From the NCBI GenBank assembly GCA_027068415.1, contig JAMOTD010000018.1:1-64000 (forward strand): a stretch of 64,000 nt of DNA, in the 5' to 3' direction. The notes beneath the pieces are model-generated. The model was not told where the DNA came from. It ran no database searches and was given only the letters and a program-made list of their open reading frames with translations. The position numbers and the translations under genes are program-made. This document shows positions 1 to 64,000 of this stretch, piece after piece. Within the stretch, counting starts at the first letter, position 1, and each line of letters begins with the position of its first letter. This DNA comes from Desulfurobacteriaceae bacterium (GTDB lineage: Bacteria; Aquificota; Aquificia; Desulfurobacteriales; Desulfurobacteriaceae).

Positions 1-261
1 ACCCTTACCTTCCTTTTTGCCGGATTTGCGGTAATGTTCGGAGCTTACCCCCTTGCAGTTCCCTCAAGCCTCGGACTTGAGCACTCAATTACGATTTACA
101 ACGGTGCTTCAAGCCAGCTTACGCTCACCGTTATGCTTGTAGCGGCAATCATCTTCACACCGATTGTTATTGCTTACCAGGCATGGGTTTACAAGATGTT
201 CCTCTTCAAGATTTCCCCCGAGTCAATCAAGAGGGAGCTTGAAGAGGCGGCAGAACACTAA
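1..261 (+). CDS. cydB: Cytochrome bd ubiquinol oxidase subunit II, C-terminal fragment
   Basis: The reading frame is open from base 1 and ends with TAA at 259-261, so only the last 86 codons are in the window. The fragment has two hydrophobic segments separated by a loop containing SLGLEHSITIYNGASS, then a TM helix ending in AYQAWVYKMF and a charged tail. This is the typical C-terminus of CydB, the haem-free partner of CydA in the quinol:O2 oxidoreductase of the inner membrane. The small ORF that follows 17 bases later has the position and first residues expected of a CydX-like subunit, which supports the call. The enzyme would give high-affinity O2 respiration or detoxification in a microaerophile or anaerobe. 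Confidence 0.85.
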   Translation, partial: TLTFLFAGFAVMFGAYPLAVPSSLGLEHSITIYNGASSQLTLTVMLVAAIIFTPIVIAYQAWVYKMFLFKISPESIKRELEEAAEH

Positions 262-278
262 AGGGGAGGTAGAGAGCA

Positions 279-368
279 ATGTGGCTTATCATATCCTTTA
301 TCTGGTGGGTGCTGGTTGCATGGCTGACTTACACCCTTGCAAAGTCTAAATTAGAAGGGGAGGCCTAA
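279..368 (+). CDS. CydX-like small subunit of cytochrome bd oxidase
   Basis: A 29-codon ORF (starts MWLIISFIWWVLVAW, ends with a charged SKLEGEA tail) is preceded by a strong GGGGAGGT ribosome-binding site at 263-270 and ends with TAA at 366-368. It is one hydrophobic helix starting Met-Trp with several further Trp, as in CydX/CbdX proteins (MWYFAW start in E. coli). It lies 17 bp after cydB, the usual place of cydX. CydX stabilises the haem environment of CydAB. The sequence is too short for firm homology; the call rests on position, size, RBS and the N-terminal pattern. Confidence 0.6.
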   Translation: MWLIISFIWWVLVAWLTYTLAKSKLEGEA

Positions 369-404
369 GGGCCTCTCCATAATCTTTTTAAGCAGGGGCG
401 GTAG

Positions 405-818
405 ATGACTGGAATCATAGGCTTAAAGGAAGAGTTTTTAAAGGGCAAGAGAGAGCTCCTTGAAAAGGCCCGCAGGTTCAAGGCTCAAGGAAAGAGCTGG
501 AAGGAGATTGAAGAGGCGGTAAGGAAGGAGTTTGAGAGGGAGCTCTCTTTCTTTAAGCCAAACCTCTTTACCTACTTCATGCTCTGCGGAGGGGCCCTAA
601 TACTGCCGCTCCTTTTCCTGTGGAAGGTTTACTTTAAGCCGGGAACTACCGCCCACTTTATTGCAAGGCTCTTGTTTATGCTGAGCGCAATGTTTGCCCT
701 TAAGGGAATTGTAGGCCACTACGTTGTTGTCTTTATAAACAGAGATAGGTTTGAAGCTGAGCTAAGAACTCTAAAAGCATCTATTGAAGGAGGGGACAAT
801 GGAAAACGGTACACTTAA
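405..818 (+). CDS. Hypothetical two-helix membrane protein linked to cytochrome bd genes
   Basis: 137 residues. A charged, helical N-terminal half (about residues 1-50, rich in Lys/Glu) precedes two hydrophobic segments near residues 55-75 and 85-110. The second ends with GHYVVVFIN and is followed by a charged cytoplasmic tail. I do not recognise a family. It starts 36 bp after the CydX-like gene with an AGGGGCGG ribosome-binding site, and its 3' end overlaps the next small ORF by 20 bp, so it is probably cotranscribed with cydB. A role in assembly or regulation of the oxidase is inference from context only. Confidence 0.55.
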   Translation: MTGIIGLKEEFLKGKRELLEKARRFKAQGKSWKEIEEAVRKEFERELSFFKPNLFTYFMLCGGALILPLLFLWKVYFKPGTTAHFIARLLFMLSAMFALKGIVGHYVVVFINRDRFEAELRTLKASIEGGDNGKRYT

Positions 819-897
819 AACACTTTTTCTCTACGGAGTTTTTGGAATATATGTCCTTATAGTTTTAATAACGTCCTTCGTTATCGTTTCTTCCTAA
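799..897 (+). CDS. 32-residue single-helix membrane protein
   Basis: ATG at 799 is preceded by GAAGGAGGGG, an excellent ribosome-binding site, and the frame ends with TAATAA at 895-900. The product is a short polar start followed by one transmembrane helix (FLYGVFGIYVLIVLITSF). It overlaps the preceding gene by 20 bp in another frame and is the last gene before a terminator hairpin, so it is the distal member of the cytochrome bd operon. Function unknown; small single-helix subunits are common in respiratory complexes. Confidence 0.55.
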   Translation: MENGTLKTLFLYGVFGIYVLIVLITSFVIVSS

Positions 898-908
898 TAA
901 GAACTTCC

Positions 909-2531
909 TCAGCCCCCCTCTTTTGGGGGCTTTAAAACTTCCTCAAAGACCTCAGGCTTCACCCAAACAGTCCTTTCCCCAGAGTAAGTAACAAAACCGA
1001 CCGGACTCTTAGGAGGCTTCCTCAAGTTCTTAACGAAGGTGTAGTCAACGGGCACTTTTCCCGAGTACCTTCCCTTACTGTAGTAGGCCGCAGCCGAGGC
1101 CGATAGAAGAATATCCTCCTCGGTAGGTTCCTCTCCCTTCTTTAGCTTCAAGATGACGTGGGAGCCGGGAATACCTTTAGCGTGAAACCACAAGTCCCAA
1201 GGGTTTGAAAGCCTTAAGGATATAAGCTCGTTCTCCCTTGAGCTCCTGCCTACAACAATCTTCCTGCCGGAAGGGAGAGTAAAGCTCCTTAGGGAGAGCC
1301 CCTTTCCCCCTCTTTCGCCCTTCTTTAGCTCTCCCGAAAGTCCCTTTAATTTCTCTATCTCCTCAGCGGAAGAGATAAGCTCAAAAAGGGCATCTAACGA
1401 GACCAACTCCTCCCTAATCTCCTCTCTCCTGCCGGCCGCCACCTGAGCCTTTCTCTTCAATTTCCTGTAAGCCTTAAAGTAGGCATCCATGTTCTTCTGG
1501 GGGGAGAGGGAAGGGTCAAGGGGAACGGATATTTTCTCTCCAGAGCCGTAGTCGTAGAGCTCCACCTCTGTCGCCCCCGGCTTTACCTTCTGAAGGCTAA
1601 CTTTAAGGAGCTCCCCTAACCTCCTCTTCTCCTCGGCCTCCTTTAAGAGCTCCTTCTCATCCTTTAGCTGTGAGAGCTCCTTTAAAAGGGCTTCCTTCCT
1701 CTTCCTTAAACGCCTTAAGATTTTCTCCCTTACAGCTTCAATTTCCTCCTTTAAGACCCTTTCTCTAAAAAACTCCTCCCAGGCACGGCTAAAGGGGAAC
1801 TCCCCGCTAAACTCCTTAAACTCAAGCCCCTGAAGGCTTAAGTAGGGGAAAGTCGTAAGGTAGGCCGGCTTACCCTCCCTGTAGTAGAGATAGGCAGAGT
1901 CGGATTTCCTGTGTCTCTCCATAAAGAGCCTATAGGCCTCCTTCAAATCGCCTACCTTTCTGTAAATCTCGGCAATCTCCTTAGCGTTTAGTGGGGAGAT
2001 GTAGAGGGCGTACTTGTGGAGGCTCCTCTCAATTCCTTCCGGGGTAATACGACCGAAGGAGAGTTCCTCAAAGGGCTTCTTGTCAAGGGGAGGAGGGCGG
2101 TACTCCTCTTTAAGAGAAATCTCCCTAACAGAGCTCAAAACCGGCCTTAAGAGGAACTTTACTCTCCTATTACTGTCAAGGAGGAAGAGGTTGGCGTTCT
2201 TACCGGTAAGCTCAAAAATCAGGTAGTACTTCTCAAACTGGGTAGGGGAGAGAATCTTCACGAGGGAGAGCTCAACTACCCTGTCGGGGTATGGCATTGA
2301 AACTTCTTTCAGGTAAGCTCCCTTTATCGGGTTAAGGTGGGGAAACTCCTCGGTAGCAACGGGCTTTTCGGAGAGGAAGAGGGCGTTGGGAGTTCCGAAA
2401 TAGCAGTTAAGGTAGAGTTTTCCGAAACCTATTGAAAGCTTTTTTTCGGAAAGGTAAACGGAAGATATCCTCTTTTTTTCAAGAGCTCTATCTATTTCAA
2501 AAGAGGTCTTCTCTATGTAGAGGTAGTCCAT
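909..2531 (-). CDS. rqcH: NFACT-family ribosome rescue factor RqcH (FbpA-like)
   Basis: 540 residues with the NFACT architecture: an N-terminal NFACT-N domain (starts [17 protein letters not shown]), a long Lys/Glu coiled coil at about 255-380, and a C-terminal NFACT-R domain carrying the diagnostic motif NPWDLWFHAKGIPGSHVILK near residues 440-460. In bacteria this protein binds the 50S-peptidyl-tRNA complex after ribosome splitting and adds C-terminal Ala tails that mark stalled chains for proteolysis. Its start overlaps the stop of the upstream Fe-S protein gene (TAATG), which indicates translational coupling at the end of the gltX-miaA-hfq operon. Older annotation calls it fibronectin-binding protein A; secretion signals are absent. 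Confidence 0.88.
   Translation of the reverse strand: MDYLYIEKTSFEIDRALEKKRISSVYLSEKKLSIGFGKLYLNCYFGTPNALFLSEKPVATEEFPHLNPIKGAYLKEVSMPYPDRVVELSLVKILSPTQFEKYYLIFELTGKNANLFLLDSNRRVKFLLRPVLSSVREISLKEEYRPPPLDKKPFEELSFGRITPEGIERSLHKYALYISPLNAKEIAEIYRKVGDLKEAYRLFMERHRKSDSAYLYYREGKPAYLTTFPYLSLQGLEFKEFSGEFPFSRAWEEFFRERVLKEEIEAVREKILRRLRKRKEALLKELSQLKDEKELLKEAEEKRRLGELLKVSLQKVKPGATEVELYDYGSGEKISVPLDPSLSPQKNMDAYFKAYRKLKRKAQVAAGRREEIREELVSLDALFELISSAEEIEKLKGLSGELKKGERGGKGLSLRSFTLPSGRKIVVGRSSRENELISLRLSNPWDLWFHAKGIPGSHVILKLKKGEEPTEEDILLSASAAAYYSKGRYSGKVPVDYTFVKNLRKPPKSPVGFVTYSGERTVWVKPEVFEEVLKPPKEGG
911..931 (+). terminator. Rho-independent terminator of the cytochrome bd operon
   Basis: AGCCCCC and GGGGGCT form a perfect stem around a short CTCTTTT-type loop, followed on the plus strand by TTTAAAAC. 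It lies 14 bp past the last plus-strand stop codon and overlaps the last codons of the convergent rqcH gene. The T run exists only in the plus direction, so it is read as a plus-strand terminator. Confidence 0.65.
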
Positions 2532-3952
2532 TAAACGACCTCTACGGAGGGCTCAAGAAGGGACTTTACCCTCAACCTGTTTGCCCACAGGGCCCTTGCT
2601 CCGGTTCCAATAAACCTATCAGAGAGCTTAACAAAGGGCTCGCGGAACTCCTCACAGGAGAAGACCCTCTCAAACCCGGAGTAGGTCATGTTAAGCTCCC
2701 TCAGAAGGGAATCAAACTCTTCTTTGGCAGCTCTTTTGGCCTCGTAAAGCTTCATCTGAACCCTGCTTTTTACGTTCACTTCCCCGTCTCCGGAGGTCTC
2801 AACGGATATAAAGATTGAGTGGGGGTAGTCGGCCAAGACCTTAACCTGAGCCCCGTCGCTCTGGGTTGAGGGCATACAGCCGAAGGGCTTAACTGAGACA
2901 ACCATGTGGGCCTTCTTGTACTTTACGCTGTAGACGTGCTTTGCAACCTCAAGGTGGCCCTCTCCGCCCACCACCATGTAGTCAAAGTAGGGTTTTGCAA
3001 GCTCCGCAAGGAGTTTCTGTGAGGGCAGGGGTTTGGGACGAAAGGAGAAGGGAGCTCTAAAGAGGTTATAGAGAGAGCGAAAAACAAAGGCCATCAGCTT
3101 AACGGCGGCAAGTCTCTTGAGCCTGTTAACCGAAACTCCCTTTACCTTAATCTCCCTCTTAACCTTCTCCGCCTCAATAAAGAGCTGATAGTCTATCCAG
3201 CCGGCAACGGGCTCGGGACGGACTTCGGCTCCCTCCTCCTCAAGCCACCTGTGGAGCCTGTAGTTACCGTCTCCTTCGGTGGTGTGGGCCCAGAACTCAC
3301 CTATGACGCTTACAACAGGTTTTACTCTGGTGTAGTCAAAGGGGAGCTCCTCAAGCCTCTCCCTAAGGTTCTTTAAGAGGGAGTAGAGCTCTAAAACTCC
3401 CGCTCCACCCTTTAAAGCTAAGTAGAGCTCCCTGCTGAAGTTTCCTATTTCCCTGTCTACGCTTCCCTCTTCAACTTCGTAAGGCCTCAGCTGGTAGCCC
3501 AAGTCCCGCAAAACGTCGGCAAGCCAAACGGCCTTAACCAAAGCCCAAAGGAGTGAGGGAGTAAGCTCAAACTCTCCCTCACTTGAGAATTCGCTCTGGT
3601 TGAGAATTGAAACCTTAAAGTTCTTAAAGCCGGCCTCTTTTAGGGCGTGCCTGTACTCTGTTTCGTACATTCCGAACCTACACGGGCCGCAGGCACCGAC
3701 GGTAACGAAGAGGAACTCCTCCTCTACGGGAATCCCCTGTGCGGCCTTCTCCTGGAGGAACTTAATGAGGTTGCCTACAGTGTAGTAGGTGGGGTTGCAC
3801 ATTCCCCTATTGCAGTACTCCCTCCCTACCCTCAAAGAGGAGTTATCGGGGGTGGGAAGGAACTGTGCCCTATAGCCGAAGCTCTCCACAGCCCCCTTTA
3901 TCAGGAGCTCGTGGAGAGGGGTAAGGCCACCGAAGAGAATGGTTTTACTCAT
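2531..3952 (-). CDS. 2-hydroxyacyl-CoA dehydratase / activase-type Fe-S protein
   Basis: About 473 residues. The N-terminus reads [20 protein letters not shown] and is followed by [20 protein letters not shown] and [19 protein letters not shown], Cys-rich motifs of the HgdB/HgdC-related proteins (DUF2229 giant activases and 2-hydroxyglutaryl-CoA dehydratase D-component). Further Cys occurs in [11 protein letters not shown] near residue 350. These Cys probably bind a [4Fe-4S] cluster. No ASKHA activase gene is next to it, so a true dehydratase cannot be claimed and the substrate is unknown. The ATG at 3952, overlapping the hfq stop and 10 bases from AGGAG, is preferred; a GTG at 3961 is possible. 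Confidence 0.7.
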
Positions 3953-4187
3953 TAGCAGCACTCTCCTCTCTCTGCTCGGGGAAGATGTTCTTTACAGGTC
4001 TTGAGGGAACAACGGTAGCTACAGAGTGCTTGTAGATTAACTGCTGGGTACCGCCGTTTTCAAGGAGAATCGTAAACTGGTCAAAGAAGGTTATCACCCC
4101 CTGAAGGCGAGTTCCTTTGGTAAGGAAGATGCTCACCGGCACCCTCTCTTTCCTGAGCCTGTTGAGGTAGGCATCTTGAAGGTTCAT
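3945..4187 (-). CDS. hfq: RNA chaperone Hfq
   Basis: 80 residues, the standard size of a short Hfq. The Sm1 region ([20 protein letters not shown]...[18 protein letters not shown]) and Sm2 signature ([13 protein letters not shown], near residues 52-64) are intact. The hexamer binds sRNAs and A-rich or U-rich mRNA ends. It follows miaA, the classic miaA-hfq arrangement of Gram-negative bacteria, with 46 bp between them. The C-terminal tail is only about 15 residues, so the extended disordered tail of E. coli Hfq is missing. Confidence 0.95.
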
Positions 4188-4233
4188 GGCTCCTCCCGGT
4201 TGCTTTGGTCTATTCTTTAGAATTTAATATATG

Positions 4234-5142
4234 CTACTCAAATTTCTTTAGCTCCTCTTTTATCATCCGAAGGAGCTCTTCCTGGCTAACCTCTGATAGG
4301 TTAACCCACTTAAAGCGGGGCTCCTTTCTGAACCAGGTAAACTGGCGCTTTGCAAACTCCTTTGTTCTCCTCTTTAGGAGCTTCTTTGCCTCCTCAAGGC
4401 CCACCTCTCCCCTGAGGTAGCCGGCCATCTCCTTGTAGCCCAGGGCTTGAAGTGCGGTTAGGTCGCCCCCCAAGGCCAAAATCCTCCTTGCCTCCTCAAC
4501 CAGTCCCCGCCTTACCTGACTCTCAACCCTGTCCTCTATTCGTCTGTAGAGCTCGGAGCGGTTCCTGTAGAGGAAGTAGCCGAGAAAAGGGTACCTCGGC
4601 TCCTCTCTCCAAACCTTAAATTCGGTTATGGGCTTTCCGGTTAAACGGTAGACCTCAAGAGCTCTGATTAACCTCTTCCTATCACTAATTCCCACTTTTT
4701 CGGCGTACTCGGGAGAAATCTTCTTTACCTCCCTGTAGAGCTCCTCATTTGAGAGCTCTTTAAGCCCCTCCCTGAGCTTTTCGTCCGAGGGCGGGGTCTG
4801 GGGAAGGCCGTAGAGGAGTGCCTTTATGTAAAAGCCCGTTCCCCCTACAACTATGGGGTACTTTCCCTTTTTTCTGATTTCCTCAATAGCCCTGTCGGCC
4901 TCCCTCACAAAGTCCGCAACGGAGAACTTCTCCGTCGGCTCAACGACGTCTATGAGGTAGTGGGGAATCTCTCTCCTGATTTCGGGAGAGACTTTATCGG
5001 TACCTATATCAAGCCCCCTATAGACCTGCATTGAGTCGGCCGATATTACCTCTCCCCCTATCTCCCTTGCAAGCTTTATTGAGAAGTCGGTCTTACCAGT
5101 TGCAGTAGGACCGGTTATAACTATTAAAGGTTTCTCACTCAT
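4234..5142 (-). CDS. miaA: tRNA dimethylallyltransferase
   Basis: 302 residues. The P-loop VITGPTATGKTDFSIKLA lies at residues 7-24, followed by the substrate-binding ISADSMQVYRGLDIGTDK and VVGGTGFYIKALLYGLP motifs, and KRLIRALEVYRLTGKPI. The enzyme transfers dimethylallyl from DMAPP to N6 of A37 in tRNAs reading UNN codons. It starts four bases into the upstream Uma2-like gene (overlapping ATGA-type junction at 5139-5142) and precedes hfq. Length and motifs are complete. DMAPP would be supplied by the MEP pathway, of which dxr is in this window. Confidence 0.96.
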   Translation of the reverse strand: MSEKPLIVITGPTATGKTDFSIKLAREIGGEVISADSMQVYRGLDIGTDKVSPEIRREIPHYLIDVVEPTEKFSVADFVREADRAIEEIRKKGKYPIVVGGTGFYIKALLYGLPQTPPSDEKLREGLKELSNEELYREVKKISPEYAEKVGISDRKRLIRALEVYRLTGKPITEFKVWREEPRYPFLGYFLYRNRSELYRRIEDRVESQVRRGLVEEARRILALGGDLTALQALGYKEMAGYLRGEVGLEEAKKLLKRRTKEFAKRQFTWFRKEPRFKWVNLSEVSQEELLRMIKEELKKFE

Positions 5143-5654
5143 AGCTCCTCAAAAATCTCCTCTACGCTTAGGGAGAGCTCCTGCCCCTTAATGGAAAAGT
5201 TAAACTCGCCCGAAGTTCCGTCAAAGAGGAGGCGGGGATGAGCACCCCTAAAGTCGTAGAGCTTTACCCTCTTTAAGAGGGGGTAAACCAGACCGTATAG
5301 CCCCACCCCTTCCCGTCTGTAGAGCTCAAACTTCAGACTCTCAACCCTCCTGTGGAGGGCGGGGGAGACCAGCTCAAAGATAAGCTCCGGAGGGGAGGTT
5401 ATGGGAGGTTCGGAAGCTCCCTCCACCACCATAAGGGCAGGAACTAAAACGGTATTGAAGCCGACAAGCCACTCTGTTTCCGAGAGGACGGAAAAGCCCT
5501 TAACCCTCTCCCTTAAAAGGTGAATCAGCCTGAAGATTAAAACCTGCTCCTTTATTGAGGAGAGGGGAGGGAGGGGAAAGGGCATGCCGTCTATCAGCTC
5601 CCAGCCCCCCTTCCAGTTCTTGTAGTCCTCGTAGGTGTAGTACTCCCTGTACAC
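5139..5654 (-). CDS. Uma2-family (DUF820) PD-(D/E)XK-fold protein with degenerate catalytic site
   Basis: 171 residues. YTYEDYKNWKGGWELIDGMP at the start, PPELIFELVSPALHRRVESL at 88-107 and the Lys of LKFELYRREGVGLYGLVYP are the hallmarks of Uma2/DUF820 proteins, which have a restriction endonuclease-like fold. Glu94 and Lys108 fit the (D/E)XK positions. The usual PDVVV Asp is replaced: the sequence reads PALMVVEG with Ala at about residue 73. Catalysis may therefore be lost or use another acid. It starts with GTG behind GAGGGGGTGTC, sits between gltX and miaA, and overlaps miaA. Its biological role is unknown. Confidence 0.7.
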   Translation of the reverse strand: MYREYYTYEDYKNWKGGWELIDGMPFPLPPLSSIKEQVLIFRLIHLLRERVKGFSVLSETEWLVGFNTVLVPALMVVEGASEPPITSPPELIFELVSPALHRRVESLKFELYRREGVGLYGLVYPLLKRVKLYDFRGAHPRLLFDGTSGEFNFSIKGQELSLSVEEIFEEL

Positions 5655-5671
5655 GACACCCCCTCTCTTCT

Positions 5672-7129
5672 CTATCCCCTAAGCTTAGAGAGGCTGTTCT
5701 CAAGCCTCCTTAAAACCCTTTCTTTCCCTAAGAGCTCTGCCAGAACGGGGAGCTCCACGCCGCTCATCTTACCGGTTAAACCAATCCTTATGGGCATAAA
5801 GAGGTTCTTACCCTTAACTCCCAGCTCCTTGCCAACCTCTTTAACCAGCTTCTTAAAGGCCTCTTCCGTTAGCTCCCCTTCAAAGGCCTTCAACTTCCCG
5901 TAGAAGAGCTCAATAACCCTTAACCTGTCGGGGTTTTCGGAGATAAACCCCTTTGCATCCTCCTCAACCTCAAAGTCGTCCTTGAGGAAGACCTCCATGT
6001 AATGGGGAGCGTCGGATAGAACCGTAAAGTACTCCCTGCTTACTTCAACTACTCTCTCAAGCCACTTCCTGTCAAAGGCCGAAAGGTCAAATCCGGCCTT
6101 CTCAAGGTAAGGGATAACGAGCTCTGTAAGTTTGTCTATCGGGTAGCTCCTTATGTAAACCTGATTCATCCAGTTAAGCTTCGTAGTGTCAAAAACGGCC
6201 GGAGCGCTGTTAACGTCCTTAATGTCAAACCTCTCAATCAGCTCCTCAAGAGAGAGTATCTCCTTACCGTCTTTAGGGTACCAGCCTAAAAGTGCAAGGA
6301 AGTTTGTAAAGGCTTCAGGCAGGTAGCCCTTTTCCCTGAACTCCTTAACCGAAGTTGAGCCGTGGCGTTTTGAGAGCTTGCTCCTATCGGGCCCCAAAAT
6401 CATCGGAAGGTGGGCAAACTGAGGAGTCTCAAAGCCGAGGGCCTCGTAGAGGAGAATTTGCTTCGGAGTGTTTGAGATGTGGTCTTCTCCCCTTATTACG
6501 TGGGTGATTTTCATTAACGCGTCGTCAACGACCACGACGAAGTTGTAAACGGGCATTCCGTTTGAGCGGACGATTACAAAGTCTCCCCCGAGCTGGCGGG
6601 AGTTTATCTCAATCTCGCCCTTTACAAGGTCTTTGAACCTTATTACCCTGTCCTCGGGAACTTTAAACCTTAAGACGGGCTTCCTCCCCTCTGCCCTTAG
6701 CCTTGCCTTCTCCTCTTCGGTTAAGTGCCTGCACTTTCCGGTATAGCGGGGAGGCTCGCCCCTCTCAAGCTGCTCCTTTCTCATCTGGTCAAGCTCTTGC
6801 TGAGTACAGTAGCACTCGTAAACCAGCCCCTTTTCCTTTAGCTTTTCAATAAACTCCCTGTAGATGTCAAGCCTTTCAGACTGCCTGTAGGGGCCGTAAG
6901 GCCCTCCTTTGTCGGGACCCTCGTCCCAGTCAAGCCCCATCCACCTTAAGGCCTCGTAGATTACCTTTACCGCCTCCTCGCTGTGGCGCTCGGTGTCCGT
7001 ATCCTCTATCCTAAGTACGAAGTCCCCTCCGTGGTGCCTTGCAAAGAGGTAGTTAAAGAGTGCCGTTCTTGCGTTTCCAACGTGCATAAATCCCGTCGGG
7101 CTCGGGGCAAACCTTACCCTTACGCTCAT
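5672..7129 (-). CDS. gltX: Glutamyl-tRNA synthetase
   Basis: 485 residues of class Ib synthetase. The HIGH motif variant PSPTGFMHVGNARTALFNYL is at residues 10-29 and the KMSKS variant DRSKLSKRHG near 250. CYCTQQEL ... YTGKCRHL supplies the zinc-ligand pattern of bacterial GluRS. The C-terminal helical region is the anticodon-binding domain. It charges tRNA-Glu, which also feeds haem synthesis here through hemA at 9418-10692. It heads the minus-strand operon to rqcH, with a ribosome-binding site GGAGG just before ATG at 7129. I cannot tell from sequence whether it is discriminating or also charges tRNA-Gln. Confidence 0.96.
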   Translation of the reverse strand: MSVRVRFAPSPTGFMHVGNARTALFNYLFARHHGGDFVLRIEDTDTERHSEEAVKVIYEALRWMGLDWDEGPDKGGPYGPYRQSERLDIYREFIEKLKEKGLVYECYCTQQELDQMRKEQLERGEPPRYTGKCRHLTEEEKARLRAEGRKPVLRFKVPEDRVIRFKDLVKGEIEINSRQLGGDFVIVRSNGMPVYNFVVVVDDALMKITHVIRGEDHISNTPKQILLYEALGFETPQFAHLPMILGPDRSKLSKRHGSTSVKEFREKGYLPEAFTNFLALLGWYPKDGKEILSLEELIERFDIKDVNSAPAVFDTTKLNWMNQVYIRSYPIDKLTELVIPYLEKAGFDLSAFDRKWLERVVEVSREYFTVLSDAPHYMEVFLKDDFEVEEDAKGFISENPDRLRVIELFYGKLKAFEGELTEEAFKKLVKEVGKELGVKGKNLFMPIRIGLTGKMSGVELPVLAELLGKERVLRRLENSLSKLRG

Positions 7130-7147
7130 TCTTTACCTCCAAACTCT

Positions 7148-7176
7148 TTGTGGCCTCTATTTTAACTTGTTAAACT
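7148..7176 (+). promoter_or_regulatory. Possible sigma70 promoter for a leaderless flhB-like mRNA
   Basis: TTGTGG (7148-7153), a 17-base spacer and TAAACT (7171-7176) put the expected start site at about 7183, the A of the ATG of the next gene. There is no Shine-Dalgarno sequence before that ATG, which fits a leaderless message. The same 41 bp lie upstream of divergent gltX and contain a perfect inverted repeat TTTAAC-TT-GTTAAA (7161-7174), a possible operator. Sequence evidence only. Confidence 0.35.
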
Positions 7177-7182
7177 ATCAGT

Positions 7183-7449
7183 ATGGAGAGGAAGAAGGCC
7201 GCAGCCTTAAGGTACGAAAGGGGAGAGGGAGCTCCCAAAGTAGTGGCCAAAGGCGAAGGCAAAATCGCAGAGAGAATTGTTGAGCTTGCAAGGGAGAGCG
7301 GAGTTCCGATTTTGGAGGACAGAGAGCTTGTAGAGCTCCTGGTTAAAGTAAAGGTGGGAAGGGAGATACCCCCGAAGCTCTACAGGGCGGTGGCCAAAAT
7401 CCTGGCCTACATCTGCAGGCTCACAGGTCGTCTCCCAAAATCTCCCTGA
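7183..7449 (+). CDS. FlhB C-terminal-domain-like protein (FhlB/FlhX type)
   Basis: 88 residues beginning MERKKAAALRYERGEGAPKVVAKG. This matches the cytoplasmic C-terminal domain of the flagellar export switch FlhB after its NPTH autocleavage site: the AALRYE...AP.VVAKG block, then GVPI.ED and LL..V.VG.EIP..LY.AVA..LAY. No membrane part is present, so it is a stand-alone FlhB-C paralogue, which in some bacteria can replace the cleaved FlhB C-terminus in substrate specificity switching. It ends convergently with flgM (29 bp overlap), another flagellar gene, which supports a motility role. Confidence 0.8.
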   Translation: MERKKAAALRYERGEGAPKVVAKGEGKIAERIVELARESGVPILEDRELVELLVKVKVGREIPPKLYRAVAKILAYICRLTGRLPKSP

Positions 7450-7693
7450 TAATGGCCTCGGAAATCCTGTGGGGGTTTACCTGATAGGTACCGCTCTTTA
7501 TGGCCTCTTTTATCCTCTCAACCTTTTCCCTTGAGACCTCTTGGGGAGAAACGCTAACAACCTCTTCAGAAATTTCTACCGAAACAGCCCGGTAGAGCTC
7601 CCCTCCTTCCTTCCTCTTCCTTCCCTTCTCAACGGAAGACCTCTCTCCGTAGAGGAGCCTGAGAATTTCCGAAGAAAAACCGTTAATTTTCAA
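7421..7693 (-). CDS. flgM: Anti-sigma-28 factor FlgM
   Basis: 90 residues. The C-terminal half, REKVERIKEAIKSGTYQVNP followed by HRISEAIIREIL, is the conserved sigma28-binding segment of FlgM; the N-terminal half is low in conservation as expected. FlgM holds FliA (sigma28) until the hook is complete and FlgM is exported. It lies downstream of hemD with a 71-base gap and overlaps the end of the convergent flhB-like gene. Other flagellar genes are not in the window. Confidence 0.82.
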   Translation of the reverse strand: MKINGFSSEILRLLYGERSSVEKGRKRKEGGELYRAVSVEISEEVVSVSPQEVSREKVERIKEAIKSGTYQVNPHRISEAIIREILGDDL

Positions 7694-7764
7694 CGCTCTC
7701 CCCTCCTGCGGTTCTGCAGTAAATTATCGGCAGAAAAAGGAAAACTTTGAGGGAAGATAGCCCT

Positions 7765-8487
7765 TTAAAAAAAGTTTTCAAGCTTTAGAAGCTCGTTAAT
7801 GATGCCGTCAACGGTGTACTCCTTCGGAGGGGGAAGGGGTGAAAAGCCCTCTTTCTTTACGGCCTCAGCCGTTACGTGGCCTATGGGAATTATTCTTACC
7901 CCCTTTAGGAGCTCCCTTCCGGAAGGGAAAACCTTAAGGAAGGACTTAAAGTTTGAAGGGCTCGTAAACGCGGCATAGTCAACATTACTACCGAAGAACC
8001 GTGAGAGCTCCTGTGCAGCACCGCTGTCGGGAACCGTCTCGTAAACCACCAGCTCCAAGACCTCGGCACCCCTCTCCCTGAGGAAGTCGGGAAGGAGGCG
8101 CCTTGCCTTCTTCGGCCTGACAATTAAAAACCTCTTCCCCTTAAGCTCCCTGTCCTTTAAGAGCTCAATCAGACCCTCTGCGCTGAAGTTCTCCGGGTAA
8201 ACAGGTAAAAAGCCCCGCTTTTCAAGCTCCTTAGCCGTTGCGGAGCCTACGGCAATAACCTCAGCCCCTCCCAGCCCTTCACAGGGGAAGCGCTCAAAGA
8301 AGAACCTTACCCCATTTTTGCTTGAAAAGACCACGGAGTCGGGTTTAAAGGAGAGAACGGCAGAGGGGTCAAACTCAACCGGAATGGTCTTTATAAGGGG
8401 AAGGCCGAGGAAGTCAACTCCGACCTCCCTCAACCTCTCCTTCTGCTGCCGATTTAACTCCTTTGATATGAAAAACCTTACTGGCAT
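7765..8487 (-). CDS. hemD: Uroporphyrinogen-III synthase
   Basis: 240 residues, normal for HemD, a divergent two-domain alpha/beta family. Recognisable segments are VVFSSKNGVRFFFERF, IAVGSATAKELEKRGF and the C-terminal YAAFTSPSNFKSFL...IPIGHVTAEAVKKEGF pair. It converts hydroxymethylbilane to uroporphyrinogen III, the branch point to haem, sirohaem and corrinoids. It overlaps hemC by 10 bp and closes the hemA-hemC-hemD run, which makes the assignment secure despite weak family conservation. Confidence 0.92.
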   Translation of the reverse strand: MPVRFFISKELNRQQKERLREVGVDFLGLPLIKTIPVEFDPSAVLSFKPDSVVFSSKNGVRFFFERFPCEGLGGAEVIAVGSATAKELEKRGFLPVYPENFSAEGLIELLKDRELKGKRFLIVRPKKARRLLPDFLRERGAEVLELVVYETVPDSGAAQELSRFFGSNVDYAAFTSPSNFKSFLKVFPSGRELLKGVRIIPIGHVTAEAVKKEGFSPLPPPKEYTVDGIINELLKLENFF

Positions 8488-9413
8488 CTCAGGAGCTCTT
8501 GCAAAATCTCCCTTCCCCCCGCACTTAAGAGCCTCTCGGCCACGGAGATTCCGATTTTCTCGGCGTCATTTAAGTCCTTAAACCTGAAGACCCCCTCCTC
8601 CCTGTGGAAGAACTTGCCGTTGAGGTCGGAGATAAAGGCCCTTACGTGAACCCTCTCTTCGCTTACCACCGCATAGCAGCCCATAGGAACCTGACAGCCC
8701 CCCTCAAGGGTTCTCAAGAAAGCCCTCTCTAAGGCGGCAGCCACTTCGCTCTCGTAGGAGTTTACTGCCTCCCTCACTATTCTCTCAATCTCCTCGTCTC
8801 CCTCTCTTCCCTCAATTCCGAGGATTCCCTGAGAAACCGAAGGAATAAACTTATCGGGTGAAAGGATTTCGTCTATCTCCTCCTCCCAGCCGAGCCTCTT
8901 AACTCCGGCGGCGGCAAGGATTATTGCGTCGTACTGCCCCTCCTTCAACTTCCTGATTCTGGTATCAACGTTTCCCCTCAAGTCTTTAATCTGAAGGTCG
9001 GACCTCAAAATCCTCAGCTGGGCCTTTCTCCTCAGAGAGCTCGTTCCTACAACCGCCCCTTCGGGAAGGGTCTCAAGGGTGTACCTGCCATTTGAGAGGA
9101 AGGCGTCTCTGGGGTCTTCCCTATCTGAGAAGGCTATGAGCTTTAAACCCTCCGGGAGTTTACTGGGAACGTCCTTTAGGCTATGGACTGCTATGTCAAC
9201 CTCTCCTCTGAGCATCGCCTCTTCAATCTCCTTCGTAAAGAGGCCCTTATCCCCGATTTTCGCTAAAGGCACGTCTAAAATCTTGTCTCCCTTTGTAGTT
9301 ATCTTTACAAGCTCAACCTCAACTTCGGGGAACTTCTTCTCTATCTGAGCCTTTACCCACTCAGACTGCCACAGGGCAAGCTTACTCTTCCTCGTTCCGA
9401 TTCTTATTCTCAT
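8478..9413 (-). CDS. hemC: Hydroxymethylbilane synthase (porphobilinogen deaminase)
   Basis: The protein starts MRIRIGTRKSKLALWQSEWV, the standard N-terminus, with GGAAAGGAG eight bases before the ATG at 9413; an in-frame start 24 bases upstream lies inside hemA and lacks a better signal. Conserved blocks include TKGDKIL, FTKEIE, AVHSLKDVPSKLPEGL, SLRRKAQL, LRGNVDTRI and the dipyrromethane cofactor attachment region LEGGCQVPMGCYA, whose first Cys is the cofactor ligand. It joins four porphobilinogens to hydroxymethylbilane. Four bases separate it from the hemA stop. Confidence 0.96.
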   Translation of the reverse strand: MRIRIGTRKSKLALWQSEWVKAQIEKKFPEVEVELVKITTKGDKILDVPLAKIGDKGLFTKEIEEAMLRGEVDIAVHSLKDVPSKLPEGLKLIAFSDREDPRDAFLSNGRYTLETLPEGAVVGTSSLRRKAQLRILRSDLQIKDLRGNVDTRIRKLKEGQYDAIILAAAGVKRLGWEEEIDEILSPDKFIPSVSQGILGIEGREGDEEIERIVREAVNSYESEVAAALERAFLRTLEGGCQVPMGCYAVVSEERVHVRAFISDLNGKFFHREEGVFRFKDLNDAEKIGISVAERLLSAGGREILQELLRCQ

Positions 9414-9417
9414 TCCT

Positions 9418-10692
9418 CTACTCCTTTCCGAGTCCAAAAATCTCCCTGAATATCTGAACTACCTGGCTTCTGCTCTCCTCCTCTACCGCCTTCCTCTTAA
9501 CGCTGGTAATCGGCTGGTGGAGGAGCTTGTTGATTATTATCCTGGTGATGTTGTCAACTTCGGCCTCCTGCTCGGGGGTTAAGCCGAGCTTGGGAAGGCG
9601 CTTTTCAAGAACCTCTTTCCTGATTTCCTCTGCCTTCTTCTTTAGCTCAGCAATTAACGGGGCTACTTCAAGCTCCCTGAGCCACTTTAAGAACCGCTCA
9701 ACGTACCCCTCTATTATCTCCTTGGCTACTTCCGCCTCCCTTAACCTCTCCCTTATGTTGGCCTCTACAACCTGCTGAAGGTCGTCTATATCGTAGAGGT
9801 AAACGGCGTCAAGGGAGTCAACTTCGGGGTCTATGTCCCTCGGAACGGCAATGTCTATGAGGAATAGGGGTTTTCCGCCCCTTGAGTTAACGGCGGGCTC
9901 TACCACCTCCTTAGTTATGACGTAGCCGGGAGCTCCCGTTGAGCTGATTACTATATCTGCAAGTTTTAAGACATTTGCCAGCTCCGTTAACGGGAAGGGC
10001 TTTCCTCCGAACTCCCGGGCAAGGGCCTGTGCCCTTTCAAGGGTTCTGTTAACTACGAAAACTTCGCTCGCGCCGTTCGTTATAAGGTGTTTTACTGCAA
10101 GCTCGGCCATCTCTCCGGCGCCTATTATGGCCACCTTCGTCCCTCTCAGGTCGCCGAAGATTTTCCTTGCAAGCTCAACGGCCGCAAAGCTTATTGAAAC
10201 GGCGTTCTTTGAGATTCCCGTTTCAGTCCTAACCCTCTTTGAAACTTTAAGGGCAGTCTCACAGAAACGGCACAGGACAGTTCCTACTGTTCCAAGTTCT
10301 TTGGCAGTCTGGAAGGCGTCTTTAAACTGTCCTACTATCTGGGGCTCCCCCACAACCAGCGAGTCAAGGCTTGAGGCTACGTAAAAGCCGTGGCGGACGG
10401 CGTCCCTGTCAACCTTCCTGTAGAAGAAGGAGTTAATCTCGTCTAAGGTAGCTCCCTTAAACTCCTGAAGGAAGGAAATGGGGTCTTTAAAGGGGCTGGA
10501 GTTCCTTGTGGTAAAGTAAACCTCAACCCTATTGCAGGTTGAGAGAACCATACACTCGTCAATTCCCTCCATTGAGTTGAGCTTTAAGAGAGCTCTCTCA
10601 AGCTCTTCCCCCTTAAAGGCAAACTTTTCCCTTACCGAGACCGGAGCCGTCTTGTGGCTGAGCCCTAAACAACAGAGTTTTAGCTCTCCCAT
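9418..10692 (-). CDS. hemA: Glutamyl-tRNA reductase
   Basis: About 424 residues. LCCLGLSHKTAPVSVREKFAF opens the catalytic domain and CMVLSTCNRVEVYF carries the nucleophilic Cys of the STCNR motif. VGEPQIVGQFKDAFQTA, the NADPH-binding AIIGAGEMAELAVKHL, and the C-terminal dimerisation helix follow. It reduces Glu-tRNA(Glu) to glutamate-1-semialdehyde, the first committed step of haem synthesis in the C5 pathway. The ATG at 10692 follows GGGG by five bases; a GTG at 10695 is possible. It is directly preceded by the ccsA/hemX gene, a common pairing. Confidence 0.96.
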   Translation of the reverse strand: MGELKLCCLGLSHKTAPVSVREKFAFKGEELERALLKLNSMEGIDECMVLSTCNRVEVYFTTRNSSPFKDPISFLQEFKGATLDEINSFFYRKVDRDAVRHGFYVASSLDSLVVGEPQIVGQFKDAFQTAKELGTVGTVLCRFCETALKVSKRVRTETGISKNAVSISFAAVELARKIFGDLRGTKVAIIGAGEMAELAVKHLITNGASEVFVVNRTLERAQALAREFGGKPFPLTELANVLKLADIVISSTGAPGYVITKEVVEPAVNSRGGKPLFLIDIAVPRDIDPEVDSLDAVYLYDIDDLQQVVEANIRERLREAEVAKEIIEGYVERFLKWLRELEVAPLIAELKKKAEEIRKEVLEKRLPKLGLTPEQEAEVDNITRIIINKLLHQPITSVKRKAVEEESRSQVVQIFREIFGLGKE

Positions 10693-10694
10693 CA

Positions 10695-11513
10695 CTACCC
10701 CTTAAATGAGTGAACGTCCTTCTTTGAAAGGAGGTTCACCCCGAGAAAGTTTAGCAATATTATAGAAAAACCTAAAATGCTTAAATAACAAATTCTTTTT
10801 CCTTTCCAGTTGCCGTAAAGGTAGAGGTGGATAATCCCGGCGTAGGTAAACCACGAAATCAGAGTTGCAACTTGTTTGGGGTGCCAACTCCAGTAAGTTC
10901 CAAAGAGCTCCTCGCTCCAGACGGCCCCTACGAACATTGAGAAGGTTATGAAGACAAAGCCGACGGTTATTGAGTGGTAAATAACGCTCTCAAGCTTCGT
11001 TAGAGACGGAAGTTTAAAGAAGAAAACGGAGAACTTCTTTTTCTTTAGGTGCCTCTCAAATATGAGGTAAATAACCGAGAGGAGGGCAGAGAACATAAAG
11101 GCGCTGTAGCCGAGGAACGCCGAGACGATGTGGATAACCCCGACAAAACCTACCGGGAGCTCCACCTTCGGAACGCCCGAGGAGACTGAAGCAAGGACTG
11201 AGAAGAGGGTTGCCCACGGCATCAGGAAAGCCCCCGTGAGGGAGAGCCTGTGCTTTGTGGAGAAGTAGAGGAAAACGCTTACGAGCGTAAGGGCAAATAT
11301 GAGGAAGGCTCCCTTCGGGGTAAAGAGGGTCTGGGCTCCCCCTTTAAACAGGAGCAGGAGGGCACCTATCAGGTTTGTTAAAAAGCCGAAGCGGGCAGAG
11401 TAAAGCCCCACTACGGCCAGCTTATTTTTCCTGAAAATGAGGTAGAGGAGGTAGTGGAGGGTTGAAACGGCGTAGAGGACGGCTGAAGTGTAGATAAAGA
11501 CTTTCGGCTCCAT
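10695..11513 (-). CDS. Cytochrome c assembly protein, CcsA/HemX family
   Basis: 272 residues with about eight hydrophobic helices. The haem-handling region reads EELFGTYWSWHPKQVATLIS, the CcsA/CcmC Trp-rich motif (usually WGWDPKE), here with Asp replaced by His and Glu by Gln, as often found in the HemX-like branch. Conserved His residues lie at the start (STLHYLLYL) and after the motif (IIHLYLYG). CcsA with CcsB exports and attaches haem to apocytochromes c; HemX paralogues affect HemA level. Adjacency to hemA (TAGTGATG junction) points to the HemX-type role, but sequence cannot decide. Confidence 0.8.
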   Translation of the reverse strand: MEPKVFIYTSAVLYAVSTLHYLLYLIFRKNKLAVVGLYSARFGFLTNLIGALLLLFKGGAQTLFTPKGAFLIFALTLVSVFLYFSTKHRLSLTGAFLMPWATLFSVLASVSSGVPKVELPVGFVGVIHIVSAFLGYSAFMFSALLSVIYLIFERHLKKKKFSVFFFKLPSLTKLESVIYHSITVGFVFITFSMFVGAVWSEELFGTYWSWHPKQVATLISWFTYAGIIHLYLYGNWKGKRICYLSILGFSIILLNFLGVNLLSKKDVHSFKG

Positions 11514-11527
11514 GGTTTGAGATTATA

Positions 11528-12268
11528 CTAAAGGAGAGCTCCCTTCAAGAACTTCTCCCTCTCGCGCCTATATTCGGGGTAGAACTCGGATAGGAGCTCT
11601 ATCAGCTTCTCCGCCTCTATCTGTCCCGGCGCAACGGCCTTTCCGAAAAATGTGTAGGTCAGAAGCGAGCCGAAGGAGAAGCCGACAACTCTCGTAAACT
11701 TGCCCCCTTCACCCATAACCATGAAGATTTTGGGGTGTGAGAGGGAGGCCATAACCGAGCAGACCCTCGCCGCGTCAGACTGGCTCTGCCCCATAAAGGC
11801 CAGCTTAACGACGTCTGCTCCTTTACTAACGGCCTTCTTAAAGAGCTCCTCTATTTCTCCCTTATCAGGGGTTTTCTCAAAATCGTGGTAGGAGACTACA
11901 AGCTTCTTCCCCTCTTCCCTAACCAAACCCCTAATCTGAGGGAGAATCTCGGCCCTCAGCTCAACGTCAACTGCGCCGACGGCCGGGTGAGAGACAAAAC
12001 TTTCAAAAAGCCTTAACCTCTCATCCTCGTCTCCCCTAAAACCTCCCCCTTCCCATTTAGGGCGAACGGTCAAAACAGAGTAAAAGCCGTAATCGGCAAT
12101 AAGGTCAAGGTTTTCCCTTACACAGGAGGGCTCCATAAGGTCAACTCTTGCCTCAATCAGGTCTATCCTAAGCTCCCTCGCCCTTTCAAGCTCCTCCTTC
12201 AACCTGCTCCAGTCGGGAACCAAGATTACCGCAGGCCTTCTACCGAGCTCAACGGTTCCGAATCTCAC
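11528..12268 (-). CDS. aroD: 3-dehydroquinate dehydratase, type I
   Basis: 246 residues. The type I family motifs are present: LIEARVDLM near residue 40, SYHDFEKTP with the catalytic His at about 146, and KGADVVKLAFMGQSQSDAAR, whose Lys forms the Schiff base with substrate. It makes 3-dehydroshikimate in the chorismate pathway; aroA is 4 kb away on the other strand. The start overlaps the stop of the DUF190 gene by four bases. Length is normal. Confidence 0.94.
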   Translation of the reverse strand: MRFGTVELGRRPAVILVPDWSRLKEELERARELRIDLIEARVDLMEPSCVRENLDLIADYGFYSVLTVRPKWEGGGFRGDEDERLRLFESFVSHPAVGAVDVELRAEILPQIRGLVREEGKKLVVSYHDFEKTPDKGEIEELFKKAVSKGADVVKLAFMGQSQSDAARVCSVMASLSHPKIFMVMGEGGKFTRVVGFSFGSLLTYTFFGKAVAPGQIEAEKLIELLSEFYPEYRREREKFLKGALL

Positions 12269-12609
12269 TTCCTCCCCCTGTGGCGGTAAGTAATAACCTC
12301 CACGTCTTCAAGAACTACCAAACCCTCCTCAATAACCGAGTCAAGGAGTTTTAAAAACTCTTTTATCTTCTCTTCCCTGTCAATAATCTCAATAACAACC
12401 GGCAAATCCTGAGAGAGCCTCCAGACCGTAAAGGTCTTGAGCTCCGAGTGGGCTCCTATTCCTGCGGCGGCCTTAAAGACGGTAGCTCCGGCCAGCCCCT
12501 CCTTTTTGACAAGCTCAAGTATGTACTCCCACAGGGGCTTACCGTTAAACCTGTCCTCAAGGCTTATAAAAACCCTTAAGAGTTTCCTCTTACCGACGAG
12601 CCCTCTCAT
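12265..12609 (-). CDS. DUF190 family protein
   Basis: 114 residues matching DUF190: LLRVFISLEDRFNGKPLWEY, GLAGATVFKAAAGIGAHSEL and DLPVVIEIIDREEKIKEFL. The family has a ferredoxin-like, PII-like fold and is often found with CrcB/Fluc fluoride channels. No crcB is adjacent here; the neighbours are pilB and aroD, each within four bases. Ligand and role are unknown. It is part of the operon running from the regulator at 14979 to the hem genes. Confidence 0.8.
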   Translation of the reverse strand: MRGLVGKRKLLRVFISLEDRFNGKPLWEYILELVKKEGLAGATVFKAAAGIGAHSELKTFTVWRLSQDLPVVIEIIDREEKIKEFLKLLDSVIEEGLVVLEDVEVITYRHRGRK

Positions 12610-12611
12610 CT

Positions 12612-14321
12612 TTAATAGCTCCTGGTAACCCTAAGAACTTCCTCAGGAGTCGTAATCCCCTTGGCAATCTTTATCCTTCCGATTTCCCTGAGGGTTCTCA
12701 TTCCGTGCTTCCTTGCAATCTCCCTGATTTCGTCGGCGTTTTTCCCTTTAACTATTGCGTCCCTGATTTCGGGGACAACCTCCATAACCTCGTAAAGGGC
12801 TACCCTTCCCTTATATCCGGTAAAGTCGCACTTCTCACAGCCCTTACCCTTAAAGGTCTGAAGGTTCTCAATCTCCTCGGGCTTAAAACCCACCTCTAAG
12901 AGAACCTCCTTCGGGTACTGATAGGGCTCCTTACAGTAGGGGCAGACTCTCCTTGCAAGCCTCTGAGCTATAACGAGGATTACTGACGATGAAACGAGGA
13001 ATGGCTCTATCCCCATCTCAACGAGCCTCGTCACGGTGCTTGGGGCGTCGTTCGTGTGGAGGGTTGAGAGAACGAGGTGTCCGGTAAGGGCCGCCTCAAC
13101 TGCAATCTCGGCAGTTTCGGTATCCCTGATTTCTCCGACCATTATGATGTCGGGGTCCTGCCTCAGGAAAGCCCTTAAAGCCCTCGCGAAAGTTAAACCT
13201 ATCTCTGGGTTTACCTGAACCTGATTTATCCCGTAAAGGTTGTACTCAACCGGGTCTTCTACTGTCATTATGTTAACTTCGGGCTTGTTAACCGTTAAAA
13301 GGGATGAGTAAAGAGTAGTGGTCTTACCTGAGCCCGTTGGACCGGTTACGAGAACCATTCCGTAGGGTGAGAATATCCCTCTCTTTAAAAGCTCGTACTC
13401 CCTCTCCTCCAAGCCCAGCTCGGAGAGGTCAAGCCTTAGAGCTCCCTTATCCAAAATCCTCAAAACCACCTTCTCGCCGTAAACGGTAGGGACGGTAGAG
13501 ACCCTGAAGTCAATGTCCCTACCCTGATACTTTGCCTTCATTCTCCCGTCCTGGGGGAGCCGCTTCTCTGCTATGTCAAGGCCGCTTAGGACTTTAATTC
13601 TTGCAACGACGGCATCTTTAATATCAGGCTGGTACTTTGAAACAACGTGAAGGACGCCGTCTATCCTGTAGCGGATTCTCAGCTCCTTCTCAAAGGGCTC
13701 AATGTGAATGTCGGAAGCCCCCTTTTTTAAAGCCTCAATAATGAGGGCGTTAACAAGCTTTACAATCGGCGCCTGAGAGGCAAGGCTCTTAAGGTCGTCA
13801 AGGGAGATTACCTGAGTGCTGATACTTAGCTCTCCCGCCTCTTCTTCCTCCTCCTTTGCTTTACTCTCCTTCATAATCTCGCTCTTCAGACGGGAGAAGA
13901 ACTCCTCCTCAACCTTGCCGTAAACCTCCTCTAACTTCTCCTTAATTCTAAAAGGAAGGGCAACGTAGGGCTGAATCTTAAAGCCGGTCGTAAACCTTAT
14001 TCTCTCCCTCGTTTGAACGTCTGTTGGGTCTGCCATGGCGAGCTTGAGAGTAGGTCCTTTCTTCTCAAAGGCAACAAGGAGCGCCTTCTCAGCAGTACTC
14101 CGGGGAACGATTTTTACAACGTCGGAGGGGATTTCAACGTTTCTCAGGTCAACGTAGGGAACTCCAAAGAACTCGGAAAGGAGGGAGAGGAGCTTCTCTT
14201 CAGAGACAATTTTTTTCTTTATGAGCTCCTCCTCCCAGTTATCCTTCTTAAGGAGCTGCATAGGTATGCCGAGCCTGTCGGCCACAAATCGCTGAAGCTT
14301 TACCTCATCAGCTCTAACCAT
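12612..14321 (-). CDS. pilB: Type IV pilus assembly / type II secretion ATPase
   Basis: 569 residues. An N-terminal MshEN/T2SSE-N domain (about 1-150) precedes the hexameric ATPase core with Walker A VTGPTGSGKTTTLYSSLL (near 335), the Asp box TVEDPVEYNLYGINQVQVNP, Walker B RQDPDIIMVGEIRD and the His box ALTGHLVLSTLHTNDAPSTV. A tetracysteine zinc motif, CPYC ... GCEKCDFTGYKGR, follows near 460-500 as in PilB/GspE. It powers pilin polymerisation or pseudopilus assembly. No other pilus gene is nearby, so PilB and GspE cannot be separated by context; the presence of the MshEN domain slightly favours PilB. Confidence 0.9.
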   Translation of the reverse strand: MVRADEVKLQRFVADRLGIPMQLLKKDNWEEELIKKKIVSEEKLLSLLSEFFGVPYVDLRNVEIPSDVVKIVPRSTAEKALLVAFEKKGPTLKLAMADPTDVQTRERIRFTTGFKIQPYVALPFRIKEKLEEVYGKVEEEFFSRLKSEIMKESKAKEEEEEAGELSISTQVISLDDLKSLASQAPIVKLVNALIIEALKKGASDIHIEPFEKELRIRYRIDGVLHVVSKYQPDIKDAVVARIKVLSGLDIAEKRLPQDGRMKAKYQGRDIDFRVSTVPTVYGEKVVLRILDKGALRLDLSELGLEEREYELLKRGIFSPYGMVLVTGPTGSGKTTTLYSSLLTVNKPEVNIMTVEDPVEYNLYGINQVQVNPEIGLTFARALRAFLRQDPDIIMVGEIRDTETAEIAVEAALTGHLVLSTLHTNDAPSTVTRLVEMGIEPFLVSSSVILVIAQRLARRVCPYCKEPYQYPKEVLLEVGFKPEEIENLQTFKGKGCEKCDFTGYKGRVALYEVMEVVPEIRDAIVKGKNADEIREIARKHGMRTLREIGRIKIAKGITTPEEVLRVTRSY

Positions 14322-14325
14322 ACTC

Positions 14326-14979
14326 TTAACTCCTACTCTTTACTGCCTCGGCCAGCTTGTGGAGGAGGTCTGCCGGACTCTTAATCGGGAAAGAAATCTC
14401 TTCAAGGAGCTCTGTAGCGGGAACCTCCTTAACTTTTATACCCTCAAGGCGCTTTTTGAGCTCCTCCTTCTTGCTCTCGTCAACGGGGAAGTCAAACCCC
14501 TTAATGGCTTTAAGGACGTAAACCGGCCAGACCAGACCTACGTCAGGGCAGGTTTCGGCGGTCTCCATATGCTTCTTGACGTAATCCTCACAAACCGAGG
14601 CAACGAAGGAGATGTAGTCATTCCCTTTCTTAACCTCTTCGTAAGCAAGCTTTGCAAGGCCTCCGGCGGTGTGAACTTTTACCTCCTTGCTCTCAAGCTC
14701 ACCTTTTAACTTCATCATAACGAGCTCGGGGTCGGCAGAGAGCATGTTCCTAACGGTCTGCTTCGTAATTCCTATAAATTCGGCAATTTCGTCGTCGGTC
14801 TTCATTGCCTCATTCTTTAAAACTACTGCGTAAGCGGCCTCCATCAGGCTGGGAACCCAAGTTAAGTTCCTGTACTCAAAGAGCATTCTGGGTCCGCCTA
14901 TAAGCTCAAGGGCCTTCAGGAAAACTCTCAGGGCAAGGGCGTCATAGTCAACTTCTTGGGGCTTTACTTCAATAACCAT
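14326..14979 (-). CDS. Putative helix-turn-helix regulator upstream of pilB
   Basis: 217 residues. A helix-turn-helix is visible at about residues 60-85 (DDEIAEFIGITKQTVRNMLSAD). The rest is helical, with conserved-looking Cys/Trp/Tyr segments (ASVCEDYVKKHM, TCPDVGLVWPVYVLKAIKGF). It resembles a small family of regulatory domains known in archaea and deep-branching bacteria (some near KaiC domains), but I am unsure of the exact family. It is the first gene of the pilB operon, four bases from pilB, and is divergent from the amidase gene, so control of this operon is plausible. Confidence 0.5.
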   Translation of the reverse strand: MVIEVKPQEVDYDALALRVFLKALELIGGPRMLFEYRNLTWVPSLMEAAYAVVLKNEAMKTDDEIAEFIGITKQTVRNMLSADPELVMMKLKGELESKEVKVHTAGGLAKLAYEEVKKGNDYISFVASVCEDYVKKHMETAETCPDVGLVWPVYVLKAIKGFDFPVDESKKEELKKRLEGIKVKEVPATELLEEISFPIKSPADLLHKLAEAVKSRS

Positions 14980-15076
14980 CGTCTCCCTCCTTAAAAAGTT
15001 TTTTAAGCAACTTCACTAATTATATTATTCACAAGTTGATAGAATGGAGCCTACAAAGTTGAGAGAAGAAGGAAAA

Positions 15077-16234
15077 ATGGGTGAAAAGAGAGAGTTCCTA
15101 AAAGCCCTCTTAGGCTCACTGTTTTTAGCGAACTTTCCGTTGGAAGCCTTAGGAAGAAAAAGGGCCGTTATATACAGAATCAGGTACTCAAACACTCCAG
15201 AGAGAACGAGAGTCGTCCTTGACTGTACGGCAGAAGTAAGGAGACAGGACATCAAAGACCACTTCTCGGGAAAAGTTCTTTGGCTTGACGTAAAAAACGC
15301 CGGGGCCGTAAGGAAGCTCGTAAGGAGGATTAAAAGCCCCTTAGTGTCGGAAGTTAAGGTAATACCAATAAACCACAGGAGAACAAAAGTAAAGGTAGTC
15401 TTTAAAGAGAGCCACAGGTTCAAAGTCTTCGGCCTGCGCTCGTGCGCAGGTAAGCCCTTCAGGATAGTGATTGACGTCTTCCCCGAGTTCGTTCCGATTT
15501 CCTGTGAGGTCAGGAAGGCCCCTACGAGGGTCGTAGTAATAGACCCGGGACACGGAGGGAGAGACCCGGGGGCAGTTTGGCCTCCCCGCTCAAGACACCC
15601 GAGAATAAGGGAGAAGGACATCACCCTCTCTATTGCCCTTAAAGTAAGGAAGTACCTTAAGAAACACCCCGACATTAAGGTCGTAATGACGAGAATGAGG
15701 GACGTTTACGTTCCCCTTTTAAAGAGGGCGGAGATTGCGGCGAAGGCCTGTGCAGACGCCTTTGTGAGCATTCACGCCGACTCTATGCCCAACTACCCCG
15801 ACTGGAGCGGAGTCACTGTCTTTAAGGCCTCCCCAAGGCTCTTTGCAAAGGCCCAGAAAACGGCCAAGGAGGTTGCAAAGAGGGTTAAACTCTGTAGCGA
15901 CGTTATGTGCTGGAGCATAAGCCCCCTTTTAATAAACATGGCCACAACCGTAACTTTTGCCGAGAGCTCCCGCCTTGCCCAGGCTATAGTTGAGAGCCTT
16001 AAAGCCCACGTCAACGATGAGCTCATCAACGGAATAAAGGACATGCACAGGAACATTGTAGTCCTTAAGACCCCGGGAAGGCCGGCGGTCTTAATTGAGT
16101 GCGGCTTCTTAACAAACCCGATAGACAGACGGAGGCTCGTTAAGGAGTGGTATCAGGAAGAAATTGCCAAGGGAATAGCTCAGGGAATAGAGAGGTACTT
16201 AACCTCACTCAACAAAGTAGCCTACGCGAGGTGA
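15077..16234 (+). CDS. amiC: N-acetylmuramoyl-L-alanine amidase (AmiC-like) with Tat-like signal
   Basis: About 385 residues from ATG 15077, chosen because AAGGAAAA precedes it; an ATG at 15044 has no ribosome-binding site. The N-terminus EKREFLKALLGSLFLANFP resembles a twin-arginine signal with Lys-Arg in place of Arg-Arg. An AMIN domain (IRYSNTPERTRVVLD...) covers about 35-140, then an Amidase_3 domain with zinc ligands in VVIDPGHGGRDPG, the Glu of REKDIT, and SIHAD, plus catalytic Glu in IECGFLTN. It cleaves peptide stems from glycan strands during cell separation. E. coli AmiA and AmiC are Tat substrates. Three bases precede aroA. Confidence 0.9.
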   Translation: MGEKREFLKALLGSLFLANFPLEALGRKRAVIYRIRYSNTPERTRVVLDCTAEVRRQDIKDHFSGKVLWLDVKNAGAVRKLVRRIKSPLVSEVKVIPINHRRTKVKVVFKESHRFKVFGLRSCAGKPFRIVIDVFPEFVPISCEVRKAPTRVVVIDPGHGGRDPGAVWPPRSRHPRIREKDITLSIALKVRKYLKKHPDIKVVMTRMRDVYVPLLKRAEIAAKACADAFVSIHADSMPNYPDWSGVTVFKASPRLFAKAQKTAKEVAKRVKLCSDVMCWSISPLLINMATTVTFAESSRLAQAIVESLKAHVNDELINGIKDMHRNIVVLKTPGRPAVLIECGFLTNPIDRRRLVKEWYQEEIAKGIAQGIERYLTSLNKVAYAR

Positions 16235-16236
16235 AG

Positions 16237-17529
16237 ATGGCCGTATTCCACTTTAAGGGAAAAAGACTGAAAGGGGAGCTCCGCGTCCCCTCCGATAAGT
16301 CCGTCTCCCACAGGAGCATAATGCTCTCTTCAATAAACAGGGGAGAGGTGGTTGTCAGGAACTTCCTTCCCTCCGAAGACTGCCTCAATACCCTTAAAGC
16401 CTTCGTTGAGCTGGGAGCTCCAATTGAGAAAAGGGAAAAGGAGATAGTTATAAAGGGAAGGGGAAAGCGCTCACTTAAAGAGCCCTTTGACGTCTTAAAC
16501 CTCGGGAACTCGGGAACCTCTATAAGGCTAATCTCCGGAATCCTCTCGGGCCAGCCCTTCTACTCGGTTCTTACGGGAGACAAGTACTTAAGAAGGCGGC
16601 CTATGGACAGAATTGCAATTCCCCTGAGAATGATGGGAGCGGAGATTTACGGAAGGGAAGAGGGGAAGTACCCACCCCTTACGGTTATAGGAAAGGATGA
16701 GTTAAAGGGAATAAAGTACAAAAGCCCAAAGGCTTCGGCCCAGGTTAAGTCTGCAATCCTCCTTGCAGGCCTCTATACAAGTGAAGAGGTTAAGATAACC
16801 GAGCCCGCAAAGAGCAGAGACCACACAGAAAGAATGCTCAGAGCTTTCGGGGTTGAAGTAATTGAGGAGGGGCTGACCGTTAAGCTCGGCAAGAAAAGGG
16901 AATTAAATGCCGACCTTGAAATCTCCGTTCCCGCAGACATCTCCTCTGCGGCCTTCTTTATGGTCGGAGCCCTCATAACTCCCGGCTCAGAAGTTCTCCT
17001 TAAAGAGGTTATCCTCAACCCGACGAGAACGGGAATCCTGAGGGTTATGGAGAGAATGGGGGCGGAATTTGAGGTTCTTAACAGGAGGGAGAGCTCGGGA
17101 GAGGAGGTGGGAGACATTCTCGTAAGGTACACCCCGGAGCTCAGGGCAACGGTAATTGAGGGAGAGGAAATCCCGACCCTTATAGACGAGATTCCGGTAA
17201 TAGCGCTACTGGCAACTCAGGCCGAGGGGGAGACGGTAATCAAGGACGCCGCAGAGCTGAGGGTCAAGGAGAGCGACAGGATTAAGAGCACGGTTGAGAA
17301 CCTTAAGAACATAGGAGCACAGGCTGAAGAGCTCCCCGACGGAATGGTAATCAGAGGCAAAACCCCCCTAAAAGGGGGTAAAGTCTCCTCCTTCGGCGAC
17401 CACAGAATCGCAATGACCTTTACGGTCGCCTCCCTAATAACGGAAAACCCGGTTGAGATAGACGATACCGCTTGCATCTCAACCTCATACCCAGGATTCT
17501 TTGATGACATTAAAGAACTCCTTAAGTAG
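16237..17529 (+). CDS. aroA: 3-phosphoshikimate 1-carboxyvinyltransferase (EPSP synthase)
   Basis: 430 residues starting MAVFHFKGKRLKGELRVPSD; the longer in-frame extension to 16147 lies in the amidase gene and is not used. Conserved elements: VPSDKSVSHRSIML, LGNSGTSIRLISG, GDKYLRRRPMDRI, SAQVKSAILLAGL, LIDEIPVIALLA, LRVKESDRI and GDHRIAMTF. It makes EPSP from shikimate-3-phosphate and PEP. The gene begins three bases after the amidase stop and overlaps the MFS gene, so the three are one operon. Confidence 0.96.
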   Translation: MAVFHFKGKRLKGELRVPSDKSVSHRSIMLSSINRGEVVVRNFLPSEDCLNTLKAFVELGAPIEKREKEIVIKGRGKRSLKEPFDVLNLGNSGTSIRLISGILSGQPFYSVLTGDKYLRRRPMDRIAIPLRMMGAEIYGREEGKYPPLTVIGKDELKGIKYKSPKASAQVKSAILLAGLYTSEEVKITEPAKSRDHTERMLRAFGVEVIEEGLTVKLGKKRELNADLEISVPADISSAAFFMVGALITPGSEVLLKEVILNPTRTGILRVMERMGAEFEVLNRRESSGEEVGDILVRYTPELRATVIEGEEIPTLIDEIPVIALLATQAEGETVIKDAAELRVKESDRIKSTVENLKNIGAQAEELPDGMVIRGKTPLKGGKVSSFGDHRIAMTFTVASLITENPVEIDDTACISTSYPGFFDDIKELLK

Positions 17530-18625
17530 AAACGTCCTTATCTTGGGGGCGGTCTCTTTCCTCAACGACGCCTCCTCGGAGCTCATCGGGGCTCTCCTGC
17601 CCCTTTTCATAACTCAGCTCGGGGGAGGGGCCCTCTCGGTAGGTCTATTGGGAGGGCTGAGGGAGGCCCTATCAAACTTCCTGAAAATTCTCTCGGGGTA
17701 CCTTTCAGACAGAGTGGGAAGGAAAAAGGTATTCGTTATAGCCGGCTACGGAATTTCTGCCCTATTCAAGCTTGCAATCCCCTTCTCAAAAACCCCGTTT
17801 CAGGTAATTGCCGTCTCCTCCCTTGAGAGGTTGGGGAAGGGCATCAGAACTGCACCGAGGGACGCAATCCTCTCCCTCTCGGGGGAAGTTGAGAGGAGCT
17901 TCTCAATCCACCGGGCCCTTGATACTTTCGGAGCTCTAACGGGTGTCATTCTCGCCCTCCTCCTGACTTCGGCACTGCCGGTAAGGGAATCGCTCCTCAT
18001 AGGGGCTCTCATCTCCTTCCTCTCACTACCCCTCCTGCTCTTCCTTAAGGAGCCCAGAGGGGAAAGTAAAGGAAGAAAAAGAGAAAAGAAAACAGTCAAA
18101 GCGGAGTTTAAGAAGTTCCTCCTCGCCTCAACCCTCTTCTCCCTCTCCTCGGTTTCCTTTATGTTCTTTATTCTGAAAGGCAAGGAGGTCGGCGGCAGTA
18201 CCGAAACGGCACTTCTCCTATACGGCCTCTACAACCTGGTCTACGCAACAACCTCACTTTTCTTTAAAAAGCTCTCAGAGGAACTCTCCCCCTTCAAAGC
18301 TCTCTCCTTAGGCTACCTTACTTTCTCACTCTATCTCCTCTCCTTAGGCCTTTCAAACTCAATTCCCCTTTTAGTCTTTTCAGCCTTTCTCTTCGGCTTC
18401 TCCTCGGGGATAACTGACCCGGGGCAGAGGGCGGCGGTCGGCCTCTTAACGGGAAGGAGTAAGAGGGGAACCTACTACGGCCTATTTCACTTCCTCAGCG
18501 GGAGCGCCATACTAACGGGAAACCTCTTAATAGGGTGGGCGTGGGAGCTCTACCAGAGCACGGCTTTAATCTTCTTGGCAGTCCTCTCCTCAGCCGCCGC
18601 CCTAATAACCTACCGCATCAGGTAA
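17504..18625 (+). CDS. Major facilitator superfamily transporter
   Basis: 373 residues with about 11-12 hydrophobic segments. The N-terminal half holds the MFS signature between helices 2 and 3 (GYLSDRVGRKKVFVIAGYG) and an additional motif RLGKGIRTAPRDAILS typical of a bacterial MFS subgroup annotated near UhpC/YfkF-like efflux carriers. A charged loop at about 185-205 (GESKGRKREKK) separates the two halves. The ATG lies inside the aroA 3' end (26 bp overlap). Substrate unknown. Confidence 0.82.
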   Translation: MTLKNSLSRNVLILGAVSFLNDASSELIGALLPLFITQLGGGALSVGLLGGLREALSNFLKILSGYLSDRVGRKKVFVIAGYGISALFKLAIPFSKTPFQVIAVSSLERLGKGIRTAPRDAILSLSGEVERSFSIHRALDTFGALTGVILALLLTSALPVRESLLIGALISFLSLPLLLFLKEPRGESKGRKREKKTVKAEFKKFLLASTLFSLSSVSFMFFILKGKEVGGSTETALLLYGLYNLVYATTSLFFKKLSEELSPFKALSLGYLTFSLYLLSLGLSNSIPLLVFSAFLFGFSSGITDPGQRAAVGLLTGRSKRGTYYGLFHFLSGSAILTGNLLIGWAWELYQSTALIFLAVLSSAAALITYRIR

Positions 18626-18628
18626 GAC

Positions 18629-18657
18629 TTGAAAAGAGGGAATCTAAATATTAGATT
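18629..18657 (+). promoter_or_regulatory. Promoter with overlapping inverted repeat before zinc-ribbon gene
   Basis: TTGAAA (18629-18634), 17 bases, TAGATT (18652-18657). The spacer end and -10 box form a perfect 6-5-6 inverted repeat, AATCTA (18641-18646) and TAGATT (18652-18657), which would suit a repressor that blocks the -10 region. A strong AGGAGGT ribosome-binding site follows at 18676-18682. Prediction from sequence only. Confidence 0.5.
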
Positions 18658-18689
18658 AAAATCGGAAACTCAATTAGGAGGTGCTAACA

Positions 18690-18944
18690 ATGGAAGTAAT
18701 CCCAAAAAGGAAGTTTCAGTGTCTTGACTGTGGCTACGAGTTTGAAGAGCCCTTCGGAAAGCCCCGCTGGATGGTTAAGTGCCCCAAATGCGGAAGTGAG
18801 AACGTCGTAAGGGTTGACGCTCCCCAAGGCTGGGGAAGGGGCTACTGCAGAGGAAGAGGCTTTGGATTCGGAGGCGGCAGAGGTAGAGGTTGGGGCAGAG
18901 GAAGAGGTAGAGGCTGGGGCTTCAGGTTCGGCTGGAGGGGTTAA
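18690..18944 (+). CDS. Small zinc-ribbon protein with Gly/Arg-rich tail
   Basis: 84 residues from ATG 18690, seven bases after AGGAGGT; GTG at 18681 lies inside the ribosome-binding site. Residues 9-40 form a zinc ribbon with two CxxC knuckles (CLDCGYEF and KCPKCGSENV). Residues 48-84 are almost only Gly, Arg, Trp and Phe in GRG/GFG repeats, like eukaryotic RGG RNA-binding tails. The first half resembles small FmdB/rubredoxin-like regulatory ribbons. Nucleic-acid binding is a reasonable inference; a cellular role is unknown. It has its own promoter and converges with the U32 gene (4 bp overlap). Confidence 0.7.
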   Translation: MEVIPKRKFQCLDCGYEFEEPFGKPRWMVKCPKCGSENVVRVDAPQGWGRGYCRGRGFGFGGGRGRGWGRGRGRGWGFRFGWRG

Positions 18945-20161
18945 ACCCCGACCCTTTTCCTCAAAATTGCCTTTTCCTTAAGGGGGAGCTCACGGTCAAA
19001 CTCAATTAAAGCCCTCTGGTTGGGGTTTGCCTTTTCGGTTCGGCGGAGCTCTCCCTTCTTTAAAACTTCAATTCCCTTAACCCTTGCCTTAAAACTCTTA
19101 ACAGAAGGGAGGAAAACTTCAACCTCGTATCCTACCTCAACCTTGTTCCTTACCTCCCAGAGCTCCCCGTCAAAAATCCCCAAAAACTTGTAATTCCTTA
19201 TGTAGGAGCTGGTCTCGTAGTGCTGGAGGATTTTATCTTTCCCGTCCAAAAAGCCGGTGGTGTAGGGCCTGTGGCTTACCTTGGTCAGTTCCTTCATTAG
19301 TACCGGGAGCTCCCTCTCAAAGGCCTCCCTGCCCTCACCGGTTAAGAGCTCAACAGCCCGCCTGTAAACGCTCGTCGTAATTGCCGTGTAGTAGGAGCTC
19401 TTTACCCTCCCCTCTATCTTCAGTGAGTCAACGCCGGCCTCAATCAGCTCCGGTAAGAGGGGAAGGGCACAGAGGTCTTTAGAGTTAAAGATGTAAGTAC
19501 CGCTTTCATCCTCTTCTACCGGAATGTACTCACCCGGACGGGTCTCCTCAACTAAATAGAACTTCCAGCGGCAACTCTGGGAGCAGACCCCCTTATTGCT
19601 CTCCCTGTAGGAGAGGTAGTTTGAGAGGAGACACCTCCCGGAGTAGGCCATACACATCGCCCCGTGAACGAAGACCTCAACCTCCATTTCGGGAACTCTC
19701 CCCTTAATCTCCTTGATTTCGTCAATTGAGAGCTCCCTTGCCAGAACGACCCTTGAAGCTCCAAGTTCCTTATAAACCTTTACAGCCCTATAATTTGTAG
19801 CGTTCGCCTGAGTACTTATGTGAACGTCAATCTCAGGAGCTATCTCCTTAACGGTTGAAAGGACTCCTAAGTCTGAGACTATGAAGGCGTCGGGGGAGAG
19901 CTCTTTAACCTCGCGGGCAAACTCCTCAATTGCCTTAAAGTCGGAATTTCTCGCAAAGGCGTTGAGGGTGATGTAAACCTTAACGCCCCTGCTGTGAGCG
20001 TAGTTAATCCCCTCGGCCATCTCCTCTATGGTAAAGTTTCCCGCCTTTGCCCTTAAGTTAAAGAGCTTTCCTCCCAAGTAAACGGCATCTGCACCGAAAT
20101 CAACTGCAAACTTCAACTTCTCAAGGTTTCCGGCCGGAGCAAGAACTTCAGGCTTCCTCAT
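18941..20161 (-). CDS. Peptidase U32 family protein (TrhP/RlhA type)
   Basis: 406 residues. EVLAPAGNLEKLKFAVDFGADAVYLGG opens the TIM-barrel part, and the U32 signature EVFVHGAMCMAYSGRCLLS lies at about 167-185, followed by GVCSQSCRWKFYL with further Cys. A C-terminal beta-barrel domain (about 330-400) with KANPNQRALIEF is typical of the YegQ/TrhP subgroup, which with prephenate hydroxylates tRNA U34 (ho5U) rather than degrading protein. The Cys set probably binds an Fe-S cluster. RBS GGAGG precedes ATG at 20161. It follows mutS2 with a 62-base gap. Confidence 0.85.
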   Translation of the reverse strand: MRKPEVLAPAGNLEKLKFAVDFGADAVYLGGKLFNLRAKAGNFTIEEMAEGINYAHSRGVKVYITLNAFARNSDFKAIEEFAREVKELSPDAFIVSDLGVLSTVKEIAPEIDVHISTQANATNYRAVKVYKELGASRVVLARELSIDEIKEIKGRVPEMEVEVFVHGAMCMAYSGRCLLSNYLSYRESNKGVCSQSCRWKFYLVEETRPGEYIPVEEDESGTYIFNSKDLCALPLLPELIEAGVDSLKIEGRVKSSYYTAITTSVYRRAVELLTGEGREAFERELPVLMKELTKVSHRPYTTGFLDGKDKILQHYETSSYIRNYKFLGIFDGELWEVRNKVEVGYEVEVFLPSVKSFKARVKGIEVLKKGELRRTEKANPNQRALIEFDRELPLKEKAILRKRVGV

Positions 20162-20223
20162 AAATCCTCCAGAGGGAATTTGCAGTTGAAAATTTATCTC
20201 TTTAGGCAGGAAAGTGTAGGAGA

Positions 20224-22488
20224 CTACCTGAGCTGAGCTATAGTTACTCCGTCGCCCCCTTCCTGAGGGCCTCCGGGACGGAAGGATTTTACGTAGGGGG
20301 ACTCTTTCAGGTACTCCCTGACAAGCCTCTTTAAAATCCCCTCCCCGTAGCCGTGGACGATTTTGACCTCCTTAACCCCCACTATTGCGGCATCGTCAAG
20401 GAACTCCTCAAGCCTCCTCAAGGCCTCGTCTCCCCTCATCCCGAGGAGCTTCAGCTCGGGGAAGAACTTCTCAGGCTTGGGGGCGCTTACGCCGACCGAC
20501 TCTTCCTCCTTCGGCGCTTCCTCTACCTTAACGAGGTTGGAGAGCTTAACATCAACCTTCATCTGACCGATTAAGACCTTGGCCTTCTTGCCGGCTATCT
20601 CTATAACCTTACCCTTCCTTCCTGAGGGAAGAACCTTAACAACATCCCCGACCTTTACCTCTCCCCTTGGCTTAACCTCCTCCTCTAACTTCGTCCTGTT
20701 CTTTACGCTTACTACGAGTTTCCTGAACCTCTCCTTGGCCTTTGAGGCCTCTCTCTCCTTTAAAATTTCTTCGGTCTTCCTTCGGAGCTCCTCAATAAAC
20801 TCCTCTAACCTCCTTGAGTGCTCCTCCCTTAACTTCCTCTCCTTCTCTCTTAACTCCTCCTCCCTCTTTGAGAGCTCCCTCTTTAACCTCTCAACCTCAT
20901 CCCTCTCCTCAACGAGCTTCTTATACTCCCTCTCAAGGGCCTCAATAATCTCCTCGGCCATTCGGTCCTCGGCACCCATTAGGGACTTTGCCGTCTCTAT
21001 TACCTCGTCGGGAATTCCGTACCTCTTTGCAACCACAAGAGCATAACTCTTTCCCACAACCCCGTAGGCCAACCTGTAGAGGGGCTTTAAACTCTCCTCG
21101 TCAAAGAGAACCGAGGCAACGTCGTAGTAGTCATCTTTATAGGCGTAGAGCTTTACAGGAGTAAAGTGGGTAGTGGCAACAACCTTAGCCCCCCTATCCC
21201 TCAGGTACTTCAAAATCGCAACAGCCAGCGCCGAGCCCTCAACAGGGTCGGTTCCGGCCCCCAGCTCGTCAAGGAGAACGAGGGAGTTGTCGTCAACTTC
21301 TTTCAGGATTTCTCCGATTCTCTTAACGTGGGAGCTGAAGGTTGAGAGGGACTGCTCTATACTCTGCTCATCGCCTATGTCTGCAAACCACTTCTTTGTA
21401 AAGATTAGAGAGCTCCCCTCCTGTGCCGGAATCAGAAAGCCGCTCTGGGCCATCATTGAGAGAAGGCCGAGAGTTTTGAGGGAGACGGTCTTACCCCCCG
21501 TATTGGGGCCCGTTATGACAAGCCCCCTCTTAAGCTTCAGGTCAACTTGAACAACTTCTTTGCCTGTAAGGATTAAGAGGGGGTGCTTTGCCCCTTTGAG
21601 GTTAAACTCCCTTCCAAAGAGAGGGTAGGTTCCCGAGAGCTTTAAACTCATGTAGGCAACGGCATAGCGGAAGTCAATCTCTACAAGGGCACGGAAGGAG
21701 CTCTCAATCTCGGTTAAATAGGAGCGGGCAAGGTTTGAGAGCTCCCTCAAAATCCTCCTTATCTCCTCGGCCTCCTCCCTTTTGAGCTCCCTCAAACGGT
21801 TGTTAAGCTCAACAACGCTCAAGGGCTCAACGTAGAGGGTCTGGCCGCTTGAAGAGCGGTCGTGGACGATTCCCTGAAACCTCTTCTTAAAGTGGGGCTT
21901 AACGAGAATTACGTACCGCCCCTCCCTCTCGGTAATAATCCTGTCGGGGCAGATGTCCTCGTGCCTGTTTACTATTGAGGTAAGCCTCTCCTTAATCCTT
22001 GCCGAAACGGTTGAGATGTTCCGCCTTATGCCCCTTAAGGCCGGAGAGGCCGAGTCCAGAATCTCCCCGCTCTCGTCCACGCTCTCTCTCAACCTCTTAA
22101 GGAGCTCCCCTCCTGCCGTTAACCTATCGGCGTAGAAGGATATCCTTGAAAGGTGCTGGGGAAGGTTCTTAAAGAAGTTTTTAAGGATTTTTGACTGCTC
22201 AAGGAGTTTTAAGAGGTTTAGGAGCTCCTCAACGGAGAGGACAGAGCCCTCAACTTTTAACTTCTCAATTAAGGGAGTAGCGTCGGGGAAGGTTTCAAGG
22301 GGAAGGGCTCTCTCTTTAAGGAGTTTAACGAAAGAGTCGGTTAGCTCTAAGCTCCTCTCAACCTCGGGAAAGTTCACCGACGGAGTTAAGGAGAGAACCC
22401 TCTCCTTTCCCGGAGAGCTCTTTGCAAGGCGGGAAGTCTCGGCGAGGAGTTTATCGTATTCAAGTTGGCGCCCCACTCCTTTGAACAT
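20224..22488 (-). CDS. mutS2: MutS2 / RqcU-type ATPase with Smr domain
   Basis: 754 residues. Walker A is VITGPNTGGKTVSLKTLGLL near 325-344 and Walker B LVLLDELGAGTDPVEGSALA near 405. A Lys/Glu coiled coil runs from about 505 to 590. A KOW-like segment (VGDVVKVLPSGRKGKVIEI) and a C-terminal Smr nuclease domain (GMRGDEALRRLEEFLDDA...KIVHGYGEGILKRLV) end the protein. MutS2 lacks mismatch domains; it acts on recombination intermediates or on collided ribosomes. With rqcH elsewhere in the window, a ribosome-rescue role is plausible. It follows yqeY after 81 bases. Confidence 0.93.
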   Translation of the reverse strand: MFKGVGRQLEYDKLLAETSRLAKSSPGKERVLSLTPSVNFPEVERSLELTDSFVKLLKERALPLETFPDATPLIEKLKVEGSVLSVEELLNLLKLLEQSKILKNFFKNLPQHLSRISFYADRLTAGGELLKRLRESVDESGEILDSASPALRGIRRNISTVSARIKERLTSIVNRHEDICPDRIITEREGRYVILVKPHFKKRFQGIVHDRSSSGQTLYVEPLSVVELNNRLRELKREEAEEIRRILRELSNLARSYLTEIESSFRALVEIDFRYAVAYMSLKLSGTYPLFGREFNLKGAKHPLLILTGKEVVQVDLKLKRGLVITGPNTGGKTVSLKTLGLLSMMAQSGFLIPAQEGSSLIFTKKWFADIGDEQSIEQSLSTFSSHVKRIGEILKEVDDNSLVLLDELGAGTDPVEGSALAVAILKYLRDRGAKVVATTHFTPVKLYAYKDDYYDVASVLFDEESLKPLYRLAYGVVGKSYALVVAKRYGIPDEVIETAKSLMGAEDRMAEEIIEALEREYKKLVEERDEVERLKRELSKREEELREKERKLREEHSRRLEEFIEELRRKTEEILKEREASKAKERFRKLVVSVKNRTKLEEEVKPRGEVKVGDVVKVLPSGRKGKVIEIAGKKAKVLIGQMKVDVKLSNLVKVEEAPKEEESVGVSAPKPEKFFPELKLLGMRGDEALRRLEEFLDDAAIVGVKEVKIVHGYGEGILKRLVREYLKESPYVKSFRPGGPQEGGDGVTIAQLR

Positions 22489-22569
22489 CAGTATAAAGAC
22501 CCCCCTCCAATCACCAAAGGAGTGAAGGCGCCATAACTAAACCTACCACTAAAAATAGTATAGCAAATG

Positions 22570-23019
22570 TTAACCCTGGGCAAGGAGCTCCCTAACGATT
22601 TTGTTAACGAGCGAACCATCGGCCCTACCCTTAACCTTGGGCATAACGGCCTGCATAACCTTGCCCATATCCTTGAGAGAGGTAGCTCCTACCTCTTCAA
22701 TAACCTTCTTAACCAGTTCCCTTATCTCCTCTTCACTCATCTGCTTGGGAAGGTAGCTCTCAACAATCTGGAGCTCCCTCTTTTCCTTCTCAACCAAATC
22801 CTGCCTACCGCCCTTCTCGTAGAGCTCTATTGACTCCCTCCTCTGCTTTGCGTACTTCATTAAGAGGGAGACGATTTCCTCGTCGGTAAGCTCGCCCCTC
22901 TTATCAATTTCTGCGTTCTTTATAAGGGCCTGAAGCATTCTGATTACAGAGAGCTTCTCCTTATCCTTGGCCTTTAAGGCCGCCTTCATGTCCTCTTTCA
23001 GCCTTTCTTTAAGGCTCAT
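22570..23019 (-). CDS. yqeY: GatB/YqeY domain protein
   Basis: 149 residues with the YqeY family pattern: SLKERLKEDMKAALKAKDKE at the start, LSVIRMLQALIKNAEIDKR, YAKQRRESIELYEKGGRQDL, EKRELQIVESYLPKQMSEEE and VMPKVKGRADGSLVNKIVRELL at the end. The family shares the tRNA-binding helical domain of GatB and is often beside rpsU, as here (nine bases downstream). A role in mischarged tRNA handling is suspected for the family but not shown. Confidence 0.9.
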   Translation of the reverse strand: MSLKERLKEDMKAALKAKDKEKLSVIRMLQALIKNAEIDKRGELTDEEIVSLLMKYAKQRRESIELYEKGGRQDLVEKEKRELQIVESYLPKQMSEEEIRELVKKVIEEVGATSLKDMGKVMQAVMPKVKGRADGSLVNKIVRELLAQG

Positions 23020-23028
23020 AATCTCTCC

Positions 23029-23256
23029 TTACTTTTTCTTCTTTTTACCCTTGGGGGGTAGAAGTCCGCGCTTCTTGAGGGCCTTAATCAGCCTCTTTCT
23101 GGCAGCCATTGCCTTTCTCTTCCTCTTTTCAGAGGGCTTCTCGTAGTATTCTCTTCTCTTAATCTCAGTTAAAATGCCCTCCTTCTCACAGAGCTTCTTA
23201 AACCTCTTAAGTGCCTTCTCAAAGGGCTCACCGTCGCGGACATAAACCGTTGCCAT
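23029..23256 (-). CDS. rpsU: 30S ribosomal protein S21
   Basis: 75 residues. [20 protein letters not shown] at the start and the Arg-rich [20 protein letters not shown] are the S21 signature, with a Lys-rich C-terminal tail. S21 sits near the anti-Shine-Dalgarno region on the small subunit. Its promoter (23295-23323) is clear, and the CRISPR array ends only 26 bases beyond that promoter. The gene heads rpsU-yqeY-mutS2. Confidence 0.95.
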
Positions 23257-23294
23257 AAAACACCGCCTCCTTTTTTAAGGATTTGCTGGTGGCA

Positions 23295-23323
23295 ATTATA
23301 TGCTCTCGGAAAGCCAATAGCAA
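23295..23323 (-). promoter_or_regulatory. Sigma70-type promoter of rpsU
   Basis: On the minus strand TTGCTA (23323-23318), a 17-base spacer and a perfect TATAAT (23300-23295) precede rpsU by about 40 bases. This is the best consensus promoter seen in the window. Confidence 0.75.
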
Positions 23324-23348
23324 GGGAAATAGAGCTCCCTCTTCCCTC

Positions 23349-23964
23349 GTCGCAATCCCGCTCATTTTTTCGGGCCTTTCAACTTTCCCCAGTCTTTCTG
23401 CTGGAGAAATCAAAGAGAAGTTGGAGTCGCAATCCCGCTCATTTTTTCGGGCCTTTCAACTTTGAAAGAGCAGTTAGATAGCAAACTACAAAGGGTCGCA
23501 ATCCCGCTCATTTTTTCGGGCCTTTCAACAAGATGAGTACAAAGAAAATGTTATGGAGCTTTGGAGCGAGTCGCAATCCCGCTCATTTTTTCGGGCCTTT
23601 CAACCCGATCAGGGTGCTGGGTGAGCAGGGCGAGGTCATCCTGGTCGCAATCCCGCTCATTTTTTCGGGCCTTTCAACCTGTGATGTTACTTATGTCGAC
23701 ACCCCTTGTGCCCCCGTGTCGCAATCCCGCTCATTTTTTCGGGCCTTTCAACTAATTTCGAAATTAAGGGCCAGGAGTGATGCTCGTTGGTCGCAATCCC
23801 GCTCATTTTTTCGGGCCTTTCAACCCAGAAAGAAGAGGTGGTCGGGTCACTGGGGAATGGTCGCAATCCCGCTCATTTTTTCGGGCCTTTCAACCCAGAA
23901 AGAAGAGGTGGTCGGGTCACTGGGGAATGGTCGCAATCCCGCTCATTTTTTCGGGCCTTTCAAC
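23349..23964 (-). CRISPR. CRISPR array, nine identical 35-bp repeats, eight spacers
   Basis: Repeats start at 23349, 23426, 23495, 23570, 23644, 23718, 23790, 23860 and 23930. On the plus strand each begins GTCGCAATCCCGCTC and ends CGGGCCTTTCAAC; all nine copies appear identical. Spacers are 42, 34, 40, 39, 39, 37, 35 and 35 bases, the loose spread of type III arrays. The two rightmost spacers (23825-23859 and 23895-23929) are identical. Read on the minus strand the repeat ends ATTGCGAC, the same 8-base crRNA 5' handle known for Thermus type III complexes, so transcription is leftward with the leader at 23965-24128 and oldest spacers next to rpsU. CCCG/CGGG can form a small stem for Cas6 recognition. 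Confidence 0.97.
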
Positions 23965-24128
23965 CGCACCTTTTCTGAAACCCTTGTAAATCAAGGGTAT
24001 TACTTTTAGACTAAATCGTAATAAACGACTCAAGGCCTTATGAGACAATAGCCCGGAAGTAGACAATTGTTAGAATCTCCTAATTTCCTATTCTCCTGTT
24101 AAAGACCTTTATTTCTAATTTAGTACTT
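23965..24128 (-). promoter_or_regulatory. CRISPR leader region
   Basis: 164 AT-rich bases between csx3 and the leader-proximal repeat, with no ORF. They contain a perfect 7-5-7 inverted repeat (23980-23998) 15 bases from the first repeat, and a 19-base near-copy of the csx3 3' end at 24001-24019. The orientation is inferred from the repeat handle and from the leftward cas genes. I could not place a convincing promoter; the array might be partly read through from the cas operon. Confidence 0.6.
23980..23998. repeat. Inverted repeat in CRISPR leader
   Basis: ACCCTTG-TAAAT-CAAGGGT, perfect seven-base arms and five-base loop. It could be a protein-binding anchor for spacer insertion or a weak hairpin in the precursor RNA. 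There is no T run, so it is not a standard terminator. Confidence 0.6.
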
Positions 24129-24434
24129 TTAATCTAAATCGTCAAGACTAATCACCTGTCCAGGTTTTACTTGGGGCCAGTGAGAGGCAACTACTACTGC
24201 CCCACCGAGTCGCGGGTCAAAGATGGCAACCCACCTTGCAGGGTGGAAGTGGTGGATGAGCCTCCCGTAAAACCAGATAGGCCCCCTGCCGCTTATAATA
24301 ACACCTTTAGCCGAAGGAACTTTAGGCAAAGGAACCGAGAAAGCCTCCTCGGGAGTTGTAATCCCTCCCTCTATCTCAAATTCAATCAAAACAGCCTCAA
24401 GGTTAGAAATATTCTTTTCCTTAAACTTAATCAT
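24129..24434 (-). CDS. csx3: Csx3 (Crn3-type cyclic tetra-adenylate ring nuclease)
   Basis: 101 residues. AKGVIISGRGPIWFYGRLIH near the middle, then HHFHPARWVAIFDPRLGGAVVVASHW, match Csx3: the GRGPIW motif, the paired His and the FDPRLG.AVVV strand. Csx3 tetramers sandwich and cut cA4, switching off type III ancillary effectors. It is the last cas gene before the array and overlaps the membrane CARF gene by 8 bp, so a degrader of the signal is coupled to two sensors of it. The length is that of stand-alone Csx3, without the AAA domain fused in some relatives. Confidence 0.88.
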   Translation of the reverse strand: MIKFKEKNISNLEAVLIEFEIEGGITTPEEAFSVPLPKVPSAKGVIISGRGPIWFYGRLIHHFHPARWVAIFDPRLGGAVVVASHWPQVKPGQVISLDDLD

Positions 24435-25284
24435 CTCTCACTACCTCCACATCGTAGGATTTAACTTTATAGTCGGTAGTTGAAACGTATTGAAACTCCC
24501 TGCCGGGGTTGAGGGATAAAATCGCTCCTACTATTGAGACAATCTTCTTACCGCCCGTTACGTCAAGAATTATCTCTTTCTTTTTATAACCCTCTTTTAG
24601 AAGCTTCTCATAAGCCCTCTCAATAGCCTTTTGAATTTCTTCAAAGTTTTCAAAGTCTTTAACCTTTATTTCATCTACTTTTATACGGCGAGCTTCAGGA
24701 ATAACGGCCTTTAAGAGCTCCAAAAATAGGGAAAACTGGGGAGAGCTCTCCTTTGAGGTAATAACGACCACCCTTTCAAGAACTGGCAGGTGGTAGCTAA
24801 CGGCTTCAAGAGGCATTCTCCAACTCCTAAAAATTGTTTGATTTAAAGCCTCAAGCCTCCCTTCAAGTGTGTTAATTCTTGATAGTGTATTAACCAGTTC
24901 ATTAAGTTTTTTTCGGAGCTCTCCTTCTTTCTCAATCCTAAAATTGATGTTGCTTAAAAACAAAATGAGAACTCTCTTCTTACCCGGAAACGTAGAAACT
25001 ACGGCATACTTGTAAGGGCTTACAACAATGTATCCAATAAATAAAAGTGCAAATAAAACCAAAACAGCGACAACGAGCATTATTAAGCCGTTGAGTTTAT
25101 TACAATCATTGTCAAGAAAAAGACAGTTTAAACCGTCAGGTATCCAGCCGGCTATTAAAGAAAGACAGAGAACAGTAAAAAACACTATCAATAGCGCCGT
25201 CTTGCTTGAAAATAGGGTTCCGAACTGAGAAACGAGAACCTTGGCAAACCCCCTTCTTACCTCAGCTCCAACTTTACCAAACAC
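24427..25284 (-). CDS. Membrane-anchored CARF protein (Cam1-like putative effector)
   Basis: 285 residues. Two hydrophobic helices lie at about 29-48 and 66-88, separated by a 17-residue loop with two Cys (54 and 61). The remainder is a Rossmann-like CARF domain: strand RVVVITSKES near 171-180 and the ligand-binding motif DVTGGKKIVSIVGA at 241-254. Residues 115-150 look helical and could be a linker coil. Known Cam1 has one TM helix plus CARF and depolarises the membrane on binding cA4; this protein has two helices, so it is related in plan but perhaps distinct. Start GTG/ATG region overlaps the Can2-like gene by 11 bp. Confidence 0.8.
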   Translation of the reverse strand: MFGKVGAEVRRGFAKVLVSQFGTLFSSKTALLIVFFTVLCLSLIAGWIPDGLNCLFLDNDCNKLNGLIMLVVAVLVLFALLFIGYIVVSPYKYAVVSTFPGKKRVLILFLSNINFRIEKEGELRKKLNELVNTLSRINTLEGRLEALNQTIFRSWRMPLEAVSYHLPVLERVVVITSKESSPQFSLFLELLKAVIPEARRIKVDEIKVKDFENFEEIQKAIERAYEKLLKEGYKKKEIILDVTGGKKIVSIVGAILSLNPGREFQYVSTTDYKVKSYDVEVVRDD

Positions 25285-26389
25285 TAAGCCCTCCCTCTAA
25301 AAAGTCTCTTTCAGTTAGAATCTTTATTCCCAAGAGCTCTGCCCTCTTCTTCAAGGCCCTGTACCTGCGGTACTTAGCCTCTTCCTCCGAGTACTTTCTT
25401 CCCTCTTCGGTTCTTCTATACTTCTCCCACTCTTTTCTACACTGGTAGTAGCCACCTTTAGGAGCATTGGGAAAATCCTCTCTTGAAGGAGGCTCTTTAG
25501 AAATAAATTGACTCAAAAGAACAAGATGCCCCTTACCAAAATCACCTCCTATCCGCTCGGTAAGCTCCTCAATTTCGTAGAGGTGTTCTGTCAGGTTGGC
25601 AATGTTTTTCTCGGTCTTACAGGAAAATAGGTAGAACCTGTTATTTTTTACTCCAACAACGTCAATTTCGTTCTGGACTCCGGTATCAAACCACTCTACC
25701 TTTACTCCCAGACGAAGGTCGTGAAAACCCTTATTTTTTAAGCTGAGGAAAACAAACTCCTCAAGCCACTTTCCCCCTATGTACTCCCTATCAACCGGCT
25801 CATAGCCGCCTTTAACTTTCTTAAAAAGGGAAGAGAGCTCCGGCGGGAAGAAGGTTATCTTAGCTTCGTGGTAGAGACGGGAAAGTATCCGCTGATAGGT
25901 TCTGTTTTTAGCTATTTTAAAAGTGAGCCGGGCTCTGCTCTCAACCTCCCCAAGGTTGTCTCTCTGTCCGATTATCTTAAAACCGTAAGCCGCAGCGTGC
26001 AGTTCAACGCTGAGAAGGTTTTCGGGAGCCTGTGCCACCAGAGTACCGTCAAACTTAACTATCTTACCGTCGGGCAGGTAGTAAAAAGAGTTTTCGGGGA
26101 AAAGCTTAAAAAGGTTAATTGCCGTGTATTTCGTACCACAGTTAAGCAGGTAGAGAGCTCCCTTTAAGTCGGAAACAGCCCGCTCTATAGAGCTGGAATT
26201 GTAAGGCTCTATTTCTCTAACTTCCACCTTAAGACCTTTGTACCCAAGAACTCTCTCTATTTGACGGGTAAACTTCTCCACCTTCGGAGTAGAAAGAAGG
26301 ACTATCCTCTTGGGTTTCAAAGTAAGAGCAGTAATTATCACCGGAGCTACCTGAGTTGAAACGGGAGAAACAAGAGTGTCAGTCTTCAA
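25274..26389 (-). CDS. can2: Can2/Card1-like CARF nuclease (DUF1887)
   Basis: 371 residues, close to Card1 (about 372). The N-terminal CARF domain (1-150) has VSTQVAPVIITALTL and the motif LLNCGTKYTAINLF at 81-94. The C-terminal PD-(D/E)XK nuclease domain (about 200-340) shows GGKWLEEFVFLSL (Glu210), NEIDVVGVKNN (Asp243) and LFSCKTEKN (Lys258), an intact E-D-K set. Known relatives bind cA4 and then cut ssDNA, ssRNA or nick plasmids, causing dormancy. The gene overlaps cas6 by 11 bp and the membrane CARF gene by 11 bp, so all three are translated together. Confidence 0.9.
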   Translation of the reverse strand: MKTDTLVSPVSTQVAPVIITALTLKPKRIVLLSTPKVEKFTRQIERVLGYKGLKVEVREIEPYNSSSIERAVSDLKGALYLLNCGTKYTAINLFKLFPENSFYYLPDGKIVKFDGTLVAQAPENLLSVELHAAAYGFKIIGQRDNLGEVESRARLTFKIAKNRTYQRILSRLYHEAKITFFPPELSSLFKKVKGGYEPVDREYIGGKWLEEFVFLSLKNKGFHDLRLGVKVEWFDTGVQNEIDVVGVKNNRFYLFSCKTEKNIANLTEHLYEIEELTERIGGDFGKGHLVLLSQFISKEPPSREDFPNAPKGGYYQCRKEWEKYRRTEEGRKYSEEEAKYRRYRALKKRAELLGIKILTERDFLEGGLSVW

Positions 26390-27146
26390 TACTCCCCTCC
26401 AAGAGCCTTACGCTTCCGAAGCCCATCGTCGTTTTTCGCCCGACTCCCGCAAAAGAGGCAAAACGGGCAAGGGCGTTTAGAGCTCTAAGCTCCTCGCTCT
26501 TTCCGTCGGCATAGAAAAAGACTCTCCCTGTAAAGCCGGTAAACTTTGCCCCGTCCATAATTTCAACCTTCTTCGTCCTAATCCAGCAGCCCGAGACCGT
26601 AAGGGTTTTTGAAATGTTCTTAACGAGTCCCCTCTCTATCTTAACCGGAGAAAACCTGTTCCACTTCCTCAAAAGACCTCCGAAAACGAGCCGGGGCTCG
26701 GGAACGGGGTAGTCAAAACTTCCTCTTTTAAAGGCCGTAGGGCTGAGGAAGTCAAGAACTACATCTCTACTCTCGGGCGAAGCTTCTAAGATTTCCTCAT
26801 AAGTTATTACTTCTAAAGGCTTTACCCTGACAAGCTCTGCCTTTATACTCCCGACTTCAAAAAAGTTTTCCTCAGGGAAAAAGAGGTAGCGGGAAATCTC
26901 AGGGTAGAGGGCGTTGTCAAGGAGGTTAAAGACTATAGCAAAACGGCTCGTCCGACGGTTCGGGTAGCGGAAGTGGGAGTTTATTGAAATTGAAAAGGGT
27001 TTAGCTACCCCTTCGTGGAGGAGACGGCCGACTTCGGGAGCTCCCTTAAAGAGTGAAAAGAGTATTCCGTGGGCAACTCTCGGTTTAAGCTCCGAGAGCT
27101 CCATCTCTTTATCTGTCCTGAAGCTCAAAAGAACCTTTAAGGGCAT
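26379..27146 (-). CDS. cas6: CRISPR repeat endonuclease Cas6
   Basis: 255 residues with two ferredoxin-like RAMP folds. FLSPTAFKRG in the middle and the C-terminal Gly-rich loop FASFAGVGRKTTMGFGSVRL are the Cas6 landmarks; FTGRVFFYADG precedes the second fold. His near residues 25 and 57 are catalytic candidates but I cannot assign them. Cas6 cuts the precursor within the repeat, leaving the 8-base ATTGCGAC handle. It lies one base after csm5 and overlaps the Can2-like gene. Confidence 0.88.
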   Translation of the reverse strand: MPLKVLLSFRTDKEMELSELKPRVAHGILFSLFKGAPEVGRLLHEGVAKPFSISINSHFRYPNRRTSRFAIVFNLLDNALYPEISRYLFFPEENFFEVGSIKAELVRVKPLEVITYEEILEASPESRDVVLDFLSPTAFKRGSFDYPVPEPRLVFGGLLRKWNRFSPVKIERGLVKNISKTLTVSGCWIRTKKVEIMDGAKFTGFTGRVFFYADGKSEELRALNALARFASFAGVGRKTTMGFGSVRLLEGSIED

Positions 27147-27147
27147 A

Positions 27148-28307
27148 CTACACCTCTAAGGTTAAAAGGCACCAGCCGGCAGGTTTAGAGTTTATAAGGG
27201 AAATAGTATGGGGAACAACCCTAAAACCGGTTTTCCTGTTGCCCACAAGCCTTAAGCGGTCATCAAGGTAGGTCTTTGACAGGGCACCACCTCCGAAGCC
27301 GAGCTTTACAGGAACTGCTCCTTCGGGAATTTTAAAGGGAAAGTAGGAATAGATAGACGTGAAAACACTCCTTTCCTTTTCTAAAAGCTTCTCCCCTCTC
27401 CTTTTAAGCTCGCTGAGGATTTTTTCCTTTGAGATTTTCACTCTACAGGAGAGAAACTTTTCTAAGTACTCCGGGTAGAGACGAATCTCCCCTCTAAAAA
27501 CTCCTCTGTTTATGTACTCCAAATGAGCATTCAGATTTCTTTCAGGTTTACGACCGTCTCTGTACCTCCTCTGTAAAAGGCCTACCCTAACTTCCACATC
27601 TCCGTTTTCGGGAAGGAAATCAGAGACCTTTATAAAACGGAAAAGTTCCTTTTTGGTCGGAGGTTTCTTAAAGAGTTTTTTATCAACTCCCTCAACGGGT
27701 CGGCAGAGGAGCACTTTTTCCATATCATAAAAAACCTTAGAGAGTTCTTTCTGAGCACTCTTTATCAGCTCTCCCTTTAACCTCTTTACCTCCCTTTTAT
27801 CAACTTCCCACTTCTCAACCGGACCTTTAAAAGGCTTAAGCATAGCCCTGACCTTTTCAACTTTTGAAGCGTAAAAATCCGAACAGCAGGAAGTTATAAC
27901 TGCTTCAAGGATAGCAGTTCTGATAACCCCCTTTATTGAAGAGCCAGGTATGTAGGGAAGGCCATTAAGCGGATTTTTGACTATCTCTTTGATTTTTGAA
28001 GGAAGATGCTCTAAGTCAACTGCAAAAGAAAGAGAATCGGAAAAAGGGGAAAACTCCCTATAGTAGGAGTAGAGCTCCTCTAAACTTTCCCGAGTGCCGT
28101 CAAAACGCTCTTTCAAAAACTCCAGAAAATCCCCCAACTTACCTTCTCTCTTCAGCCGTTCTATTAAAAGTTGAAAATCCAACCTAAACAATTTCCTCTC
28201 TTTCTCGTCAAAATAATACTCAAAGAGAGAGAGAGCTCCTCTCCGGTCAAAATTGCTACGGGAGAAACAATTTTAAGGTTAAACCTCAATACTATTGGCT
28301 CAACCAT
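27148..28307 (-). pseudogene. csm5: csm5 (type III-A RAMP, Cas7 group), frameshifted in a GA tract
   Basis: An ATG at 28307 overlaps the csm3 stop (TAATG) and has GAGGAGG before it. It reads MVEPIVLRFNLKIVSPVAIL then TGEELS, the normal Csm5 start, but the frame ends at 28164. The rest (from about 28230 to 27148) continues in another frame as LFEYYFDEKERKLFRLDF..., with NPLNGLPYIPGSSIKGVIRT and an intact C-terminus. The frames meet in a GA dinucleotide run (28225-28235): removing one 2-base unit gives a continuous 385-residue Csm5. Without it only an internal start such as TTG at 28191 could make a truncated protein of 347 residues lacking the first RAMP strand. Csm5 caps the 3' end of the crRNA backbone. 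Confidence 0.88.
28225..28235. repeat. Dinucleotide (GA)5G tract inside csm5
   Basis: Eleven bases of alternating G and A on the plus strand (CT on the coding strand). It is the exact point at which the two csm5 frames join. Slippage of one unit (to nine bases) restores the frame. Confidence 0.9.
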
Positions 28308-29113
28308 TAATCCTCCTCAGCAAAGTGGTTCTTAACCTCAGCCTCCACAGTCTTTCTCTTTGAAAGCCTGGGGCGGGCAATGAGTCTCTTATCTGCCTCT
28401 TTTGAAAAGACTTCAACCATTCCATAACCCCTTGAGGAGCGACCCCCGAGGCCGTTAAGCTCAAGCAGGTAAAAGGCCGTTGCCAGAAGATTTAAGAAGA
28501 GTTGGGGAGAATCTTCCCAACCGGCTTCTTCGTCTTTAAAGGTCTTAAACCTGAGGTTAAACTTAAAAACCGCCCCGGCAGGAATCCTTTCAGATTGATT
28601 GAGGGCCGCAGAGTAGGTAGTTCCGGTTATCCTGTTTATCTTGACTTCCGTTTTTTCTTCGGCCATTAAGCTCCCAACTCTCTCTCTGAGTTCCGAGGCA
28701 GAAGCCTCCTTTAAAAAGAGGTCGGGGACAACCAGACGGCTGGGAAAAACTTCGTTAATTTCCTCTTCGTCCAGGCCAGCCTCATCAGCAGAAGTTCCAA
28801 AGAGCTTTAAAATATATAGGCCCGTCTCAAACTTACTCTTTTCCAGACCCTTAAGCTTTAGTTGAGACAGAGATTTATAAGAGAGAACATCACCCTTTTC
28901 AGAAAAGAGGCCGAAGTAGAGCTCCAAAAGGGCTCTAAGCCTTCCCTTGAGAGAGGAGCCCGGAATGTAGGGCATACCGGTTAAAGGGTCTCTTACGATT
29001 TGATTTTCAACCCCGCCGATTTTCAAAGACTCTCTGCCTATCCCTATGTGGAGGCCGGTTTTTAAAAGGAGCTCCCCCTCAACCTCCCAAACATCCCAGA
29101 GCCTTTTTCCCAT
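28307..29113 (-). CDS. csm3: Csm3, type III-A backbone RNase (Cas7 group)
   Basis: 268 residues. TGLHIGIGRESLKIGGVENQ, IVRDPLTGMPYIPGSSLKGR and the late Gly-rich loop NGLGGRSSRGYGMVEV are clear Csm3 motifs. Csm3 polymerises on crRNA and cuts target RNA every six bases with an Asp (Asp33 in well-studied proteins, in the motif IGA/GxDxPVIRD). Here that position appears to be Glu36 (GGVENQIVRD). It is the first gene of the cas operon in this window; no csm2, csm4 or cas10 precedes it, and hemB ends only 65 bases upstream. A GGAGGGAGGT ribosome-binding site precedes ATG. Confidence 0.92.
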   Translation of the reverse strand: MGKRLWDVWEVEGELLLKTGLHIGIGRESLKIGGVENQIVRDPLTGMPYIPGSSLKGRLRALLELYFGLFSEKGDVLSYKSLSQLKLKGLEKSKFETGLYILKLFGTSADEAGLDEEEINEVFPSRLVVPDLFLKEASASELRERVGSLMAEEKTEVKINRITGTTYSAALNQSERIPAGAVFKFNLRFKTFKDEEAGWEDSPQLFLNLLATAFYLLELNGLGGRSSRGYGMVEVFSKEADKRLIARPRLSKRKTVEAEVKNHFAEED

Positions 29114-29178
29114 ACCTCCCTCCTCAATCCATTTCCTTCATCTTTAAACGGAAAGATCCAAGAGAACCTGACACAGAA

Positions 29179-30177
29179 TCAGCCCTCTCTGAGCCACCTT
29201 GCGGCGTCAAGGGCGTGGTAGGTAAGAATTAAGTCTGCTCCTGCCCTCTTTATTGCAGTCAGGGTTTCAAGGACTACCCTCTTTTCGTCTATCCAGCCCT
29301 TTAAGGCGGCAGCCTTAACCATTGCGTACTCGCCGCTGACGTTGTAGGCTGCCGTCGGGTACTTGAAGGTCTCCTTAACCCTTCTGATTATGTCAAGGTA
29401 GGCAAGGGCCGGCTTTACCATCACGATGTCTGCACCCTCTTTAATGTCAAGGGCAACTTCCCTTAAGGCCTCATCGGAGTTTGCCGGGTCCATCTGGTAG
29501 GAGCGCCTGTCCCCGAAGGCCGGAGTTGACTCGGCTGCGTCCCTAAAAGGGCCGTAGTAGGCCGAGGCGTACTTGGCGGCGTAGGACATTATCGGAATCT
29601 CGCTAAAGCCTGCCCCATCAAGGGCTTCCCTTATTGCCTTTATCATTCCGTCCATCATTCCCGAAGGAGCAACCATGTCCGCACCTGCCTGAGCGTGGGA
29701 GACGACCTGCTTCTTTAGGAGCTCTAAAGTCTTGTCGTTGTCAACGTCGCAGACCTCTCCCGAGCAGGTCAAGTACCCGCAGTGGCCGTGGTTGGTGTAC
29801 TCGCAGAAGCAGACGTCGGTTATAACGTAGAGGTTCGGCGCTTCTTTCTTAATCTTCCTTATCGCCCTCTGGATTATTCCGTGCTCGGAGTAGGAGTCGC
29901 TTCCGAGCTCGTCCTTGTGGGAGGGGATTCCGAAGAGGATTACTGCAGGGATTTGGAGCTCCTCAACTTGAGAGAGAATTTCAGGAAGCCTGTCTATTGA
30001 GTACCTGAACTGGCCGGGCATTGAGGGTATTTCCTCTTTTACGTTCTCCCCGTCAACTACGAAGATTGGGTAGATAAAGTCGTCGGGAGTTAAGACGGTC
30101 TCCCTTACCATTCGCCTTATGTTCTCGTTCTTCCTTAGCCTTCTCAACCTGAGGTGAGGAAAGTTTCCGGTTAACAT
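29179..30177 (-). CDS. hemB: Porphobilinogen synthase (delta-aminolevulinic acid dehydratase)
   Basis: 332 residues from ATG 30177, six bases after GGAGG; a GTG at 30183 abuts that site. [20 protein letters not shown] opens the protein. [20 protein letters not shown] near 120-140 supplies Cys and His of the zinc or magnesium site, and the two Schiff-base lysines lie in [20 protein letters not shown] and [14 protein letters not shown]. It condenses two 5-aminolevulinates. It is apart from hemACD in the window and stands alone. Confidence 0.96.
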
Positions 30178-30239
30178 TTGCACCCTCCGAGTTTTCCCTT
30201 AAATTGTCCGGTTAAGATTCTATCAGAAGGAGTTCAGCC

Positions 30240-30959
30240 GTGATTTACAGGCTGAAGTTTGGGAAAAGGGAAGTTTACCTGAAGGAAGCCAAACCCCTCG
30301 GAGCTCTGACTTTCGGCCGGGAAGAGCCCGTTGAAGAGCTGGGAGTCTTGGAGGTTTACGGTCAAAAAGTTGAAATCGGAGGAACTCCGAGAGAGCCCTT
30401 CGGTGAGAGCAGCAGAAACTACCCTCTAATTGTTAAGGCGGCTCAGGTTGTAGCCCTAACCGCCGCAGGAGCTCCGATTGAAGGAGCTTTAGAGGTAAAA
30501 GAGACAGGTAGGAGGGAGCTCCTTTTAATCGGGGAGGTCTTGAGGGAGCTCTTAGGGGAAAGGGCGCTATTAAACTTTACCCTTGAAGGGCTCTTGAGCA
30601 CCTTTGAGGGGGAGAGGAATCCCCACTTTAAAGAGCTCTTAAAGGGCAGGGAGGAGGAGACTTTGGGGGAGCTCCTAAGAGAGGGCTACCTTGCAAGGGT
30701 AGTGGGAATCTACTTCGGAGAGGTCGGAAAGGAAGGGATTGAGGAGGGAGCTCCGGTTTTCGTTGTTAGGGAGCACGACAACAGAGCCGACCCCAATGCG
30801 GTAAAAGTTCTATACAAAGACGGCAGAAAACTGGGGTACCTGAGGAGGAGCTTGGCAAAAAAGTTTGCCCCGATTATTGACGAAGGAATTCTCTTAACGG
30901 GAAGGCTCGTAAGGGCTGAAAGGGAAGTTGTCGTAGAGATAAAGGCGGTAGGGACTTAG
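30240..30959 (+). CDS. HIRAN-domain protein
   Basis: 239 residues. The C-terminal 100 residues are a HIRAN domain: YLARVVGIYFGE, then VFVVREHDNRADPNAVKVLY and RKLGYLRRSLAKKFAPIIDEG. HIRAN domains bind 3' ends of ssDNA or stalled forks and are found alone or on helicases. The N-terminal 140 residues have no family I can name. The start has AGAAGGAG before it (30227-30234), divergent from hemB with 62 bases between. Role in DNA repair or defence is inference. Confidence 0.75.
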   Translation: MIYRLKFGKREVYLKEAKPLGALTFGREEPVEELGVLEVYGQKVEIGGTPREPFGESSRNYPLIVKAAQVVALTAAGAPIEGALEVKETGRRELLLIGEVLRELLGERALLNFTLEGLLSTFEGERNPHFKELLKGREEETLGELLREGYLARVVGIYFGEVGKEGIEEGAPVFVVREHDNRADPNAVKVLYKDGRKLGYLRRSLAKKFAPIIDEGILLTGRLVRAEREVVVEIKAVGT

Positions 30960-30961
30960 CC

Positions 30962-31309
30962 CTACCACCACTCCTCCTCCTTAGATTCAAGAACAGTTTC
31001 AATTATTAAGATTACGACGGAAAAGACGTTTGCAACCAGAGCCCCCCACGCCAATGCCTCAACGAGGGTAGCCCTTGAACCCATCTCGTAGAAAATCAAG
31101 GCAGGAATGAGGTGGAGGTCTGCGGCCAAGCTGGTGGAAAGGAGCTCTGCACTTAAAGTTTTTTTGCTCCCCAGCTTCAAGAGGGTGGCAATCAGGTTAA
31201 AGACTACCGAGGCAAGCAGCTCGTAGGGGTCTCCGTCGTAAACAAAACCGACCGTCGTAGTTAAGGACATCATCACGAAAAAGGCCGTTCCTACTTTGCT
31301 CCAGTCCAT
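30962..31309 (-). CDS. Small membrane protein beside K+ channel (DUF6394-like)
   Basis: 115 residues, three or four hydrophobic segments. MDWSKVGTAFFVMMSLTTTV and ELLSTSLAADLHLIPALIFY look like a small family known mainly from Campylobacterota and Aquificota (I believe DUF6394, not certain). It starts directly at the stop of the potassium channel gene, so the two are translated together. A partner role for the channel is inferred from this pairing only. It converges on the HIRAN gene with two bases between. Confidence 0.6.
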   Translation of the reverse strand: MDWSKVGTAFFVMMSLTTTVGFVYDGDPYELLASVVFNLIATLLKLGSKKTLSAELLSTSLAADLHLIPALIFYEMGSRATLVEALAWGALVANVFSVVILIIETVLESKEEEWW

Positions 31310-32461
31310 CTATCCCAACCTCTCCTTCAGTTTCTTCTTGAGCATTGTACTGCGGGAGACGATTCTGCCCTTAAAGAGGGCCTTTACAGCCTCCTCAATC
31401 TTCTTTCTCGGGGCAACTATTACCAAAATATCAAGGGGTTCTATAACAACATCTCCACCGGGAGTGTAGATTATCTTCCCGTCCCTCTTCTTTATTGCTA
31501 TTACGGTTATACCGAACCTCCTGCGAAGGTCAAGTTCCTTAAGGCTCTTGCCGACTACCGGAGAGTCGGGCTGAACTACGAGCTCCTCAATGTCTATGAA
31601 GGTATGCTCCCCGAAGAAAATCTCCTCAAGGAGGGATTTTTCGCCGAAGATTGGAGGCTTGCGGGCGAGGATTGCAACCCTTTTTGAGATTATTGCCGGA
31701 ATCGTCTCAACGTAATCGGCACCTACCAGCTTCAACTTCTCCTTAAACTCCTCCTTCTTAACAAGGCCGATTATGAAGAAAGGGTAGATGTTGTGCTTGG
31801 TTATCACGTTCTTTACAGTAAGAGTTATGGCAAGGTTCCGGTAGTCGTCGCCGGTTGCGACTACAGCTCCAACGGCGGCCTCAATGTTTGCAAGGAGAAG
31901 GGTGTTCTCGTCGGTCGGGTCAAGTTTAAGGTAGTACTTAATTGAGTGCTCCTTCGCAAACTCCTCAAGGCCCTCTGAGGGGTCAACTATAACTACGGGG
32001 ATTTTGTAGTGGCGGAGCTCCCTTAAAAGGTGAACCACGTAGTCGTTAAACCCGAAAATTATGTAGTGGCCCTTCAAAACAGAGATGTCCGAAACCATTT
32101 TCCTGAACCTCAGAATTTTTTTCACCTCACCGCTTGTGACTATGTTAATTAAAACGGCAATCGAGTAGCCCATAACGGCGCCGACCCCTACGGTCATAAC
32201 GGCCAAGTTGAAAATCCTGTCCCTGGCCGTCATGTCCCACATCTCGCCGTAGCCGATTGTCGTAACGGTAAGGATTGTCATGTAGAAGGCTTTAAGGAGG
32301 TCAACGCCGGAGATAACCATGTAGCCGATAGTTGAGGCCATTATGGTTATGAGGCCGACTATAAGGGGAGCTCTAAACTTCATTAAGATTTCAAGGACTT
32401 TCTCCTGGCTGTACTGGCGGGGAATAACCTTCTCTATCTCTTTTCTCTTTCCCACTCCCAA
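31310..32461 (-). CDS. Potassium channel with RCK (TrkA-N and TrkA-C) domains
   Basis: 383 residues. Two TM helices flank a pore loop with selectivity filter TVTTIGYGEMWDM near residue 70. An RCK/TrkA-N Rossmann domain follows (HYIIFGFNDYVVHLLRELRH, VIVDPSEG, ATGDDYRNLAITLTVKN) and then a TrkA-C domain (VQPDSPVVGKSLKELDLRRR...VAPRKKIEEAV). The plan is that of MthK/GsuK-type two-helix ligand-gated channels. GSxG at the Rossmann loop is FGFND here, so the ligand is uncertain. Start with RBS AGGAAGG. Confidence 0.9.
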   Translation of the reverse strand: MGVGKRKEIEKVIPRQYSQEKVLEILMKFRAPLIVGLITIMASTIGYMVISGVDLLKAFYMTILTVTTIGYGEMWDMTARDRIFNLAVMTVGVGAVMGYSIAVLINIVTSGEVKKILRFRKMVSDISVLKGHYIIFGFNDYVVHLLRELRHYKIPVVIVDPSEGLEEFAKEHSIKYYLKLDPTDENTLLLANIEAAVGAVVATGDDYRNLAITLTVKNVITKHNIYPFFIIGLVKKEEFKEKLKLVGADYVETIPAIISKRVAILARKPPIFGEKSLLEEIFFGEHTFIDIEELVVQPDSPVVGKSLKELDLRRRFGITVIAIKKRDGKIIYTPGGDVVIEPLDILVIVAPRKKIEEAVKALFKGRIVSRSTMLKKKLKERLG

Positions 32462-32558
32462 CCTTCCTTAAGAGGTGGATAATATTATAACCCGTTGCAA
32501 CTCCGACCTCATAAGACTACCCTTAATGATAACGATAACTCTTTAATAAGGAGAGAGC

Positions 32559-33860
32559 TTGAAGAGAGTTGCCTTTTACACATTGGGCTGTAAAATGAAC
32601 GCCCACGAGACAGCCTACATGGAGGAGAAGTTTAAGGATGCCGGCTACCAAGTTGTTCCCTTCAATCAGGAGGCCGACATCTACATAATAAATACTTGTA
32701 CGGTAACCTCAACGGCCGACGCAAAGTCAAGAAAGGCGATAAGAAAGGCAAAGCAGTTAAACCCGAAAGCCTTAGTAGTTGCAACCGGCTGTTATAGTGA
32801 GGTTTACCCGGAAGAGGTAGAAAAAGTTAAAGAGGCCGACTTTATAACGGGAAACGTAGAGAAATTCAACATGGTTGAGCTGGTTGAGAAGAGGCTGAGG
32901 GGAGAAATCCCGAGGCTCTTCGTCAAGGGAGTTTGGAAGGACAGGCGCTTTTACCCCTTAACCTTGCGCCACTACGAGGGAAAGAGCAGGGCCTTTTTAA
33001 AAGTTCAGCAGGGGTGTGAGCTCTTCTGCACCTACTGCGTAATTCCGAAGGCAAGGGGAAAGATGCTGAGCCTTGAACCCCAAGAGGCCTTAAAGCAGGT
33101 TAAGGAGCTGGTTAACGCCGGCTACAAGGAAATCGTTTTAACCGGAACCCACCTGGGAGCCTACGGTAAGGAGTTTGAGGGGTGGAGTTTGGCAAGGCTC
33201 GTTGAGGAGATTATAAAAATCCCCAACTTATACAGAGTAAGAATTTCTTCGGTTGAGCCCTTAGAGTTCACGCCCGAGCTGATAGAGGTAATAACCTCAT
33301 CAGAGAAAGTAGCTCCCCACTTCCATATTCCCCTTCAGAGCGGAAGCAAAACGGTCTTAGAAAGAATGGGACGGAGGTACTCACCGGAAGATTACAAAAG
33401 AGTGGTTGATGAAATTCTGAAGAAAAGGCCTGAGGCCTGCATAGGAACGGACGTTATGGTCGGCTTCCCCGGAGAGAGTGAGGAGGAGTTTGAGGAGACC
33501 CTAAAGCTCGTTGAGTCAATTCCCTTCGGCTACCTCCACGTCTTTCCCTACTCAAAAAGGGATGGGACGGTTGCAGCAAGGCTAAAGGACTCGGTTCCTC
33601 CGGAGGTTAAAAAGGAGAGGGCAAGGGTCTTGAGGGAAATCGGCAGTAAGAAGAGCTTAGAGTACAGAAGGAGGTTTTTGGGGAGGGAGCTCCCCGCAGT
33701 AGTCCTCTCCGAAACCGAAGGGGGAAGGAGCACGGCACTTACAGACAACTACATAAGGGTAATCTTAGATAGGAAATTGGAGCCGGGAGAGACGGTAAAG
33801 GTAAGGCTGACCGAAGTTAAAGAGAAGAGAGAGGAGAACTATGGAGAAGTTGTTGGTTGA
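32559..33860 (+). CDS. mtaB: tRNA t6A37 methylthiotransferase MtaB
   Basis: 433 residues starting with TTG at 32559, five bases after AAGGAG. FYTLGCKMNAHETAYMEEKF is the UPF0004 domain with its first Cys; NTCTVTSTADAKSRKAIR and ATGCYSEVYP give the other two cluster ligands. The radical SAM motif is QQGCELFCTYCVIPKARG (CxxxCxxC). A TRAM-like C-terminal region ends the protein. The NTCTVT signature assigns it to MtaB rather than MiaB or RimO. It overlaps the aminotransferase gene by 20 bp. Confidence 0.93.
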   Translation: MKRVAFYTLGCKMNAHETAYMEEKFKDAGYQVVPFNQEADIYIINTCTVTSTADAKSRKAIRKAKQLNPKALVVATGCYSEVYPEEVEKVKEADFITGNVEKFNMVELVEKRLRGEIPRLFVKGVWKDRRFYPLTLRHYEGKSRAFLKVQQGCELFCTYCVIPKARGKMLSLEPQEALKQVKELVNAGYKEIVLTGTHLGAYGKEFEGWSLARLVEEIIKIPNLYRVRISSVEPLEFTPELIEVITSSEKVAPHFHIPLQSGSKTVLERMGRRYSPEDYKRVVDEILKKRPEACIGTDVMVGFPGESEEEFEETLKLVESIPFGYLHVFPYSKRDGTVAARLKDSVPPEVKKERARVLREIGSKKSLEYRRRFLGRELPAVVLSETEGGRSTALTDNYIRVILDRKLEPGETVKVRLTEVKEKREENYGEVVG

Positions 33861-34950
33861 GCCCTTCTTCGTTATGAAGGTCTTAGAAAGGGCAAAAGAG
33901 CTTGAGAAGGAAGGAAAAGAGGTAATCCACCTTGAAATCGGAGAGCCCGACCTACCCGTTCCCGAGAGGGTAAAGGAAAGGGCAAAGGAGTTTCTGAGTA
34001 AGTTTGAGCAGAAGTACACCGAGAGCACCGGGATTTACCCCCTTAAAGAGGCTATAGCCCACTACTACGAAAAGACCTACGGCGTAAAGGTAGAGCCCGA
34101 GAGGGTAGTTATAACCCCCGGGAGCTCCCCCGGCCTCTTAGCCCTTTTAAAAGTGGTAAGAGAAAGGGTCGGGGAGATTTCATACCCAGACCCCGGATAC
34201 CCGTGCTACAAGAACGTGCTGAAGTTCCTAAACCTTAAAGGGAGAGGAGTTCCCATTTATCCGGAGGAGGAGTTCAAGGTTAAAGCCGAGAGGGTTGAAA
34301 CCCATGCGCTGATAGTGAACTCCCCCTCAAACCCTACGGGGATTATCTACTCTAAAGAAGAGCTGAAAGCACTCTCGGAAAAGGCTTTCCTGATAAGTGA
34401 TGAAATCTACCACGGACTCGTTTACGACGAGAGAGCTCCCAGCGCCCTTGAGGTAAGCAACAACTGTGCAGTGGTTAACGGCTTTTCAAAGTTCTTCCTC
34501 ATGACCGGCTGGAGATTAGGGTGGATGGTTGTTCCTAAGGAGCTCCTACCGGACATTACCGCAATTCTTCAGAACACAGTAATCTCTCCGCCCACCCTCT
34601 CCCAGTACGCCGCCCTTGCCTGCTTTGAGGAGGAGGTTTTAGAGGAGCTGAGCTCAAACGCTGAGATTTTCAGGAAGAGGAGAGATGTCCTGCTTAAAGG
34701 CCTAAAGGAGCTGGGCTTTAAAATTCCCGCCGAGCCTAAGGGAGCCTTCTACATCTACGCCGACGCCTCAAGGTTTACCGATGACTCCTTTAAGTTCGCC
34801 TTTGAGGTTTTAGAGAAAACCGCCGTTGCAATAACTCCGGGAAGGGATTTCGGGGAAAACCAAACCGAAAAGTTTGTCCGCTTCTCTTTCTGCACCTCGG
34901 TAGAGAAGATAGAGGAGGCCTTAGAAAGGCTCAGGGGGTTTTTGGCATAG
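33841..34950 (+). CDS. Class I/II pyridoxal-phosphate aminotransferase
   Basis: 369 residues. VIHLEIGEPDLPVPERVKER at the start, TPGSSPGLLALL, YPDPGYPCYKN, NSPSNPTG, SDEIYHGLVY, and the PLP lysine in VNGFSKFFLMTGWRLGWMV near residue 220 define an aspartate/alanine-type fold I aminotransferase. RFSFCTSVEKIEEAL contains the carboxylate-binding Arg. The exact amino donor is not clear. Cotranscribed with mtaB (20 bp overlap). Converges on the ArsA-like gene. Confidence 0.88.
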   Translation: MEKLLVEPFFVMKVLERAKELEKEGKEVIHLEIGEPDLPVPERVKERAKEFLSKFEQKYTESTGIYPLKEAIAHYYEKTYGVKVEPERVVITPGSSPGLLALLKVVRERVGEISYPDPGYPCYKNVLKFLNLKGRGVPIYPEEEFKVKAERVETHALIVNSPSNPTGIIYSKEELKALSEKAFLISDEIYHGLVYDERAPSALEVSNNCAVVNGFSKFFLMTGWRLGWMVVPKELLPDITAILQNTVISPPTLSQYAALACFEEEVLEELSSNAEIFRKRRDVLLKGLKELGFKIPAEPKGAFYIYADASRFTDDSFKFAFEVLEKTAVAITPGRDFGENQTEKFVRFSFCTSVEKIEEALERLRGFLA

Positions 34951-34953
34951 AAT

Positions 34954-35829
34954 TTATCCTATATACTTCTCAAAGACACTGACAAGCGGCTCAAGAGACG
35001 TTAAGCCTAAGGGCTCTTTTTCTAAGGGTGGGAAGTAAAGGGTCGGCTTCTTAAAGAGCTCTCCCCCTTTTTCTCTGAACTTATTGGCAAGGATTAGCCT
35101 TACGGGAACGCCGGCTTCTTCAATTTCCTTTAGGGTTCTCTCTCCGATTTTTAAGGGGAGCTCCCCCGGGTTAACAACCACACCGAAGAGGGTTTTATCG
35201 CTCCTAAAGAGCTCCCCCAAAAAGCGGTACTCCTCCCGCCTCTTTCTTAAAATGGAGAGAACCGGGTCCTCCTTAACCTCCTCACCTGCCATCTTCCTGT
35301 AGTTTAGGGCCTCCTCTCTCATCTCTATTAAAGAGTCAACCCAGTTTAAGAGCTTATCAGGAGAGGCCATAAGGCGAACGGTATACCCGGAGGGGGCGGT
35401 GTCAAAGACGATTTTGTCAAATCCCCTACCGTAGTTTTTAACTATCCTGTAAACAGAGTCAACCGTTGCAAGCTCAAGGGCTCCGGGGGAGTTATAGGCA
35501 AGCTCTATCTGGTTCTTTACCTTTTCTATTAAGGCGGGGCTGATTATTTTCTCCGCATCCCTCTCAACCTTCTTCAGGTAATCCCTCATCTCCCTTTCAA
35601 GGTCAACTTCAAAGGCAGAGAGGCTCGGGGCAACTTCTCGGGGAGCTCCCCCCAGCCCTTTTTTAAGGAGAATTGAGAGGGAGTGGGCCGGGTCAAGGGA
35701 GACAAGGAGAGTCTTAAAGCCCCTTTTAGAAAGGGCAAGGGCCAGAGCCGTTGAGAGGGTTGACTTCCCCACCCCTCCCTTGCCGGAGAGGAAAAATATC
35801 CTGTAATTTCTAAGGCTCACCGGTTTCAC
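34954..35829 (-). CDS. ArsA/GET3-family ATPase
   Basis: 291 residues, a single-domain ArsA. The deviant Walker A FFLSGKGGVGKSTLSTALAL is at residues 12-31, then SLDPAHSLSILL (switch I) and FDTAPSGYTVRLMASPDKLL (switch II). No arsenite metallochaperone or ArsB gene is adjacent. The neighbour, overlapping by 20 bp, is a cory-CC-star-like protein, a pairing known for bacterial ArsA-like proteins of unknown cargo. A role in membrane-protein or hydrophobic cargo handling is more likely than arsenic export, by inference. Last gene of the 44098-34954 operon. Confidence 0.85.
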   Translation of the reverse strand: MKPVSLRNYRIFFLSGKGGVGKSTLSTALALALSKRGFKTLLVSLDPAHSLSILLKKGLGGAPREVAPSLSAFEVDLEREMRDYLKKVERDAEKIISPALIEKVKNQIELAYNSPGALELATVDSVYRIVKNYGRGFDKIVFDTAPSGYTVRLMASPDKLLNWVDSLIEMREEALNYRKMAGEEVKEDPVLSILRKRREEYRFLGELFRSDKTLFGVVVNPGELPLKIGERTLKEIEEAGVPVRLILANKFREKGGELFKKPTLYFPPLEKEPLGLTSLEPLVSVFEKYIG

Positions 35830-36076
35830 TTAAAACCCTCCACAGGATTGAGGCCTTCTCACTCTCCCTCCAGGCCTCAAGCTCGCCGGAGAGGTAGGGA
35901 AGGAGCTCCACCGTATGGTAGTAGAGGGGGTTGGGAATTCCGATTTCGTCGCTCAAAATCAGGGTTAAGAGGTCAAAGTCAAGGTAGCGGGCCTTTTTTA
36001 AAAGTTTATCGGTTGCGTTCTCGGTTCCGAGGGCACCGACAAAGAAGAGCCCAAGGCTATTAAGAAACCTTCTCAC
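35810..36076 (-). CDS. Cory-CC-star-like small protein
   Basis: 88 residues. The core LILSDEIGIPNPLYYHTVELL followed by PYLSGELEAWR matches the cory-CC-star family (EMLGIPNP..YYTLEL.PYL...HEWH). The usual C-terminal Cys-Cys is missing: the protein ends in a Ser/Glu-rich tail (ILWRVLSETGEP). Family members are found next to ArsA-like ATPases, as here. The N-terminus (FLNSLGLFFVGAL) may be an amphipathic or membrane helix. Start overlaps lpxL by 17 bp. Confidence 0.6.
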   Translation of the reverse strand: MRRFLNSLGLFFVGALGTENATDKLLKKARYLDFDLLTLILSDEIGIPNPLYYHTVELLPYLSGELEAWRESEKASILWRVLSETGEP

Positions 36077-36947
36077 CTTTCCACTCCTTAAACTCGGGGG
36101 AGTTCTTCCAGCGTCGGTGGAACCAGAACCACTGCTCGGGGTGTTTCCTTACGGCCCTTTCAATTTCAGAGGTGTAAATCTGAGTTAGCTCCTCAACGCT
36201 CCTTCCCTCGGGGTAAATAGGCCGGCCTACCTCTATTCTGTACTTGCCCTCCTCAATAAAACAGAAGGCGGGAATTACGGGCTTACCGCTCTTTACTGAG
36301 AGGAGGGCGGCCCCCTTATTGGTGTAGGTTTTCCTTCCCAAAAATGTGGTTAAAACCCCCTCCTTCACCTTCGGCCTCTGGTCAAGGAGAATTCCGACAA
36401 ACCTTCTTCTCTTTAAGTCCTTTAAAATCTCAACTCCCCTGCCAGTAGGAATAACCTTAATTCCCCGACTCTCCCTGATTGAGTTTATTAGCCTGTCAAC
36501 TCTCTTATTCTTCATCGGCTTTGCGACAACGGAGAGCTTTCCACCCGAGAGCTCCGAAAAGAGAGCTCCCATAAGCTCCCAGTTCCCTATGTGGGCGGTT
36601 AAGAGAATTCCCCCCTCTTCGGGAACTACCGAAGGGTCAACGGGGTGAAAGAGAGACTTTAGGAAGGAGAAGGAGTAGGTAGGAAGCCTTAAAAAGTCAA
36701 CCGCGCAGGCAAGGAAGTTCTTAAAGCTCTCCTTCCCGACTTTAGGGGGAAAGCCGGTAAACCTGAGGTTCTCCTCACAGACCCTCTTAACACGGGGGTA
36801 GTTGTAGAAAACCTCCCCGAGCCCCCTTGCAAGGGAGAGAGCTCTCTCACGGCTTAAAGACCTTATCCCTTTCAGGCTAAGCCTTAAAATTAGATACTCC
36901 AGAAGGTGCAAGCTCTCCTTCAAGCTCCTCCTCTTTACTCTCTTCAA
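36060..36947 (-). CDS. lpxL: Lipid A late acyltransferase (LpxL/HtrB family)
   Basis: 295 residues. The HX4D/E-type site is LLTAHIGNWELMGALFSEL near 128-146 (His and Glu four residues apart), followed by RPMK-like VAKPMKNKRVDRLI, ILLDQRPK and FFLGRKT-like TTFLGRKTYTNKGAA. It would add secondary acyl chains to Kdo2-lipid IVA. It overlaps lpxK by 71 bp, so the true start could be slightly downstream, although the Lys/Arg-rich first 12 residues are a plausible membrane-proximal start. Confidence 0.88.
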   Translation of the reverse strand: MKRVKRRSLKESLHLLEYLILRLSLKGIRSLSRERALSLARGLGEVFYNYPRVKRVCEENLRFTGFPPKVGKESFKNFLACAVDFLRLPTYSFSFLKSLFHPVDPSVVPEEGGILLTAHIGNWELMGALFSELSGGKLSVVAKPMKNKRVDRLINSIRESRGIKVIPTGRGVEILKDLKRRRFVGILLDQRPKVKEGVLTTFLGRKTYTNKGAALLSVKSGKPVIPAFCFIEEGKYRIEVGRPIYPEGRSVEELTQIYTSEIERAVRKHPEQWFWFHRRWKNSPEFKEWKGEKVS

Positions 36948-37959
36948 GGTTCTTTATGTTCCCGAGAACAAACTCTTTAAGGCCGTAGGCGTCAAGTTTC
37001 AGGACGGGAGCTCTTACTCCCTTCAGCCTCCCCCGCAGCTTTATCAGGTCCTTCTCGGTGGTGACGGGGTTTTTGAGCTGAGAAAGCCTCTTTATGTCCT
37101 CCCCTGTGTAGTTGTGGTGGTCGTCAAAGACGATGTAGTTGCGTACACTGTAGCCCATGTCAATTATCATCTTTAAAAACTGTTGGGGATTTCCAATTCC
37201 GCAGAAGAGGTCAACTTCCCTCTCCTGTGGAGGCTCAACCCTCTTAAACTCCTCGTTCACCCAGAACTTAAACTGCTGCTCCGCCCGGAAAATCGGCTTT
37301 TTAAAGGTTTTAAGGTAGAGCTCCAAACTATCAAGCCTTTCAGGGCTTACAAGGTTCGCCCTGGTTATGACAAAGGCGTCTGCCCTCTCAAGGCCTCCGA
37401 CGGGCTCCCTTAAAAGCCCCAAGGGAAGGCAGTGGCCGTCTCCGAAGGGGTTGAAGGGGTCTATCGCAACAAGGTTAACGGTAGGCCTTACCTTCCTGTA
37501 CTGAAAGCCGTCGTCAAGGACAGCAGCGTTTGCTCCCTCTTTAAAGGCAAACTCTATCCCTTTGAGCTTATTCTTTGAGACTACCGCTCGGTAGCCTTTA
37601 AGGGCGTAAACAGAGGCCTCGTCGCCGAACCTCTCGGGCTCGGGGAGGGCAAATGCAGGCCCTTTCTCCTTTCCCCCATATCCTCTTGTGACTATTGCCG
37701 GCGTCAGGCCCGCCTCCTCAAGGTAGAGGTAAACGCTCTCAACCAGCGGAGTTTTACCGCTGCCTCCTGCAACTAAGTTCCCGACGCTTATTACGGGAAA
37801 GCCGAAGGTCTTTGAGTCAAAAAAGCCGGCGTCGTAGAGGTAGTTCCTCAAGGCCGAAAGGCTACAGTAGAGCTTTGAGAGAAACCAAAAGGGCAGGTAG
37901 AGAAGTGAGTAGAGGCCCTCCCTGTTTAAAACTTTCAGTCTGAAGTCGTTTAAACTCAA
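36877..37959 (-). CDS. lpxK: Tetraacyldisaccharide 4'-kinase
   Basis: 360 residues. SVGNLVAGGSGKTPLVESVY carries the P-loop at about 57-76, then ILTRGYGG-like IVTRGYGGKE, GDEASVYA and AVLDDGFQYRKVRPTVNLVA (the DDGFQ motif). It phosphorylates lipid A disaccharide at the 4' position. It sits between waaA and lpxL, all three acting on lipid A in order. The C-terminal 20 residues are an acidic Glu-rich tail. Confidence 0.94.
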   Translation of the reverse strand: MSLNDFRLKVLNREGLYSLLYLPFWFLSKLYCSLSALRNYLYDAGFFDSKTFGFPVISVGNLVAGGSGKTPLVESVYLYLEEAGLTPAIVTRGYGGKEKGPAFALPEPERFGDEASVYALKGYRAVVSKNKLKGIEFAFKEGANAAVLDDGFQYRKVRPTVNLVAIDPFNPFGDGHCLPLGLLREPVGGLERADAFVITRANLVSPERLDSLELYLKTFKKPIFRAEQQFKFWVNEEFKRVEPPQEREVDLFCGIGNPQQFLKMIIDMGYSVRNYIVFDDHHNYTGEDIKRLSQLKNPVTTEKDLIKLRGRLKGVRAPVLKLDAYGLKEFVLGNIKNLEESKEEELEGELAPSGVSNFKA

Positions 37960-37960
37960 C

Positions 37961-39121
37961 CTACTCTCCGATGTAAGAGAGGATTCTCTCCGAAACGCCC
38001 CTCTTTTCAGTCCAAAGTTTAAACGAAGTTTCGGCCAAGTTTGAAGATAGCTCCTGCCGTGATAAAAGAGAAGTGAGGAAGGGTAGGAGCTCCCGCCTCT
38101 TTAAAAGGGGAACTTTAAGCTGGAGGGCAAGCTCTTTAAAGGCGGTTGCGTGCTCTCCCATAAGGGTAGGTTTTTTCAGAGCAACGCTCTCAACAGGGTT
38201 GTGGCCTCCGATTCCGGGAACGAAGCTCCCGCCTATTAGAGACACGTCGGCGTAGTGGTAAAGGCCCGAGAGCTCCCCGATTGTGTCAACGAGGTAGAAG
38301 TCAACTTCCCGGGGAACTCTGGGGCTCTCGCTCCTCCTTAAGACCCTTCCCGGGAGTTCCACTTTCCTTCCAACGTGTCTGGGGGCTATAACGGTAAGGA
38401 GGTCGGGGAACCTCTCCTTCAGCTTAAAGTGGAGCCGTACGGCAATTTCCTCCTCCCCGGGATGGGTACTCCCCCACAGAACTACTCTCCTCTTCCCTTC
38501 AATTTCTAAGGGAGGGAATTTCTCCGGAGGGGTGTAGTCAAGCTTCAGGTCTCCGACAACAGAGACTTCTTTAAACCCCAGCTCCCTTGCCCTCTCTGCG
38601 TCTTCAGAGCTCCTTGCAAGGAAGGGACACCTCTCAAGGTAGGGCTTTAAGAAGGAAAACCTCTTTAACCTCCTGTAGCTTTTATCCCCCAATTTGCCGC
38701 TAACGAAGTAGAGGGGGATATTGAGCTCGGCCGAGGCTCTCAAAAAAGAAGGCCAGATTTCTGTCTCGTAAATCAGGATTTTCTCGGGCTTAACCTCTTT
38801 GAGGAATGAAAGAATAAGGGGGTAGAGGTCAAGGGGTATTACTCTTTTGGGAATATCGGGGTAGAGTTTTCCCGCCCTCTTTAAGCCGTAGTCGGTGAAG
38901 GTTGTGAGGGCTACCCTTCCCGTTAGCTTCTCAACCAGAGGCTTAACGGCGTTAACCTCCCCGACGCTTGAAGCGTGGAGAAGGACTTTCCCTTCTCCTC
39001 CCGGGAAGGAGGTTCTGAGCCTGGGAAGGAGCGAAACCTCACCCCTCTTCTTAACGGCAAACTTTACCGCCGGGAAGAGGGGAATTGAGAAAAGGAGAAT
39101 GAGATTATAGAGCCAGAACAT
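37961..39121 (-). CDS. waaA: 3-deoxy-D-manno-octulosonic acid transferase
   Basis: 386 residues with an N-terminal hydrophobic anchor (residues 1-20). HASSVGEVNAVKPLVEKL, TFTDYGLKRA, YETEIWPSFLR, VVLWGSTHPGEEEIAVRLHF and SLIGGSFVPGIGGHNPVESV are the GT30 family blocks. It transfers Kdo from CMP-Kdo to lipid IVA. One base separates it from lpxK, and it begins next to the queE stop. Confidence 0.95.
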   Translation of the reverse strand: MFWLYNLILLFSIPLFPAVKFAVKKRGEVSLLPRLRTSFPGGEGKVLLHASSVGEVNAVKPLVEKLTGRVALTTFTDYGLKRAGKLYPDIPKRVIPLDLYPLILSFLKEVKPEKILIYETEIWPSFLRASAELNIPLYFVSGKLGDKSYRRLKRFSFLKPYLERCPFLARSSEDAERARELGFKEVSVVGDLKLDYTPPEKFPPLEIEGKRRVVLWGSTHPGEEEIAVRLHFKLKERFPDLLTVIAPRHVGRKVELPGRVLRRSESPRVPREVDFYLVDTIGELSGLYHYADVSLIGGSFVPGIGGHNPVESVALKKPTLMGEHATAFKELALQLKVPLLKRRELLPFLTSLLSRQELSSNLAETSFKLWTEKRGVSERILSYIGE

Positions 39122-39781
39122 CTACTTAATCCCGATTAGTTTGTGAACCTGAGGGATAATACGGATTTCAAAGCTACTTAGGAGCTCCCGCCTGCCTCTA
39201 ACCATCTCCCAGACCCTCCTGCAGGTTTCGGGGTAGGGCTCTTCGGGGTGGTGGAGGGGCTGAAGAACTACCGGCCGGGGAATTAAGGAGCGGTTTTTAA
39301 AAAGGAAGTCCTCAATCAACTCAAGGTCTTCACGGCTGTAGAGGGTGTACTTCAGTTCAAGCTCATCGTAAGTTTTGAAGAACTTTAAGAGAGTCTCCCC
39401 AGGGAAGTTAACCCCCATCGTGGGAGGTTTCGGGGAGAGGACGAGGTGGAGCTTCTCTGCCCGAATTTCCCTGTATATGTGGCCGCAGGTCTCTACGGTA
39501 ATTCTCCTGACCGAAGGAAGGCCGGCAAGGAGCTCAACCAGAAGGGGGAGCTCCTCCTCTTCAAAGGGCTCCCCTCCGGTTATGACCACGTCGGGCAGGC
39601 CGGAGGCCTCAACAAGAAGGCGGAGCTCGGTAAGCGAGTACTCCCTGCCGCTATCCCACGAGTACTTCGTGTCGCAGAAGAGACACCTGAGGGAGCACCT
39701 TCCGGTTCTGATAAAGAAGGAGGGGGTACCGATTGTTAGACCCTCTCCCTGAAGGGACTCAAAGAGCTCGCAGACCCTCAT
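39122..39781 (-). CDS. queE: 7-carboxy-7-deazaguanine synthase
   Basis: 219 residues. ELFESLQGEGLTIGTPSFFI at the start, the radical SAM triad in RCSLRCLFCDTKYSWD (CxxxCxxC) near 32-47, and VVITGGEPFEEEELPLL define QueE. It converts 6-carboxytetrahydropterin to CDG on the path to queuosine. Other queuosine genes are not in the window. Its ATG overlaps the stop of the small lipoprotein gene (ATGA). Confidence 0.92.
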   Translation of the reverse strand: MRVCELFESLQGEGLTIGTPSFFIRTGRCSLRCLFCDTKYSWDSGREYSLTELRLLVEASGLPDVVITGGEPFEEEELPLLVELLAGLPSVRRITVETCGHIYREIRAEKLHLVLSPKPPTMGVNFPGETLLKFFKTYDELELKYTLYSREDLELIEDFLFKNRSLIPRPVVLQPLHHPEEPYPETCRRVWEMVRGRRELLSSFEIRIIPQVHKLIGIK

Positions 39782-39933
39782 CTCTTCCTTTCAACCTCAA
39801 CGGGGGACTTAACCTTAATGTCGTAGTGCTTACCTACGGCATAACCTCCGGCAGCTCCGGCTCCCGCCGCAACCAGAACGGGAGCACAGCCGGTTAAGAG
39901 AGGAATAGCCAGCAAAAAGGCCAAGAGCCTCAC
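39778..39933 (-). CDS. 51-residue putative lipoprotein
   Basis: GTG at 39933 is preceded by GGAGGT (39943-39938). The product begins MRLLAFLLAIPLLTGCAP, a lipoprotein signal with lipobox LTGC (Cys16), followed by a Gly/Ala-rich stretch (VAAGAGAAGGYAVG) typical of small glycine-zipper proteins and a charged tail. It is squeezed between cobO and queE, sharing ATGA with queE. Function unknown. Confidence 0.65.
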   Translation of the reverse strand: MRLLAFLLAIPLLTGCAPVLVAAGAGAAGGYAVGKHYDIKVKSPVEVERKR

Positions 39934-39942
39934 CTCTACCTC

Positions 39943-40455
39943 CTAATAGTCAATTCCCTTTCTGGCCTTCCGGCCCAGGTAATAGGGGTGTTTAACAAGC
40001 TGAAAGTAGGTAACGTAGTCGGCAAGCTCTATAACCTCCGCCCTTGCGTGCCTTCCGGTTAAAACAAGCTCAAGGTAAGGGGGCTTTCCCCTTATAAAGT
40101 CAACCAGCCGAGAAACCTCCAAAAGCCCCAGGTGAACGGCAACGTTCACCTCATCAAGGACGAGGACGTCAACCTCGGAGCTCTTTTTAAGGGCAAGCTC
40201 AAAGCCTTCCCGGGCTCTCTTAAAGTCCTCATCTGTAATCCTAAAATCGTAGCCGGGCCTTCCGGTCTGGTAGAACTCAAAGCCGGGAAGGTGCTTTACT
40301 GCCTCCATCTCTCCTGTAGGAACGCCCTTAATAAACTGAATGAAACAGCACTTCAGCCCCCTGCCAACAGCCCTTAAGCAGAGGCCGAGGGCGGCGGAGG
40401 TCTTTCCCTTGCCGTTTCCCGTATAGACGTGAACCATTCCCCTATCTAAAGCCAC
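39943..40455 (-). CDS. cobO: Corrinoid adenosyltransferase CobO/BtuR type
   Basis: 170 residues. The P-loop YTGNGKGKTSAALGLCLRAV is at about 12-31; CCFIQFIKGVPTGEMEAVKH, VLDEVNVAVHLGLL and LVLTGRHARAEVIELADYVT complete the family. It adenosylates cob(I)alamin. It lacks other cobalamin genes nearby. GTG at 40455 overlaps dxr by 10 bp; an ATG at 40437 (MVHVYTGNG) is an alternative with a poorly spaced site. Confidence 0.9.
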   Translation of the reverse strand: MALDRGMVHVYTGNGKGKTSAALGLCLRAVGRGLKCCFIQFIKGVPTGEMEAVKHLPGFEFYQTGRPGYDFRITDEDFKRAREGFELALKKSSEVDVLVLDEVNVAVHLGLLEVSRLVDFIRGKPPYLELVLTGRHARAEVIELADYVTYFQLVKHPYYLGRKARKGIDY

Positions 40456-41573
40456 CTCTGTGCCACCTTCCGGGCAAGCTCCCTCGCCCTTCTATCTATC
40501 TCAACGACCTCCTCAACGCTCCCCGGAGGGGGAAAGTCTGAGGAGTTTAAGACCTCCTCAATTAGGAGGGGTATCTGGGTAAACTTAATCTTACCCTCTA
40601 AGAAGAGCTCTACGGCAACCTCGTCTGCGGCGTTGAGGACTATCGGGTAGGGGTAGCCCCTCTTTAAACTCTCGTAGGCGAGCTTAAGGCAGGGGAACCT
40701 TTGGGTATCGGGCTCGTAGAATGTAAGCTCAAGGCCGAAGAAGTCAATCTCACAGGAGGGGAAGCTATCAAGGAGGGGGAGCCTTTCGGGGTGGGAGAGG
40801 GCGTAGGCTATGGGGATTTTCATGTCGGGAGCTCCCATCTGGGAGATTACCGAGCCGTCGCGGAACTTAACCATTGAGTGGACTATGCTCTGGGGGTGGA
40901 TAACGACCTTTATCCTCTCTAAGGGCAGACCGAAGAGCCAGTAGGCCTCTATAACCTCAAGACCCTTATTCATCAAAGTTGCAGAGTCAACGGTAACCTT
41001 CTTACCCATCTCCCAGTTGGGGTGCTTCAGGGCCTCCTCGGGCTTTACGCTATCAAGCTCCTCCCTCTCCCTGAAAGGACCTCCGGAGGCCGTGAGGATA
41101 ATCTCCTTAACATCCTTGAGCTCCTCTCCTTTCAAACACTGGAAGATTGCAGAGTGCTCGCTGTCAACGGGGATAATCTCCCGGGCAACCTCCTTTACGA
41201 ACTTCCCCGCACAGACTAAGGCCTCCTTGTTTGCAAGGGCGAGCCTTCCCCCCTTTTTAGCCGCCCAGTAGGTAGGGAGAATTCCCGCAGAGCCAGAGAT
41301 TGCCGCAACGCAGATATCAAAATCAACCTTTTCTATGAGCTTCCTTATACCGGAAAGGCCGGAGTAAGTTTTAAAGGGAAGGTTATCGGGGAGCTCCCCT
41401 CCGTAAAGGGCAACGGCCTCGGGCTTAAACTTTTCGGCCTGAGCTAAGAGCTCCTCCTTTCTCGTCCCGGCAACCAGGCCCACAACCTTAAACCTTTCGG
41501 GGAAGGCCTCAATAACCTTCAGGGTATTCTGCCCTATTGAACCTGTTGAGCCGAGAATTAGAACCCTCTTCAT
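40446..41573 (-). CDS. dxr: 1-deoxy-D-xylulose 5-phosphate reductoisomerase
   Basis: 375 residues. NADPH site LILGSTGSIGQNTLKVIE at residues 5-22; LANKEALVCAG, VDSEHSAIFQCL, LTASGGPFRE, KHPNWEMGKKVTVDSATLMN and GLEVIEAYWLFG are all present, including the metal-binding Asp/Glu. It makes MEP in the isoprenoid pathway. It overlaps hisS by four bases. Confidence 0.96.
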   Translation of the reverse strand: MKRVLILGSTGSIGQNTLKVIEAFPERFKVVGLVAGTRKEELLAQAEKFKPEAVALYGGELPDNLPFKTYSGLSGIRKLIEKVDFDICVAAISGSAGILPTYWAAKKGGRLALANKEALVCAGKFVKEVAREIIPVDSEHSAIFQCLKGEELKDVKEIILTASGGPFREREELDSVKPEEALKHPNWEMGKKVTVDSATLMNKGLEVIEAYWLFGLPLERIKVVIHPQSIVHSMVKFRDGSVISQMGAPDMKIPIAYALSHPERLPLLDSFPSCEIDFFGLELTFYEPDTQRFPCLKLAYESLKRGYPYPIVLNAADEVAVELFLEGKIKFTQIPLLIEEVLNSSDFPPPGSVEEVVEIDRRARELARKVAQRWL

Positions 41574-42802
41574 AGCCTCGCTAAGAGCTCCTCCCTCGTC
41601 TCTACCTTCTCCTGCTTACCGGTTGAGAGCTCTTTAAGGGAGTAAAAGCCCTCCTTAACCTCCTCCTCGCCGATTATCACGGCAAACTCGGCCTTTACCC
41701 TGTCGGCGGCCTTCATCTGGGCTTTAAAGCTCCCCTGCCTGTGGTCAATTTCGGCCTTTATCCCCTTACTCCTTAAAAAGTTAACGAGCTCAAGGCCTTC
41801 CCTGTAGGCCTCCTCTCCCCTCGTTATAACGAAGACTCCCTCCCTCTTCTCCTCAAGCTCGGGAAGGAGGAGCATCACCCTGTCTATTCCCATTGCAAAG
41901 CCGAGGGCGGGGGTTTCGGGCCCTCCGATTTCCCCTATCAGGTAGTCGTACCTTCCACCGGCAAGGACGGTACTCTGGGCTCCCAGCCCGGAGCTCTTAA
42001 ACTCAAAGACCGTTCTGGTGTAGTAGTCAAGGCCTCTAACGAGAAAGGGGTTCTCCCTAAACTCTACCCCCAGCAGGTTTAAGTACTCCTTAACCTTCTC
42101 GTAGTGCTCCCTACACCCATCACAGAGGTAGTCGGTAATTTTAGGAGCGCCGGAGACGACCTGCCTGCACCCCTCATTCTTACAGTCAAGAACCCTTAAG
42201 GGGTTCCTCTCAAACCTCTCAACACAGTCGGGGCAGAGCTGTCCCACCCTCTCCTTCAGGAACTCAATCAGGGCCTCCCTGTACTTAGGCCTACACTCCT
42301 TACAGCCGATTGAGTTTATCTCAAGGGTTGCCTCAACAGAGAGCTCTTTGAGAATATCGTCGGCAACCTTTATGAGCTCCGCATCTGCTCCCGGCTGTGA
42401 AAAGCCGAAGAGCTCCACACCGGCCTGAAAGAACTGCCTCTTCCTGCCGGCCTGAGGCCTTTCAAACCTGAACATGGGGCCAACGTAAAACCACTTCGTA
42501 AAGGGCTCTTTGGCGTAAACTCCGTGCTCAACGTAAGCCCTAACGGCAGAGGCGGTTCCCTCGGGCCTAAGGGCTATAACCCTTCCTCCCTTATCCTCAA
42601 AGACATACATCTCTTTCTTCACGATGTCGGAGCTCTCACCGACGCTCCTTGTAAAGAGCCTCGCCTCCTCAAAGACGGGGAGGATTACCTCCTTAAAGCC
42701 GGCCCTCTCAACTACCCTCTTGAAGGCATCAACGACCCTTTCAAACCTTAAACTTTCGGGGGGAATTAAGTCTTCAACTCCCCTAAGAGCTCTGTACTCC
42801 AT
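41570..42802 (-). CDS. hisS: Histidyl-tRNA synthetase
   Basis: 410 residues, class II. GVEDLIPPESLRFERV, motif 2 region WFYVGPMFRFERPQAGRKRQFFQAGVE, the His-binding RGLDYYTRTVFEFKSSGLG and GGRYDYLI, and motif 3 PALGFAMGIDRVML are intact. Two CxxC pairs (IGCKECRPKY, LCPDCVE, NEGCRQ and YLCDGCREHY) in the insertion suggest zinc binding, as in some thermophile HisRS. The start overlaps upp by 20 bp. Confidence 0.96.
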   Translation of the reverse strand: MEYRALRGVEDLIPPESLRFERVVDAFKRVVERAGFKEVILPVFEEARLFTRSVGESSDIVKKEMYVFEDKGGRVIALRPEGTASAVRAYVEHGVYAKEPFTKWFYVGPMFRFERPQAGRKRQFFQAGVELFGFSQPGADAELIKVADDILKELSVEATLEINSIGCKECRPKYREALIEFLKERVGQLCPDCVERFERNPLRVLDCKNEGCRQVVSGAPKITDYLCDGCREHYEKVKEYLNLLGVEFRENPFLVRGLDYYTRTVFEFKSSGLGAQSTVLAGGRYDYLIGEIGGPETPALGFAMGIDRVMLLLPELEEKREGVFVITRGEEAYREGLELVNFLRSKGIKAEIDHRQGSFKAQMKAADRVKAEFAVIIGEEEVKEGFYSLKELSTGKQEKVETREELLARL

Positions 42803-43445
42803 AGCCCTCTATCACCTCCGCATCGTCTGTTCCGCAGAACCTGTCTCCGGCATCTCCGAGGCCGGGAACTATGTAGCCCCTGTCGTTTAACCTCTCGTCA
42901 ACAGAGGCCGTAATGAGAGTTAACCTCTCAAACTCCTTTAGCCTCTCTATCCCCTCAGGGGCGGAGACGACGGAGACAAAGACAATATCCTGTGGAGGAA
43001 CGCCCCTTTTAAGGAGCTCCCCTATACAGTAACGGGCAGTTCCGCCCGTTGCAAGCATCGGGTCAAGGAGGAGGTACTTGGCCCCTTTAACGAGGGGATA
43101 TTTCTTATAGTAGGCAACAGGCTCTAAGGTCTCCTCGTTTCTGTAAATTCCCATAAAACCTATCCGCCCTTTAGGGTAGAGGTTTAGGGCAGGGGGAATC
43201 AGAGAGAGACCCGCCCTTAAAACGGCTATAAAAACAACCTCCTGAACCACCTTACCCGAAAGGCCTTCGGCAACCGGAGTCTTTACCTTTACCCTCTCAA
43301 CCTTAAGCTCTTTTAAGGCCTCGGCAATCAAAATTAGACCGAGCCTCTCAAGGGCTTCTCTGAAGAGCCAGTGGGGAGTTTCCCTGCTCCTTAAAGTGGT
43401 AAGTAGCTCATCCTTTAAAGCTCCCTCAACTACCCTTAACCTCAC
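42783..43445 (-). CDS. upp: Uracil phosphoribosyltransferase
   Basis: 220 residues beginning with GTG that overlaps the previous stop (GTGA). VAVLRAGLSL-like VFIAVLRAGLSLIPPALNL, the PRPP loop LLLDPMLATGGTARYCI near 127-143 and the C-terminal GYIVPGLGDAGDRFCGTDD uracil-binding block are all present. It salvages uracil to UMP. Confidence 0.95.
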   Translation of the reverse strand: MRLRVVEGALKDELLTTLRSRETPHWLFREALERLGLILIAEALKELKVERVKVKTPVAEGLSGKVVQEVVFIAVLRAGLSLIPPALNLYPKGRIGFMGIYRNEETLEPVAYYKKYPLVKGAKYLLLDPMLATGGTARYCIGELLKRGVPPQDIVFVSVVSAPEGIERLKEFERLTLITASVDERLNDRGYIVPGLGDAGDRFCGTDDAEVIEGYGVQSS

Positions 43446-44098
43446 TCCACTAACCTCCCGGCAAGGGAAGAAATCGGAAGGGAGCCGTAGTCTCCGCTTA
43501 AGGCGTTGTAGATGTCCTCCGCCTCCTTAACCTTCCCCTCCTTTAACGCAAAAAGGAGCCTGTCGTAGAGGTACTCGGGGTGAGTCCACTCATTCCTTTT
43601 AACCTGATAGGGCGGAACCTTCCCCTTATCAATTCCCCAGGTTATGAGGGCCGTCTTTGAAGGGGGGGCGAGGAGGTAGCTATTTGAAGAGGCAAGGGGC
43701 TTGAGCTCATCCTCTTTCTTCTCAATCTTACCCAGCAAAAACTGGGCAAGGCGGGCTGAGGGAGCTCCCCTATACTCCTTAACTGCCTTCCCAAAGTAGC
43801 TTACGGCTTCCTTCTCATTACCATTATCAAGGTAGTAGAGCCCCTTGTCTACCAGCTCTGCGGCCTTAAGCTCAACGCTCCTTTCGTAAAAGCTATAACC
43901 CAAATAAGAGCCTCCGATAATAAAAAGAAAGGCCAAAATTCCCAGGAGCTTTGCCCTGTGCTTGGAGATAAAGTCAAGGAGCTTGTAGAAGTCGGAGACG
44001 AGCTGTTCGGCCTGAGGAGTATCTATCCTCTCAGGGATGTGAACGGGGGTTTTCTCCTTCTCCTTCCGTTTGTAAACTTTATATGGGGGCTTCTTCAA
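43442..44098 (-). CDS. YfgM-like membrane protein with TPR-type helices
   Basis: 218 residues. A basic cytoplasmic N-terminus (1-45) precedes one TM helix at about 49-69 (AKLLGILAFLFIIGGSYLGYS). The periplasmic part contains TPR-like pairs (ELVDKGLYYLDNGNEKEAVSY; EGKVKEAEDIYNALSG). This order matches YfgM/AncI-like proteins that join the Sec translocon and periplasmic chaperones, and yfgM is also next to hisS in E. coli, which supports the call. First gene of the 12-gene minus-strand operon. Confidence 0.65.
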   Translation of the reverse strand: MKKPPYKVYKRKEKEKTPVHIPERIDTPQAEQLVSDFYKLLDFISKHRAKLLGILAFLFIIGGSYLGYSFYERSVELKAAELVDKGLYYLDNGNEKEAVSYFGKAVKEYRGAPSARLAQFLLGKIEKKEDELKPLASSNSYLLAPPSKTALITWGIDKGKVPPYQVKRNEWTHPEYLYDRLLFALKEGKVKEAEDIYNALSGDYGSLPISSLAGRLVE

Positions 44099-44147
44099 GG
44101 GAGACCTCCCGAAGGGTTTGAGAAATTGTACCAGTTAGGCGGTAAAG

Positions 44148-46445
44148 GTGAAGAGAGGTAAAGAAAGCTCATCAATAAATCCCGTCGTCCTAACCCTCTT
44201 CACACTCGTAGGGCTCTTTATACTGGTCGTCTTCTTTTACCTCTTTTACAAAACCGAGCTTAACGACGCCATATACACCTCCGTCTTAAGCGAAACAAAA
44301 AGCAAACTCCAGAATACAGTCTCCTCCTACATAAAAATGCTTGAGAAAGAAAAAGAGCTTAGCGAGGAAAGACACAAAAACGAGATAAAAGAAGAGGTAA
44401 GGAATGCCTGGGCGGTTGCAAACTCAATCTACAACTTCTGCAAAAAGAGAAGGTGCAGGGACGAAACGATAAAGCTCCTCATAAAGAACGCCCTTAAAAG
44501 CTACAGGTTCTTTGACGGAATGGGGTACGTCTTTATAGATACGGTAAAGGGAAAAGTAGTTTTAAACCCGGCCTTCCCCGAGATTGAGGGAAGGAGCCTC
44601 TGGAACTGGAAAGACACCTACGGAAAGTTCGTTCACAGGAGCTTTGAAAGGGTCGTCCTCTACTCTCCCGAAGGGGAGGGTTTTGTCTCCTACCACTGGT
44701 ACAAGCCCCACACGAAGGAGGTTGACTTAAAAATCTCCTACGTAAAGCTCTTTAAGCCCTACAACTGGATAATAGGGGGAGGAGTTTACGCCTCTCAGAT
44801 TAAGGAAAAGGTTAAAGAGCACATACTCTCGGTAGGGAAGGCCTTTGACGCCTTCATCTTTGACCTGAGCCACTCTAAAGAGGTACCTTCTCCTCTCAAA
44901 GGTGTAGACATTGACAAGCTAAAAAGGGGAGTTTTCGTAAAGACCGAGGAGCGCTTCTATTTCTTCAAGTACTACCCCGATTGGAACTGGGTAATAGGGG
45001 CCTACGCTACAAATAACGAGCTCCTGAGGAACGTGTATTACTTACAGAGCCAGTTTTTAACGAGGGCGAACAAGATAATCGCCTCAACCTCAACGGTCAT
45101 CTTGGCAATTATTGCAATCTCTTCAATAACCCTCCTAAACTACAACAGAAAGCTGAGCGAAATGATTAAAGAATTGAAGAAGAAAAGGAGGGAGCTCCTT
45201 AAGCTGACGAGAAACCTGAAACTTATAGCCTATAAAGACGACATAACAGGTCTACCCAACAGGAAGAAGCTCTTTGACGACCTCTCAAAGATAGGGCTCT
45301 CAAGGAACATTCACTTCGCCCTCGTAAACATAAGGAACTTTAGAGACCTAAACGAGCTCTTCGGCTTTGAGGACGGAAACAGGATTTTAAGGGCATTCGG
45401 CCAGAACCTCAAAAAAGAGGTTAAGAGGAAGTGTAAGAACTGTCTCGTCTACAGGATAAGGGGAGACAAGTTCGGAGTTCTGGCCTGCGACCTTAACGAT
45501 GCTCAGTTTATAGAACTTATGAGCAGGCTTATAAGAAACCTTGAGTCAAAGGAGTTTGAGGTGAACAACATAAAGTTCAAACTTGACGTCGTTTCGGGAA
45601 TTTCCAAAAACAGGGATAACCTGCTGATAGAGGCCGAAATAGCGGAGGAGGAGGCAAAGAGGAGGAACCTCAACATTTACGTTTTTGACAAAGAGCTTGA
45701 AAGGACTTACGAAAGCCTTGAGAAGAACTTAAAAATCGCAATGATGCTCAAAGAGGCCGTTGAGAAGAAAAAGGTGATTCCCTTCTTCCAGCCGATTGTT
45801 GAGCTTGAGAGTATGAAAGTTTTTGAGTACGAAGCTTTAATGAGGATAAAAACTCCCGAAGGAATCCTCAATCCCGGCCAGTTTTTGGCCGTTGCAAAGA
45901 AGATTGCAATCTACAGGAAGCTCTCAAAGGCCCTCCTTGAGGAGGCCTTTAAAATGTGTGCTGAACACAGAATCAATATTTCCGTAAACCTCTCTACAGA
46001 AGACCTTGCCTCAAAGAGTATGGTTAACTGGATTACGGCCGCCCTCAAACACTACGACATAGCAGACAAAGTTTGTTTTGAGGTAGTTGAGACGGAGGCC
46101 TTCAGCGACATGAAAATCCTTGAGAACTTCTACTACAAGATTAAAGAGCTGGGAGCCTACCTTGCAATTGACGACTTCGGAAGCGGCTACTCAAACTACG
46201 AGTACCTTGCAACTATTAAACCCGACTTCGTAAAGATTGACGGAAGTCTGATATCAAAAACCATCAGGTCAAAAGATGTTGAAAGGTTGGTTAAACACAT
46301 AGTTATGTTCTGCAAAGACCTTGAGATAAAGACGATTGCGGAGTTTGTCTCAAGCAGGGAGCTCTATGTGAAGGTGAAGGAGCTCGGAGTCCACTACGGT
46401 CAGGGCTACTACTTGGGAAAGCCAGAGCCACACTTAAGGATTTAA
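44148..46445 (+). CDS. Cache-GGDEF-EAL membrane sensor, probable c-di-GMP phosphodiesterase
   Basis: 765 residues starting with GTG at 44148 (AGGCGG upstream). TM1 is at about 13-33; two Cache-like lobes cover 34-290 (GMGYVFIDTVKGKVVLNPAF, WNWVIGAYATNNELL); TM2 is near 302-325. The GGDEF domain (about 360-515) has the degenerate signature RGDKF instead of GGDEF, so it should not make c-di-GMP. The EAL domain (525-765) keeps YEALMRIK, NLSTEDL, DDFGSGYSNYEYL, VKIDGSLI, AEFV and GQGYYLGKP, so hydrolysis is likely. The Cache part would sense a small ligand outside. It faces the SIR2-like gene tail to tail. Confidence 0.85.
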   Translation: MKRGKESSSINPVVLTLFTLVGLFILVVFFYLFYKTELNDAIYTSVLSETKSKLQNTVSSYIKMLEKEKELSEERHKNEIKEEVRNAWAVANSIYNFCKKRRCRDETIKLLIKNALKSYRFFDGMGYVFIDTVKGKVVLNPAFPEIEGRSLWNWKDTYGKFVHRSFERVVLYSPEGEGFVSYHWYKPHTKEVDLKISYVKLFKPYNWIIGGGVYASQIKEKVKEHILSVGKAFDAFIFDLSHSKEVPSPLKGVDIDKLKRGVFVKTEERFYFFKYYPDWNWVIGAYATNNELLRNVYYLQSQFLTRANKIIASTSTVILAIIAISSITLLNYNRKLSEMIKELKKKRRELLKLTRNLKLIAYKDDITGLPNRKKLFDDLSKIGLSRNIHFALVNIRNFRDLNELFGFEDGNRILRAFGQNLKKEVKRKCKNCLVYRIRGDKFGVLACDLNDAQFIELMSRLIRNLESKEFEVNNIKFKLDVVSGISKNRDNLLIEAEIAEEEAKRRNLNIYVFDKELERTYESLEKNLKIAMMLKEAVEKKKVIPFFQPIVELESMKVFEYEALMRIKTPEGILNPGQFLAVAKKIAIYRKLSKALLEEAFKMCAEHRINISVNLSTEDLASKSMVNWITAALKHYDIADKVCFEVVETEAFSDMKILENFYYKIKELGAYLAIDDFGSGYSNYEYLATIKPDFVKIDGSLISKTIRSKDVERLVKHIVMFCKDLEIKTIAEFVSSRELYVKVKELGVHYGQGYYLGKPEPHLRI

Positions 46446-47489
46446 CGCCTCTCTTAATAAGTTTATAAAAGTTCTTTCGTTGGCACTAATCTGATTAAAT
46501 TTGATTTTCCTACTTAAACCATTACCAAGTTTCTGCTTAATTGACCGAACTATGTTCTCAAGCTCATCTTCTAAATTTATAATAACAATTTCAAACTCAA
46601 ACCTATCTTTCTTTTTTTCTACTTCTTTTTTCTTTTCGCCTAAAGACTTTTTAATTGTTTCAAGTATATGAGGATCTGACCTCAAAGATTGCCCCCAAAT
46701 AACTAGCTTATTATAACGTTTTAAATCAAACTGAAAAGAAGAGAAATAAGCGTCAAGAACAGGATAACGCATTATCTGTCTTTCCTTAAGTCTTGGTGCA
46801 TTCAGAATTATAATAGGTTCCTCAAATTGTTTAAATTCATTTATATAAGACCGTTTTAGTTTAATAGATAGCCTATTATAGTAGTAGAATTTATAAGAAC
46901 CATGCAGATGTAAAAGTTTCGGTTCTTCATAATCCCTTATAAAGTTAGATTGGGAAAAACAATTATACTTTTCATGGCACCATCCAAACATATCCGGTAA
47001 TTTAATCCTTCTTCTTTCATCCTCTTCATTAGGATCGTACGCCAGTACTATTTCAGCAATACCATCATAATTAGTAGTATATATGCAAACTTTATTATTA
47101 TTTACAGCCTGAAAAGGAAGAAAAATCCTAAAAAGACTCCTATTTAAGTAGTCAGCTAATCTAATATAAAATCCATTCGTTTCCAAATTAACAAAACCTT
47201 CAACAATATCCCAAATTGTATTAGCAAGTTCCGAATCAACAGCATTCTGTAACTCATTAAAACACGACTTGTATACCTCATTTTTTTCAAAGAACTTAAG
47301 CATTCTTAAAACATCAAAAGCTTCATACACCCTCTCTAAATCTGATTCACTAAAGTTCTCTCCCAAACGCTCATCTAACGCATGCCACAATTCAATCACT
47401 TGTTGGATATCCTCACGTAACCGTTCATCTTCTATAAAGTTCTGCAAAGAATTATTAAACCCATTGCCTAAAAGCAAAACACTTGACAT
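46434..47489 (-). CDS. SIR2-like domain protein, probable defence NADase
   Basis: 351 residues from ATG 47489 (GGGAGGGGAA before it; the in-frame TTG at 47501 is inside that site). VLLLGNGFNNSL is the NAD-binding Gly motif, CIYTTNYDGIAE the TNYD motif, LLHLHGSYKF the LHG motif and LVIWGQSLRSDPHI the late GxSxxD-H motif of SIR2_2-type proteins used in anti-phage systems. There is no zinc-finger deacetylase module. The gene is clearly AT-rich, with A/T-ending codons unlike its neighbours, and has no GAGCTC, a palindrome otherwise frequent here. Acquired by transfer is the likeliest explanation. No partner gene is present. Confidence 0.75.
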   Translation of the reverse strand: MSSVLLLGNGFNNSLQNFIEDERLREDIQQVIELWHALDERLGENFSESDLERVYEAFDVLRMLKFFEKNEVYKSCFNELQNAVDSELANTIWDIVEGFVNLETNGFYIRLADYLNRSLFRIFLPFQAVNNNKVCIYTTNYDGIAEIVLAYDPNEEDERRRIKLPDMFGWCHEKYNCFSQSNFIRDYEEPKLLHLHGSYKFYYYNRLSIKLKRSYINEFKQFEEPIIILNAPRLKERQIMRYPVLDAYFSSFQFDLKRYNKLVIWGQSLRSDPHILETIKKSLGEKKKEVEKKKDRFEFEIVIINLEDELENIVRSIKQKLGNGLSRKIKFNQISANERTFINLLREALNP

Positions 47490-47545
47490 TTCCCCTCCCA
47501 AAATTAACCCACAAATTTTTCAAAAAGCATATAGTCTACGTTATG

Positions 47546-48457
47546 CTAAAATGATAACACATCAAAAGTAGTCCTGCTACACCTCTTTAGAGCATTAAGG
47601 TTGTAGCCACCCTCCAGGGTAAAGAGAAGGGGAACTTTCAGGGAGAGGGCGGAGTCAACTATCTCCTCAACTATCCCCCTTACCCCTTCATCTGAAACTT
47701 CAAGACCTGTCAGGGGGTCGTCGGCATGGAGGTCGTAGCCGGCAGAAACGAGGATAATGTCGGGAGAGAACTCCTTAACGGCCTTTCTGTATAGGGTGGA
47801 ATAAACCCCTAAAAACTCCCTGTCTCCGCTTCCCTCTTTCATGGGAACGTTTAAAACGTGGGAGTTGTTCTCGGCCGTAGAGCCCGTTCCGGGGTAGAAG
47901 GGGTACTGGTGGGTTGAGAAGCAGAAAACCCTTTCATTTTCGTAGAAGGTGTGCTGGGTTCCGTTGCCGTGATGGGCGTCAAAGTCAACTATAAAGACCC
48001 TCTCGGCACCCATCAAGAGGGCTTTAACGGCGGCAACGGCAACGTTATTGAAGATGCAGAAGCCCATAGCCCTATCCCTCTCGGCGTGGTGGCCGGGAGG
48101 ACGGACTGCACAGAAAAAGGCTTCAAACTCGCCGCTAAGTAGGAGCTCCACCCCCACCTCGTTCGCTCCAGCGGCCATAAGGGCGGCATCGCAGGTAAAG
48201 GAGTTAAAGTAGGTGTCGGGGTCAAAGAAGCCGGGAGCTCTCTCCCGGCAGGAGATTATTACGTCCTGAACGTAGTTTTCGCTGTGGACGGCCGTCAGGA
48301 GCTCATAGGAGACCTGACGGGGCTTTAAAATAGGGAGAGCTCCCGAAAACTCCTCAAAAACCGGCTCCATAAAGTACTTTAGCCTCATGGCGTTCTCAGG
48401 GTGGGTCGGTAAATCGTGCTTCAGATAGACGCCGTCGTAGATTACCGCCGTCCTCAC
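47546..48457 (-). CDS. Histone deacetylase superfamily protein (AcuC/class II-like)
   Basis: 303 residues. HPENAMRLKYFM, RPPGHHAERDRAMGFCIFNN with tandem His, FIVDFDAHHGNGTQHTFYEN with the zinc-binding Asp and His, and VSAGYDLHADDPLTGLEVS with the second Asp make a complete zinc hydrolase site. Substrates in bacteria include acetylpolyamines or acyl-lysines; not resolvable here. It overlaps rnr by four bases. Confidence 0.9.
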   Translation of the reverse strand: MRTAVIYDGVYLKHDLPTHPENAMRLKYFMEPVFEEFSGALPILKPRQVSYELLTAVHSENYVQDVIISCRERAPGFFDPDTYFNSFTCDAALMAAGANEVGVELLLSGEFEAFFCAVRPPGHHAERDRAMGFCIFNNVAVAAVKALLMGAERVFIVDFDAHHGNGTQHTFYENERVFCFSTHQYPFYPGTGSTAENNSHVLNVPMKEGSGDREFLGVYSTLYRKAVKEFSPDIILVSAGYDLHADDPLTGLEVSDEGVRGIVEEIVDSALSLKVPLLFTLEGGYNLNALKRCSRTTFDVLSF

Positions 48458-50607
48458 TTTAACTTCCTCACAATCTCAAACTCGGCTCTCCTGTTCTCAA
48501 TATCAACCGAGAGGAGTCTTACAAGAACCCTATCACCGATTCTAAAGACCTTTCCGGTCCTCTCACCTACGAGGCAGTACTGCTTGGGAACGCAGATGTA
48601 GTAGTCGTTCTTTAAGCTTGCAACGTGAACAAAGCCCGGAATAACCTGCTCAATCGTTTCAACGTAAAGCCCCTGCTCGCTTACCCCCGTAATTACCGCC
48701 TCAAATACTTCGCCCACGTGGTTGGCGGCAAACTGGAGTTTCTTGAGCTCTATTACGTCCCTCTCAGCCTCGTCGGCCAATATTGAACGCTCTGTAATGT
48801 GCTTACAGATTACTTCTAACTTCTCTTCCCAAGCCGGAATGCTCTCGGGCTTAAAGAGCCCCTTCTGGGCCATCTTGACGAGCCTGTGGAGGGTTAAGTC
48901 TGCGTAGCGCCTTATGGGGGAGGTAAAGTGGGTGTAGTAGGTTGAGGCAAGACCGAAATGGCCGATGTTGTCGGGGGAGTACTTGGCACGGGCCATAGTT
49001 CTCAGCATTAGGTAGTTAATTAACTTCTCCTCCGGCTTACCCTCAACCTGCTCCAAAATCCTCTGGAGGATTTTGGGCTGAATGTCGTTCTTAACAGTAG
49101 GAACTCTTATCCCGAGGGAGCGGACGAAGTTGAGGAACTCCTGAAGTTTATCCCTGTCGGGAGATTCGTGAACCCTGTAAACGCTGGGGTAGTCGGTCCA
49201 GAACATAAACTCGGCAACGGTCTCGTTGGCAACAATCATAAACTCCTCAATTAACCTATGGCTCCAGAGCCTCTCGGCCTTGTAGATGTCTATCGGCTCG
49301 CCCTCGGCGTTTAAGACAACAACCGGCTCGGGAAGGTCAAAGTCAAGGGAGCCCCTCTTGTAGCGCTTCTTGTGGAGGATTTTTGCAAGCTCGTACATCT
49401 TCCTGAGGGAGTCAACAACGTGGGGGAACTTCTCTATGGCCTCACTGTCCCCGTCAATGATTTTCTGGGCAATCGTGTAGGTGAGCCTCGCCTTGCTGTG
49501 AATTACGCTCTCGTAGATTTTGTAGTCAACCACTATTCCCTTCTTGTTTATCTCCATTTCGCAGGTGAAAGTGAGCCTGTCAACGTGAGGGTTGAGGGAG
49601 CAGATGCCGTTTGAGAGTTTTTCAGGAAACATGGGAATACAGCGGTCGGGGAAGTAGACGCTTGTTCCCCTCTTGTAGGCTTCCCTATCAAGGGCACTGC
49701 CGGGCTTAACGTAGTGGGAGACGTCGGCAATGTGGACGTAGAGTTTGTAGTGGCCATTAGGGAGCTCCTCAATCGCAACGGCGTCGTCAAAGTCCCTCGC
49801 GTTCTCACCGTCTATCGTGAAGCAGAGCTGCTCCCTTAAGTCAACCCTCCCTTCAAGGTCTTCGGGTCTGACCTCGTCGGGGATTTTCTCGGCCTCTTCT
49901 AAAACCTCAGGGGGAAACTCTGTGGGAAGGTCGTACTTCCTGATTATGAGCTCAATGTCAAACTTGGGGCCGCTCTTTCCGAGGTTTTCAACCAGCTTCC
50001 CTACCGGGCCCCTTGTTTCGGAAGGGTAGGAGACAATTTCAACAACAACGTAGTCTCCGTCCTCAACCTTCTTGCAGTCTGCGTGGGTTAGGATTATGTC
50101 GTATCGGATTCTCTTATCCTCGGGAACGACAAAACACTGTCCCTTGCTCTTCTCAACCCTTCCGACAACCTTCTTAACCGCCCTTTCAATAACCGAGACA
50201 ATTTTTCCCTCTCTCCTTCCTTCCCTTCCCTCTTTAACTATCTCAACGGCGACAATATCCCCGTTCATTGCCCCGGCCATGCTCCTGCCGGGAACGAAAA
50301 CGCCCTTACCGCCCTCTAACGGATCAACAAAGCCGAAACCCTCCCTGTAAACGCAGAGCTTCCCTATAACAAGCCCAAGCTTTTCGGGCAGGGCATACTT
50401 TGAGCCCCTTAGCTTTACCAGTTTTCCGCTCTTGGCAAGCTCTTTCAACTTCGCCCTCAGGGCTTCCCTCTCCTCGGGGGGGATTTTCAGGTACTTCGCT
50501 ATCTCCCTCGCCCTTAAAGGCTTATTAAACCTGTTTAGGGCTTCAAATATCCCCCTCTCAAGCTCCTTCTCTCTCTCAAACTCCTTTTCAATTCCCTCTA
50601 ACTCCAT
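48454..50607 (-). CDS. rnr: Ribonuclease R
   Basis: 717 residues. Winged-helix region (about 15-75, LRAREIAKYLKIPPEEREAL), two cold-shock domains (KYALPEKLGLVIGKL...; VVGRVEKSKGQCFVVPEDK), the RNB catalytic block DGENARDFDDAVAIEELPN with four Asp near 265-283, SPIRRYADLTLHRLV and a C-terminal S1 domain (GEVFEAVITGVSEQGLYVE). It degrades structured RNA 3' to 5'. The Lys-rich tail of the E. coli enzyme is missing. Starts within the Toprim gene (10 bp overlap). Confidence 0.95.
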   Translation of the reverse strand: MELEGIEKEFEREKELERGIFEALNRFNKPLRAREIAKYLKIPPEEREALRAKLKELAKSGKLVKLRGSKYALPEKLGLVIGKLCVYREGFGFVDPLEGGKGVFVPGRSMAGAMNGDIVAVEIVKEGREGRREGKIVSVIERAVKKVVGRVEKSKGQCFVVPEDKRIRYDIILTHADCKKVEDGDYVVVEIVSYPSETRGPVGKLVENLGKSGPKFDIELIIRKYDLPTEFPPEVLEEAEKIPDEVRPEDLEGRVDLREQLCFTIDGENARDFDDAVAIEELPNGHYKLYVHIADVSHYVKPGSALDREAYKRGTSVYFPDRCIPMFPEKLSNGICSLNPHVDRLTFTCEMEINKKGIVVDYKIYESVIHSKARLTYTIAQKIIDGDSEAIEKFPHVVDSLRKMYELAKILHKKRYKRGSLDFDLPEPVVVLNAEGEPIDIYKAERLWSHRLIEEFMIVANETVAEFMFWTDYPSVYRVHESPDRDKLQEFLNFVRSLGIRVPTVKNDIQPKILQRILEQVEGKPEEKLINYLMLRTMARAKYSPDNIGHFGLASTYYTHFTSPIRRYADLTLHRLVKMAQKGLFKPESIPAWEEKLEVICKHITERSILADEAERDVIELKKLQFAANHVGEVFEAVITGVSEQGLYVETIEQVIPGFVHVASLKNDYYICVPKQYCLVGERTGKVFRIGDRVLVRLLSVDIENRRAEFEIVRKLK

Positions 50608-50966
50608 CTCTCCTCCAGCACTATTTGTGGTATTTTCTCAACAAATTTAACCCCGCTCCTTCTCAAATCCTCCCTGAAGGAGCCGTCAACTTTAAGTCCG
50701 TACCCCTCAAGAATCCTCGTCAGCTTCCTGTAAATCTCCTCTCCGGTTCTATCAAGGTCGGTTAAGATGACAACTCCTTTAAACTTCTTAGAGAGCTCCT
50801 CCCCGATATCGTGAAACTTCCTCCCCCTCATCGTATAGACCGGCCCTATGTCAAACTTCTCAAGGGCCCTCTTATCCCTCTTACCCTCAACAAGTACAAC
50901 CCACCCCTCCTTAGAGGCCATAAACCTCTTTAACCTGTAGAGGAAGTTCTTAAGCTCTCCGTCCAT
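50598..50966 (-). CDS. Small Toprim-domain protein (RNase M5/OLD-like Toprim)
   Basis: 122 residues, essentially a lone Toprim fold: VVLVEGKRDKRALEKFDIGP supplies the Glu and VVILTDLDRTGEEIYRKLTR the DxD motif. Related proteins include RNase M5 and archaeal Toprim proteins. Nuclease or nucleotidyl transfer chemistry is possible; the target is unknown. Its overlap with rnr suggests RNA metabolism. Confidence 0.78.
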   Translation of the reverse strand: MDGELKNFLYRLKRFMASKEGWVVLVEGKRDKRALEKFDIGPVYTMRGRKFHDIGEELSKKFKGVVILTDLDRTGEEIYRKLTRILEGYGLKVDGSFREDLRRSGVKFVEKIPQIVLEERWS

Positions 50967-50974
50967 CTTCCCGC

Positions 50975-51895
50975 CTAAAAGAACTTTACGAGGGCTATCC
51001 CGACTGTAAAGTTATATAAAATCGGAAGGCCTGCCTGAAGTAGAAGGAGAACGGCCGTAATCCGCAACGGGTAGAGGCCGAGGTAGTAGGGAAGGAGGTA
51101 AGCCCACCAGCTCCTCAAAAGTGAGAACATGGCGTTCCCCACGGCCATAGTCCCGAGAATGTGTGCAGTCTTTATCCCCTCCTTGAGCATCACCTTTATT
51201 AAACCGTAGGCAACCGGAGGGCTGATTGCGGCGGTGGTTATGTAGGTTATCTCAAGGGAGTTAAAGCCGAGCCTTCCGAGGTAGGGCTTTAGCTTCACCG
51301 TAAGCCACTCCATAGCCCCTGCCTTTATGAGGAAGACGACAAAGAAAAAGAGGGGGGTGAACTTTAGGGTAAAGAGAAAGCCCTCCTTCGCCCCCTTCTT
51401 TAACCCCTCAAGGAGAGCAGGAAAGGAGAGGTTGATTCTGGAACTCCCGAAGGAATAACGGGGAAGGGAGAGGTTTCTATAACGGAGCCTCCCGATTACG
51501 GATACTACAAAGAGCAGAATAAAGTCAAAGGCAAGCCTCAGAAGGGCGTAGTAAACGGCTATAACTCCGATTAGGGGAAGGAGAACGGGAAGGTAGTAGC
51601 GGTAGAGGAACATTAGTCTCATGGGGAAGTTGGTTGCAAGGATTGTAAGGTAGAGGTCGGCAGGCTTTACTTTTCCCTCCTTAAGGAGCTCTGAAGCAAC
51701 AACGTGGGCAGCCCGGGGGGAGACGAGGTAGATAACGGGAACCTGCGTTAAGAGGGGGTGAATTCCGAAGCGGGCAAGGGGAAGGGTCTTAAGCCCCAGC
51801 CAGTTGACAAAACCGGTTTCAACCAAAAGGGCGGCCAGAACGTAGCCGAAGAAGACGGCCGCCACTATAAAGAGGTAGAGCTCGGTAAAGCTCAT
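50975..51895 (-). CDS. Nucleoside-recognition (Gate) domain membrane protein
   Basis: 306 residues with about eight hydrophobic helices. The two repeats contain Gate-like segments (LTQVPVIYLVSPRAAHVVAS and ITYITTAAISPPVAYGLIKV, each with a helix-breaking Pro pair). Such proteins resemble halves of nucleoside transporters and SpmA/SpmB. Substrate unknown. It lies between the Toprim gene and the redox-Cys protein with gaps under ten bases. Confidence 0.65.
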   Translation of the reverse strand: MSFTELYLFIVAAVFFGYVLAALLVETGFVNWLGLKTLPLARFGIHPLLTQVPVIYLVSPRAAHVVASELLKEGKVKPADLYLTILATNFPMRLMFLYRYYLPVLLPLIGVIAVYYALLRLAFDFILLFVVSVIGRLRYRNLSLPRYSFGSSRINLSFPALLEGLKKGAKEGFLFTLKFTPLFFFVVFLIKAGAMEWLTVKLKPYLGRLGFNSLEITYITTAAISPPVAYGLIKVMLKEGIKTAHILGTMAVGNAMFSLLRSWWAYLLPYYLGLYPLRITAVLLLLQAGLPILYNFTVGIALVKFF

Positions 51896-51896
51896 A

Positions 51897-52442
51897 CTAA
51901 CCTACCGGGCTGAGCTCCCTTACGATTTGTCCGCACTTAACGGCAACGTCGGCCGTTATGGCTGCACACCTGTAGCTCCTCTCCGTACTTTTAGGGTGAA
52001 CGCCGGTAGCCCTGCACCAGTTGAGGACTGAATCCCTGCAAACTATTGAAAGGGCAGGAGCTTTAGGAAGGAAAGGAGTTTTGGGAGCTCTAAAGACGGG
52101 TAGGGGAGTTTCGTTATGAAACCTAACGAGCTTCTCTACGGCCTCCTCAAATTCCGAGGGCTCTAAGGTAAGGGCAAAAACCCAGAAGGCACCGGTTATG
52201 GCACCGCAAACCCTGTTCCACCTGTTGGGAAGGGTCGGTGAGAAGGCCTTAACCTGAGGGTAGTCAACGCAGAGGCCGGCCTCTCTTTTAAAGGCCGTTA
52301 TAACCCCGTACTCGCAGTTGTAGTCCCAGTAGTACTTAAATGAGAGCTCCCCTATCCTCTTTAAGCTAAACTCCTTAAGCTCACACTCTCTGAAGCTCTC
52401 CCTTATAAACTCCATATTTTCAACAATTTGAGCAATTTCCAT
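51897..52442 (-). CDS. C_GCAxxG_C_C family redox protein
   Basis: 181 residues from ATG 52442, which has GGAGGT before it; the longer open frame runs into hepT and is rejected. Conserved Cys in YNCEYGVITAF, RVCGAITGAFWVFAL, VCRDSVLNWCRATG and RCAAITADVAVKC match the C_GCAxxG_C_C pattern. Members are thought to carry a redox centre or iron site and often lie near membrane transporters, as here. Function not established. Confidence 0.72.
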   Translation of the reverse strand: MEIAQIVENMEFIRESFRECELKEFSLKRIGELSFKYYWDYNCEYGVITAFKREAGLCVDYPQVKAFSPTLPNRWNRVCGAITGAFWVFALTLEPSEFEEAVEKLVRFHNETPLPVFRAPKTPFLPKAPALSIVCRDSVLNWCRATGVHPKSTERSYRCAAITADVAVKCGQIVRELSPVG

Positions 52443-52491
52443 AGAGCTACCTCCTGCTGAAATTCGGAGATAGAAATTTAGGTGGGAAGGG

Positions 52492-52923
52492 CTAATTTGG
52501 AAGGGTTTTAAGGAATTTACGAATGTCTGAAATAAAGAGCTCAAAGTCTTTAAGGTGATTTTTATAAATACCGTAAACGATGGAATCGTCAACTCCCTCG
52601 TAAAGGTGAATCAGAAGGTTCCTGAACTTAACCATCTTCTTGTAAATCTCAAGGTGCTCAACGGGTATAACTCCTCTACCTGCAAGGAGTTCAAAACAGT
52701 GGGAGTAGCTCTCGGGAACTTCCCTAAAGAGCCTTGAAACTATATGACGACACACATCTACCATCTGCTCAACAGACAGCTCCAGATTCCTCTCAATGAA
52801 CCTCTTAACAACTACGTCCCTCCTGTAATCAGAAAAGCCGATATTTTTAATCTCCCGGAGCTCTCTCAGGAATTCCTCAATCTTCCTCAACTTCCTTTCA
52901 ACCACTTCCCTATCAATCCCCAT
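52492..52923 (-). CDS. hepT: HepT-like toxin (DUF86)
   Basis: 143 residues, all helical. The HEPN RNase motif RNLLIHLYEGVDDSIVYGIY (R-N-x3-H-x-Y form) is at about 106-125. HepT proteins are RNases neutralised by AMPylation of the motif Tyr by a MntA nucleotidyltransferase. It is encoded 11 bp inside the end of the mntA gene, the standard order of this type VII toxin-antitoxin module. Confidence 0.88.
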   Translation of the reverse strand: MGIDREVVERKLRKIEEFLRELREIKNIGFSDYRRDVVVKRFIERNLELSVEQMVDVCRHIVSRLFREVPESYSHCFELLAGRGVIPVEHLEIYKKMVKFRNLLIHLYEGVDDSIVYGIYKNHLKDFELFISDIRKFLKTLPN

Positions 52924-53281
52924 AAGCCTTCCTCAGCCACAAGTACTCGTCATAATCCTTTAGGGTCTTCTCCTTAAAGTCGGCCAAAACCTCAAGGCTC
53001 TTTGAAAAGAGGAGCTTACCGCTCTTTAAAACGTGATAGCGCATAAAGGGAGAAGCTCTATTTAGGACCAGAAGGTCAACATCTCTACCCGCAACCTCTG
53101 AAAGCTTTACGAGGAGCTCAAGGTACAAATCGCCTTCGGGAGGCTCTTTGAAGTAAACGGCAATATCTATATCACTATCCCTACCGTTTAAACCCAGAGC
53201 GTAAGAGCCGAAAAGGTATGCGAATATAATGTTCGGGTCTCCCTTCAGGTAGTGAACGAGTTTCTCAATCTCCTCAGCCAA
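52913..53281 (-). CDS. mntA: MntA-like nucleotidyltransferase antitoxin
   Basis: 122 residues. IIFAYLFGSYALGLNGRDSD then IDIAVYF gives GSxALG...SDIDIAV, the minimal nucleotidyltransferase motif; a third acid follows in GRDVDLLVL. Start TTG at 53281 with GGAG five bases upstream. It AMPylates HepT. The pair lies just after the eno terminator, so it may be read from its own weak start or by readthrough. Confidence 0.88.
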   Translation of the reverse strand: MAEEIEKLVHYLKGDPNIIFAYLFGSYALGLNGRDSDIDIAVYFKEPPEGDLYLELLVKLSEVAGRDVDLLVLNRASPFMRYHVLKSGKLLFSKSLEVLADFKEKTLKDYDEYLWLRKAYGD

Positions 53282-53304
53282 GTAAACTCCGAAGTAAGTT
53301 TAAG

Positions 53305-53320
53305 GGGGCAGGAGCCCCCG
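53305..53320 (-). terminator. Terminator downstream of eno
   Basis: GGGGGC (53305-53310), loop AGGA, GCCCCC (53315-53320). On the minus strand it follows the eno stop by four bases and is succeeded by TTAAACTT. The T run is short, so termination may be partial. Confidence 0.55.
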
Positions 53321-53324
53321 GAGG

Positions 53325-55060
<1,736 letters not shown>

Positions 55061-55068
<8 letters not shown>

Positions 55069-55447
55069 CTTTCCGCCCCACCAAGGAGACCTTCTTTATT
55101 CCGGCCTTCCTTAAAGTATCAAGGAGGTTAAAGACGAACCGGTAAGGAGTTTCCCTGTCGGCCTTTATGTAGATTCTCCTATCCTTGGGAAGGGCCTTCA
55201 CAAGCTCAAGGGGGTCTTTAAACTCCTTCCCTTGATAGTAAATTTTCCCCCACTTATCAACTACAACCTTAACAACCTGAGAGCTCGCCTCAATTGCCGC
55301 CCCTCCCTTGGGAACCTGCACCTTTATCTCACCGCCGTTTATAAACTCGGTTGTGACGGCAAGGAAAATCACGAGCATAAGAGAGAGGTCAAGAATCGGC
55401 GAGAGGTTAACGTCAGAAATCAGGCTCTTCTTCTCCCTCAGCTTCAA
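55061..55447 (-). CDS. ExbD/TolR-family biopolymer transport protein
   Basis: 128 residues from TTG 55447, which overlaps the aminotransferase stop (TTGA) and has GGAGAGG five bases before it; a longer frame upstream is unlikely. VNLSPILDLSLMLVIFLAVT is the single TM helix with the conserved Asp, followed by a periplasmic domain (YIKADRETPYRFVFNLLDTL). It would couple proton flow to TonB- or Tol-type transport with an ExbB partner, which is not in the window. Confidence 0.88.
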
Positions 55448-56607
55448 CTTAGCCTCTCCATAAACTCCCGGTGAGCTTCTTCCCAAATTTCAACCGCCTC
55501 CCTGCACTGGGCGGGGGTGGGAACGAGGGCAATTCTGAAGTAGCCCTCACCTCCCTTACCGAAAAACTCGCCGGGAGAGATTACTATTCCGTAGTTTAGC
55601 AGGTGAAGGGCGTACTCCTCGCCGCTAACTCCCTCGGGAAGTTTAACCCAGAAGTAGAATGTGGCCTCTACCGGAAGGTGCTTTAACCCTATTTTTTTAA
55701 AGAACTCCTCAAAGATTTCCTTCTTCTGTCTGAAGATTTCCCTCCTCTCGGCAACGTGGCCCTCGTCAAGCCAAGCCACCCTTGCCGCCTCTTGAATAAA
55801 ATCGGGGGAGGCAACGCCGAAGGAGGAGCGGTACCGGAGGTAGGTCTTTATAATCTCCCTATCTCCCGCAACGAAGCCGGAGCGGTATCCCGTTAAACCG
55901 CTTCTCTTTGATAGGGAGTGAAAGACGACAACTCCCTCCCTTCCGACCTCAAGGGCCGAGTGGGGAGGCTCGTTAAAGTAGATTTCGGTATAGCACTCGT
56001 CCGAGCACAGGATTATCCCGTTCTCCCGGCAGATTCCGTAAATCTCCTCAAGGTAAGAGAGGGGAGCTACCGCCCCGGTGGGGTTGTGGGGGTAGTTAAT
56101 CCAGACAATTGCCGTCTCCTCAAGGAGGGACTTGGGGAGTTTATCAAGCCTTAAGAGGAAGGCGTCTTCCTCTTTAAGCTCAACGGGAACCGCCTCGCCG
56201 CCGGCAAAGAGAGCTCCCCTCTCGTAAACCGGGTAGCCGGGAGTACCAAAAACTACTTTGGTTTTTGGGCCATCGGTATCAACGAAGACGAGGGGGAAGT
56301 GGAAAATTGCCTCTTTAGAGCCGGCGCTGGGAATAATCTCACTTTCGGGGTCAAGCTCAACGCCGAAACGGTTAAAGAACCACTCAGAAATGGCCTTTCG
56401 GAGCTCGGGTTTCCCCTTAACGGTAGGGTACTGACTGACCTCCGGAACGGCCTTCTTTAAAGCTTCCCTTATAAAGGGAGCGGTAGGCTCCTTCGGGTCG
56501 CCGGTTCCGAAGTCGTAAATCTTTACCCCTTTACGGCGGAGCTCCTCCTTGGCCCTGACCAGCCTGTCCATAGGGTAGGCTTTAAGCTCTCTTACTTTCC
56601 TGTTCAT
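55444..56607 (-). CDS. Class I/II aminotransferase (DapC-like)
   Basis: 387 residues. IYDFGTGDPKEPTAPFIREA, SQYPTVKGKPELRKAISEWF, PSAGSKEAIFHFPLVF, INYPHNPTGAV, CSDECYTEIYF and the PLP Lys in VVFHSLSKRSGLTGYRSGFV give a fold I aminotransferase. The SQYP...G..ELR..I and SAGSKEAIFH details resemble succinyldiaminopimelate aminotransferase (DapC). The specific substrate is inference. Confidence 0.83.
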   Translation of the reverse strand: MNRKVRELKAYPMDRLVRAKEELRRKGVKIYDFGTGDPKEPTAPFIREALKKAVPEVSQYPTVKGKPELRKAISEWFFNRFGVELDPESEIIPSAGSKEAIFHFPLVFVDTDGPKTKVVFGTPGYPVYERGALFAGGEAVPVELKEEDAFLLRLDKLPKSLLEETAIVWINYPHNPTGAVAPLSYLEEIYGICRENGIILCSDECYTEIYFNEPPHSALEVGREGVVVFHSLSKRSGLTGYRSGFVAGDREIIKTYLRYRSSFGVASPDFIQEAARVAWLDEGHVAERREIFRQKKEIFEEFFKKIGLKHLPVEATFYFWVKLPEGVSGEEYALHLLNYGIVISPGEFFGKGGEGYFRIALVPTPAQCREAVEIWEEAHREFMERLS

Positions 56608-56615
56608 AGCTCTCC

Positions 56616-57404
56616 CTAAAAGACAAATCCTGCTTCAGCAAAGGCTCCCTTAACCTTAAGGTCGGAGGAGACGTCGCTGATGTCGTCAATTTTCAACCTC
56701 TGGTACCTGTAGCCGACTCCGACAAAGAGGTGTTTAACCGGGTAAACCTTAAACTCCCCGACGAGGTCGTAAAACTGACTTCCCGAGTATCCAATCCAGT
56801 TGCCCTCAAAAGAAAGGCCGAAGAGGTTAATTGGCCTAATTTCGCCTTCAAGGTGAGCCATAGGAACGGGAATCGTTGCGCTCTTGCTGTCTTCCTTCCA
56901 GCCGGAGGTCGGGTCAAGGTACTTTACCTTGGCGTAGCCGTCAATAACCTTAACGTTAACGCCCCACTGTAGGTTAAACTTATCGCCAATTTTCCCGATT
57001 ACGGGGAAGTTGTAAGTCAAAATTACGTCAAACTGATTGGCCTCAAGCTTACTGTCAACCTTTCTTCCGGTCGGAACAGTAATATCACCAAAAGTAAAAG
57101 TAGTAGTTGCGTAGCCGCTGCCGGTAAACCTCATGGGAGTGTACCTTACCTTAACGTCGGGGAAGAGGGGAATCGGGATGTCTGAAATTTTAAACCAGCC
57201 AAAGGCCTTTGTTTCATCTCCAACGTGAAGATCATCCTTAACATCAACCTCTGTAGTAGCCGAACCAACCGCACCGTTCTCCGTATACTCAATCCAACCT
57301 GATGGTTTCTCCCTCCAGGCACCTGCACCGCCCGAGATTGTTATGGCACCGGCCGTTGAAGTGGCCGCAACAAAGAGAGTTAAAGCAGTTAACAGTCTTT
57401 TCAT
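56616..57404 (-). CDS. TIGR04219-type outer membrane beta-barrel protein
   Basis: 262 residues. A signal peptide (MKRLLTALTLFVAATSTAGA, cleavage after Ala20) is followed by alternating beta strands and a C-terminal Phe (ends AGFVF), as in outer membrane barrels. ISGGAGAWREKPSGWIEY and GLSFEGNWIGYSGSQFYDLV match the TIGR04219 family. Function unknown, probably porin-like or structural. The stop of bcp overlaps its start by four bases. Confidence 0.8.
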   Translation of the reverse strand: MKRLLTALTLFVAATSTAGAITISGGAGAWREKPSGWIEYTENGAVGSATTEVDVKDDLHVGDETKAFGWFKISDIPIPLFPDVKVRYTPMRFTGSGYATTTFTFGDITVPTGRKVDSKLEANQFDVILTYNFPVIGKIGDKFNLQWGVNVKVIDGYAKVKYLDPTSGWKEDSKSATIPVPMAHLEGEIRPINLFGLSFEGNWIGYSGSQFYDLVGEFKVYPVKHLFVGVGYRYQRLKIDDISDVSSDLKVKGAFAEAGFVF

Positions 57405-57781
57405 GATTTCCTCCTGAGTTCTTTTAGTTTCTCAAGAACGGCCTCCGAACGGCCTTTAACTTTTATACTCTTCCAAAGGTTTGCAACCCTCCCTTCAGGG
57501 TCTATCAAGTAGGTGGTCCTGACAACCCCGAAGTACCCCTTGCCGAAGCTCTTCTTCTGCCAGACGCCGTAAGCCTTTACAACCTCTTTACTTTCATCAC
57601 TCAAAAGCTTAACCTTTAAGCCCTTTTTCTCTTTAAATTTTCTGTGGCTCTCAACCGAGTCGAGACTCACGCCAATAACAACGGCACCGAGCTTCTCAAA
57701 CTCGGGTAGAAGCTGATTAAAACCCTCGGCCTCCTTGGTGCAGCCAGGGGTGTTATCCTTGGGGTAGAAGTAAACGTGCAT
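57401..57781 (-). CDS. bcp: Peroxiredoxin of the Bcp/PrxQ type, short at the N-terminus
   Basis: 126 residues from ATG 57781 with AAAGGAGGT before it. The protein begins at HVYFYPKDNTPGCTKEAEGF, so the peroxidatic Cys lies near residue 12. The roughly 30 residues that normally precede this strand (GDxAPDF...) are absent; the longer open frame upstream encodes nothing similar and covers the rpsT promoter. No resolving Cys follows at +5 (the sequence has Glu/Gly), so it would be 1-Cys. Fold stability without the first strands is uncertain. A TATAAT at 57809-57804 (minus) may drive it. Confidence 0.8.
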   Translation of the reverse strand: MHVYFYPKDNTPGCTKEAEGFNQLLPEFEKLGAVVIGVSLDSVESHRKFKEKKGLKVKLLSDESKEVVKAYGVWQKKSFGKGYFGVVRTTYLIDPEGRVANLWKSIKVKGRSEAVLEKLKELRRKS

Positions 57782-57822
57782 AGAAACCTCCTTTTTGCCC
57801 CTTATTATAGCCCCTTGACTCC

Positions 57823-57849
57823 TTGCCTTCCAGAAAAGTTTGCTATAAA
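57823..57849 (+). promoter_or_regulatory. Putative extended -10 promoter for rpsT
   Basis: TGCTATAAA at 57841-57849 gives a TGn extended -10 box. TTGCCT at 57823-57828 is a possible -35 with a 15-base spacer; TTGACT at 57815-57820 is better in sequence but too distant. It lies 40 bases before the rpsT start. Confidence 0.45.
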
Positions 57850-57888
57850 CTTCACCCTGCAAATTTAACCTTGTGCCGGAGGAAGGTA

Positions 57889-58176
57889 ATGCCCAACACC
57901 AAGTCTGCTAAGAAAAGGCTCCGCCAGAACATAAAGAGAAGGGAGAGGAACAGGTACTACGTAAGGAGAATGAAGACCGAGGCCAAGAAGGTTCTTGAGG
58001 CAGTAGCCCAGAAAGACCTTGAAAGGGCTAAGGAGCAGCTCAAGGTTGCAATGAAGTGGATTGAGAGGGCTGCCGCAAGGGGAGCTATCCACAAGAACGA
58101 GGCCGCAAGGAGGCAGTCAAGGGTAGCCTCTGCAGTCGCTCAGCTTGAAAAGGAGCTTGCCGAACAGCAGCAGTAG
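57889..58176 (+). CDS. rpsT: 30S ribosomal protein S20
   Basis: 95 residues from ATG 57889, just after GGAGGAAGG. MPNTKSAKKRLRQNIKRRER, MKTEAKKVLEAVAQKD and the C-terminal AARGAIHKNEAARRQSRVAS are the S20 family. A longer in-frame start lies in the promoter region and is rejected. It is followed by tRNA-Val and thiE on the same strand. Confidence 0.96.
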   Translation: MPNTKSAKKRLRQNIKRRERNRYYVRRMKTEAKKVLEAVAQKDLERAKEQLKVAMKWIERAAARGAIHKNEAARRQSRVASAVAQLEKELAEQQQ

Positions 58177-58202
58177 GCCTATATTTCTGGTTAGCCTGAA
58201 GT

Positions 58203-58277
58203 AGGGCCGTAGCTCAGTGGGAGAGCGCCACCTTGACGCGGTGGAGGTCAGGGGTTCGAAACCCCTCGGCCCTACCA
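58203..58277 (+). tRNA. tRNA-Val (anticodon GAC)
   Basis: A complete 75-base cloverleaf: acceptor AGGGCCG with CGGCCCT, D stem GCTC/GAGC, anticodon stem CCACC/GGTGG with loop TTGACGC (anticodon GAC), T arm AGGGG-TTCGAAA-CCCCT, discriminator A and encoded CCA. The acceptor begins with an A-T pair. The anticodon reads GUC and GUU codons. Confidence 0.96.
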
Positions 58278-58311
58278 TTAATAAAAATCCCCTCCGGGAG
58301 AAAACCCGCCT

Positions 58312-58953
58312 ATGAGAGAGCTCCCCGCCGAAAGGCCGTTCCTCTACGTAATAACCGACGAGCGTTTCTTAAACGTCTTTAATATCTATGAAGCCGTTGA
58401 GAGGGCAATTTTCGGCGGAGCAAAAGTAGTTCAGTACAGGGCAAAGAAAAAAACGACAAAAGAAATGCTTGAAGAGGCCCTCTTAGTAAGGGAAGCGACA
58501 AAACACCACGACGCCCTCTTCATAGTTAACGACAGGCTTGACCTTGCCCTTGCCGCAGAAGCAAACGGAGTTCACCTTGGGCAGGACGACTTACCCGTTG
58601 AGTACGCCAAGGAGATTGCAGGAGAGGATTTTATAGTAGGCCTCTCTACCCACAACCTTGAGCAAGTAAAAGAGGCAAACAGGAAGAGGGAGTTTATTGA
58701 CTACATTGGTTTCGGCCCCGTTTTCCCTACTACAACCAAAGAGAACCCCGACCCGGTAGTAGGAGTTGAGAAACTCTGTGAAGCGGTAAAAATCGCGGAG
58801 CTCCCAGTAGTTGCAATCGGGGGAATCTTCAAAGAGAACATAAAAGAGGTTGCCGCCTGTAAGCCTGCAGGTATAGCCGTAGTGAGGGCGGCCTTTGAGA
58901 AAGGGGACCCTTATGAGAACGTCAAGGAGCTCCTTTTTCGGCTAAAAGCTTAA
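58312..58953 (+). CDS. thiE: Thiamine-phosphate synthase
   Basis: 213 residues. FLYVITDERF, GAKVVQYRAKKKTTKEML, FIVNDRLDLALAAEANGVHL, GQDDLPVEYA, IVGLSTHNLEQV, IGFGPVFPTTTKENPDPVVG and VAIGGIFKENI cover the TIM-barrel family. It joins HMP-PP and thiazole phosphate. Only 34 bases separate it from tRNA-Val, leaving no room for a TPP riboswitch. Its end overlaps the convergent ligase gene by 32 bp. Confidence 0.95.
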   Translation: MRELPAERPFLYVITDERFLNVFNIYEAVERAIFGGAKVVQYRAKKKTTKEMLEEALLVREATKHHDALFIVNDRLDLALAAEANGVHLGQDDLPVEYAKEIAGEDFIVGLSTHNLEQVKEANRKREFIDYIGFGPVFPTTTKENPDPVVGVEKLCEAVKIAELPVVAIGGIFKENIKEVAACKPAGIAVVRAAFEKGDPYENVKELLFRLKA

Positions 58954-60133
58954 CGTTAAGCCCCATAAAAGCGTAAATCATATACTTAACCGCCTCGTCT
59001 TCTAAGTTATACTCAAAAACTCCCCCTACGAGAATTAGAAGGTAGAAAGAGAAAAAGAAAAGGTAGAGGTAATCTCCCGTCCCCCTAAAAGCCTTTAAGT
59101 TTACCCACATAAAGTAGAAGAAAGTAAAGAGAAAAATAAAGAGCCCCAAAATTCCATACCAGATGAGAACGGTTATGTAGTCGCTATGAAGGTGAGAAAA
59201 GAAATGAGGATGAAGGGAAAACCTCTTCTGAGCCCTCTCAACAAAGGGCTTCACTTCCTTCCTATACCCATCCCTTCCGACCCCAAAAAGCTTCTCCGAA
59301 AGAGGCGCCTGTGAAAAGAATTCCAGGGCGCCGACCCACATGGCAATTCTGTACCTGTTGCTGCCGTTGTGTTTAACGTCAAAGATTGAAACAAACCTTT
59401 CCTTTAGCTGAGGAACGGAGAAGATGGAAACGGCAAAGGCCAGAGTGAGAATAGCAAAAAGTTTCAAATTCCTCAGGATAAAAAAGAAGATAACGAAGGA
59501 AAAAGATAAAACCGCCACCCAGTAAGTCCTGTTAAAGAGAAGAATAACGGCAGAGAGGTTCAAAAGGGCCGAAAGAAGGTAGAGAGCTCTCCTGTGCCTC
59601 AGGTAGAGCAGAAGGGAGAGAATAAAGGCGGCAGAGACGAGAGCTCCGGCCGTTAGAGGGTGTCCCACGAAAGTGTGGTTAGGGCGATGAACTGATAGGT
59701 GGAGGTGGAAATTTCCCGAAAAGAAGAGCCTGTAATCGGGAACGGAGAAGAGGGACTGAACGCAAGAGCCGATAGAGAGAAAAGCCGCTCCGAGGAGAAA
59801 AAGATTTAACCCCCCGACGACATCAGCCTCCGAAAACCTAACCCAGTAAGAGAGTACCGGAGTAAGACCGTTGGGAGCTCTGAAAAAGGCCGTAAGAGTA
59901 CCTTTAAAAGCCGAGAGAGAAAGCTGATAAAGGGGAAAGAGAAGGGCAATTAAGTCCTTTTTAACGATTTTAGGTTTTGCCCTTAAGAAGAGGAGACTCA
60001 AAATAAACCAAACGAATAGGAACTTAACCGAAAGTCTCGTTAAGGGGATAGAAACGGGAATTGAAAAGAGAAGAAAGTAAGCAAAGAGTTTTCCGTTAAT
60101 AAAGGCTTCGTAGAAGTTTTTCGTACTCTTCAA
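58922..60133 (-). CDS. O-antigen ligase/polymerase-like membrane protein
   Basis: About 403 residues with roughly ten to twelve TM helices. The large periplasmic loop near 260-330 contains SNRYRIAMWVGALEFFSQAP, LFGVGRDGYRKEV and SHLHSDYITVLIWYGILGLF, the Wzy_C/WaaL pattern with Arg and His. It would attach or polymerise surface glycan. TTG at 60133, seven bases after GGAG, is preferred over TTG 60160; both lie inside the glycosyltransferase gene (38 bp overlap for the preferred start). Confidence 0.82.
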   Translation of the reverse strand: MKSTKNFYEAFINGKLFAYFLLFSIPVSIPLTRLSVKFLFVWFILSLLFLRAKPKIVKKDLIALLFPLYQLSLSAFKGTLTAFFRAPNGLTPVLSYWVRFSEADVVGGLNLFLLGAAFLSIGSCVQSLFSVPDYRLFFSGNFHLHLSVHRPNHTFVGHPLTAGALVSAAFILSLLLYLRHRRALYLLSALLNLSAVILLFNRTYWVAVLSFSFVIFFFILRNLKLFAILTLAFAVSIFSVPQLKERFVSIFDVKHNGSNRYRIAMWVGALEFFSQAPLSEKLFGVGRDGYRKEVKPFVERAQKRFSLHPHFFSHLHSDYITVLIWYGILGLFIFLFTFFYFMWVNLKAFRGTGDYLYLFFFSFYLLILVGGVFEYNLEDEAVKYMIYAFMGLNVKLLAEKGAP

Positions 60134-61244
60134 AGACCCTCTCCTGGGGGTACTTTTCAACCTCCCTCCTTGCAGAGCTCCCCATCTCTCTAAAGGGGCT
60201 TTTTAAGGCAAGCTCCATCTTTCGGGCAATCTCTTGAGGATTTTCGGGAGAGTCTACCAAAAATCCCGAAACTCCATTAACAACAAGCTCACCGGTTCCG
60301 GAGTACCTGCTGGCTATAACCGGAATCCCGCAGGCCATTGCTTCAAGAACCGCATTTGAAGAGGCGTCAAAAAGGGTAGGATAGACAAAAAAGTCTCCGG
60401 CGAGGTAAACCCTCTCAACCTCTTTTATCCTTCCCAACAGGTAAACCGTATCTTTGAGCCCCCTCCTCTCTACCTCTCTTCTCCACCTATTTCCTTCCTC
60501 ACCGGCGGCAATCAGCTTAAAGTTAAGCCCCTTCCTCCTCAGAATCTCGCATGCCTTGAGGAGGTATTGAAAACCTTTAAGCTCAAAGTTTGTTGAAACG
60601 TAAGAGAAGACAAAAACACCTTCGGGTATTCCAAGCTCTTTACGGAGCTCCTTTCCTAAATACCTCTTTGTAGGAGAAAACCTCTCAAGGTCAACGCCGT
60701 TCCTTATAACAACAAGCCGGGCTTTAGGGGAGTAGAACTTCAAAATCTGCCCTTTAACGAAGTCGGTAGGGACAATAACGGCCTTCAGGTGGGAGCTCTC
60801 AAAGGTCAACTTCTCAATAAACGAAGTAATCCAGTAGGAAGGGAGGAGCTTTTTCCTTAAGGAGTAGAGTCTTCTACCCACCTCCGACACATATTTATAC
60901 TTTGCCCTCTCAACGTAGTACTTATGGACGCCTCCACCAGCCCGAAAGAGGTCTTGGTAGAAGGTCTTACCGAAGCCCACAATAATGTACCCTTCCTCTT
61001 TTAACCTTCTTGCGATAAAATAGGAGCGGAGGGCAAAAGAGAGATTCCTGAAGGCCCGCCCGAGATTAGGAATAAAAACTTTCTTTACAACTACACCGGG
61101 GAGTTCAGGGGAGGCCTTCACCTTATAGGCGTAAACTTCCACCCTATAACCTTTTTCGGCAAGAAAGTGGGCAAAGTTATAGACGACCTTCTCCTGACCG
61201 CCGTAAGTACTAAAGGTTTTGTAGAATAGAGCTACTTTCTTCAT
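60096..61244 (-). CDS. Glycosyltransferase family 4
   Basis: 382 residues, GT-B fold. KVALFYKTFSTYGGQEKVVYNFAHFL at the start, AVIVPTDFVKGQILKFY and VIRNGVDLERFSPTKR in the middle, and the donor-binding TLFDASSNAVLEAMACGIPV followed by GTGELVVNG near 290-320 (EX7E motif). It adds a sugar from a nucleotide donor in LPS or core assembly. It is divergent from the next glycosyltransferase with 17 bases between starts. Confidence 0.88.
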   Translation of the reverse strand: MKKVALFYKTFSTYGGQEKVVYNFAHFLAEKGYRVEVYAYKVKASPELPGVVVKKVFIPNLGRAFRNLSFALRSYFIARRLKEEGYIIVGFGKTFYQDLFRAGGGVHKYYVERAKYKYVSEVGRRLYSLRKKLLPSYWITSFIEKLTFESSHLKAVIVPTDFVKGQILKFYSPKARLVVIRNGVDLERFSPTKRYLGKELRKELGIPEGVFVFSYVSTNFELKGFQYLLKACEILRRKGLNFKLIAAGEEGNRWRREVERRGLKDTVYLLGRIKEVERVYLAGDFFVYPTLFDASSNAVLEAMACGIPVIASRYSGTGELVVNGVSGFLVDSPENPQEIARKMELALKSPFREMGSSARREVEKYPQERVFEEYEKLLRSLY

Positions 61245-61261
61245 AGGGAGGTATTTTAGAG

Positions 61262-62341
61262 TTGATAAAGACCGACTTCAAGGTTTACAGGCTCGGACCC
61301 ATAGCTGCCTTTGATTCAAGCGCCCATTCAATTCGTCAGATACTCATTTCGGCCTACTTTGCAAAATACGGAGTTGACGCTTACCTCTACATGAGAAACC
61401 TTGAGCCGGGGAAGGGAAGGGATGAGCTGAGTGCCTTCGTAGGAATTGAATTTAACCACCACCTTCACCTTTTCCTATCCTCCAGCCACAAAGGGTTGGC
61501 CTCTTTAAAGAATTTCATTAAGCTCGTAAAAGACCTAAGGTCAAATCAATACTCAAACAACTGGGTCTTCTTAACGAAGGCCGACCACGTGGTGAAACTC
61601 TCAAGGTTAAAGGGGCTACTAAACTTTAAAATCGTTTTTGAGAACCATCAAGATAAGCCCTTCCTTGAAGCGGTAAAGAGGGCAGACTTAACCTACGTTG
61701 TCTCCCCGAAGGTTTACGATGAGCTTAAAGAAATGTCCAAAGTTAAACTCTGGACTTACCACTACCCTGTAAGGGACGAGTTTATAAACCTTTCTCACGA
61801 TTTTAAACAGAAAGAGGAGTACACCTTAGGCTACGTAGGAAGTCTCAACCCAGAAAAAGGAATAGACTTCCTCCTCAGGGCCATAAGGAACCTTCCGGTA
61901 AAGCTGAAAGTTATAGGAGGAAAGGCCGAAAGGGTTGAAAAGGCTTTTGAGCTTGCAAGGAGGTACGGAGTCCATAAGAGGGTAAAGTTTACCGGCTTCA
62001 TTCCTCAAGACCTGATTCCCCTTGAGCTTGCTGATATTGACATTATGGTAGCCCCCTTTACCACAAGGCAGAAGACCATTCCCTTAAAGGTCTACGAGTA
62101 CTTAGCAATGGGAATACCCACGATTGCTTCTGACATAAGGCCGGTAAGAATAGTGGCAAAGGATTACTTCTTCTACTATAAACCGGAAGATGAAAAGTCC
62201 TTCATTGAAGCCTTCAGGAGGGTAACGGAAAACCCCGAAAGAACAAAGGAGCTGATGGTAAAATCAAAAGTGTACGGTAAACAGTTCCACTGGAGAGAGG
62301 TGGTTAAGAGAATTCTCTCAGACCTTGTTAAGGTAGGTTAA
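61262..62341 (+). CDS. Glycosyltransferase, GT-B fold (Glycos_transf_1)
   Basis: 359 residues starting with TTG at 61262, ten bases after GGGAGGT. The C-terminal half has LGYVGSLNPEKGIDFLLRAI, KRVKFTGFIPQDLIPLELAD and KVYEYLAMGIPTIASDIRPV, with a Glu in the EX7E position less clear than in its neighbour. FENHQD at about 125 is in the acceptor side. Overlaps the deacetylase gene by one base (TAATG). Confidence 0.83.
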   Translation: MIKTDFKVYRLGPIAAFDSSAHSIRQILISAYFAKYGVDAYLYMRNLEPGKGRDELSAFVGIEFNHHLHLFLSSSHKGLASLKNFIKLVKDLRSNQYSNNWVFLTKADHVVKLSRLKGLLNFKIVFENHQDKPFLEAVKRADLTYVVSPKVYDELKEMSKVKLWTYHYPVRDEFINLSHDFKQKEEYTLGYVGSLNPEKGIDFLLRAIRNLPVKLKVIGGKAERVEKAFELARRYGVHKRVKFTGFIPQDLIPLELADIDIMVAPFTTRQKTIPLKVYEYLAMGIPTIASDIRPVRIVAKDYFFYYKPEDEKSFIEAFRRVTENPERTKELMVKSKVYGKQFHWREVVKRILSDLVKVG

Positions 62342-63153
62342 TGTTAGTTCTCCTCTACCACAGGGTACATCCAAAGTTTGGCGTCCGCCCCGAAGAGTTC
62401 AAAAAGCAGATGGAGTTTTTAAAAAGGCACTTTAACGTCCTCTCCCTCAAAGAGGCCGCAAAGGGAAATTCATCCTTTCCCTTGGTTCTAATAACCTTTG
62501 ACGACGGTTTTTATGATGTTTTCTACTACGCTTATCCTATTTTGAGGGAGCTTTCCCTTCCGGCGGTTATCTTCGTCTCCCCAGAGAGGCTTCTTGACTC
62601 TCAGGAGGTAAGAGAAACTCCGGAACCCTCAAACGCTTCAACTTACGAGGCCTTTAAAAACTCCTTTTTGAAAGGGGATAACTCGGCTTTTCTAAGCTGG
62701 GGTGAACTGAAAAGAATGGGAGACGTTTTCTCCGTTCAATCCCACGCTCTAACCCACAGAGCGGCAGTAGGAAAAGGAGGAAAGCCCTTCAAGGGAGAGG
62801 GGAGGGATTGGAGGCTCTTCTCCCTGCCGGAAGAGGAGAGGGAAAGGGTAAAACCCGGAACTCCCCTAACAAGTATTTTGGTAAGGGAAAGGGAAGAGGC
62901 AGAGAGGGAGCTCTTAACCTCAAAGGAGATTATTGAAGAGAGGCTGGGAGAGGAAGTTAACTCAATAGCCTTCCCTTGGGGAATTTACAACGGGGAACTC
63001 CTTGAAACGGCAAAAAAGCTCGGCTACCGCTACTGTTTCACAACCGAAAGGGGCTGGAACAGAAGACTCTCCTGCAGGGTAAAGAGGCTGGCAGTAGGGG
63101 AGAAAAAGAGCCTCAGGTGGTTTAAAATAAGAAGCCTCCTCTACGCCCCTTAG
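62341..63153 (+). CDS. Polysaccharide deacetylase (NodB/CE4)
   Basis: 270 residues. LVLLYHRVHPKFGVRPEEFK opens, LVLITFDDGFYDVFYYAYPIL is motif 1 with the catalytic Asp pair near 53, and FSVQSHALTHRAAVG is the metal-binding HxxxH motif near 130. SIAFPWGIYNGELLETAKKL is a late motif. An insertion of about 40 residues follows motif 2. It would deacetylate an N-acetyl sugar of the surface glycan or a lipid-linked sugar. Confidence 0.85.
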   Translation: MLVLLYHRVHPKFGVRPEEFKKQMEFLKRHFNVLSLKEAAKGNSSFPLVLITFDDGFYDVFYYAYPILRELSLPAVIFVSPERLLDSQEVRETPEPSNASTYEAFKNSFLKGDNSAFLSWGELKRMGDVFSVQSHALTHRAAVGKGGKPFKGEGRDWRLFSLPEEERERVKPGTPLTSILVREREEAERELLTSKEIIEERLGEEVNSIAFPWGIYNGELLETAKKLGYRYCFTTERGWNRRLSCRVKRLAVGEKKSLRWFKIRSLLYAP

Positions 63154-63162
63154 GAGGTCTCT

Positions 63163-64000
63163 ATGAAAAGCTTCCCCTGGTGGCTCTTCAGATATTTAAA
63201 AGAGCTAAAGTTCTTAGTAGCCGTTTCCCTAATAACCCTGATTTTAAACGCCGCAATAACCTCCTACCTTGCCTACTTCGTTAAGGTAGTGGTCAACTCG
63301 GTCTTTGTAAACAAAGACCCCCAAATGATTAAGCTCATTCCCCTCATCTTAATTGGGCTGGTGGCCTTTAAGGGAATCGTTTTCTTTATAAACTACTACT
63401 CAATGGCCTACATAGGCCAAAGGGTAATTGCAACTTTAAGGCAGGAGCTCTACGAGAAGGTAATAAGGCTTCCCATTGAGCACTTTTTGAAGGAGCCCCC
63501 GGGAAGCTTTGTCTCAAGGGTCATAAACGATACTTCCCTACTTCAGGACTTTACCTCAAGGCAGATTGCAACTTTCATCAGGAATCTGTTGACGGCCGCA
63601 GGTTTAATTGGAGTAGTTTTCTATCAAGACTTTAAGCTCGCTTTAATAGGATTCATAGGCCTGCCACTCGTAGGGTACATAATCTCAAAAATCGGAAAGA
63701 GGATAAAGCGCTACACAGACAGGATGCAGAACAGACTTGCCCTGATAACAAACCACCTTTTTGAGGGGGTTAAAAACGTAAGAGAGATAAAGCTCTTTGG
63801 CCTTGAAAGGAGATTTTCGGAGCTCTTCAGAAAGGACAACGAAAAGTATCTGAAGGAGGTTATGAAGATAAAGCTCGTTGAGGGAATCTACCCGCCGGTT
63901 GTTGAAATAACGGGAGCCCTCTTAATAGGCTTCCTGATTTTCTACGGAGGAAGGGAGGTTCTTTTGGGGAACACCACTCCAGGAGCCTTTTTCTCATTCA
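63163..64000 (+). CDS. msbA: ABC transporter MsbA-like, N-terminal part
   Basis: Starts MKSFPWWLFRYLKELKFLVA with TAGGAGGT before ATG 63163 and runs off the window (about 279 codons seen). Several long TM helices with cytoplasmic loops such as RVIATLRQELYEKVIRLPIE and PPGSFVSRVINDTSLLQDFT form the ABC exporter TM domain. The nucleotide-binding domain lies beyond the end. In a lipid A/glycan locus, lipid A flippase is the likeliest role. Confidence 0.8.
   Translation, partial: MKSFPWWLFRYLKELKFLVAVSLITLILNAAITSYLAYFVKVVVNSVFVNKDPQMIKLIPLILIGLVAFKGIVFFINYYSMAYIGQRVIATLRQELYEKVIRLPIEHFLKEPPGSFVSRVINDTSLLQDFTSRQIATFIRNLLTAAGLIGVVFYQDFKLALIGFIGLPLVGYIISKIGKRIKRYTDRMQNRLALITNHLFEGVKNVREIKLFGLERRFSELFRKDNEKYLKEVMKIKLVEGIYPPVVEITGALLIGFLIFYGGREVLLGNTTPGAFFSF

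Follow-up and report, generated by a model that had tools for sequence, protein, structure and literature searches.

A csm5 frameshift at a short CT tract in a partly deleted type III-A CRISPR operon: probable slippage pseudogene in a decaying locus

In the 64,000-nucleotide stretch of DNA analysed here (the window), csm5 of a type III-A operon is divided between two reading frames that appear to meet at a dinucleotide tract. The question is whether such a gene is reversibly switched, permanently lost or wrongly read, three possibilities that a preliminary description of the locus had left side by side. The window is 49% G+C, and its genome is available as a 34-contig draft of 1.595 Mb.

Reading frames of csm5 and the dinucleotide tract

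27148-28307, minus strand: csm5 as a whole, frameshifted, in a type III-A operon
28164..28307, minus strand: 47-codon csm5 ORF in frame 0, with the correct start, cut short by a premature stop
27148..28191, minus strand: ORF for the body of csm5, out of frame with the start, open from 28272, TTG 28191 the first start codon, matching TIGR01899
28224..28235, minus strand: AG x6 tract (CT x6 on the coding strand), meeting place of the two csm5 frames

Direct reading of the sequence bore out the start assigned earlier: the csm5 ATG (28307-28305, minus strand) overlaps the csm3 stop codon TAA (28309-28307) as TAATG. From this ATG, frame 0 encodes 47 aa (MVEPIVLRFNLKIVSPVAILTGEELSLSLSIILTRKRGNCLGWIFNF) and ends at a stop codon at 28166-28164, with the Csm5 N-terminus (MVEPIVLRFNLKIVSPVAILTGEELS) lying ahead of the CT tract. 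The remainder of Csm5 (LFEYYFDEKERKLFRLDFQ...) is in another frame, open from 28272 to 27148 (minus strand), and its earliest start codon is the TTG at 28191. This body ORF scored 50.2 bits against the curated Csm5 model TIGR01899, above the curated cut-off of 38.3, and the match, taken together with the reading of the ORFs, upheld the claim that the rest of the gene lies out of frame with its start. The frame changes after about codon 26 and the premature stop follows codon 47; there is thus a recognizable member of the Csm5 family here, and no single unbroken ORF that includes the N-terminal strands. The body is free of further lesions, and the nearest homologues are about 40% identical.

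The two frames had been described as meeting exactly in an 11-base GA run. The tract is in fact 12 bp long (AGAGAGAGAGAG, 28224-28235), one A having been left out of the range 28225-28235, and CT x6 falls within codons 24-28 of frame 0. When a Csm5 profile from nine relatives was scored on each possible 2-nt skip, the junctions inside the tract all tied for the top score of 234.0 bits, which supports the tract as the best junction. However, a stretch of about 40 bp gave junctions within about 6 bits of the top score, so that homology places the site to about 20 bp either way and 'exactly' says more than homology can prove. Intact relatives (TGESYTLF in the copy on contig C17) have the spacing expected of a tract one unit shorter. 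Given this spacing and the top score within the tract, the csm5 frameshift is most simply read as the result of slippage in the dinucleotide tract.

Is the tract unusual? Shuffling the window gave an expectation of 0.13 AG tracts of 12 bp per 64 kb, with at least one present in 10 of 100 shuffles, and of 0.77 tracts of 10 bp per window. Extrapolation of the shuffled composition of the window to 1.595 Mb predicted about 3.2 tracts of 12 bp and about 19 of 10 bp in the genome, where 3 and 22, respectively, were observed. The 12-bp tract is therefore mildly unusual for the window and normal for the genome, in which it ranks with the longest GA tracts (one of three of 12 bp). GA tracts of 10 and 11 bases also occur in csm2, csm4 and herA of the csm operon on contig C17, and those ORFs are all intact. 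Another 12-bp GA tract (C15:104735-104746; L074 ~2236-2247) sits among the first codons of an uninterrupted ORF for a chain-length determinant-like protein (Wzz-like by eye).

A study of Neisseria applied a cut-off of 8 units for phase-variable dinucleotides, and dinucleotide tract lengths in that study were unchanged (PMC5953494). The csm5 tract has 6 units. It resembles an SSR contingency locus in being an intragenic repeat (CT x6) whose unit is not a multiple of three and whose length sets the frame, yet it is neither over-long nor above the length cut-off. The csm5 tract is without any mark of a maintained switch.

The remnant operon and the other CRISPR systems of the genome

The operon in the window runs csm3-csm5-cas6-card1-CARF/TM-csx3-array and sits between hemB and the rpsU promoter.

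29114..29178, minus strand: 65 bp separating hemB from csm3, the place of cas10 and csm2 in a relative's operon; no trace of either
28307..29113, minus strand: csm3, ORF intact, the catalytic Asp replaced by Glu36
26379..27146, minus strand: cas6, intact, one of three cas6 in the genome
25274..26389, minus strand: gene for a Card1-like CARF-PD-(D/E)XK nuclease, intact
24427..25284, minus strand: gene for a CARF protein with transmembrane segments (CARF/TM), intact
24129..24434, minus strand: csx3/crn3 ring nuclease gene, intact
23347..23997, minus strand: CRISPR array, 9 repeats, the repeat being common to the C17 and C9 arrays

No trace of cas10, csm2, csm4, cas1 or cas2 was found in window 23001-30300. 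Csm4-like tblastn matches in the window fell at positions inside csm3 and did not represent csm4. The set cas10, csm2, csm3, csm4 and csm5 that makes up a complete type III-A effector operon is thus broken by the absence of cas10, csm2 and csm4, and for this reason the operon alone cannot make a Csm complex in either phase of the tract. Downstream, csm5 and cas6 adjoin as TAG-T-ATG. The rpsU promoter (TTGCTA-17-TATAAT, window 23295-23323, minus strand) abuts the end of the array, in which one repeat-spacer unit of 70 bp is present as an exact tandem duplicate (window 23788-23927).

The csm3 product also departs from its relatives. It has Glu36 where all 10 aligned relatives have Asp, and hence lacks the catalytic Asp of Csm3 in complete type III-A systems; it deviates at 5 of 48 otherwise invariant columns, whereas the other copies deviate at 0-2, except the divergent C9 copy (10). 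In alignment to solved Csm3 structures, Glu36 lies opposite this conserved Asp, which is taken, by its motif, to correspond to D33 of Streptococcus thermophilus Csm3. The D33A substitution in S. thermophilus Csm3 stops RNA cleavage (PMC6461802).

Two complete Csm operons are present elsewhere in the genome, cas10-csm2-csm3-csm4-csm5-herA on C17 and cas10-csm2-csm3-csm4-csm5 on C9; profile searches of the genome found two copies each of Cas10 and Csm4 and no third. C22 carries a type I-B system that includes a cas6 of its own, and C9 a lone cas6. PF10040 had suggested that the window cas6 was the sole one, which was ruled out by three TIGR01877 matches in the genome. The C17 operon has no cas6, whereas its counterpart in genome G007 has one between csm5 and herA (L003 12617-13840, L025 9379-10158), and the window operon retains a cas6 of the kind that the C17 operon is missing. 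The window repeat is identical to that of the C17 and C9 arrays, and relatives with this type of cas6 carry arrays of the same repeat type. As side observations, the Cas10 on C9 (L004 12320-14155) apparently has no N-terminal HD part (its Csm1 match begins at profile position 224 of 753) and has GGDD, while the Cas10 on C17 has both; C11 (L083 2382-4517) carries a second, divergent Csx3-like gene beside cas1, a cas2-like gene and an array whose repeat is a 97% variant of that in the window.

Explanations of the frameshift

Taking these results together, csm5 is probably a recent slippage pseudogene in a dispensable part of a partly deleted type III-A operon. Fixed loss, one of the three possibilities first listed, fits best with the loss of cas10, csm2, csm4, cas1 and cas2, the Glu in Csm3 and the two complete operons elsewhere. 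Replication slippage would have added one CT unit to a short CT tract, shifting the frame after codon 26 and stopping translation at codon 47, in an operon already stripped to csm3-csm5-cas6-card1-CARF/TM-csx3-array. Interference would presumably be carried out by the two complete Csm operons, and since the remnant cannot form a complex, the frameshift would be tolerated. A stripped operon with complete ones elsewhere points to ordinary gene decay rather than to an on/off switch, and we infer that selection on csm5 has been relaxed. In an intact operon the loss of csm5 would matter, because crRNA maturation in Staphylococcus epidermidis needs Csm5 (PMC6447361). As a counterpoint, the undamaged csm5 body, the intact TAATG and the intact csm3 ORF mean that selection on the csm3-csm5 pair may have lasted until recently, for instance with the two proteins serving as additional subunits of another Csm complex.

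The genes downstream of csm5 may have a different fate. The window cas6, card1, CARF/TM and csx3, together with the array, may still serve other Csm complexes in trans, a role that is plausible because the arrays on other contigs have an identical repeat, although with three cas6 in the genome reliance on the window cas6 does not follow. The data suggest complementary loss among the type III-A operons of one genome. In the window operon the effector half is decaying and cas6, the cyclic-nucleotide effectors and the array are retained; the C17 operon has its effector genes and no cas6.

An assembly or sequencing error, in which the true tract would be one unit shorter and csm5 intact in the organism, is unlikely. 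In favour of an error are the single draft assembly of 34 contigs and the otherwise clean body ORF. However, each of the 29 neighbouring genes that have a counterpart in a congener reads in one frame, over a total of 27.5 kb of coding sequence, so the indel error rate is low; the other GA tracts of 10-12 bp in the C17 csm operon sit in intact genes; and the losses of genes around csm5 are independent of the tract. Genome-contig scans, in a set that may omit this genome, found no second genome with this locus and no other tract length.

It is quite improbable that csm5 is functional as it stands, either by a restart at TTG 28191 giving a shortened Csm5 or by slippage of the ribosome or RNA polymerase in the tract giving the full-length protein. 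The TTG, 25 nt ahead of the frame-0 stop, follows a purine-rich site (duplex -8.1 kcal/mol), and translation from it would run on up to cas6 across the TAG-T-ATG junction; yet of the five sites tested in the operon this one is the weakest (the others range from -9.7 to -12.9), and a restart here would drop the region making up the first strands (6-14, 21-26, 31-34 and part of 37-41) in a C17 Csm5 model (pLDDT 84). As for slippage during expression, no X-XXY-YYZ heptamer was seen by eye at the tract.

Phase variation, in which a reversible tract length would toggle Csm5 and perhaps also cas6-card1-CARF/TM-csx3 by polarity, is very improbable. That the best frame junction lies inside one of the longest GA tracts of the genome and that the remainder of csm5 is undamaged would both suit a switch, but 10- and 12-bp tracts occur at the frequency predicted by shuffling, the 6 units fall short of the cut-off of 8 used in the Neisseria study, and an operon without cas10, csm2 and csm4 yields no complete complex in either phase. 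Our literature searches, moreover, found no report of an SSR-switched csm gene. Hardly to be expected at all is a slow switch in which the tract, via Csm5 and polarity on cas6, card1, CARF/TM and csx3, would set the crRNA processing and the cyclic-nucleotide response lent to the two complete Csm complexes.

Comparison with known systems

The SSR contingency loci of Neisseria and Campylobacter (PMC5953494, PMC8437040) are like csm5 in that the length of an intragenic repeat fixes the reading frame. The csm5 tract differs from them in having 6 dinucleotide units, occurring at chance frequency and lying in a remnant operon. When a short repeat is found at a frame junction, the surrounding operon and the chance frequency of the repeat should be checked before phase variation is called.

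The closest counterpart of the window operon is the complete operon of a member of the same family (G006, L026), cas10-csm2-csm3-csm4-csm5-cas6-card1-CARF/TM-csx3-cas1-cas2-array, in which cas1 and cas2 were named from sequence and position. The order and families of csm3, csm5, cas6, card1, CARF/TM, csx3 and the array are as in the window, and the repeat type is the same; in contrast, the window operon has no cas10, csm2, csm4, cas1 or cas2, its csm5 is frameshifted and its Csm3 has Glu for Asp. In the congener G001, rpsU comes straight after hemB, and its promoter region is the same as in the window. A csm5-like match near hemB in G001 was spurious, and no csm genes lie between hemB and rpsU there.

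In another family member (G004, L072 9165-15000), a 92-aa ORF encoding the C-terminus of Csm5 precedes an intact cas6-card1-CARF/TM-cas1-cas2-array, in which Cas1 was confirmed. As in the window, the effector half is gone and cas6, card1, CARF/TM and the array are retained. Unlike the window operon, this one has only the tail of csm5 and no csm3, and retains cas1-cas2, in a genome that gave no match to Cas10. The G004 operon looks like the same operon in a more reduced form, and the effector half of this operon type has therefore probably been lost more than once. Incomplete type III loci have also been reported in thermophiles, such as the III-D locus of Stygiolobus azoricus (PMC7694759), which, like the window operon, is short of some effector genes. 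The present case differs in that the genome with the remnant also carries two complete Csm operons as well as a type I-B system that has a cas6 of its own.
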